From assembly GCA_001830285.1 (NCBI GenBank), contig MHYY01000061.1, forward strand, positions 1 to 35,476: 35,476 bases of DNA. The letters are read 5' to 3'. A program made the position numbers and the translations under genes. This DNA is from Planctomycetes bacterium RIFCSPLOWO2_12_38_17 (lineage in GTDB: Bacteria; Planctomycetota; Brocadiia; Brocadiales; Brocadiaceae). Under the pieces are notes generated by a model. The model saw only the letters and a program-made list of their open reading frames with translations. It was not told the origin of the DNA and ran no database searches. Each line of letters begins with the position of its first letter. The stretch's first letter is position 1. Of the stretch, positions 1-35,476 are shown in pieces.

Positions 1-1
1 G

Positions 2-2218
2 CCGGCCGACTTTGAATCACTCGGCAAGTTAGACGACCTCCTTGACAGAGGAACCGAGAAATACACCAATATTATTATTGATGAGGCGCACCGTTTTAGA
101 ACAGAAACAACTATTACCTATGAGAAATTGGCAGAAATCTGCCGCGGCAAAAGGGTTGTTCTTGTAACGGCTACTCCTTATAACAATGCACCAAAAGATA
201 TTTTAAGCCTTTTAAAATTATTTCAAAAAGCCAAAAAAAGCACTATTCCAAATCTGCCTGACCTTGAAGGTTTTTTTAACAATCTGGATAAAAAGTTGAA
301 AAAACTGGACCGTCAGAAAGATTATGCCAAATACATAAATACTGTAAGAGAAAATTCCAGAGAAATCAGGGAAAAAGTCCTTAAATATTTAATGGTTCGC
401 CGCACCAGAACAGAGATTGAAAAATATTTTGATAAAGACATAAAAAGCCAAAACCTTAAATTCCCCGATGTTGAAAAGCCAACCCCGCTTTTTTATGAAC
501 TCAATGATACGGAGGACGGGATATTCAACAAAACCATAGAATTGATAGCGAGAAAATTCAAATATGCCCGTTATATGCCCATGCTTTATTATGAAGGTAA
601 AATTTCACAACCAGAGGAATTATCTCAAAAGAACATGGGCAAGTTTATGAAAATCCTGCTTGTTAAGCGTCTCGAAAGCAGTTTCTTTGCATTTAAAAAT
701 TCGGTGGATAGATTCCTGCGTTCTTATGAGCTGTTTATAAAAGAGCTTGATAATGGAAATGTTTATGTAAGTAAAAAGCACACCAATAAAATATTTGAAT
801 TGCTTGAGAACGATGACGATGAAGCCGTTCAACGATTAATAGATGAAGGCAAGGCTGAAAGATATGCAAGCAGTGAATTTAGAGAAGGCTTAAGAGCGGA
901 CTTACAGCACGACCATGACATTCTCCTTGAGATTAAAAAACTATGGCATCACATTGACCGCGACCCAAAGCTTTTAAAATTTTTGGGGGAACTGTCAACG
1001 AATTCGGTTTTAAAAGAAAATCATCTGATTATCTTTACCGAATCAAAGGAAACTGCAAACTATCTGTTCAAAAACATAAATCAACAATATCCAGATAAGG
1101 TTTTATGTTTTACTGGTGATTCAGGAGAGGCAACGCGTGACAAGGTCATTGAAAATTTTGACGCCAGAGCGCGTCATCCTAAAGAAGATTACCGGATACT
1201 GGTTTCCACCGAAGTATTGGCTGAAGGCGTTAACCTGCACCGCTCAAATACAGTGATAAATTACGATATTCCATGGAACCCTACCCGAATGATGCAGCGG
1301 GTAGGGCGTGTCAACCGTGTGGATACGCTATTTGACACGATTCATACCTTTAATTTTTTCCCGACCAAACAATCAAATGACCAGATAAAACTGAAAGAAG
1401 CTGCGGAGGCTAAAATTAATGCCTTTTTAACCCTGCTTGGCGGCGACGCAGAACTTTTGACTGAAGGAGAACCGATTGCCTCGCATGAACTATTTAACCG
1501 GTTGATTTCCAAACAAACACTGGAAGGTGAGGAAGGGGCAGAGGAAAGCGAATTGAAATATCTACATGTTATAAAAGAGATTCGCGATAAAACCCCCGGC
1601 GTTTTTGAAAAAATAAAACACCTCCCCAAAAAGGCGCGTACTGCAAAGCATAATTTTGAACATGCAAACTCTCTGATTACCTATTTCAGACGCGGAAAAT
1701 TGCAGAAATTTTTTAAGGCAGTGCATAAAGATGGGGTTGAAGAAATGGATTTCCTATCCGCGGCAAGAATTCTGGAAAGCGACTCTGATACAGAAAAGAA
1801 AAACCTTCCAGAACAGTTTTACGCCTTTCTGGATAAAAATAAAGAGGCATTTATCTTAGCGACAACGGAGGAAATGCCGAATCTGTGGCACAGAAGCGGA
1901 CATGACAGTGCGGCAAATATCATTAGAATTTTGAAGGCAACACTAAAAAACACACAAAAACTGACAGAAGACCAGGAACTATACCTGAAAAAAGTCCTTA
2001 CACAGCTTGAGGAAGGCGGACTGCCTAAACAGACGGCAAAAAAGACGCTCAAGGCATTGGATGAGCTGAAAAATGAAATAATGAATCCCCTAAAAGTTCT
2101 GGCAGTTTTGCAAATAAGTATACCTGAACGTTTCCTTGCTGAACACTATGCCGAGCGAAATCCTCAATCCTTTGGCAAGAGGGAAGTCATTTTGTCTATG
2201 TATCTGAGTGGAGAGTAG
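2..2218 (+). CDS. SF2 DEAH-type helicase of a restriction-like system (5' end cut by window edge)
   Basis: The reading frame is open from base 2, so the gene begins upstream of the window; 738 residues are visible. Motif II is DEAH at visible residues 27-30 (bases 80-91), followed by the motif III-like VTATPYNN. The second RecA lobe has STEVLAEGVNL and QRVGRVNR (motifs V and VI), which is the layout of SNF2/type III-like superfamily 2 ATPases. A long helical segment separates the lobes and about 270 residues follow motif VI without a domain I can name. The ATPase is expected to translocate on or remodel DNA. The stop lies one base before the start of a large adenine methyltransferase gene, so the two are surely co-transcribed and probably form one defence complex. 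Helicases of this look often carry an N-terminal nuclease; that part is outside the window. Family class certain, system assignment open. Confidence 0.9.
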   Translation, partial: PADFESLGKLDDLLDRGTEKYTNIIIDEAHRFRTETTITYEKLAEICRGKRVVLVTATPYNNAPKDILSLLKLFQKAKKSTIPNLPDLEGFFNNLDKKLKKLDRQKDYAKYINTVRENSREIREKVLKYLMVRRTRTEIEKYFDKDIKSQNLKFPDVEKPTPLFYELNDTEDGIFNKTIELIARKFKYARYMPMLYYEGKISQPEELSQKNMGKFMKILLVKRLESSFFAFKNSVDRFLRSYELFIKELDNGNVYVSKKHTNKIFELLENDDDEAVQRLIDEGKAERYASSEFREGLRADLQHDHDILLEIKKLWHHIDRDPKLLKFLGELSTNSVLKENHLIIFTESKETANYLFKNINQQYPDKVLCFTGDSGEATRDKVIENFDARARHPKEDYRILVSTEVLAEGVNLHRSNTVINYDIPWNPTRMMQRVGRVNRVDTLFDTIHTFNFFPTKQSNDQIKLKEAAEAKINAFLTLLGGDAELLTEGEPIASHELFNRLISKQTLEGEEGAEESELKYLHVIKEIRDKTPGVFEKIKHLPKKARTAKHNFEHANSLITYFRRGKLQKFFKAVHKDGVEEMDFLSAARILESDSDTEKKNLPEQFYAFLDKNKEAFILATTEEMPNLWHRSGHDSAANIIRILKATLKNTQKLTEDQELYLKKVLTQLEEGGLPKQTAKKTLKALDELKNEIMNPLKVLAVLQISIPERFLAEHYAERNPQSFGKREVILSMYLSGE

Positions 2219-2219
2219 A

Positions 2220-5200
2220 ATGGATAAACAACAGGCAATCAGTATTATAAAAAATACCTTTGAAAATCCTTTTGATAAAGATCGGTTTACCCTATTCACC
2301 AAAAACCTTTTAAACCGTGTTGAAGAAGCCCCTTTTACTTATCAGGGGCAGTTCGTCCCTGACGCTTACAAGGCATATATCAGCAGTCTGGAGCGAATCG
2401 GTAAATTCAATGATGGTGAAAACAGAATTGATATTCTTATCATAAAACTCCAAAAAGAGACTTCCCTTGAACGCGCTCGCACCATGCAGCGCAACTTTGT
2501 TGCATGGTATCTGAACGGCAGCCGTGGCGGCGAATTGAAAGAGGCGGCGCTGGTTGCTTTTGTATCGCCTGACGGGGAAGACTGGCGGTTTTCACTAGTC
2601 AAGATGGACTATAAGTTTGAACAGACTAAAAGCGGTAGAATGAAGGTAAAAGAAGAATTCACGCCTGCACGGCGATGGTCATTCCTTGTGGGTGCAAATG
2701 AAAACAGCCATACTGCCCAGAGCAGACTGGTGGACATCCTCGCAAATGACGAACACAGCCCAACCCTTGCCGAACTGGAACAGGCATTTGATATTGAAAC
2801 TGTTACCAAAGAATTTTTCAAAGAATACCGTGAGCTTTTCATCCGCACAAAAGAAGAACTGGACAAAGTGGTAAAAAACGATTCAAAAATCAAAGCAGAT
2901 TTTGGGGCAAAAGGTGTCAACACGGTTGATTTTGCAAAAAAACTGCTCGGACAGATTGTCTTTCTCTACTTTTTGCAGAAAAAAGGCTGGTTCGGCGTAG
3001 GCCGCGATGCTAAGTGGGGCACAGGCTCTAAACATTTTTTGCGCGAACTTTTTAAGAAAGAACACAGTGATTATAAAAATTTCTTTAATGACATTCTGGA
3101 ACCGCTCTTTTATGAAGCCCTGCGCATCGGTGAAGAACGTAAGCAGGACGATTATTATTACAGCCGCTTTAACTGCAAAATTCCTTTCCTAAACGGTGGC
3201 CTTTTTGACCCCATAGGCAACTATGATTGGGTGCATACAGATATCCTCCTGCCCAACGAACTCTTTTCAAATAGAGAAAAAACAAAGGAAGGGGATATTG
3301 GCACAGGTGTTTTTGACGTCTTCGACCGCTACAACTTTACTGTCAGAGAAGACGAACCGCTGGAAAAAGAGGTGGCGATTGACCCGGAAATGCTGGGAAA
3401 GGTTTTTGAAAATCTCCTGGAAGTCAAAGACCGCAAGTCCAAAGGCACATACTACACGCCACGTGAAATTGTTCATTACATGTGCCAGGAAAGCCTTATC
3501 AACTATCTCGACGTTACCATAAATCCACCAATAACCACCGTTAAAGAAACTGCTTTTACCCCAAATACGCCTACCCAAAAGAAACTTTTTGGAGATACAG
3601 AGTCGAGGCAATTGTGTCTTACGTCAGAAAAATACCAACCAGTAGTTCCGCGCGAAGATATTGAGTCCTTTATCAGGCATGGTGACATAGTAATTGAACA
3701 TGACGTAACTGCAAAAGAAAAACATGCAGAAAAATCCGATTATAATGGGAAATACAAGAAATATAAGTTGCCAGAAGGTATCCGTATACATGCAAAACTT
3801 ATTGATGATGCGCTTGCTGATATAAAGATATGCGATCCAGCCATAGGCTCTGGAGCATTCCCTGTGGGGATGATGCATGAAATTGTTAGGGCCAAGCAAA
3901 TCCTTACTACGTATTTGGGGGATTCTGGGGAAAGAACACCTTACAATTTCAAACGGCACGCCATCCAGGAATCCCTGTACGGTGTGGATATAGACCCCGG
4001 CGCTGTGGAGATTGCCAAGTTAAGACTCTGGTTGTCCCTTGTAGTGGATGAAGAAGATTACCAAACCGTCAAGCCACTGCCAAATCTTGATTACAAGATT
4101 GTCTGTGGAAATTCCCTTTTGGGAGTCGATAAAAATTTGTCAAATGACCAATGGTTTAATGAATTGGAAAAACTCAAACCCCAATTCTTTGAAGAAACCA
4201 GCTCGGAAAAAAAGAAGTTAGTAAAGGCTAAGATTGATGCCTTGATTAAGAAGATTACTAATAATGACGAACATTTTGATTTCAATATCTATTTCAGCGA
4301 AATTTTTCATCAAAGAGATGGGTTTGACATTGTGATAGCAAACCCACCCTATGTTCGACACGAAGCAATCAAATCAATAAAAACACATCTGGCAAAAGAA
4401 TTTGGCGAATTTTACTGTGGAGCGGCCGATCTATATACTTACTTTTATAAACGTGGACTGGACTTGTTAAAGCCAGAAGGACATCTCTGCTTTATTGCCC
4501 CAAATAAATTCATGCGTGCAGGCTATGGGAAAAATATTCGCAGTTTGTTGGTTACACAGGCTACGCCAAAGGTGGTCATAGACTTTGGAGATCTGCCTAT
4601 TTTTGATGCAACCACTTATTCTTCTATTTTGCTAATAAGAAAATGTTCACCAGGAATAAAGGATGAAACAATTACCGCAACTTTCACAAATGTAACGCAA
4701 CTAGAACGATTGGAAGAAACTCTTGATAATATAAGCTTTGTAATACCAGTTGCTGCTCTTAAAACCGAAAGATGGGGTCTAAAACAACCTAAAATATTGT
4801 TGTTGATTGAAAAGCTTCGTAAGATAGGGATTCCACTTGGTGAATATGTAAAAGAAAGATTTTACAGAGGTATAACTACTGGTTTAAACGAAGCATTTGT
4901 CGTAAACAAAGATACAAGAGATCGTTTAATCTCAGAACACTCATCCTCTGCAAAACTATTAAAACCTTTTTTACGCGGACGTGATTTAAAGCGATGGCAA
5001 GTGGATTTTGCTAATCAATATTTAATAAAATTAGAATCTTCAGAAAACAAAAATCATCCGTGGTCTGGAAAATCAGAAAAAGAGGCAGAAAAAATTCTTG
5101 CCAATACCTATCCTGCAATTCACGCACATTTTGAAGTATTCAGAAATAAACTAATTAAGCGAGATGATCAAGGTAAATATTTCTGGGAATTAAGATCCTG

Positions 5201-5648
5201 TATTTATTGGAAAGAGTTTGAACAACCAAAAATTATTCTCGGTCGTTTTATGAATAAAGCATCCTTTGCCTTTGATAAAGAATCTTTTTTTCACAATGAC
5301 GCTCTTTATATGATACCTGGAGCAAACGAGTATATTGTTGCAATTTTAAATTCTCTTTGCTCTTGGTGGTTCCTTTCTCAAATTTGCACAGATTTACAAA
5401 ATGGATACTTACAGGCATTTAAAGAAAATCTTTTTCAAATTCCAGTTCCAAACGTATCAATAAAACAGCAAATCCAAATTATTAATATAGTTGAACTAAT
5501 ACTTACAATGGTCAGCAATGCAAACTATTCAGAAAGTGGAGAAAAACAAGCAAAGGTTAAAGAATACGAACGCCAGATTGACCAGATGGTTTACAAACTC
5601 TACGACCTCACACCGGAGGATATTGCAATTGTGGAGGGGAAAGGGTAA
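2220..5648 (+). CDS. Eco57I/type IIG-like N6-adenine DNA methyltransferase with C-terminal specificity region
   Basis: I choose the ATG at 2220, one base after the helicase stop and preceded by GGAGAG; a GTG at 2208 is in frame but lies inside the helicase gene. The protein has 1142 residues. The SAM-binding motif DPAIGSGAF is at about residue 539 and the catalytic NPPY at 708-711, the order of gamma-class N6-adenine methyltransferases. The upstream YYTPREIVHYM segment is also typical of this class. Residues after about 770 fit a TaqI/Eco57I-type target recognition region and end in the usual tail IDQMVYKLYDLTPEDIAIVEG. The N-terminal 350 residues are not assigned; I cannot point to a convincing nuclease motif. 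From about 4600 to 5540 the DNA is visibly more AT-rich than the 5' half, as expected if the specificity region was exchanged. It may methylate only, or restrict together with the helicase. Confidence 0.93.
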   Translation: MDKQQAISIIKNTFENPFDKDRFTLFTKNLLNRVEEAPFTYQGQFVPDAYKAYISSLERIGKFNDGENRIDILIIKLQKETSLERARTMQRNFVAWYLNGSRGGELKEAALVAFVSPDGEDWRFSLVKMDYKFEQTKSGRMKVKEEFTPARRWSFLVGANENSHTAQSRLVDILANDEHSPTLAELEQAFDIETVTKEFFKEYRELFIRTKEELDKVVKNDSKIKADFGAKGVNTVDFAKKLLGQIVFLYFLQKKGWFGVGRDAKWGTGSKHFLRELFKKEHSDYKNFFNDILEPLFYEALRIGEERKQDDYYYSRFNCKIPFLNGGLFDPIGNYDWVHTDILLPNELFSNREKTKEGDIGTGVFDVFDRYNFTVREDEPLEKEVAIDPEMLGKVFENLLEVKDRKSKGTYYTPREIVHYMCQESLINYLDVTINPPITTVKETAFTPNTPTQKKLFGDTESRQLCLTSEKYQPVVPREDIESFIRHGDIVIEHDVTAKEKHAEKSDYNGKYKKYKLPEGIRIHAKLIDDALADIKICDPAIGSGAFPVGMMHEIVRAKQILTTYLGDSGERTPYNFKRHAIQESLYGVDIDPGAVEIAKLRLWLSLVVDEEDYQTVKPLPNLDYKIVCGNSLLGVDKNLSNDQWFNELEKLKPQFFEETSSEKKKLVKAKIDALIKKITNNDEHFDFNIYFSEIFHQRDGFDIVIANPPYVRHEAIKSIKTHLAKEFGEFYCGAADLYTYFYKRGLDLLKPEGHLCFIAPNKFMRAGYGKNIRSLLVTQATPKVVIDFGDLPIFDATTYSSILLIRKCSPGIKDETITATFTNVTQLERLEETLDNISFVIPVAALKTERWGLKQPKILLLIEKLRKIGIPLGEYVKERFYRGITTGLNEAFVVNKDTRDRLISEHSSSAKLLKPFLRGRDLKRWQVDFANQYLIKLESSENKNHPWSGKSEKEAEKILANTYPAIHAHFEVFRNKLIKRDDQGKYFWELRSCIYWKEFEQPKIILGRFMNKASFAFDKESFFHNDALYMIPGANEYIVAILNSLCSWWFLSQICTDLQNGYLQAFKENLFQIPVPNVSIKQQIQIINIVELILTMVSNANYSESGEKQAKVKEYERQIDQMVYKLYDLTPEDIAIVEGKG

Positions 5649-5678
5649 ACTGTAAAATGGATATAGGGAGAATAACCA

Positions 5679-5972
5679 ATGAAAACACTTGTAGAAATTA
5701 AAAAGATATTAGTAAAACACAAGGCAGAAGTGCAAGAGAAGTATAAGGTCAGCGAATTGGGAATATTCGGCTCTTTTGTCCGCGGTGAACAAAGAAAAAG
5801 AAGTGATATTGATATACTGGTTGAGTTTGGTGAACTTCCTGATGTTTTTTTGCTTATTGATTTAGAGGATTATCTCAGAAAGATCTTGAAAAAGAAGGTT
5901 GATTTAGTCAGGAAAGGGGCAATAAGACCTGAGTTAAAAGAGATTATCTCAAGAGAGGTAGTTTATATATGA
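5679..5972 (+). CDS. mntA: MNT-family nucleotidyltransferase antitoxin (MntA-like)
   Basis: A 97-residue minimal nucleotidyltransferase. The signature GSFVRGEQRKRSDIDILVEF (residues about 31-50) gives the GSxxxG loop and the two metal-binding aspartates, and VDLV near residue 76 supplies the third. In characterised MntA-HepT pairs the MNT protein modifies and neutralises the HEPN toxin by transferring AMP to a tyrosine close to the RNase motif. The start at 5679 is preceded by GGGAGA. The last four bases overlap the start of the next gene (ATGA), so the two are translationally coupled. It follows the methyltransferase by 30 bases and may be read from the same transcript. Confidence 0.92.
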   Translation: MKTLVEIKKILVKHKAEVQEKYKVSELGIFGSFVRGEQRKRSDIDILVEFGELPDVFLLIDLEDYLRKILKKKVDLVRKGAIRPELKEIISREVVYI

Positions 5973-6322
5973 CCAGAGATTACAAGTTATTTATTAAAGA
6001 CGTTGCTGATGCGATAAATGATATAGAAGTATTTATAGGAGAAATGAGGTATGAGGAATTTCTTATAGACAAAAAGACACAGAAAGCTGTTGTCTGGCAG
6101 ATACATATAGTTGGTGAAGCAACAAAGAATATCCCTGAATCAATGAGAGAGAAATATAAAGAAGTTCCATGGAAATATATGGCAAGGATACGGGACAAAA
6201 TCGCACATTTTTATTTTGGAATTGATTATGAGATTGTCTGGAATGTTATAAAAGAAAAGTTGCCGGGAATTAAGCCTATGATTGAAAATATTCTGAAGGA
6301 TTTAGCTAAAAACAACAAATGA
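5969..6322 (+). CDS. hepT: HEPN-family (DUF86) RNase toxin (HepT-like)
   Basis: A 117-residue all-helical HEPN protein. RDKIAHFY matches the R-x4-H-x-Y motif: the arginine and histidine are the expected RNase residues, and the tyrosine is the one modified by the partner MNT protein in studied pairs. QIHIVGEATKNIP upstream is the usual conserved helix of DUF86. It overlaps the mntA-like gene by four bases. HEPN toxins cleave RNA, often tRNA, and can stop growth after phage infection. The stop lies only six bases before a broken piece of methyltransferase coding sequence, so this pair sits exactly between two copies of the same 3' end. Confidence 0.93.
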   Translation: MTRDYKLFIKDVADAINDIEVFIGEMRYEEFLIDKKTQKAVVWQIHIVGEATKNIPESMREKYKEVPWKYMARIRDKIAHFYFGIDYEIVWNVIKEKLPGIKPMIENILKDLAKNNK

Positions 6323-6327
6323 ATTAG

Positions 6328-6502
6328 CCCTTCATCACCCTCGTTGACCGCATCCTTGCCATCACAAAAGATGAGGACTATTTGCAAAACACGGCAAAGC
6401 GGGCGCAGGTAAAGGAACTGGAAAGACAGACGGGGTTGACCAAATGGTCTATAAACTCTACGACCTCACACCAGAGGAGATTTCAATTGTGGAGGGAAGG
6501 CA
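6328..6502 (+). pseudogene. Second copy of methyltransferase 3' end (frameshifted fragment)
   Basis: Reading from 6328 gives PFITLVDRILAITKDEDYLQ, then KELERQ, the standard end of Eco57I-like methyltransferases. Five extra bases (CGGGG, about 6430) then shift the frame, after which IDQMVYKLYDLTPEEISIVEG resumes. From TTGACC onward, 53 of 59 bases match the end of the intact gene (counted by eye). The block before that is closer to the family consensus than the corresponding part of the intact gene, so this is not a simple duplication. It has no start of its own and is a remnant. Confidence 0.8.
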
Positions 6503-6790
6503 ATGGCTATGCAGATCATATATTCAACACACATTAAAACAAGAATTTCCCTGAGAAAAATTGAATACGACCTGCCGCAAAGAATTTACGAATATGCAGA
6601 GGAGAGATTCATTGATACTGAGACAGGGCATATGATAGCAGTTAAGAAAGTAATAATATATGGCAAAGAAAGGGATGTAATGGTAGCATACGAGCATGAG
6701 GATACGGATGTGAAACTTTTAACAATACATCCTTTAAAAGAAGAACAAAAAGAAAACCGGATTCAATCTGGAAGATGCAGGAAAATATAA
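6503..6790 (+). CDS. DUF4258-like protein, probable toxin of a DUF4258/DUF2283 pair
   Basis: A 95-residue protein beginning MAMQIIYSTHIKTRI and containing HMIAVKKVIIYGKERDVMVA then VKLLTIHP. This is the strand-rich layout of DUF4258 proteins, which are distantly RelE-like and commonly precede a DUF2283 gene. The start at 6503 follows AGGGAAGG; a second ATG lies at 6509. The Shine-Dalgarno sequence is provided by the tail of the decayed methyltransferase copy just upstream. The toxin role is inferred from gene pairing, not shown by a catalytic motif. Confidence 0.75.
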   Translation: MAMQIIYSTHIKTRISLRKIEYDLPQRIYEYAEERFIDTETGHMIAVKKVIIYGKERDVMVAYEHEDTDVKLLTIHPLKEEQKENRIQSGRCRKI

Positions 6791-6999
6791 TGGACGATTT
6801 TAAGGTCTTTTATGATGAAAAAGAGGACGTTCTCTACCTTGCAAAAGAGGGGGAAGAAGCAGAAGTTGTGGAAATATCGCCTGGCATAAATATGGAGCTT
6901 GACTGCAATGGCAATCTCATCGGGGTTGAATTGTTTAAAGCATCCTGCATGTTTAAAGACGTCCTTAAATCAATGGAGAAGAAACTTCAGGTTCCGTGA
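6790..6999 (+). CDS. DUF2283 protein, probable antitoxin partner
   Basis: Sixty-nine residues from the ATG at 6790, which overlaps the previous stop (TAATG) and has AGGA seven bases upstream; an in-frame ATG at 6775 is possible but has no better ribosome site. FKVFYDEKEDVLYLA, the acidic stretch EEAEVVEISPGINMELD and NLIGVELF are the typical DUF2283 pattern of short beta hairpins. DUF2283 genes are regularly found directly after DUF4258 genes and are thought to be antitoxins. A second such pair sits at 23616-24061. Confidence 0.82.
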   Translation: MDDFKVFYDEKEDVLYLAKEGEEAEVVEISPGINMELDCNGNLIGVELFKASCMFKDVLKSMEKKLQVP

Positions 7000-7022
7000 C
7001 TGTTAAAAAAAGTTTCTAATCC

Positions 7023-7175
7023 CCGCACCTTCTTGTCAAATCCTCTCCCCCAAGCAAAAAGACCCCCGAAGCCGACACTGCGGCGCTGGAAAGACAGATT
7101 GACCAAATGGTTTACAAATTTTATGGCTTTACGCCAGAGGAGATTGCAATTGTGGAAAACCTTAACCAGAAATAA
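7023..7175 (+). pseudogene. Third copy of methyltransferase 3' end (fragment)
   Basis: The frame ending at the TAA at 7173 reads EADTAALERQIDQMVYKFYG then FTPEEIAIVENLNQK, again the C-terminal tail of an Eco57I/type IIG-like methyltransferase. Just upstream the homology jumps frame by one base in a run of Cs (about 7061-7065): the other frame gives QILSPKQKDP. No start codon and no catalytic part are present. The sequence differs from the first two copies in the middle of the tail, so it comes from a related but distinct gene. The following 266 bases, up to the convergent minus-strand gene, hold nothing I recognise. Confidence 0.72.
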
Positions 7176-7441
7176 TTTAATCGGTACAATACTTTGCTCT
7201 TCGATTAAAAAAAAGATTTTGGTTAGCTGCAATACATTCGTTCATTTGAGGGAATTTTAGAACTGCTTACTCTAAGATTTTCTTATGTCTCAATAATCTC
7301 AATATTTGCTATGGTAACAATTGGCTATACAGGTATGATTCGGACTTACAAACAGCCAGTTAACTGCCGGCTACTCTATTGTTGAATAACGGACTCCAAA
7401 CGTAACGGAAAAGCAACCGCTCGAGATTAAACGCCCTTTTC

Positions 7442-8020
7442 CTACTTGTTCGTAAATTCGCTGATTTCTCTACTTATTCTTCTAGCCTCATCTTTTCCCA
7501 AGATTCGTTCTGCGAAGTCCGTGGCAAGCTCTGCCGCCTGGTCAGAGGAAATGCCCTTAATCCTTGAAATCTTCCAAGCACCGTCTTCTACCACTAATGT
7601 GCATTCCCCTAATCTTTCTTTCATAGGTAATCCACCGCGATTTAAAAGGGATTTTATATCTTCAAGGTTCTGCGTAATCTTAAAGGTTTCTTCCATATCC
7701 GGGACCCTGGAGTGGATTTTTACTATAGCGGTGTTATTGCCTACCGCTGTGCTAACTATCTCCTGTCGGACTGCTCTATGGGCAAGATCAATAACGCTGG
7801 TTAGCTTTGGCGGGGTTATCTTTTTTATATACTTTAGTAGTGCCAGCCAATCAATAATAGTAGTATCAGTTTTAGAGATGAAGGAATATGCCGTATCGTA
7901 GTCGTTGTTCCTTACGGCATCAAGGTATTTCTCCGCTACTACCCTCGGAGAGTCCTGGGCATAGCTTGCTCCAGTAAAGATAATCAGTGTAACAAAAAGA
8001 ATCGGAAATATTTTTCTCAT
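7442..8020 (-). CDS. Secreted small protein, NTF2-like/DUF4878-type fold
   Basis: A 192-residue protein with a clear Sec signal peptide: basic MRK, a hydrophobic run to about residue 17 and a likely cleavage after ASYA (residue about 21). The mature part begins with SPRVVAEKYLDAVRNNDYDTA. This opening helix, followed by strands ending in VVEDGAWKISRI, is typical of NTF2-like or DUF4878 proteins that sit in the periplasm or on the cell surface. The function is unknown. The gene stands alone, has a strong promoter at 8068-8096 and a GAGGT ribosome site close to the start. Fold assignment moderate, secretion confident. Confidence 0.8.
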   Translation of the reverse strand: MRKIFPILFVTLIIFTGASYAQDSPRVVAEKYLDAVRNNDYDTAYSFISKTDTTIIDWLALLKYIKKITPPKLTSVIDLAHRAVRQEIVSTAVGNNTAIVKIHSRVPDMEETFKITQNLEDIKSLLNRGGLPMKERLGECTLVVEDGAWKISRIKGISSDQAAELATDFAERILGKDEARRISREISEFTNK

Positions 8021-8067
8021 ATTGTTTACCTCGCAATGGAATAGACTGAATAAGATTATTTGGAAGT

Positions 8068-8096
8068 ATTATATCATATTTTGTTATCCTTAACAA
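8068..8096 (-). promoter_or_regulatory. Sigma-70 type promoter of the secreted-protein gene
   Basis: On the minus strand TTGTTA (8091-8096) and TATAAT (8068-8073) are separated by exactly 17 bases. The downstream start codon at 8020 follows after a leader of about 40 bases. The -10 hexamer is perfect and the -35 matches four of six. Confidence 0.75.
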
Positions 8097-8099
8097 AAT
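8078..8099. promoter_or_regulatory. Perfect 22-bp palindrome overlapping the -35 box (candidate operator)
   Basis: The two arms ATTTTGTTA and TAACAAAAT are perfect 9-base inverted repeats around TCCT. The palindrome covers the -35 hexamer and most of the spacer of the promoter at 8068-8096, a position where a dimeric repressor would block RNA polymerase. No regulator gene is next to it. AT-rich palindromes can arise by chance, but both the position and the perfection argue for a site. Confidence 0.5.
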
Positions 8100-8214
8100 T
8101 TACTATGAAAAAGCACACGGAAACTAATTGTATTGTAAAGGTACGAGGATTCCTAATTTATAGAAATGGACAGAAAAACCCTGTGCCTTAATCCATGGAG
8201 TAGTTAATTATGTT

Positions 8215-9339
8215 TTATGTTTCAAGCATCTCGACATTTGTCCGTGGAACAACGGCTGAGGACCCATCGGGAAATTCTATTTCAAGGATGCGTACTGTTG
8301 CTTCTGTCTCAATTTTTTGCGGTGCAAATGGAAGTGTTTTTACTCTACCAATCTTCCCGAAGTGAGGCACACGGATTACCCTTACCATGTCGCCAACCTC
8401 CATACCTCTTTCGATAGGTTTATCTATCTTTTCTTCAGAAATATTTTCTATAAATGGTATAATTACCTCTGGTCTTACTACGCCTGCCCGAATCTGCGTA
8501 GCTCCGTTGATGGAGGTCTTTGCGCCTGTGCGTGATTTTAAAAGTTCAAACGTCCTTTGCGCCATCTGTATCTTACCGAACCCTTCTGTAATAATGAGAG
8601 TGATGCCTATTTCCTCTGAACCTGTGATGGCTACACCAAGGTCGTATCCCAGGAGCTTCTTCAGGTCTTCGTCGTCAAATCCGCCCGTTATGATTCCTAG
8701 TACTCCGGCCTTCTTTGCCATATCAATAACGTCATGCTGGACAAATGCGCCACCTACAATAATCTTGTCTTTGTATGCAGGCTTGATGTGTTCTGTTGTT
8801 AATGTATCATCAGGTTTGTTTACTGCGATTGCAAGTTCGCCAACAGACTCGCCACCCACGCCAAATATACCCTGGATAAAGGTGGCCGTTGTATCCATAA
8901 TCACGCCTTCTTTTTCCATAATCTCTATAACAGTTCCGTCTATATAAGCAACTACTTGAATCGGCTTTGGCGGTTCTCGCAAGAGGATTTGTCCTGTTAC
9001 TGTGGATATAGTTTCTATTGTGCCTGTAATGGGTGAGAGCAGGACGGATTTCAGCATCTTGATTAATGGTCTGGTTTCCGCAATGATTTCGTCCTTCTGT
9101 ACAGCATCCCCCTCTTTCTTAAGCATGTATTCTTTCAAATCTTTAGGCTGAGTACCTAAACGATTCACTGCATTGATAGCATGTACCTTGCCTGGTAGAT
9201 GTGTTCTGGCAACAACATCCTCTGCCTGCAGGGTAGCACCTTTTTTAACAATAACATCCCCCAGCAAGGGTAATGTCCTATGGCTTGTAACCTTTGTCCG
9301 TTCTGCTATGCGTAAACCCGGCGTATAAGCGTGTGTCAT
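8215..9339 (-). CDS. Barrel-sandwich-hybrid plus KOW-motif protein linked to the MutL/GlmL ATPase
   Basis: A 374-residue soluble protein I cannot name. Residues about 25-60 (GDVIVKKGATLQAEDVVART) and about 100-125 (SPITGTIETISTVTGQILLR) look like the two halves of a lipoyl/biotinyl-type barrel-sandwich fold, as in RnfC, but no modified lysine motif is evident. A glycine-rich middle part includes IFGVGGESVGELA and a segment IIVGGAFVQHDVIDMAKKAG. The C-terminus has a KOW-like stretch, GDMVRVIRVPHFGKIGRV. It lies in the same orientation downstream of the MutL/GlmL gene, separated from it only by a four-helix-bundle gene, so it likely belongs to the same unit and may assist the same enzyme. Function unknown. 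Confidence 0.8.
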   Translation of the reverse strand: MTHAYTPGLRIAERTKVTSHRTLPLLGDVIVKKGATLQAEDVVARTHLPGKVHAINAVNRLGTQPKDLKEYMLKKEGDAVQKDEIIAETRPLIKMLKSVLLSPITGTIETISTVTGQILLREPPKPIQVVAYIDGTVIEIMEKEGVIMDTTATFIQGIFGVGGESVGELAIAVNKPDDTLTTEHIKPAYKDKIIVGGAFVQHDVIDMAKKAGVLGIITGGFDDEDLKKLLGYDLGVAITGSEEIGITLIITEGFGKIQMAQRTFELLKSRTGAKTSINGATQIRAGVVRPEVIIPFIENISEEKIDKPIERGMEVGDMVRVIRVPHFGKIGRVKTLPFAPQKIETEATVRILEIEFPDGSSAVVPRTNVEMLET

Positions 9340-9411
9340 AAAACTTGCAAATACTAAATTCTAATATCGAAATTCTAAATGTAATTTAAAAAAAACACCA
9401 AAAACATTATC

Positions 9412-9777
9412 TTATTTTGCTTTTTCAAGTATAGCGCCGAAAATCCTCGTAAGTTCTGCGGATTCCTGAATAAGACCTTTCTGTTTTTCATCAGATTCTT
9501 TTGTATTTGTACAATCGACCAGTTTTAACCAATAACAACTTTCTTTTGCTTCTTTGCGGCATATCTTTATTCTCATTACAAAGTCTTTTTTACTTAAAGA
9601 TTCATTGGCTTCAATATAATTTGCTCCAACTGAACCCGCAGACCTGACTAATTGCTTACAAATTTCAACATTAGCAAGGGTTTTCGGTAATTTGTTAATG
9701 AATTCAATAATATGTTTTGCAAAATTTAGTGTTCTGTCTTCTAAATCATATCGTTTTGAATTTTGGGGTTCTGTCAT
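9412..9777 (-). CDS. Four-helix bundle protein (S23/IVS family)
   Basis: A 121-residue helical protein with the family hallmarks: the opening YDLEDRTLNFAKHIIEFI, then CKQLVRSAGSVGANYIEAN and FVMRIKICRKEAKESCYWL. These are the same core segments as in proteins encoded by 23S rRNA intervening sequences and their many free-standing relatives. Biochemical function is unknown. The gene is bordered on both sides by AT-rich sequence (9340-9411 and 9778-9882) of the kind that usually surrounds these wandering genes, and it interrupts an otherwise simple minus-strand gene pair. That suggests it was inserted. Confidence 0.9.
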   Translation of the reverse strand: MTEPQNSKRYDLEDRTLNFAKHIIEFINKLPKTLANVEICKQLVRSAGSVGANYIEANESLSKKDFVMRIKICRKEAKESCYWLKLVDCTNTKESDEKQKGLIQESAELTRIFGAILEKAK

Positions 9778-9882
9778 TTGATTTTGTTTAGAGTTTAGGT
9801 TTTAGTATTTTGGATTTCTTGTTTTTCTAGTTATTAATCATATATATTATGTATATGCTATTTGATATTCTAAAAGAATAAG

Positions 9883-11670
9883 CTATTCTGGATATGCGTT
9901 AATCGCCTTTCCCCATAGCTTGAGTTGTTCTACCCGTGACGCCTTATCCTTTGCCAGTGTGATAGGCCTGCCCCGTGTATCAATGACAATGCCGATAACC
10001 CCGCCAGAAATCTTTGCCTTAACAGGTTTTCCCTTTCCTGCACCAAAATCAAAGTTTTTGGCTGGTTGAATTTCTATATCAGCATGCCGGTCAATATCAA
10101 GTGGAAAGGTGCATAATTCGCCGTAAGGGAGCGATTCTTCAATCCTTTTACCATCAGGCATAGTTATTTTATAAGAGATACATTTTTCTCCTGCCTTACC
10201 AATGCTACCCTTTACCACAGAGATACATGTCCCAAGATGAATCAGACAGTCTTTCTCGAAGACCTCTGTGGCTGCCTGTTCATTTACGGTTGAAAGGACG
10301 CCCAGATGCGGCATCATGAATATGCTGTCAACCGCAATCCTTGTTATACCTTCGGGCAGAAAAGTGTCAACCATCATGAGCATTGCCTGCGACCTGCGGG
10401 GTGCGTGGGAGAGTACGCCGCCGCTGCCAACCAGCAAGTCGAGTTTTAACATATCTACTAAAGTTTCACCTGTAATCTCCTGTTTAAATGCCTCCGAGAT
10501 GTCGCGTTCCCTCTGAACTCCTTTGAGTCCCACTGCCAGAGATTTATGTTGTTCAAAAGAGAGCCGCAATGCCTCGCGTGATATAGCCTGCTCTATTTTT
10601 AACTCTTCGAGTGTCTGCGGTATGGTAGTGGGTCTAATCATCTTGTTCTTTATCCTGTTTCGGAGGTCAGATTCGTTGATATCAAATGGTACCCATCTGA
10701 GGATGTTTTCAATGCCCGCCTCTGCCAGTACATTGGAGATACTGTAACTCATCCCGAGATTGGCGCTGACTGTCCGGTTGAAGATTTCTCCATAAACAGA
10801 AAATACGTCTGTTGTGGCGCCGCCGATATCCACGCCAACCACGTTGATATTGTTTTTTCTTGCAATCGTCTGCATGATGAGACCAACTGCGCCCGGTGTT
10901 GGCATGATTGGCGCCCCTGTCCAAGACATGAGTTTTTTATAGCCGGGCGCTTGCGCCATAACGTGTTCCAAGAAGAGCTTCTGGATTTCCTGCCTCGCAG
11001 GAAAGAGGTTCTCCCGCTCAAGCGTGGGTCTGATATTATCCGTAATGTGAAGGGATGTTTTTTTATCAAGGATTTCCTTAATCTTTTCACGGGCATCCTT
11101 ATTTCCTGCGAAAATTACGGGAAGCTGGAAGGTCATGCCAAGCCTCGGCTTTGGATTGGCGGCAGAAATATATTCTGCCAGTTCTACGACATGTGTTATG
11201 GTGCCGCCATCCGTGCCGCCGGAAAGGAGTATCATATCGGGTCTAAGGTGTCGGATGCGATCAATCTTTTCATGTGGAAGGCGTTGGTCATTGGACGCAA
11301 TAACATCCATTACTATTGCGCCTGCTCCGAGCGCCGCGCGCTGAGCGCTTTCGGCGGTCATTGCCTTGACTGCGCCTGCGACCATCATCTGCAATCCACC
11401 GCCTGCGCTGCTTGTGGAAACGTAAATATCTACGCCAATATTACCTTGTGCGGGCGTAATAATCTTTTCACCGTCTAAAATCTTTCGTCCTGAAAGTTCT
11501 TCTACTTCTGCAAATGCATTGAGAACGCCTCGGGTTACATCCTCAAAGGGCGCTTCAACAGTTGTGGGCGATTCGCCCCTAAAAGTCTGGCGGTATACAC
11601 CGTCCTTTTTTTCAATCAGGATTGCCTTTGTTGTAGTGCTGCCGCAGTCTGTGGCGATGATAACGTTCAT
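9883..11670 (-). CDS. MutL/GlmL-family ATPase (glutamate mutase-associated)
   Basis: A 595-residue protein of the acetate kinase/Hsp70/actin ATPase superfamily. The phosphate-1 loop DCGSTTTKAILIE is at residues about 8-20, and a second glycine-rich nucleotide loop, GVDIGGATTDVFSVYG, is near residue 280. MutL/GlmL proteins are encoded with B12-dependent glutamate mutase and are thought to act as chaperone or reactivating partner of the mutase. No mutase subunit lies in this window, so the client here is open. The start follows AGAGGAAG. One arm of an inverted repeat (11689-11717) lies directly upstream in the leader. The downstream four-helix-bundle and KOW-protein genes have the same orientation. 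Confidence 0.88.
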   Translation of the reverse strand: MNVIIATDCGSTTTKAILIEKKDGVYRQTFRGESPTTVEAPFEDVTRGVLNAFAEVEELSGRKILDGEKIITPAQGNIGVDIYVSTSSAGGGLQMMVAGAVKAMTAESAQRAALGAGAIVMDVIASNDQRLPHEKIDRIRHLRPDMILLSGGTDGGTITHVVELAEYISAANPKPRLGMTFQLPVIFAGNKDAREKIKEILDKKTSLHITDNIRPTLERENLFPARQEIQKLFLEHVMAQAPGYKKLMSWTGAPIMPTPGAVGLIMQTIARKNNINVVGVDIGGATTDVFSVYGEIFNRTVSANLGMSYSISNVLAEAGIENILRWVPFDINESDLRNRIKNKMIRPTTIPQTLEELKIEQAISREALRLSFEQHKSLAVGLKGVQRERDISEAFKQEITGETLVDMLKLDLLVGSGGVLSHAPRRSQAMLMMVDTFLPEGITRIAVDSIFMMPHLGVLSTVNEQAATEVFEKDCLIHLGTCISVVKGSIGKAGEKCISYKITMPDGKRIEESLPYGELCTFPLDIDRHADIEIQPAKNFDFGAGKGKPVKAKISGGVIGIVIDTRGRPITLAKDKASRVEQLKLWGKAINAYPE

Positions 11671-11688
11671 ATTTTAACTTCCTCTTTA

Positions 11689-11839
11689 TTCACCGCGAAG
11701 GTGCAAAGTTCACAAAGTTTTAAAGACCATTGACGATTCTCTTTATTTCATTTTTTAGAAAAGGATTTCCTTTGAAAGTGTATCCTCATCTTTTGTCACT
11801 TCGAATCTTCCTTTGCGCTCTTTGCGTCTTTGCGGTGAA
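11689..11839. repeat. Imperfect inverted repeat, MITE/REP-like element of about 150 bp
   Basis: The arms are 11689-11717 (begins TTCACCGCGAAGGTGCAAAG) and 11811-11839 (ends TTTGCGGTGAA). The reverse complement of the second matches the first at 23 of 29 positions. Arms of the type CACCGCAAAGACGCAAAG are dispersed in many bacterial genomes. The element sits between two genes; its second arm forms the 3' end of the 137-residue coding region, and its first arm lies in the leader of the MutL/GlmL gene. Confidence 0.75.
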
Positions 11840-12209
11840 TATCTATCTTTTCCAATTCCTCGATAATCCCTTTTATTCCTTGCCTCTTTTCAAGCAAACC
11901 CTGAAAAGTATCATATTCAGCAGTTGTAAAAAAATACGTTAAAAAAGGCCTGAAGAATACCATCATCTGGCTTCCTATATAATTTATGGGTTGTACAGAT
12001 TCAAGAAACAGCGTGGCTGGAATAGTAAGCCTTCTCTTCTGAATTATGGTTATCAGTTTTGAAACAACAGCAAGTTCTTTCTCGCTTAATGCTTCGTCCT
12101 CATTGGATTTTTTAATGCTGAATGCATGCTTAAATTCCTTGCGAATAGTTTGCTTATTTATTCCGGGGAAGTATGAATATATTTTTGATAAAATATTTTG
12201 TAAGAGCAT
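11796..12209 (-). CDS. Small conserved helical protein of unknown function, C-terminus built from a repeat
   Basis: A 137-residue protein. The central part, with ITIIQKRRLTIPATLFLESV, YIGSQMMVFFRPFL and FQGLLEKRQGIKGIIEELE, resembles a small conserved family that is rich in helices and probably cytoplasmic or membrane-peripheral; I know no function for it. The natural protein probably ends near the EELEKI segment. The last 13 residues (HRKDAKSAKEDSK) are encoded by an arm of the inverted repeat at 11689-11839, so the original stop was lost or replaced by the repeat. The ATG at 12209 has no good ribosome site. The gene lies upstream of the MutL/GlmL gene in the same orientation. Confidence 0.7.
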   Translation of the reverse strand: MLLQNILSKIYSYFPGINKQTIRKEFKHAFSIKKSNEDEALSEKELAVVSKLITIIQKRRLTIPATLFLESVQPINYIGSQMMVFFRPFLTYFFTTAEYDTFQGLLEKRQGIKGIIEELEKIDIHRKDAKSAKEDSK

Positions 12210-12264
12210 AGCGTCAAAAATGTTATCAAAACAGCATCAATCTTGTCAAAATTAAAATGATTAT

Positions 12265-12286
12265 ATGTCCGGAGACGGACATTTTT
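12265..12286 (+). promoter_or_regulatory. Perfect 7-bp hairpin followed by a short T-run
   Basis: ATGTCCG, the loop GAGA, then CGGACAT, followed by TTTTT. The shape is that of a small intrinsic terminator on the plus strand, but no plus-strand gene ends here. It lies immediately upstream of the -35 box at 12289, so it may insulate the threonine synthase promoter from upstream read-through or be an operator. Confidence 0.4.
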
Positions 12287-12288
12287 AC

Positions 12289-12316
12289 TTGTATTTATCC
12301 TTTTGTCTACTATAAT
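12289..12316 (+). promoter_or_regulatory. Promoter of threonine synthase gene
   Basis: TTGTAT (12289-12294), a 16-base spacer and a perfect TATAAT (12311-12316). The start codon is at 12384 with AGAGGT at 12369-12374. Confidence 0.6.
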
Positions 12317-12383
12317 AAAAAACGATCCTTTTTACACTAATTGCTTACTAGAAATTTTTAGTCTTGAAAAGAGGTAATATCTC

Positions 12384-13718
12384 ATGCCATACAGGGCGTG
12401 GTTTCAATGTATATCTGGCTGTGATGAAAAATACGAACTGAATGAGGTTGTTTATCAGTGCAAGAAGTGCGGTGATTTACTTGAGGTGAGACACGATATA
12501 GACAGGCTCCGCAGGCATTCTTCCGACCATTGGAAAAAGCTGTTTGACGAGCGTTACAGGCGCACTAGGTGGCCCTATGGCAGTTCCGTCTGGGGAAAGA
12601 AGGAATTTGTCTGCCCAAGCGTTGCTAATGAGAACGTGGTCTCTCTCTACGAGGGCGGCAGCAATCTCTTCTGGGCAGAACGGCTTGGGAAGGAACTAGG
12701 TTTAGAAGACCTATGGATCAAACAGTGCGGGAATGCGCATACGGGCTCTTTTAAAGACTTGGGAATGACCGTGCTTGTCTCTATGGTCAAGCAGATGATT
12801 GCCGAGGGAAAGAAGATACCCGCCGTTGCCTGCGCATCCACCGGCGATACCTCCGCAGCGCTTTCAGCTTATTGTGCCGCCGCTGGCATTCCTGCGATAG
12901 TGTTTTTACCTAAAAACAAGGTATCTAATGCCCAGTTAATTCAGCCAATTGCAAACGGCGCCCTTACTTTATCCATTGATACAGATTTTGACGGCTGCAT
13001 GAAACTGGTAAGGGAGGTATGCACAAAAAATAATATCTATCTTGCCAACTCCATGAATTCCCTGAGAATTGAGGGACAGAAGACAGCCAGCATCGAAATG
13101 GTCCAGCAATTCGACTGGGAGGTGCCTGATGTAGTGATTGTTCCGGGTGGGAATCTGGGTAATACCGCTGCTCTGGGGAAGGGTTTTCTTATGATGAAAG
13201 ATGTGGGCATGATAGACAAACTGCCCCGTATTGTGTGCGCACAGGCCGCGAAGGCAAATCCCCTTTATTTGAGTTATTTGGGCGGTTTTAAGGAATTTAA
13301 ACCGGTGAAGGCGCAGAAGACGCTTGCAAATGCCATTCAGATAGGCGACCCGGTCAGTTATAAAAAGGCTATTAATGTATTGAAGGTTTTCAATGGTATT
13401 GTTGAGCAGGCAACTGAAGATGAACTGGCAAATGCCTCTGCACAGGCTGATAAAACAGGTTTGTTCAGTTGTCCGCATACAGGAGTTGCGCTTGCTGTGT
13501 TGATAAAACTGTTGAAAAGGAAAGAGATATTATCCCATGAGAAGGTCGTAGTTATTTCAACCGCCCACGGCTTAAAATTTACAGAATTTAAAATAAATTA
13601 CCATGAGAACAGGCTTGAAGAAGTGACCCCGCGTTTCGCAAACCTTCCTGTTGAAGTTCCTCCACAATATGAAGTTGTAAGGTCTGCCATTTTCAAGAAA
13701 TTTGAGCAAACGTTATAA
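12384..13718 (+). CDS. thrC: Threonine synthase
   Basis: A 444-residue PLP enzyme that converts O-phosphohomoserine to threonine. Residues 1-40 hold an N-terminal zinc-ribbon-like pair of Cys motifs (FQCISGC and YQCKKCG), as in the plant-like/archaeal branch of threonine synthases. [10 protein letters not shown] places the PLP lysine at residue 124, and [15 protein letters not shown] is the phosphate-binding region. Near residue 255, [15 protein letters not shown] is the glycine-rich PLP loop. It has its own promoter and a good ribosome site; no other threonine pathway gene is near. Length and motifs are complete. Confidence 0.93.
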
Positions 13719-13796
13719 GTTCAATCATAAAATTGTTCTTAATAATGTAATATAGAATTTTATATTGTTTCCATTTATATTTGCCTATTAAATTCC

Positions 13797-13824
13797 TTGA
13801 CAAAAAATAAGCTGAACTTATAAT
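13797..13824 (+). promoter_or_regulatory. Near-consensus sigma-70 promoter upstream of htpX
   Basis: A perfect TTGACA (13797-13802) and perfect TATAAT (13819-13824) are separated by 16 bases. The start codon follows at 13914, leaving a leader of about 80 bases. HtpX is a heat-stress protease in well-studied bacteria, but this looks like a housekeeping promoter. Confidence 0.75.
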
Positions 13825-13913
13825 AAATTTTGTAAGGTGAAATTATTTAAAAATATTAATTTTCAGCAAATATATATTTTCAGTTCTTTTCAATTCACTT
13901 CTAAGGTTGGCAT

Positions 13914-14759
13914 ATGAATTATTTTAAGACGGCCGTGTTGTTGATAGCCCTCACTGTACTTCTTATCTGGGTTGGTAGTATGTTTGGCGGGCAACAGGGG
14001 GCTTTTTTTGCGTTTGCAATTGCCATGTGTATGAATTTTTTTAGTTACTGGTTCAGCGATAAAATAGTGCTGAAGATGTACGGCGCAAGCGAGATTTCTG
14101 AACGAGATTCGCCAACTTATTACGGCATTGTGAGAGAATTAACAGCAAACGCAGATTTACCCATGCCGAGGATGTATATCATTCCAACAAATTCGATGAA
14201 TGCCTTTGCTACCGGCCGAAATCCCAGACATGCTGCTGTGGCGGTTACTGAGGGGTTAATAAATTCCCTGTCACGCGAGGAGCTAAAAGGCGTTATTGGT
14301 CATGAATTGAGTCACATTAGAAACCGTGATATTCTCATTTCCACAATTGTTGCTACTATTGCAGGCGCTGTTATGATGCTTGCTAATATAGCGAGGTGGG
14401 GGGCGATGTTTGGCGGTTATGGCGGAAGGGGTGAAGAGGATAGAAGGGGAGGTGGGTTAGCCGTTTTATTCCTGGCCATTCTAGCGCCTCTTGCGGCGCT
14501 TTTAATTCAAATGGCGATTTCCCGTTCGCGCGAGTATGCCGCCGATAGCGGAAGCGCCCGATTGACCGGGAATCCGTTGGGGCTAGCAAGCGCCCTTGGA
14601 AAATTACATCAGGCAGCGATAGCAAGGCCAATGCATGCAGGACAATCAACAGCTCATTTGTTTATTGTAAATCCGTTGAGCGGCCGTTCATTTATGTCAA
14701 TTTTCAGTACGCATCCGCCAGTCGAGGAAAGAATTAAAAGACTCAGGGCGATGGTTTAA
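13914..14759 (+). CDS. htpX: Membrane zinc metalloprotease HtpX
   Basis: A 281-residue M48-family integral membrane protease that degrades misfolded membrane proteins. Two hydrophobic segments lie at residues about 5-20 and 27-48, followed by the catalytic HELSH motif (H130, E131, H134), two further hydrophobic stretches (about 140-160 and 180-200) and [11 protein letters not shown] carrying the third zinc ligand near residue 205. NAFATGRNP is a conserved HtpX segment. The ATG at 13914 has AAGG eight bases upstream. Full length, with a strong promoter of its own. Confidence 0.94.
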
Positions 14760-14926
14760 TGAAGTGTGTGCAAAAAGGGGCTGTTAGTTGTAAGTTTTAG
14801 ATTTGATTGAATAGAAGCACCAGATGTTTGCTTATTGTTAGCAGTTGAATGTAGGGCAAGTTTTAACAGTTTAAAAATTATTAAATAATAGTTACTTTAA
14901 AAAGTAATTTACTTGGAGGGACGTGA

Positions 14927-15241
14927 ATGGTGCACTATACCTGTGATATGTGCGGAAGACAATTGCTGGAAGACGAGGATATTCGATATGTGGTAAAAAT
15001 AGAGGTTTATACTGCATGCGATGCTATGGAAGAAGTGGACGATGATGATTTGGACGAAGATGTGCATGGTTCGTCAGAAGAAAATGAGTCCGGGAATTGC
15101 GACGAGAGACATCCTGAAATGTTTGATGACGAAGACTATAAGGCATTTCGGTTCGATTTATGCACCAAGTGTCACGAGAAGTATCTGCAAGACCCATTAT
15201 TTTTAAAATCATGGAATCGCCTACATTTTTCTGAAAATTAA
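14927..15241 (+). CDS. Small acidic Cys-rich protein, probable zinc ribbon
   Basis: A 104-residue soluble protein with two Cys pairs at opposite ends: CDMCGR near residue 6 and CTKCHEKY near residue 78. They bracket a strongly acidic middle (EEVDDDDLDEDVH). The paired Cys knuckles suggest one structural zinc site. The second pair also reads CXXCH, but the protein has no export signal, so heme attachment is unlikely. A strong GGAGGG ribosome site precedes the start. I do not recognise a function; planctomycete genomes contain similar small proteins. Confidence 0.75.
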   Translation: MVHYTCDMCGRQLLEDEDIRYVVKIEVYTACDAMEEVDDDDLDEDVHGSSEENESGNCDERHPEMFDDEDYKAFRFDLCTKCHEKYLQDPLFLKSWNRLHFSEN

Positions 15242-15319
15242 GATTACTGATATATAATTCGGTTCATTATAAAAATTTTTATTATTTGTAAATTAACTAA
15301 TACGTTATTAACAACAAAC

Positions 15320-15347
15320 TTGTACAGTTGCTTGCGTTTTCTAAATA
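15320..15347 (+). promoter_or_regulatory. Possible promoter of the leuC-activase-leuD unit
   Basis: TTGTAC (15320-15325) and TAAATA (15342-15347) with 16 bases between. Both boxes are partial matches in AT-rich sequence, so this is tentative. Confidence 0.35.
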
Positions 15348-15387
15348 GTTATTAAGACGAAGCAAACTACCATGCAAAAAACAGACT

Positions 15388-16653
15388 ATGGGAATGACAA
15401 TAACAGAGAAGATAATTGCTGCACATGCTGGTCTAATGGAAGTGCGTCCAGGTCAGTTTGTTTATGCAGATGTAGATGTTTGTCTTGGGAATGACATCAC
15501 AGCTCCGATCGCTATTGAGGAGTTTGAAAAAGCTGGAATTAAGAAGGTTTTCGATTCAGAAAAGATTGTCTTAGTTCCCGACCACTTTACCCCTAACAAG
15601 GATATTAAATCCGCTCAGCAGTCGAAGTCTCTTCGCCTTTTTGCCGATAAACATCATTTGAGGCATTACTATGAGATTGGTAGAATGGGAATCGAACATG
15701 CGCTCCTTCCGGAGAAAGGAATTGTTGCGCCTGGTGATCTTGTAATAGGCGCTGATTCTCACACATGTACTTATGGTGCGCTTGGAGCATTTTCAACTGG
15801 TATTGGAAGCACAGACCTTGCTGCGTGCTTTGCCACGGGTAAGGTGTGGCTAAAGGTGCCTGAAACGATTAGATTTGTTTATAACGGAAAGGTAAGAAAC
15901 TGGACATCTGGGAAAGATTTGATACTCTATACGATTGGCAAGATCGGAGTAGATGGTGCGCTTTACAGGGTAATGGAATTTACTGGCAGCGCCATTGCCA
16001 ACTTGCCGATGGATGACCGTTTTACAATGTGTAATATGGCGATTGAGGCAGGAGCGAAAAACGGCATTATTTCACCTGATAAATATACGGAAGAATATAT
16101 AAAGGGTAGGGTAACGAAGAAGTATAAGAATTATCAGAGCGACCCTGATTGTAAATATGCAAAAACGTATGAATTTAATGCCGATAAGATTTCACCACAG
16201 GTGGCATTGCCCAGTTTACCTGAAAATACAAAACCAGTGGCGGAAGTTTCCGGAATTAAGATTGACCAGGTGGTGATTGGTTCGTGCACTAATGGCAGGA
16301 TTTCAGATCTTAGGATAGCAGCCCAGATTCTAAAGGGTAAAAAGGTGCATCCATCAATCAGGTTAATTGTTATACCGGCGACACAAGAAATTTATAAGCA
16401 GGCGGTAAAAGAAGGTATTGTAGAAATTTTTATTGACGCAGAAGCGGTGGTTTCAACGCCAACATGCGGTCCATGTTTGGGAGGCCATATGGGTATTCTG
16501 GCGGAAGGAGAAAGAGCCCTATCAACGACAAATCGCAACTTTGTCGGTAGGATGGGACATCCAAAGAGTGAGATATATCTTTGCAGTCCTGCCGTTGCAG
16601 CTGCTTCAGCTATTACAGGGGAGATTACACCGCCTGATGATGTGGGTAACTGA
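15388..16653 (+). CDS. leuC: 3-isopropylmalate/homoaconitate-type dehydratase large subunit
   Basis: A 421-residue subunit of the short archaeal/homoaconitase type rather than the 465-residue enterobacterial LeuC. The three 4Fe-4S cysteines are visible: GSCTNG (C300) and CGPC (C360, C363). [13 protein letters not shown] is a conserved substrate-binding segment. With the small subunit at 21009 it isomerises 2-isopropylmalate for leucine synthesis, or a related 2-hydroxyacid such as homocitrate or methylmalate; sequence alone does not settle which. The start is uncertain between 15388 and 15394, neither with a good ribosome site. The small subunit gene is separated from it by a 4.3-kb activase gene. 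Confidence 0.9.
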
Positions 16654-16737
16654 TGGAAATTTGTGGTTAGTAATTAGATAGTTTAAAACAGACTTTTTGT
16701 AATTTTTTGTATTGTATACCGGGAGATAGTTAGCAAT

Positions 16738-19700
16738 ATGTCACGAAAGAAATATATAGGTCTTGATATAGGTTCTGTAAGCGTTAAGGCTGTATTAATA
16801 AATGAAAATAAAGAAATCTTGGAAAACCACTATGTTCGCTCACACGGTCAGCCTGTCGAGACTTTAATTCTGGTTCTGAGAGATATGTTTAATCGGACTC
16901 ATATTGATGATATTGATGGTATAGCTATTACTGGCTCAGGTGGTAAGCTGGTATCAGAACTAATGAGTATCGCCCTTGTCAATGAAGTTGTGGCGCATAG
17001 TAATGCCGCAGCGATCTTGCATCCCGATGCACACACTATTATTGAAATCGGCGGCGAGGATTCCAAGCTCATGCTTATAGAGTACGATGAAACAACAGGG
17101 CAAGCGAAGGTATCGGACTTTTCGATGAATACACTTTGCGCCGCTGGGACGGGTTCATTTCTGGATCAGCAGGCTACAAGGCTTGGCATTGCTATAGAAA
17201 AAGAATTTGGTGAACTTGCGTTAAAATCTAAAAATCCTCCGCGTATCGCAGGGCGTTGCAGTGTATTTGCAAAGACAGATATGATTCATTTACAGCAGGA
17301 AGGTACACCCGTGCATGATATTGTGGCAGGTCTTTGCTATGCTATGGCGAGGAATTTTAAAAGCAATATAGGTAAAGGTAAGGAATTTAACAAACCCATT
17401 GTATTCCAGGGTGGAGTGGCTGCAAATACCGGTATGGTTAAGGCATTTGAGGATATTTTAGAACTCAAGCCGGGCGAGTTGATTATACCAAAGTATTTTA
17501 ATGTAATGGGTGCAATAGGGTCGGTGTTTACGATTATTGACAAGAACATACAGTCACCGTTCCGTGGCTTGAAGGAAATTGAGGAATATCTGAGGAATCG
17601 TTCTGCAAAGGCGTCAAACCTGGAACCACTCCGTTGTGATAACTATAAAATTGTTGATGGAATCCATTCAATTGCTGGTAATGAAAAGATTGAGGTTTAC
17701 GTTGGGGTAGATGTGGGTTCAATCAGCACAAATATAGTCGTCATAGATAAGCATAAAAATGTACTGGCAAGACGTTATTTAATGACAGCCGGAAGGCCGC
17801 TTGAGGCTGTAAAGCAAGGGTTATATGAAGTAGGATTGGAAGTTGGAGATAAGGTAATAGTGTGCGGTGCTGGAACAACCGGTTCCGGACGTTACCTGAC
17901 AGGGGATTTTATAGGCGCTGATATCGCAAAAAATGAGATTACAGCCCATGCTACTGCGGCTGTGAATGTAGATAAAAATGTTGATACTATTTTTGAGATA
18001 GGCGGTCAGGATTCCAAATATATAAGATTGGAAAACGGTGCTGTTGTGGATTTTGCCATGAATAAAGTATGCGCTGCTGGCACAGGTTCGTTTCTTGAGG
18101 AGCAGGCAGAAAAGCTCAACGTGAGTATCAAGGGTGAATTTAGTAAACGGGCACTTTCATCGTGTTGTCCTTCCCACCTCGGTGAGCGATGCACTGTGTT
18201 CATGGAATCTGACCTTAATCATCACCAGCAACACGGGACGTCCAAAGAAGATTTGCTGGCTGGTTTAAGTTATTCGGTAGTGTTGAACTTTATCAACAGA
18301 GTCGTTGAAGACCGAAAAATTGGAAATACAATTTTCTTCCAAGGAGGAGTTGCGGCAAATCGCGGAGTAAAAGCAGCATTTGAAAAGGTAACGGATAAAA
18401 AGATTATTGTTCCTCCTCAACATGATATCATGGGAGCTATTGGTTCTGCTATTATTGCCATGGAGGAGAGGGCATGGGAGAAGTCCAAGTTTAAGGGCTT
18501 TGATTTACGCCACAAAAGATATGAACTCGCATCTTTTGTTTGTAAGGATTGTTCAAATATTTGTGAGATACGACAGGTTAATATCGAAGGCGAGAATCCA
18601 CTGCACTACGGGAGTCGTTGTGGTAAGTTTGATGATGAAAGGTTGTTGAAGAAAGGAAGGCACTTACCAAGGCTTTTCAAGGAAAGAAAGGATGCATTAT
18701 TTAACACCTTTAAGAAAAATAAGCCAGATAATCCAGTTGGAAAAACGGTTGGCATACCGCAGGTGTCTACATTTTATGACTTCTATCCAATGTGGAAGGC
18801 GTTTTTTATAGAACTTGGTTTTGATGTAGTCACTTCAAGCGATACAAATAAGGACATTGTATATAATGGCTTGGAAATAATTACGGCCGAAACATGTTTC
18901 CCGATTAAGGTGGCGCATGGTCACGTAGTGGATATGCTGGAACGGGATATTGATTATTTATTCCTGCCCAGTGTTATAAATCTAACGCACGTTAGCCAAA
19001 AACTCACGCACTCTTATGCGTGTCCTTACATACAATGCATTCCATATCTTGTCCGTTCTGCCGTTGATTTTGATGACAGGAGGTTTAAAGTTTTGTCTCC
19101 AGTGATTCATTTTGAGTATGGAGAGGAACATGTTAACAAGACCCTGCGTCAGATTGCGAAGAGCGTAGAAAGAACAGGAGATATTGTTGAGAATGCGATA
19201 AAGGCGGCACATGAAGCACATCAAACTTTTAGTAAAACACTGATAGCGCGAGGGGAAGAAGCTCTTGGAAAACTAGGAGAAAACGAAAAGGCATTTGTGC
19301 TTATCAGTCGTTCCTATAATGGGTGCGATACAGGCATGAATCTTGGTCTTCCTGAAAAATTGCGCGATTTGGGTATTTTAACCATTCCACTTGATTTTCT
19401 GAAACTGAATATAGAAGAAGTTGCAAACGATTATCCAAATATGTATTGGAAGACAGGTCAGAGATTTCTTGCCGCAGCCAGAATAATTTCACGGGATAAG
19501 AGACTTTATCCTTTGTATATTACCAACTTTGGATGCGGTCCTGATTCATTCATAATGAAATTCTTTAATAAAGAATTGAGTGGGAAACCATGCTTGACTA
19601 TAGAGATTGATGAGCATAGCTCTGATGTAGGAGCTATAACTCGATGCGAGGCGTTTATTGATAGTCTTAAGAATGTCAAACCAATTTCAGAAGTAAAGAA

Positions 19701-21009
19701 ATTGCGGGACGATGTTCCGTTGCACGAATTAAAAGAAAGAAAGAGGCGGACAATTTATATTCCATATATGTGCGACCACGGGAGGATGATTGCCGCATCA
19801 ATGAGGGCAAACGATGTGCTTGCAGAGGCGCTGCCAATGGCAAATAAGCAGTCAGTTGACGTTGGAAGGAGATTTACTTCAGGGAAAGAATGTTATCCGG
19901 CTATTTTGACTACCGGAGACATAGTGAAAAAGGCGTTAAGCCCTAATTTTGATTCGGAGGCAAGTGCGTTCTTCATGGCGACTGCTTCAGGTCCTTGCAG
20001 ATTTGGTCAGTATAACAAGTTTCATCGTTTGGTATTGGATGAGCTTGGATTCAACAATGTGCCGATATATACCATGGACCAGGGAGAGAATTATGGTGAA
20101 GATACAGATAAATTAGGCACGCATTTCCGAAAGCGGGCGTGGAATGGTATTATGTATGTTGACCTTTTACAGAAGCTGCAAAGAGAGACAAGGCCTTATG
20201 AAATAAATAAGGGTGAAGCTGACCATTTATATGAAAGTTTTGTAAAAAAGGCAGAAGCGGCGCTTGAAAAACATCAGAGTTTGGTTGGGCTTGCTATGGA
20301 GGCAGGGGTTGCCTTTTCAAAGGTAAAAGTTGACAGGAGTAAACCCAGACCATTAATTGGTGTTATTGGTGAAACCTATGTTCGTTGCAATGAGTACGCC
20401 AATAATTTTTTAGCAAGGAATATTGAAAGATTGGGTGGTGAAGCATTTATCCCGCCATTTTCGGAATGGATTAATTATATAGCCCACTGCCGCAGGGAAG
20501 CCTGCGTATTTGAAAAGGATTATAAAGGTTTTCTTGGAGAATTTATTTCCGATATCGTACAGCGTTACGATGCTTATAAGCTGACAAGGGTGTTCAAAGG
20601 CAGAATCAGACATTTTTTGAAGGATGCATCAATCAAGGAGCTTATACGAAAAGGGAAACCGTACATAGATGACTCTTACAAGGGCGACCCTGTGCTTAGC
20701 ATGGGGAAGGCTATTGAATATGCCGAGGAGGGATTTGACGGAATTGTTAACGTGATACCATTCCATTGTATGCCGGGGACGGTTGTAAATGGTGTACTGG
20801 AGAGGTTTCAAAAGGATTACGATGGGGTGCCGTGTTTGAAGTTGTCATTTGATGGCCAGGAGCAAACTAACGAAGAAACGCGGCTGGAGGCATTTATGCA
20901 TCAGGCTTACCAGAGGATGGAAAGCAGATTGAATTCACGTCCTACGAGAAGTCACAGAACTAATTCGGGAACAAGGCATAAGACATTAGTCTTTTCAGCG
21001 AGGATGTGA
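16738..21009 (+). CDS. Tandem 2-hydroxyacyl-CoA dehydratase activase-like ATPase fused to DUF2229/HgdB-like region
   Basis: A single 1423-residue chain. Residues about 5-275 and 318-600 are two BadF/BadG/BcrA/BcrD-type ATPase domains, opening [15 protein letters not shown] and [16 protein letters not shown]. Each carries both cluster-binding cysteines: C134 ([12 protein letters not shown]) and C174 (GRCSVFAK) in the first, C445 and C485 in the second. In HgdC-type activases two subunits share one 4Fe-4S cluster, so this fusion could form a dimer-like unit alone. From about residue 665 ([16 protein letters not shown]) a DUF2229 region follows, and later segments such as [16 protein letters not shown] resemble the HgdB dehydratase component. 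Known activases use ATP to push an electron at very low potential onto the dehydratase. The gene sits between leuC-like and leuD-like genes and its TGA overlaps the leuD ATG. Its substrate is unknown. Confidence 0.88.
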
Positions 21010-21500
21010 TGAAAGGTAAATGTTGGAAGTTTGGGAACAATATTAATACAGATGAAATTATTCCAGCCAGATATTTAAACACTACGGATACAAAGGAACT
21101 GGCGTCTCATTGTATGGAAGATGCCGACCCTGATTTTATGAAAAAGGCAAAGCCGAACGATGTTATTGTAGCAGGAGAAAATTTTGGTTGCGGTTCATCA
21201 CGTGAGCATGCGCCAATAGCAATCAAGGCTGCCGGAATGTCGTGCGTTGTTGCAAAATCCTTTGCGCGGATTTTCTTTAGAAATGCCATTAATATTGGGT
21301 TGCCTATCTTCGAGTGTCCTGAAGCGGTGGAACAGATTAAAGAAGGCGATGAGATAGAAGTCAATCTTGCTACGGGTGAAATTCTCAATAACACTTCAAA
21401 GAAACGGTTTAAGTTTGAACCATTTCCACAGGAAATGCAGGAGATTATCAAGTCAGGCGGTTTGATGAATTTTGTGAAGAGGAAGATGAATGTTGCATAA
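21009..21500 (+). CDS. leuD: 3-isopropylmalate/homoaconitate-type dehydratase small subunit
   Basis: A 163-residue swivel-domain subunit starting at the ATG that overlaps the previous stop (TGATG); an in-frame GTG three bases upstream is less likely. [15 protein letters not shown] at the N-terminus and [18 protein letters not shown] near residue 60 are the classic LeuD signatures, and [11 protein letters not shown] follows. The short length fits the archaeal/homoaconitase-type small subunit and pairs with the large subunit at 15388. Overlap of start and stop codons implies translational coupling to the activase gene. Confidence 0.93.
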
Positions 21501-21543
21501 GCCGCAAATAATAAATGCAAATTTTAATTTTTAGAATAGAGTT

Positions 21544-22737
21544 ATGCAAACCCTGGAAGTCAAAAAAGGTATCCACTGGGTGGGTGTTTTAAATGCCACC
21601 CTTAGGGTATTTGATGTAGTGTTTGAAACTCGTTTTGGAACCACATATAATTCCTACCTTATACTTGCAGAAAAGCCCACCCTTATTGATTGTGTTCATG
21701 AGAAGTTTACTCCGGAATATCTAAACAAGCTTCGTTCGTTAATAAACTTGAAGGACATCTGTTACATAGTTGTAAATCACACAGAGATGGACCACTCAGG
21801 CGCTTTAGGACATTTACTCAAAGAAGCCACAAATGCGCAGGTTATTTCTACAAGGACGGCTGCGCTTTTCCTGAAAAATATCCTTCACCGGGATTTTAAG
21901 GAAAAGGTGGTTGAAGACGGCGAGGAGATAAGTCTGGGCAATAAGAAACTAAAATTTATACATGCGCCTTATTGGCACTGGCCAGATACAATGTTTACTT
22001 ATCTTGAAGAAGACCGCATACTTTTTCCCTGTGATGGATTTGCAACCCATTTTTGTGATGAGCGGATGTTTGACGATCGCCTTGATGACTTTTCTGAAGA
22101 TTTCAGGCACTATTATGAACACATAATGGGTCCTTACAGAAAGAAGGTACTTGAAGCAATAGAAAAACTCAAAAAACTTGATATCCAGTTAATTGCGCCA
22201 AGCCATGGTCCTATCCTCCGTACTGACCCGCGGAAATATATTAACGCCTATAAGGATTGGAGTACTCCCAAAAAGGATACAGGGAAGAAACAAATATTAA
22301 TTTACTACGCTTCCATGTATGGGAATACAAAGAAGATGGCGGAGGCAGTGGCAAAAGGCGCAACTACAATTAACACCGAAGTTAAATTAATAGATGCCGC
22401 AAATGCTTCGCCTGAATTTATGAGATGCGAGATTGAATGTGCTGACGGTATATTATTTGGATCGCCGACGATAAACGGTGATGCGTTAATGCCTCTCTGG
22501 GATATTATTGATATTATGTTCAGCGTTAATGTTAAAGGTAAGAAATGCGCTACTTTTGGCACTTATGGCTGGAGTGGAGAGGCAACAAAATTAATGGATG
22601 AAAGACTGAAGGGACTTAAGCTTAACATCGTCCAGTCTCCGTTAAAGGTTAATTTTGTTCCTACCGATGAAGACTTAAGGAAGTGTTCAATCTTTGGGTA
22701 TGAGTTTGCAAAATCCCTGACAGTTCCCGCAATCTGA
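21544..22737 (+). CDS. fprA: Flavodiiron protein (class A, FprA/ROO type)
   Basis: A 397-residue cytoplasmic enzyme. Residues 1-250 form a metallo-beta-lactamase-like domain with HTEMDHSG giving H79, E81 and D83, plus APYWHWPDTM and DGFATHF for the remaining di-iron ligands. Residues about 258-397 form a flavodoxin domain with the FMN phosphate loop SMYGNTKKMAEAVA. Such enzymes reduce O2 to water or NO to N2O and protect anaerobes. It begins 43 bases after leuD and may share its transcript. No rubredoxin gene is adjacent. Confidence 0.94.
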   Translation: MQTLEVKKGIHWVGVLNATLRVFDVVFETRFGTTYNSYLILAEKPTLIDCVHEKFTPEYLNKLRSLINLKDICYIVVNHTEMDHSGALGHLLKEATNAQVISTRTAALFLKNILHRDFKEKVVEDGEEISLGNKKLKFIHAPYWHWPDTMFTYLEEDRILFPCDGFATHFCDERMFDDRLDDFSEDFRHYYEHIMGPYRKKVLEAIEKLKKLDIQLIAPSHGPILRTDPRKYINAYKDWSTPKKDTGKKQILIYYASMYGNTKKMAEAVAKGATTINTEVKLIDAANASPEFMRCEIECADGILFGSPTINGDALMPLWDIIDIMFSVNVKGKKCATFGTYGWSGEATKLMDERLKGLKLNIVQSPLKVNFVPTDEDLRKCSIFGYEFAKSLTVPAI

Positions 22738-22782
22738 TAATCTGGAATTTCAAATCTTTTAGTGGTAAGATGTTTTTGTTGT

Positions 22783-22799
22783 ATTTGTGTTACACAAAT
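22783..22799. promoter_or_regulatory. Perfect short palindrome after fprA
   Basis: ATTTGTG and CACAAAT surround TTA, a perfect 7-base inverted repeat 46 bases after the fprA stop. No T-run follows on the plus strand, so it is a poor intrinsic terminator; an operator for the small gene at 22932 is possible. The rest of the 22738-22931 gap is AT-rich with no other clear signal. Confidence 0.3.
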
Positions 22800-22931
22800 C
22801 GTTATTATAGATAAATAATCTAATAATAATTTGAAGAAAAATAATATATATCAGATATAAAGATAATGATGAAGTATGATTTACTAAATTTATTTTTCAT
22901 GTTTCTATGCAGATAAAAAGAGGTGTTTGAA

Positions 22932-23132
22932 ATGGAAGTATCAATAAGCGATAAAAAAATAAAGAATATTTTAAAGGAAATTATTATTGAAATGATTAAA
23001 GAGGATAGGGAGGAATTTTGTGCTTTAATACAAGAGTCAATAGAAGAAATCGGGCTGGCAAATGAAATTAAAGAGGGAAGGAAAAACAAACTGGTAGATG
23101 AAAACAGGATTCTGAATATTTTAAAAGGTTAA
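22932..23132 (+). CDS. Orphan antitoxin-like small protein
   Basis: A 66-residue, highly charged helical protein from the ATG at 22932, with AGAGGTG just upstream. The pattern MEVSISDKKIKNILKEII, then LANEIKEGRKNKLVDENRIL with a final ILKG, resembles small antitoxins found ahead of RelE/ParE toxins in many anaerobes. No intact toxin follows: the next 480 bases contain no complete gene. It may be a solitary antitoxin left after toxin loss. Family guess only. Confidence 0.65.
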   Translation: MEVSISDKKIKNILKEIIIEMIKEDREEFCALIQESIEEIGLANEIKEGRKNKLVDENRILNILKG

Positions 23133-23615
23133 AATTGCTATAAAGTTGCCAAGACACTAAATATTTCTTTGTAACCCGGCGTCTTATTGGCAGAAAAAGT
23201 TGCCGACTCATATTTTAACAACGATTTTCTTTCTCCATTTCTCCACCTTCGCCCATTTTCTTTACTTACGCATGTTCTTGCCAACAATGTCGAGATATTT
23301 TTTAATCACCTAACAAGGTCTTGAACCTGTTCTTTAGCTCTTATCCATTATTTCCCCTTGACTTAACCAATTTAATATTTATAGTTACAATGGGTTTATG
23401 GTAAATTATGTAAAAGTCAGGAAACATTGTAATATACAGGACCGAGCAAGACGCAAAGGTCAGGCTGGTATTATGTCCGATTAGCTAAAATTGAAAAGTT
23501 AAAAGACAATCAGACAATCTTTGACTCTCGCTGATGGACAACAATTCTCTGTGTGAATAGATATAATGCGCATCGTTTAGCTTGTCTTTAGGTATAGAAA
23601 TGCTAAAATACAGCT
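23133..23615. other. Gene-free stretch of 483 bases with one dispersed repeat
   Basis: Between the orphan antitoxin-like gene and the DUF4258-like gene there is no supportable coding region on either strand. The stretch contains one copy of an 85-base repeat (23350-23439). A short frame directly after the antitoxin (VKIAIKLPRH) could be the start of a lost toxin, but it is too short to claim. Confidence 0.6.
23350..23439 (+). repeat. Dispersed intergenic repeat, copy A
   Basis: This block shares ordered segments with 35243-35328: CCCCTTGA, AATTTA, TTACAATG, GTAA, AAAAGTCA, GAAA, ATTG and ATATACA, with small gaps. Copy A also has TTACAATG and CATTGTAA as perfect inverted arms, so its transcript could fold. 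Confidence 0.6.
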
Positions 23616-23852
23616 ATGAAATTTACACAATATTTCTTATTTGTAAAACAGCGTTCGGACAGGGCGCTTATCAAAGAAGAATGGATACTAAAAACGATCC
23701 AAAATCCTATAAAAAAGGAAATTCAGTCTGATGGAAGGATAAGGAAGTGGAGCTATATCGAGGAAATTGGGAAATATCTGAGAGTAATTCTCTTGGAAGA
23801 TGGTAAGACCGTTCATAATGCTTTTTTTGATAGAAGTTTTAAGGAGAAATAG
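23616..23852 (+). CDS. DUF4258-like protein, probable toxin of second DUF4258/DUF2283 pair
   Basis: A 78-residue protein: MKFTQYFLFVKQRSDRALIK, then a central KEIQSDGRIRKWSYIEE, and YLRVILLEDGKTVHNAFFDR near the end. It has the short alpha/beta layout seen in DUF4258 proteins that precede DUF2283 genes. It differs strongly from the family member at 6503, so the two pairs were acquired separately. It ends two bases before the DUF2283 start. Toxin role inferred from pairing. Confidence 0.72.
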   Translation: MKFTQYFLFVKQRSDRALIKEEWILKTIQNPIKKEIQSDGRIRKWSYIEEIGKYLRVILLEDGKTVHNAFFDRSFKEK

Positions 23853-23854
23853 AT

Positions 23855-24061
23855 ATGAAAATTCGATATTTTGCGGATACAGATACGGCACTCATTGAAT
23901 TTTCAAACGAATCAGTTGTTGAAACAAAGGAAATATCGGAAAACCTTTATATTGATTTGGATGGAAAGGGCAATCTTGTCAGCATGACAATTGAGCATGC
24001 AAAAGAGAAGGCAAATATTTCAGAAGTGTCATATTTGCAAATGGGAAAAATCGTTGCTTAA
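23855..24061 (+). CDS. DUF2283 protein, probable antitoxin
   Basis: A 68-residue protein: MKIRYFADTDTALIEFSNES, VETKEISENLYIDLDGKGNL and VSMTIEHAKEKANI, the standard DUF2283 pattern. The start lies two bases after the upstream partner's stop, with AAGGAG nine bases before it. A RelE-like reading frame without a start overlaps its end by a few bases, so the DUF2283 gene may have been joined to a second toxin remnant. Confidence 0.85.
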   Translation: MKIRYFADTDTALIEFSNESVVETKEISENLYIDLDGKGNLVSMTIEHAKEKANISEVSYLQMGKIVA

Positions 24062-24276
24062 CAAATTTAATATTTGAAAGAATAAAGAAAATTATAGATG
24101 AAATTAAGAATGCAACTGTGTTGAAAGATATAAAAAATCTGAAAAAACTTAGAGGGCATAGAACTTTTTATCGTATAAAAGCTGGAGAATATAGAATAGG
24201 TTTTGAATTATTAGAAAATAGGGTGATTTTTACACGATTATTACATAGAAAGGATATATACAAATATTTCCCTTAA
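24061..24276 (+). pseudogene. RelE/ParE-family toxin, N-terminus missing
   Basis: The frame ending at the TAA at 24274 reads LIFERIKKIIDEI, LKDIKNLKKLRGHRTFYRIK, AGEYRIGFELLENRVIFTRL and LHRKDIYKYFP. This is the body of a RelE/ParE ribonuclease-type toxin, with the conserved LxGHRTFYRIRxGxYRI core and the final HRKDIY. No ATG, GTG or TTG stands at a suitable N-terminal position, and the first beta strand (usually about 20 residues) is absent, because the frame runs straight back into the DUF2283 gene. It looks decapitated and probably inactive. Confidence 0.75.
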
Positions 24277-24346
24277 TTAGCTGCAAGCGCCTGTTGGAAG
24301 AACGATAGGAATGAGCGACTTGGGTTCGTTGCAAGTTTAACCGCTG

Positions 24347-24610
24347 CTATCTCGCAAATGGAACAAGGCGATAGAGGAAACCGCCCTTAGAATAACGTAC
24401 ATCGCCTTCATTCTCTAGTTTGAATTTTTTTAATTCTTCTTCTGTGGGAATATATTGTTCAAAGTGATAAGGGATATTATCAATTAGAACAGATGCACCG
24501 TACATATGTTCACCCATCCTTTTGTTTTTAGGATGATAGGGTCCTTCCATATCAATAATAATGCGACTTCTGGTTTCAAAGTCTTTAATTTCTATAAAAT
24601 GTGGTTTCAT
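24347..24610 (-). CDS. Small protein coupled to truncated methyltransferase
   Basis: An 87-residue protein I do not recognise: MKPHFIEIKDFETRSRIIID, an internal MEGPYHPKNKRMGEHMYGA and a C-terminal VRYSKGGFLYRLVPFAR. Predicted mostly beta, soluble. Its start overlaps the methyltransferase stop by four bases, so it is translated with it and may be an accessory or controller of the same restriction-modification cluster. Confidence 0.6.
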   Translation of the reverse strand: MKPHFIEIKDFETRSRIIIDMEGPYHPKNKRMGEHMYGASVLIDNIPYHFEQYIPTEEELKKFKLENEGDVRYSKGGFLYRLVPFAR

Positions 24611-25149
24611 AATGCCTCCTGCTTTATTTTCTGCATAATGAAAAGATATTTAAAGCCCCGGAGATAAAAATTAAACTCCCTTGCCCTTTTATGCCATAGG
24701 CCTGTGTTAGATGTTTGATTTCGCCGTGTGACACACACTATATCAACTGTTTCAAAATATTTGCAGAGTCTTTCGTACATTCTGATACCCACGGGAATAA
24801 ACCCCGACCTCTTTCTCCAATGGTCTCCAATAAGCCAAGCCATAACTTTATCAGGCTTCAATATGCGATATATCTCTTTTGCAATTTTTTCCAACTCTGT
24901 AAAGAATTCTTCCTTTTCGCATGAAATTTTTCCTATGCAATCAGGATGGTCTGAATATTTCACATTATCTGAATATGGAGAGTCTATAAAGACAAAATCA
25001 ACGGATTCATCATCTAAAGGGATTCTCCGTGCATCATTCTGAACAATATCTTTTCTGTATGGTGAAATATCATAACCTATAACTCTGCGTTCTAATTCTT
25101 TAGCAACATCTATAGTCGTTCCACTACCAGCCATTGGGTCAACAACCAA
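24607..25149 (-). CDS. DNA methyltransferase lacking its N-terminal part
   Basis: The protein opens directly on the SAM-binding loop DPMAGSGTTIDVAKEL and then has VFIDSPYSDNVKYS, the catalytic DSPY motif, about 45 residues later. YRILKPDKVMAWLIGD and the end of a Rossmann fold follow, so residues 1-170 cover the whole catalytic core. Related DNA methylases carry a further 100 or more residues before this loop. Upstream, on the same strand, NLLQCYTKENDLVV continues the homology in frame, but a TGA lies ahead of it near 25180. No good start exists there, so this copy seems to be truncated or frameshifted. It belongs to the minus-strand cluster 26868-24347. Confidence 0.72.
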   Translation of the reverse strand: MVVDPMAGSGTTIDVAKELERRVIGYDISPYRKDIVQNDARRIPLDDESVDFVFIDSPYSDNVKYSDHPDCIGKISCEKEEFFTELEKIAKEIYRILKPDKVMAWLIGDHWRKRSGFIPVGIRMYERLCKYFETVDIVCVTRRNQTSNTGLWHKRAREFNFYLRGFKYLFIMQKIKQEAL

Positions 25150-25202
25150 ATCATTTTCTTTTGTGTAGCATTGTAATAAGTTTCAAATGACAAAGGCGGG
25201 AG

Positions 25203-25409
25203 TTACTCCGTTGTATTTGTTGTTGCCGTGGGATTTTCAAAAGAGAAGAATTTAAAATTGTCTCTTAACCATTGATAAAAATCCCTTTCACAACAATCTA
25301 CAAATGTTTCAAATTCTTTTTTTGAAAACCTTGTTCCTTTTTCATCACAACAAACTTTATAGAAGTCACGCATTTCTTTCAAGGAAATAAGTGTTTGATT
25401 TGCTTTCAT
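25203..25409 (-). CDS. Hypothetical small helical protein
   Basis: A 68-residue protein (MKANQTLISLKEMRDFYKVC, internal KKEFETFVDCCERDFYQWL, tail NPTATTNTTE). It is probably all-helical and soluble, with four cysteines but no metal-site pattern I can name. It lies between the EVE-nuclease fusion and the truncated methyltransferase in a tight minus-strand cluster. The last ten residues are low in complexity and may be read-through into formerly non-coding sequence. Confidence 0.5.
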   Translation of the reverse strand: MKANQTLISLKEMRDFYKVCCDEKGTRFSKKEFETFVDCCERDFYQWLRDNFKFFSFENPTATTNTTE

Positions 25410-25421
25410 TGTTTTTTAAAT

Positions 25422-26447
25422 TTATGCCTCCAATTTTTTAAATTTGAGTAAATTGTTTTCAATATAATATGTATAAGCTTCAAGATGATAAAGCCCTTTT
25501 AATTCTTTCATTTTAGAAAGAAGCGACTCTTTAACATCAGTTTGATTTCCAAAATCTCTTCCAATCAGTATTCCTTTTACCATTTCTTTTTTTGCTCCGG
25601 GAATTAAACGAGATGCCCACTCAATATATCGTATGATTTGTTCAACATAAAATGGATCAATAATTCCCTTTTTTAGTTCAAATACTGTCACGCCAATCTT
25701 AAGCCACAAATCCAAAACTTTCTTTTTATAAATACACGCAATATCTATAGCACCTCCAGCAATATATGTGCTTAATTGATTTAAAGTTTCATATGAATAT
25801 TCTTTAGACAAACCATTTTCAAAACCAGCAAGCGAATGAATGATTTCAGGATTTCTTAACAAATATGCTTCAAGATAAGCTTCCATTTTGAATTCATTTA
25901 TTTTACTGCCAGTATATTGAAGCAAATTAACTTTATGCTCTGTTATCTTATCAGCCTTATATTTTTTATCATAATTACCACTTCTAAAATTCGCTTGCAA
26001 TAATGCTTGTAATAACAAAATCCCTTCTTCCTCTAATAATGTAGTGACAGCTTTATCAATCAAAGCCGAACTATCAATTACTGTCTTTATTTTACCTTCT
26101 TCTTTTAAGTCCCAAAATACTTGAACAGGAACAGGATTTAAGCAAATGTGCTCTTCTAAATACTTAAATTTAATTCTATAAGAATACTTGTCTTTGTTTT
26201 TCTTTTTTTCGTCTTCAGCCCAGACAATTTCTGGATTATAAAATAATTCACTCGTAACTTCAAATGGTCCGTGAATAAACCCGACTGTTCTTAATCCAAC
26301 TCTATGTGCTGTGTAGTAAAAAACAATATCCCCTTTCCAAATATTTGCAAGTTGGTGGATGTTTCTTTCGCTCACACCAAACATTCCATATTCTTCACTA
26401 ATTGAAAAATATTTTGGGGAATTTAATAAGTGAAATTTACGCTGCAT
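25422..26447 (-). CDS. EVE domain fused to a NucS-like PD-(D/E)XK endonuclease
   Basis: From the ATG at 26447 the protein has 341 residues (a TTG at 26459 would add four). Residues about 3-115 look like an EVE/PUA-like domain: FHLLNSPKYFSISEEYGMFG, then WKGDIVFYYT, FIHGPFEVTSELF and VFWDL. EVE domains bind modified bases such as methyl- or hydroxymethylcytosine. Residues about 180-300 match a NucS/DUF91-like nuclease: the helix LEAYLLRNPEII, then GGAIDIACIY (D235) and VTVFELKKG (E257, K259), the PD-(D/E)XK core. Together they predict a modification-dependent restriction enzyme, which would cut DNA containing modified bases. The start overlaps the end of a truncated methyltransferase by 11 bases. 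Domain calls are by eye: nuclease good, EVE moderate. Confidence 0.75.
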   Translation of the reverse strand: MQRKFHLLNSPKYFSISEEYGMFGVSERNIHQLANIWKGDIVFYYTAHRVGLRTVGFIHGPFEVTSELFYNPEIVWAEDEKKKNKDKYSYRIKFKYLEEHICLNPVPVQVFWDLKEEGKIKTVIDSSALIDKAVTTLLEEEGILLLQALLQANFRSGNYDKKYKADKITEHKVNLLQYTGSKINEFKMEAYLEAYLLRNPEIIHSLAGFENGLSKEYSYETLNQLSTYIAGGAIDIACIYKKKVLDLWLKIGVTVFELKKGIIDPFYVEQIIRYIEWASRLIPGAKKEMVKGILIGRDFGNQTDVKESLLSKMKELKGLYHLEAYTYYIENNLLKFKKLEA

Positions 26448-26868
26448 AGTTATATCCAATCCCCATTGTTAATAAGGTTGAATTTTTAGTGCCTAAACAA
26501 TCAGGGTTGATAGGAGTGTTTTTTACTCTCATAATTAATTCAGAGATATAATTTATATCAGTACAACTTACTTGATACCCCCTTGCAATTGCACAAGCAA
26601 GTGTCGTCCCACTACCCATAAAGAGGTCATTGACATGTGGTTCATAGACGTCACTAAGGTATTCATCCATCAATCGTTCAACTAATTGCGGAATGAATTT
26701 GGCTGGATAGCGATGATAGCAATGAGTCAATTTTGACGTATCACTTGGCTTGTATTCTATAAAAGACCATTCCTTGTCTATCTCTTTTGCCTTGAAAATA
26801 TCAATAATTTCGGAAGGAGAATAATAACCTTGTTTTAGTGAAATGGGTTTCTCTTGTAATTTAACCAT
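26437..26868 (-). CDS. DNA methyltransferase, N-terminal half only
   Basis: A 143-residue product with the leader region YHRYPAKFIPQLVERLMDEY and the SAM loop DLFMGSGTTLACAIARGY followed by CTDIN, typical of DNA methylases of the HCYHRYPAKF type. Full-length relatives continue for another 200-250 residues with a DPPY/DSPY catalytic motif. Here the chain ends soon after NTPINPDCL with an unrelated-looking tail, so the catalytic part is missing. It is annotated as a gene because it is open and heads the cluster, but it is probably an inactive remnant left when the EVE-nuclease gene was joined behind it. Confidence 0.65.
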   Translation of the reverse strand: MVKLQEKPISLKQGYYSPSEIIDIFKAKEIDKEWSFIEYKPSDTSKLTHCYHRYPAKFIPQLVERLMDEYLSDVYEPHVNDLFMGSGTTLACAIARGYQVSCTDINYISELIMRVKNTPINPDCLGTKNSTLLTMGIGYNYAA

Positions 26869-27278
26869 GGAAAAGTAGCTTTGTTTAAGTTTAAAGTTTC
26901 TTTATGTATATTATCTTCTTCAGGACTTTATAATTTTATTTGTTGGTTGTCAATGGATTTATTCATACAACCGTTATTTATACAAAATAGTCAACGGCGA
27001 ACTACAGTCTTACGCCATCTTGGGTGAAAATACTTTTACAATAGGACGCAGATAAATGCAGACAAACGCAGATAAAAACGGATATTTACACTTTATAAAA
27101 ATTCACCTGAAAGGTGGTGTAACGTACTTTATGGAAAATCAGTGCAAATCTGCGTAAATCAGCGTCCAAATGCATTTTTTGTATAAAGTTTGATGGTTTG
27201 AGTTGCAATATTTTGTAATTCAAGGCTTTCAATTTGATATGACTTTTACACAGCATAGCAGAATGCGGTATGTTAAAT
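26869..27278. other. Gene-free stretch of 410 bases with a palindromic repeat
   Basis: No coding region is supportable on either strand. The right half holds the inverted repeat 27044-27167; the left part is AT-rich with no recognisable signal. Confidence 0.6.
27044..27167. repeat. Imperfect palindromic intergenic element of about 124 bp
   Basis: Left arm GGACGCAGATAAATGCAGAC (27044 on) and right arm ending TGCGTAAATCAGCGTCC (27167) are imperfect inverted repeats around about 65 bases. The right arm and its flank (27134-27180) recur as a single arm at 35170-35217. Confidence 0.65.
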
Positions 27279-27701
27279 TTAAAGGACGGTAATTCCTTCT
27301 TTCCCTGCGGCTTGATTTAATCTGGCGTCATTGCTAGAAAAATATATCTCAGATCGGATTTTGCTTTTTAGGTTAATAGCTGATGCCAAATGGATAGAAT
27401 CAAAACCCCTAAGCATATACTTTTCGGCAATATCGCCGGCAAACCTTATTAATCCGTCTGTAACCTCGATAACGAAATAACTTTCCCAATCTCTGTTAAA
27501 ACCCTCTACAATTTTTCGCAGGATTCCGATAGAAAACCCTTTTTCCCTTTGTTTCCTTGCAAATGCAGCCCTTGCTTCTGCATAAGCTACTTTTGAGGTC
27601 GAAAGGACTGTAGCATTCTGAACCATGTCTTTTATTTTCTCGGAACCGGTCTCATCCACATACAATTTAACAAGGTTACTTGTATCAATATAGACAATCA
27701 T
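27279..27701 (-). CDS. vapC: PIN-domain RNase toxin (VapC-like)
   Basis: A 140-residue PIN-domain protein. The acidic residues that bind the metal ion are visible: D6 in VYIDTSNLVKLY, E42 in VAYAEARAAF, the aspartate of LRGFDSIHLASAI and the one in FSSNDARLNQAA. Such toxins cleave tRNA or rRNA. Its start overlaps the stop of the upstream antitoxin gene by four bases, the usual antitoxin-first order. Confidence 0.9.
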   Translation of the reverse strand: MIVYIDTSNLVKLYVDETGSEKIKDMVQNATVLSTSKVAYAEARAAFARKQREKGFSIGILRKIVEGFNRDWESYFVIEVTDGLIRFAGDIAEKYMLRGFDSIHLASAINLKSKIRSEIYFSSNDARLNQAAGKEGITVL

Positions 27702-27967
27702 CTTCTATCTTCAATGACTATATCAGAGACAGTTTTTCCCTTAATTTTTACAGGGCGCTCGCTTCCCAGCGGTTTACCGCCTTTCCATACAGCAAAACCC
27801 TCTTCAATAAGGGATAGCAATTTTGAGTCCTCGTCAACTCTTTCAACAGGAACAATAGTAGCGATTATCTTCTCCCTTTCGGTAATTGCAATCTTTTCAC
27901 CCTTTTTTATCTTACGAAGATAATAACTTAGTTTGTTTTTTAGTTCTTTTATACCAACTGTTTTCAT
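27698..27967 (-). CDS. Phd/YefM-family antitoxin
   Basis: Eighty-nine residues from the ATG at 27967; a GTG at 27973 would add two. KTVGIKELKNKLSYYLRKIK and then EKIAITEREKIIATIVP form the Phd/YefM N-terminal DNA-binding fold; the rest is the extended toxin-neutralising tail. It precedes and overlaps the PIN toxin gene. Such antitoxins normally repress their own operon together with the toxin. Confidence 0.88.
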   Translation of the reverse strand: MKTVGIKELKNKLSYYLRKIKKGEKIAITEREKIIATIVPVERVDEDSKLLSLIEEGFAVWKGGKPLGSERPVKIKGKTVSDIVIEDRR

Positions 27968-28032
27968 AGCCACATTTTAGTTTATAGTAGCTACTTCTGT
28001 CAATAATATTTATGTTCAGAAATTTCAATGTT

Positions 28033-28096
28033 GCCCGCGAAAAGGCGCGAAAATAGCGAAATTTATTTTTTAGGTCTTTTCGTGTGTTTCGTGGGT
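28033..28096. repeat. Imperfect palindromic REP-like element
   Basis: GCCCGCGAAAAGGCGCGAAA (28033 on) and the reverse complement of TTTTCGTGTGTTTCGTGGGT (28077-28096) agree at most positions, so the DNA can form a stem of about 20 pairs with a loop of 23 bases. It lies between the nfo stop and the Phd/PIN pair and might also terminate transcription. Confidence 0.6.
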
Positions 28097-28123
28097 AATA
28101 CAAAGAGGTTTATATAAGTAATG

Positions 28124-28951
28124 TCATGCCAATTTTCTCAAAATTTCTAAATTTACTGCATCCATATTTTCTTCCTTTGGGGTTTCGATTACCTTTGGGA
28201 TATGTTTAAATCTTTTCATGATTTGCTTGAAAGGTGTCAGTCCTAATCTGCCTTTTCCGATGTGTTCGTGACGGTCAATATTACTGCCCAATCCTGCCTT
28301 TGAGTCGTTTAAATGAAAGACGTGCAGATTTTCTAGTCCAATGGTATTGTCCAGCTCTTCCATAGCCATTTCAAACCCGGTTTTAGTTCTTATGTCATAT
28401 CCTGCCGCAAAGGCGTGGCAGGTGTCAAAACAAGCGCCAATCCTTGCTGATGCGACACCGTCCATAATCTGCCTAAGATGTTCAAACCTGTAGCCGATGC
28501 TTGAACCCTGACCAGCAGTATTTTCCAGCAGGATTTTTACCTTTGAATTTTTAGTTGCGTGAATTACAGTTTTTAAAGCTCTAAGTGTCTTTTTAATACC
28601 TTCCTGTTCGCTGAGACTTTTTGCATAACCGGGATGTAGAATAGTAAATTTTAATCCAAGCTCATTGCATCGTTGAACCTCGCTAGTCAATGCCTTTACT
28701 GAACGTTCCCATAAAATATCATTGTCACCGGCAAGGTTAATAAGATAAGAAGCATGAGAAAAAGCCGTCTTAATATTTGAATTTTTAAGGCTATTTATGA
28801 AAATAGTCTTTTCCGCCGCACCAACAATTTTCTCCTTCCACTGCCTTTGATTTTTAGTGAATATCTGAAACGTGTCTATCCCCAGAGAACTAGCCTCGTT
28901 AAAGGCTTTATGCAAGCCGCCGCTGATTGAACAATGTACTCCTAAAAGCAT
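28124..28951 (-). CDS. nfo: Endonuclease IV (AP endonuclease)
   Basis: A 275-residue TIM-barrel zinc enzyme that cuts at abasic sites in base-excision repair. Conserved segments are all present: LLGVHCSISGG near the N-terminus, FTKNQRQWKEK, SHASYLINLA, LHPGY, ENTAGQGSSIGY, CFDTCHAFAAGYDI, FHLNDSKAGLGSNIDRHEHI and the final VIETPKE. These supply the His, Glu and Asp ligands of the three-zinc site. It is divergent from lnt, with 70 bases between. Confidence 0.96.
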   Translation of the reverse strand: MLLGVHCSISGGLHKAFNEASSLGIDTFQIFTKNQRQWKEKIVGAAEKTIFINSLKNSNIKTAFSHASYLINLAGDNDILWERSVKALTSEVQRCNELGLKFTILHPGYAKSLSEQEGIKKTLRALKTVIHATKNSKVKILLENTAGQGSSIGYRFEHLRQIMDGVASARIGACFDTCHAFAAGYDIRTKTGFEMAMEELDNTIGLENLHVFHLNDSKAGLGSNIDRHEHIGKGRLGLTPFKQIMKRFKHIPKVIETPKEENMDAVNLEILRKLA

Positions 28952-28983
28952 AAATCAGGTTTTGTATGTTCTAAGTTTTATTT

Positions 28984-29014
28984 TTGTATTTAGATAACAG
29001 GATGTTATTATAAT
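28984..29014 (+). promoter_or_regulatory. Possible promoter of lnt lying against the start codon
   Basis: TTGTAT (28984-28989) and TATTAT (29006-29011) are 16 bases apart; an overlapping TATAAT is at 29009-29014. Transcription would begin within about ten bases of the ATG at 29022, and no Shine-Dalgarno sequence is visible, so the message may be nearly leaderless. Confidence 0.4.
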
Positions 29015-29021
29015 TTCTGAA

Positions 29022-30653
29022 ATGAGCAAAGCAAATTTAATAAAAACCCTTATATTTTCCTTTTTAACAAACCTCTTTTTATATCTTTCGTTTCCACCTG
29101 CAGATATTGGTTATTTGGCATGGATTGCCTTTGTCCCGTGGTTTCTCCTTATTGTAACCGAGGAGAAATATGTTCATCTCAACGCCCTGTTTATCGGAGT
29201 AGTATTCTTTTTTATTCAGCTTTCGTGGTTAAGATACGTTACAGTTACTGCCTGGGTTTTGCTGAGTTCTTATTGCGCTGCATACTTTTTATTGTTTGCA
29301 GTGTGTACCCGATTTATCATTTTCAGGTTAAGACTACCACTGGTTATTGTTGCCCCATGTGTGTGGGCTTCGCTTGAATTTATGAGGTCTTTCTTTCTTA
29401 CAGGATTTCCGTGGTTCTTTACAGGGCACACACAGTATAAATTTTTACCTGTAATACAAATTTCTGATATTACGGGTATTTATGGTATCTCTTTTATTAT
29501 TATAGCGGTCAATGCGGCTATTGCAGACTTGATTATTCGTTGTTTTGCCAGGAAGGGTTTGCCTCACGGTACTTTCCGGGACAGAAATCCTTATTCAGGT
29601 AGTAAATATATCTTTTTTTGCGTTACGTGTGTATTTCCGCTGGTAATATTAGCCGCTGCGGTGCTTTATGGTATATTCTGGCTTAAAAATTATGCGCCGC
29701 AAGAGGGTCCTGTAGTGTGTATGGTGCAGGGCAATATCCCACAGGATTTAAAATTTGACCCTACTGAAGAAGAACAAATTCAAATCCTTAAGAAGTATTC
29801 TGATTTGTCAATCAGCGCAAAAGACAAACAGATTGACCTCATTGTGTGGCCAGAGACAATGATTCCCGGCCTGCTTAACATTAATCCTGAAATTACGGGA
29901 AGAAAAATTGATATGTTGTCGCAGCTCACAGTTACTCAGCTTGCCAAAGACTTGAATGCTAATTTGCTAATTGGCGGTGTTGCTTTAATCCTGGTAGGGG
30001 ACGAGCAATTTTATTTTAACAGTGCTTATTATTATAACAAGAAAGGGGAGTTGGTTGACCGCTATGATAAGATTCATCTTGTGCCCTTTGGTGAATTTAC
30101 GCCGCTCAAGAAATATTTTCCATTTCTTGCCAGATTGGTGCCGTATGAAATAGGATTGACACATGGAGTCAAACGAACATTGTTTTCTCTGGACACTCGT
30201 TCAAGTGGAAATTTTACATTTGGCACATCTATATGTTATGAGGATACAGTACCATCTCTGGTCAGGAAGTTTAAGAAGGATGGCGTGGATTTTATGTTAA
30301 ATATAACAAACGACGGCTGGTTTCGTAATAGCGCAGAACTCGACCAGCACCTTGCCATTATGGTATTCCGTGCAGTTGAAAACCGGATTTGTATGGCGCG
30401 CGCTGCAAATACGGGTATTTCGTCATTTGTTGGTCCTGATGGTACTATCTATGATAGATTGCTGGACACTGTTGGTAAATATAGAGAGATTCGCGGTATG
30501 CTTGTAAATCAGATAAAATTACTTAATAAACAAGGTACTTTTTATACAATGTGCGGCGATTGGTTTCCGATCTTTTGTTCAGCAGTATCTGTGTCTATGC
30601 TTTTTGTAGCCATTTTTAAGGGGAGTTTCCGCTTGACATTTTACAAGCGTTAA
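29022..30653 (+). CDS. lnt: Apolipoprotein N-acyltransferase
   Basis: A 543-residue inner-membrane enzyme that adds the third acyl chain to lipoproteins. About six hydrophobic segments fill residues 8-225, including the conserved FLTGFPWFFTGHTQYKF region. A nitrilase-like periplasmic domain follows, with the catalytic triad visible: E278 in IVWPETMIPG, K350 in YDKIHLVPFGEF and C405 in GTSICYED. A final transmembrane segment lies near residue 515. Full length. Its presence implies triacylated lipoproteins and a Gram-negative type envelope. The promoter of the mre operon lies at its 3' end. Confidence 0.95.
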   Translation: MSKANLIKTLIFSFLTNLFLYLSFPPADIGYLAWIAFVPWFLLIVTEEKYVHLNALFIGVVFFFIQLSWLRYVTVTAWVLLSSYCAAYFLLFAVCTRFIIFRLRLPLVIVAPCVWASLEFMRSFFLTGFPWFFTGHTQYKFLPVIQISDITGIYGISFIIIAVNAAIADLIIRCFARKGLPHGTFRDRNPYSGSKYIFFCVTCVFPLVILAAAVLYGIFWLKNYAPQEGPVVCMVQGNIPQDLKFDPTEEEQIQILKKYSDLSISAKDKQIDLIVWPETMIPGLLNINPEITGRKIDMLSQLTVTQLAKDLNANLLIGGVALILVGDEQFYFNSAYYYNKKGELVDRYDKIHLVPFGEFTPLKKYFPFLARLVPYEIGLTHGVKRTLFSLDTRSSGNFTFGTSICYEDTVPSLVRKFKKDGVDFMLNITNDGWFRNSAELDQHLAIMVFRAVENRICMARAANTGISSFVGPDGTIYDRLLDTVGKYREIRGMLVNQIKLLNKQGTFYTMCGDWFPIFCSAVSVSMLFVAIFKGSFRLTFYKR

Positions 30654-30662
30654 CCGTATAAT
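30633..30662 (+). promoter_or_regulatory. Promoter of the mreBCD-PBP2 operon
   Basis: A perfect TTGACA (30633-30638), an 18-base spacer and a perfect TATAAT (30657-30662). The -35 box lies within the last codons of lnt. The leader to the mreB start is about 80 bases. Confidence 0.75.
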
Positions 30663-30748
30663 TCAGCCCACGTTTACTAACTATAAAAAACAGCGATACT
30701 TGTGAAAAATAATATTCTGCAAACGTTATTTTTAGAGTAAGATAAATT

Positions 30749-31804
30749 ATGCACCCCTTAGATTTTGTATTAGGATTCATGTCTACTGATATGGGGATTG
30801 ACCTTGGTACTGCAAACACACTGGTTTGCATACCAGGACACGGCATAGTGTTATCGGAACCCTCCGTCGTAGCTGTGAGACCCGGTACAAATAAGGTTCT
30901 TTTGAACGGCAATGCAGTGGGAAACGTTGCAAAGGCAATGCTGGAAAAGGCACCGGGTAGCATTTCTGTTATACGTCCGCTGAAAAATGGCGTTATAGCC
31001 GACTTTGATATTACAGAAGCGATGCTTAAGTACTTTATTACAAAAGTACACAAACGAAAGTGGGGCGTCAGACCGAGAATCTTGATTGCAATTCCTTCCG
31101 GAATTACAGCCGTTGAGAAACGGGCTGTAGTTAATTCTGCTGAACGTGCAGGTGCAAGACAAGTTTACCTTATTTCAGAGCCAAAAGCTGCGGCTATCGG
31201 TGTGGGTTTGCCTGTGGGTGAACCAGTAGCAAGTATGGTTGTTGATATTGGCGGTGGAACTACTGAAGTAGCGGTTATTTCTCTCGGTGATATATTTACG
31301 CATGAGAGTGTCAGGATTGCTGGTGATGAGCTTGATGACACCATAATCCAGTATATACGGAAAAGATATAGTCTGGATATTGGACATCCTACGGCAGAAA
31401 GGGTTAAGATTGAAATTGGTTCTGCATACGCTCTGGATGAGGAATTAAGTACGGAAATCAGGGGGCGCGATGCGGTTTCAGGTTTGCCAAGATCACAGAA
31501 AATAACGTCTGAAGAAATTCGTGAGGCGCTAAAAGAGCCTTTTGATAAAATTGTGATTGCTGTAAGAAATACACTTGAAAGAACGGCACCCGAACTAGCG
31601 TCTGATCTGATATCAAATGGACTGGTTCTTGTAGGAGGTGGCGCATTGATTAGAGGAATAGACAGACTTCTGGTAGAGGAAACGGGTCTGCCAGTAAGGG
31701 TTGCAGAGGAACCATTAACGGCAGTTGCCAGAGGAACTGGTTATCTTCTAGAACATCTTGATTTATATAAATCTGTTTTACAGGATGAGGACATCCGCTA
31801 CTAG
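30749..31804 (+). CDS. mreB: Rod-shape determining actin MreB
   Basis: A 351-residue bacterial actin. GIDLGTANTLVCIPG is the phosphate-1 motif, VVDIGGGTTEVAVISLG the phosphate-2 motif, and LVGGGALIRGIDRLL the adenosine motif. ISEPKAAAIGVGLPVG is also typical. MreB filaments under the inner membrane guide the elongation machinery. I keep the ATG at 30749, since the extra ten residues (MHPLDFVLGF) before MSTDMGIDLG match the membrane-binding leader common in planctomycete MreB. First gene of a four-gene operon. Confidence 0.96.
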   Translation: MHPLDFVLGFMSTDMGIDLGTANTLVCIPGHGIVLSEPSVVAVRPGTNKVLLNGNAVGNVAKAMLEKAPGSISVIRPLKNGVIADFDITEAMLKYFITKVHKRKWGVRPRILIAIPSGITAVEKRAVVNSAERAGARQVYLISEPKAAAIGVGLPVGEPVASMVVDIGGGTTEVAVISLGDIFTHESVRIAGDELDDTIIQYIRKRYSLDIGHPTAERVKIEIGSAYALDEELSTEIRGRDAVSGLPRSQKITSEEIREALKEPFDKIVIAVRNTLERTAPELASDLISNGLVLVGGGALIRGIDRLLVEETGLPVRVAEEPLTAVARGTGYLLEHLDLYKSVLQDEDIRY

Positions 31805-32615
31805 TTTCAGCAGTATTATAAAGAATCCAATCACAGCAGTAATCTTTATTTTAACGATATCCTTCGTTTTATTATTCCTGCCTCCGAGAATTTCAAATCA
31901 AATAAGAATGACATGTGCCGCTCCTGTAAGGCCACTGCAGTTAGCGGTTTGTTTTTGCAGTAATTCTGCCAGTAATTTTTTTGAGAGAGTCATTACTGCA
32001 TGGCATGATGCATATGACAAAAGTCAAGCGGAGGAACAGATTTCTCAATTCAAGAATAAGGTCGTAGAACAGCAGGATACAATATATAAATTACAAAATA
32101 AGTTGCAGAGTATTTCTGGATTTCAAGCCGAAAATAAAATTGATAAAAGAAAACCAATACCTGCTGATATAATCGGCTACGATACCTCAAATCTCAGGAA
32201 AAGCATTGTTATTAATGCAGGTTCTAAACATGGGGTAAAACCCGATAATGTTGTTGTATCAAATAATGCGCTTGTTGGTAGGGTTGTAACTGCAGGGGAA
32301 AGGAATAGCATTATTCAATTGATTACAGACCCTGGTTCGCGCATACCTGGAAGGGTGCTTCAAACAAGGGAATTGGTAATTGTGGAAGGTGATTCTACCG
32401 GTTTTTGTAAACTAAAATATGTACCTAAGTGGGCGAAGTTGAAAAGGGGTTACGATATAGTTACTTCCGATGTGGGCGGGTATTATCCACCATCTTTACC
32501 TGTTGCCACTGTTTTTGAGAGCGAGATAAAGAGTGGCAATCTCTTTCAATCTGTTAAGGTACTGCCGAAGGTGGATATTTTAAAAATCGAAAGCGTATTA
32601 GTTATTACAAATTAG
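31785..32615 (+). CDS. mreC: Cell-shape protein MreC
   Basis: A periplasmic coiled-coil and beta-sandwich protein of 276 residues from the ATG at 31785, which overlaps mreB by 20 bases; a TTG start at 31758 is possible. One membrane segment near residues 16-33 (AVIFILTISFVLLFLP), a coiled coil at about 80-115 and the two beta domains with IVINAGSKHGVKPDNVVVSN and LVGRVVTAGERNSIIQLITD are visible. It connects MreB, MreD and PBP2 in the elongasome. Confidence 0.92.
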   Translation: MRTSATSFSSIIKNPITAVIFILTISFVLLFLPPRISNQIRMTCAAPVRPLQLAVCFCSNSASNFFERVITAWHDAYDKSQAEEQISQFKNKVVEQQDTIYKLQNKLQSISGFQAENKIDKRKPIPADIIGYDTSNLRKSIVINAGSKHGVKPDNVVVSNNALVGRVVTAGERNSIIQLITDPGSRIPGRVLQTRELVIVEGDSTGFCKLKYVPKWAKLKRGYDIVTSDVGGYYPPSLPVATVFESEIKSGNLFQSVKVLPKVDILKIESVLVITN

Positions 32616-32679
32616 AAAAGCGGGATTTTAATCTGCAAGAATTTTGATTTTTTTATAAACTGGATTGAGCTGATAAATT

Positions 32680-33174
32680 ATGAGATGGTTTACCTTTTTT
32701 TGCATCCTACTTTGCATATCTCTATTTCAGTCAACTCTGATAAACTGGATTAATATCGGACTTGCGGTTCCTGATTTATATTTTCCATTAGTAGTGTTTT
32801 ATTCTTTCACTACGGATTTCAAGCGTAATACGATTACCAGTTGGTGCGCGGGGATGGCAAAAGATTTATTTTCAGAAGGGAGTTTTGGAGTTTATTCTGT
32901 TTTCTTTGTTGCGGTTGGGTTTTTGCTCTGGTCTGTCAGAGGTATGTTATTTAGAGGACATCTGGTTACACAAATTATAATTACATTTATTTTTTCACTT
33001 GTATATAATTCAATGTATGCGATGTACACGGCGATTTCTTTTAACGCGCTTACACCTTTAACTACAATATGGATAATTTTTATTTGTTCTCTTTACACGG
33101 CATTTTTGGTTCCAATTATGTTTTTAATCTTTAATAAGTTCCAGCCTGCCCAGAGGTTTTTTATAAACAGGTAA
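32680..33174 (+). CDS. mreD: Rod-shape determining membrane protein MreD
   Basis: A 164-residue polytopic membrane protein with about five hydrophobic segments. The start MRWFTFFCILLCISLFQSTL and LAVPDLYFPLVVFYSF are typical of MreD, as is the interior WCAGMAKDLFSEGSFGVYSV. It follows mreC by 64 bases and precedes the PBP2 gene by 18, the usual order of the elongation operon. MreD has weak sequence conservation, so context carries part of the call. Confidence 0.9.
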   Translation: MRWFTFFCILLCISLFQSTLINWINIGLAVPDLYFPLVVFYSFTTDFKRNTITSWCAGMAKDLFSEGSFGVYSVFFVAVGFLLWSVRGMLFRGHLVTQIIITFIFSLVYNSMYAMYTAISFNALTPLTTIWIIFICSLYTAFLVPIMFLIFNKFQPAQRFFINR

Positions 33175-33192
33175 CAAATATCGTGTTAGTCT

Positions 33193-35121
33193 ATGTATCC
33201 TTACCGTTTTAAAATTATTATAATCGTATTCATTCTGCTTTTTTTTGGCATTATTGCCAGATTGTTTCAACTCCAGATTATTGAGAGTGACAAGTACAAG
33301 GGCATATCTGAAAAGCGACGGATAACAACATATTCACTCGAAGCTGCACGAGGTTCTATTTTTGATAGAAATGGGAAAGTACTTGCTGTGGACCGTCATA
33401 CCTTTGATATATCTGTCCAGTACAAAAGTTTACTATACTGCTATGTTACTAGAACCAATAATCTTATTCCACGCATTGCAGGGTTGGAGGCACATAAAAA
33501 AACAAAAAAGGCCTGTTCCGAATGTCATGAAAATTATGATATATGGCTTGGAAGACTGTCGCAGTTATTAGAAATTCCAGAGACTGAATTATTAGATATT
33601 GTAGTACAGGCTGTTAAAAAAGTGGAAAAACTCAAGCAAAATGTAGAAAAACGTGCTGGTAAATCCACACGTATTAAGGAGGAGACCGACTATTATCCGA
33701 TTGTTTTTGATGCAGTATGGGAAAAAGTAATTCAAATCGAAATTCAACAGCGCGAATATCCAGGCGTTCGTGTTACTCCAAGGTCGAAAAGGATTTATCC
33801 AGAACAGAAATTAGCCTCTCATATTATTGGGTATGTAAGTAAATTAACAGAAGATGAATTAAAAGTGTATGATGACAATTGGAAAAATTACACCTTGCTT
33901 TCCAGTAATACAGGTAGTGAAACTACTTCGTTACTATATGAGGGCTATACCGAAAATGATTATGTCGGCAGGACTGGAGTTGAATTTCAGTATGAAACGG
34001 AATTGCGGGGACTGAAAGGTAAGAGATTTGAGGAAATTTCATGTAAAAAAGCCCAGACTGAAAAAACGATACTGGAAAGACCTCCCGCCGCAGGAAATAA
34101 CCTTTATCTTACGCTGGATAGCAGGATTCAACATTACGCCGAAAAATCACTTGGTACAAACAACGGGGCTGTGGTTGTTATGGACCCATGGACTGGAGAA
34201 ATGCTCGCCATGGCAAGCAATCCACGTTTTAATCCCAATACAATTAATGAAGATTTTGATAAACTTATTAAAAATACATATAAACCATTCTTGAACAGGG
34301 CTACACAGAGTGCGTTACCGCCCGGTTCTATTTTCAAAGTTATTACCGCAACTGCCGCTCTTAGTACAGGTCGGATAAGTGCATGGACAAATTTTGATTG
34401 TCGTGGGTACGTCAGTCTTAAGGATATAACATTCAGGTGCTGGACGAATTATGGACACGGTATGATTTCTATAGAAGATGCTATTCCATATTCATGCAAT
34501 GTGTTCTTTCTTGAAACTGGGAAGGCGCTGGGTGGAGAGCTTTTATATGCGTGGTCAAAGAAGTTTGGCATAGGCGAAAAGTCAGGCATTGACCTTCCAT
34601 ATGAAAAAGGCGGGGATATACCTAAAATTACCTCTGTAGCGGAAGTCATGAATATGGCAATTGGACAGGGTGCATTGCTTGCAACACCGCTTCAGTTGGT
34701 CAGATTATATGCTGTAATTGCAAATGGCGGCACCCTGGTTCAACCACACTTATTGCTTAAAATCGCAGACAGTAATGGTAAGGTAATTCGTACGTTTAAA
34801 TCGGAGAGTAATCAAAAAATGCCGATACAGCCTGCCGTTCTCGATATCCTGAGGCAGTCGTTACAGGATGCAGTTACACGCGGCACTGCCAGGGATAAAG
34901 GATTGGCTATTTACAATGTTGCCGGCAAGACAGGCACGGCTGAAACAGGAAGGCAGAAGGACAATCATGCCTGGTTTGTTGGTTATGCCCCATACGATGA
35001 ACCAAAGTACTGTTTTGTCATCCTTGTAGAGCATACGCCTGAACATGCCTCAGATATTGCATGTCCCATTGCAGAAGAGCTTTTATCTTATTTGTTTCCA
35101 GAGATGGATGGAGCAACGTAA
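33193..35121 (+). CDS. mrdA: Penicillin-binding protein 2 (elongation transpeptidase) with a CXXCH insertion
   Basis: A 642-residue class B PBP. One N-terminal membrane anchor (residues about 7-27) is followed by the pedestal with AARGSIFDRNGKVLA. The catalytic motifs are SIFK (S379, K382), SCN (S434, N436) and KTG (579-581). It cross-links peptidoglycan during elongation. Odd point: between residues about 80 and 165 an extra charged region contains CSECH (C108, C111, H112, bases 33514-33528), a c-type heme attachment pattern on the periplasmic side of the anchor. A zinc knuckle is the alternative. Another Cys/His group near the active site (C403, C416, H422, C435) recalls the zinc site described in some PBP2 proteins. 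No rodA gene follows, unlike the common operon. The stop at 35119-35121 is followed by repeat-rich sequence. Confidence 0.93.
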   Translation: MYPYRFKIIIIVFILLFFGIIARLFQLQIIESDKYKGISEKRRITTYSLEAARGSIFDRNGKVLAVDRHTFDISVQYKSLLYCYVTRTNNLIPRIAGLEAHKKTKKACSECHENYDIWLGRLSQLLEIPETELLDIVVQAVKKVEKLKQNVEKRAGKSTRIKEETDYYPIVFDAVWEKVIQIEIQQREYPGVRVTPRSKRIYPEQKLASHIIGYVSKLTEDELKVYDDNWKNYTLLSSNTGSETTSLLYEGYTENDYVGRTGVEFQYETELRGLKGKRFEEISCKKAQTEKTILERPPAAGNNLYLTLDSRIQHYAEKSLGTNNGAVVVMDPWTGEMLAMASNPRFNPNTINEDFDKLIKNTYKPFLNRATQSALPPGSIFKVITATAALSTGRISAWTNFDCRGYVSLKDITFRCWTNYGHGMISIEDAIPYSCNVFFLETGKALGGELLYAWSKKFGIGEKSGIDLPYEKGGDIPKITSVAEVMNMAIGQGALLATPLQLVRLYAVIANGGTLVQPHLLLKIADSNGKVIRTFKSESNQKMPIQPAVLDILRQSLQDAVTRGTARDKGLAIYNVAGKTGTAETGRQKDNHAWFVGYAPYDEPKYCFVILVEHTPEHASDIACPIAEELLSYLFPEMDGAT

Positions 35122-35169
35122 TTGATTTAATGTTCAATAATTTCAATCTTGTACTGCTTGTAACTCACT

Positions 35170-35217
35170 GAAAAATCAGCGTAAACCTGCAAAATTCTGC
35201 GTCCAACTGCAATTTTT
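35170..35217. repeat. Single arm of the 27-kb palindromic element family
   Basis: The block from AAAAATCAGC through CTGCGTCCAACTGCAATTTTT closely follows 27134-27180 (AAAATCAG, GTAAA, CTGC, GCGTCCAA, TGCA, TTTTT in the same order). Confidence 0.6.
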
Positions 35218-35242
35218 AGGTTGCAGATTTTTAATGCTATTA

Positions 35243-35328
35243 ATCCCCCTTGATTTCGTTAATTTATTAATTACAATGAGCACAGTAACACATTCTATAA
35301 AAGTCAAGAAATATTGCGATATACATAA
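35243..35328 (+). repeat. Dispersed intergenic repeat, copy B
   Basis: Second copy of the block at 23350-23439, with the same ordered segments from CCCCTTGA to ATATACA. It ends about 70 bases before the cyclase start. Within it, TTGATT and TACAAT with 16 bases between could act as a promoter. Confidence 0.6.
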
Positions 35329-35395
35329 TTCATTCTGCCTTTTATAATTATTGTGGAATTATTTCTGTATACTTAATAGTTAAGAGAAGGAATGA

Positions 35396-35476
35396 ATGGA
35401 AAACAATACTGTTAAATTTCCAACTGAAAAGGCGAAGCGGATTGTTATGTTCTGTGACCTTAGGAATTCAACGGAT
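35396..35476 (+). CDS. Class III adenylate/guanylate cyclase, N-terminal end only
   Basis: From the ATG at 35396 (AGAAGG just upstream) 27 residues are visible before the window ends. RIVMFCDLRNSTD matches the opening strand and first metal-binding aspartate of class III nucleotide cyclases, where the usual pattern is VLFADIRGFT. If the rest of the gene agrees, it makes cAMP or cGMP or is a cyclase-like regulator. The catalytic core starts almost at the N-terminus, so any sensor domain would have to be C-terminal or absent. Confidence 0.6.
   Translation, partial: MENNTVKFPTEKAKRIVMFCDLRNSTD

Follow-up and report, generated by a model that had tools for sequence, protein, structure and literature searches.

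A probable heme c attachment site in an order-wide insert of the cell-wall transpeptidase PBP2 of Brocadiales

Can an enzyme of bacterial wall synthesis carry a covalently bound heme? The question is raised by the last gene of the window (the whole 35,476-nucleotide stretch of DNA analysed here, from a Brocadiaceae genome), which closes an mreB-mreC-mreD-mrdA cluster and encodes a PBP2 with a CXXCH motif in its head subdomain. PBP2 is at the core of bacterial wall growth and is targeted by beta-lactams. The gene product passes the TIGR03423 equivalog model over its full length (511.9 bits, cut-off 455) and matches both PF00905 and PF03717, and its active-site motifs, S379-K382 (SxxK), S434-C435-N436 (SxN) and K579-T580-G581 (KTG), are invariant or nearly so. 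An AlphaFold model (mean pLDDT 89.2) has the standard pedestal and transpeptidase fold, with a single N-terminal membrane helix at residues 2-30; its top PDB fold matches are PBP2s (E 1e-47 to 1e-40), and the fold search returned PBPs only, the insert described below being, at 34 residues, too small to register. The sequence-only reading had placed CSECH at C108, C111 and H112, outside the inner membrane. Its numbering is right, and the modelled helix supports the location, such that the predicted position of CSECH is on the outer face of the inner membrane.

The same reading took residues 80-165 to be an extra segment, which proved too wide. The insert comprises only about 34 residues (~81-114). 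Three PBP2s from a different family within the class (L071, L073, L074) have a clean gap there and align again over residues 115-165, which rules out the larger extent. The insert is present throughout the order and in one PBP2 from another order of the class (L072), varies in length (it is longer in L060 and L065), and is modelled by AlphaFold with three short helices (93-96, 99-103, 108-111). The head subdomain of H. pylori PBP2 bears a hydrophobic zipper (Leu69, Phe71) that binds MreC (PMC5626683); in a collinear alignment F71 of the window PBP2 corresponds to this Phe71, and the insert starts about ten residues further on. By this alignment the insert adjoins the MreC-binding surface, and it may face MreC itself. 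Coordinates are collected in Table 1.

Table 1. Positions in the window of mrdA and of the features of its product discussed in the text.
Feature	Position	Strand	Basis
mrdA, encoding PBP2/MrdA peptidoglycan D,D-transpeptidase, 642 aa	33193-35121	+	TIGR03423, PF00905, PF03717
Insert, residues ~81-114, start of head subdomain	33433-33534	+	Clean gap in L071, L073, L074
Position 86, Thr in the window PBP2, Cys in family f4	33448-33450	+	16/16 f4 proteins
His101, probable distal ligand of heme (or fourth ligand of zinc)	33493-33495	+	Conserved outside family f4
C108-S-E-C111-H112 (CXXCH), probable heme c attachment site	33514-33528	+	Order-wide conservation, codon changes
Ordinary PBP2 head subdomain, residues about 115-166	33535-33690	+	Aligns with insert-less PBP2s
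Catalytic SxxK, S379-K382	34327-34338	+	Invariant, alignment A1
Probable zinc site in the transpeptidase domain, distinct from the insert: C403, C416, H422, C435	34399-34401, 34438-34440, 34456-34458, 34495-34497	+	All four invariant

To sample relatives we drew on 62 genomes belonging to the order, a further 13 from the rest of the class and a selection spanning the phylum. The comparison PBP2s were the phylum's own, plus PDB PBP2s from beyond it, and the named relative loci belong to Planctomycetota and Candidatus Brocadiaceae. Loss of the motif in close relatives, which the sequence-only reading had held to be fatal to a heme, was seen in a single case. The 60 aligned proteins from the order all retain C108 and C111, and 59 retain H112, while the two residues between the cysteines, 109 and 110, are variable (25% and 68% conservation, against a mean of 56% over 72-165). 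The sole exception is genome G010 (L029), with CRECR (H112R, codon CGT) and both cysteines retained. This only CXXCR genome also has a His at the Y82 position, beside C83, which could be a compensating ligand or chance. The PBP2 gene of G029 (L044) has a frame change close to residue 120 that breaks it in two, which probably reflects an error of assembly; it encodes CGECH, and counting it, both cysteines are present in 61/61 proteins of the order and CXXCH in 60/61.

Codon changes, counted on a tree built without the insert, give the same picture. The C108 codon has switched between TGC and TGT at least 13 times and the C111 codon at least 10 times, neither with any amino-acid change, and of at least six changes at H112 one altered the amino acid, whereas most remaining insert columns have undergone 7-26 changes each (Y77, L80, H101 and W118 are exceptions). 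Given the order-wide conservation, and the synonymous changes at C108 in particular, CXXCH is not a chance motif. Nor is it plausible that the insert is a neutral lineage feature with no cofactor: its variable length and freely varying columns would fit, but this is contradicted by the cysteine codons, which changed at least 13 (C108) and at least 10 (C111) times and always kept the amino acid, and we consider a neutral insert hardly credible.

Beyond the order the motif is rare. L072 (genome G065) carries two CXXCH in its homologous insert (HK...CAQCH...CLECH), and no CXXCH was found in 49 other PBP2s, a few of them partial (another 10 of the class and 39 from other parts of the phylum). In a quick tree L072, which is on a long branch, falls outside the order, with a minimum of two state changes; a single gain with subsequent losses, gain on two occasions, or transfer may each account for this, as all fit the tree. 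The PBP3 of the window genome has no CXXCH, and a survey of the flanks of 13 loci found no further heme proteins among MreC, MreD or other neighbours, save a reverse-strand chance frame in L033.

What the insert resembles was assessed with a profile built from 33 inserts and searched against all PDB sequences (E up to 10). Of 38 matches, 37 were c-type cytochromes or multiheme proteins and one was a ferredoxin, the best being the ammonia-forming nitrite reductase NrfA (8e-5); the query insert alone retrieved NrfA proteins only (0.0015 and 0.49). When the columns were shuffled with CXXCH kept (one shuffle), 13 weak matches remained, with a LIM zinc domain on top (0.21) and the best cytochrome at 1.6. 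The cytochrome likeness thus resides in the flanks, since scrambling them abolishes it. Pfam and NCBIfam matches of the inserts were all sub-threshold and mostly to heme c families, a Pfam scan with the query insert alone gave no matches, and no known cytochrome c domain was detected in the insert above a curated cut-off, so we place the window PBP2 in no cytochrome family. The CXXCH pair of L072 is spaced as in the doubled-CXXCH and c7 families (Pfam E 0.0014-0.0018; TIGR01905 2.1e-4).

The hosts are equipped for heme attachment. Within the order 59 of 62 genomes encode ResB, as does G065; the window genome carries both ResB and CcsA, and in the family whose PBP2s are without the insert (f9) ResB occurs in 2 of 9 genomes. 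Occurrence of ResB mirrors lifestyle; a heme on PBP2 would require it but does not follow from it. Bacterial CcsBA, when purified, works on peptides of 9 and 11 residues and depends on both thiols and on the His of its substrate (PMC8112865); the residues strictly conserved in the PBP2 motif are exactly those that CcsBA requires. Because CcsBA takes such short peptides and these hosts have System II, an exported, reduced CXXCH is expected to receive heme. A caution is that anammox bacteria have System II with two CcsA-CcsB complexes, proposed to be in the anammoxosome membrane rather than the cytoplasmic membrane (PMC4222556), a location that weighs against heme on PBP2.

The sequence-only reading had also argued from the abundance of c-type cytochromes in anammox bacteria. 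This holds for the order, most of which has a match to hydrazine synthase alpha (PF18582), but less surely for the window organism, since no match was found in its genome (G000, 85% complete), nor in G006 or G013. These three may be non-anammox members of the family, or their assemblies incomplete. In two genomes of the class that lie outside the order, the hydrazine synthase alpha model matched 11 times (G064) and 16 times (G065), in frames of ~770-1730 residues that form a large cytochrome-type family.

The main rival to a heme is structural zinc, bound by C108, C111, H112 and a fourth ligand so as to stabilise the inserted loop. Conserved Cys/His partners, which the sequence-only reading had named as evidence for such a site, are indeed present in part: His101 occurs without Cys86 in 44/44 proteins outside family f4, as well as in L072, and Cys86 without His101 in 16/16 proteins of f4. 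This perfect complementarity is a typical zinc-site exchange. From their conservation, H101 or C86 can provide a fourth ligand under either metal reading, and their alternation is equally expected of a zinc site; as a heme ligand, either would likely be the distal one. Since f4 forms one clade in the tree, the exchange represents a single switch and carries limited statistical weight.

It is important to note that this PBP2 probably binds zinc elsewhere. In 52 planctomycete PBP2s, C403, C416, H422 and C435 never vary; they align with D350, D365, H371 and C384 of A. baumannii PBP2, whose zinc site is needed for stability and rod shape (PMC9974482). The site described for beta- and gamma-proteobacteria probably extends to this phylum as Cys3His, with Cys replacing both Asp. 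That PBP2 already has one zinc site, with ligand positions invariant here, counts in favour of zinc at the insert. Also on the side of zinc are weak matches of 10/33 inserts to TIGR04129, a small CxxH/CxxC protein family (best 1.8e-4), and a 104-aa open reading frame at 14927-15241 (+) of the window, with CDMC and CTKCH, an acidic middle and no signal sequence, whose product is probably a cytoplasmic zinc protein; CXXCH alone is therefore no proof of heme.

Against zinc stands first the adjacency of C111 and H112, as a single zinc bound by a neighbouring Cys-His pair is geometrically unusual. L072, moreover, doubles the entire CXXCH, His included; the insert profile retrieves cytochromes, not zinc proteins; CcsBA in the host is expected to load heme onto an exported, reduced CXXCH; and the exchange of H101 for C86 happened only once. 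The H112R of G010, with both cysteines retained, counts against a heme, and G010 likewise lacks one of the four candidate zinc ligands. On balance we regard structural zinc as unlikely. A thiol-disulfide redox switch at C108-C111 is less likely still, and improbable in absolute terms: an invariant CXXC pair in an exported protein would suit it, and disulfides have been proposed to regulate other PBPs (PMC9974482), but it leaves unexplained H112 (59/60), the H101/C86 partner and the doubled CXXCH of L072.

Covalent heme is favoured over zinc by the unusual Cys-His adjacency and by the His that L072 retains in its second CXXCH. The idea of a heme-bearing PBP2, put forward in the sequence-only reading, is the best supported and a likely one, on invariant C, C and H, the two-CXXCH L072, cytochrome-like flanks and a System II host. 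The insert's sequence, position, conservation, taxonomic range and flanks were observed directly, as were the maturation genes; heme attachment and ligation we infer from them. We consider it probable that the head subdomain of this PBP2 carries a c-type heme, covalently attached at the insert, near the MreC-binding surface.

We hypothesize that PBP2 throughout the order of the window genome, whose family includes 'Candidatus Brocadiaceae' genomes, bears a ~34-residue heme-c module where the pedestal head begins. Once the protein is exported, CcsBA, the synthase of System II, would couple heme to C108 and C111, with H112 as proximal ligand and H101 (C86 in family f4) as likely distal ligand. 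E. coli RodA-PBP2 is activated by an opening of PBP2 that MreC binding to the pedestal promotes (PMC10257715). The heme could serve as a structural or redox-dependent switch for pedestal opening and RodA-PBP2 activation; at the head start it might lock or tune PBP2 opening as a structural staple, so that the enzyme is active only when holo, or alternatively sense nitric oxide or the redox state. Any such regulatory role is tentative and, in our estimate, somewhat doubtful. With modest confidence we favour the broader proposal of an order-wide wall synthase with a c-type heme in its pedestal (two in a relative), coupling the elongasome to heme supply or to the periplasmic redox or nitric-oxide state. 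If true, heme in PBP2 would be a new link from respiration or heme biogenesis to cell-wall synthesis, and the proposal yields a structural prediction for the whole order, testable in cultured anammox bacteria. No description of a heme-bearing PBP2 was found in the literature searched, which reached few subscription journals, and a PBP2 with a heme-c insert is probably a new form of a known enzyme family.

With characterized PBP2/MrdA (A. baumannii 7ZG8, E. coli 6G9P, H. pylori 5LP5) the window protein has in common its whole fold, catalytic motifs, mre context and zinc-site positions, and it differs by the additional ~34-residue CXXCH insert at the head start. The A. baumannii zinc site is a precedent for a conserved metal site in PBP2; it lies in the transpeptidase domain, and its counterpart here is separate from the insert (PMC9974482). 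The head subdomain is likewise shared with the H. pylori PBP2-MreC complex, for which neither insert nor CXXCH was reported (PMC5626683). From multiheme cytochromes the insert is distinguished by a single site (two in L072) within an enzyme, and by the absence of a cytochrome domain above cut-off; with NrfA, cytochrome c7 and doubled-CXXCH proteins it shares the CXXCH itself, an upstream HK and similar flanking residues.
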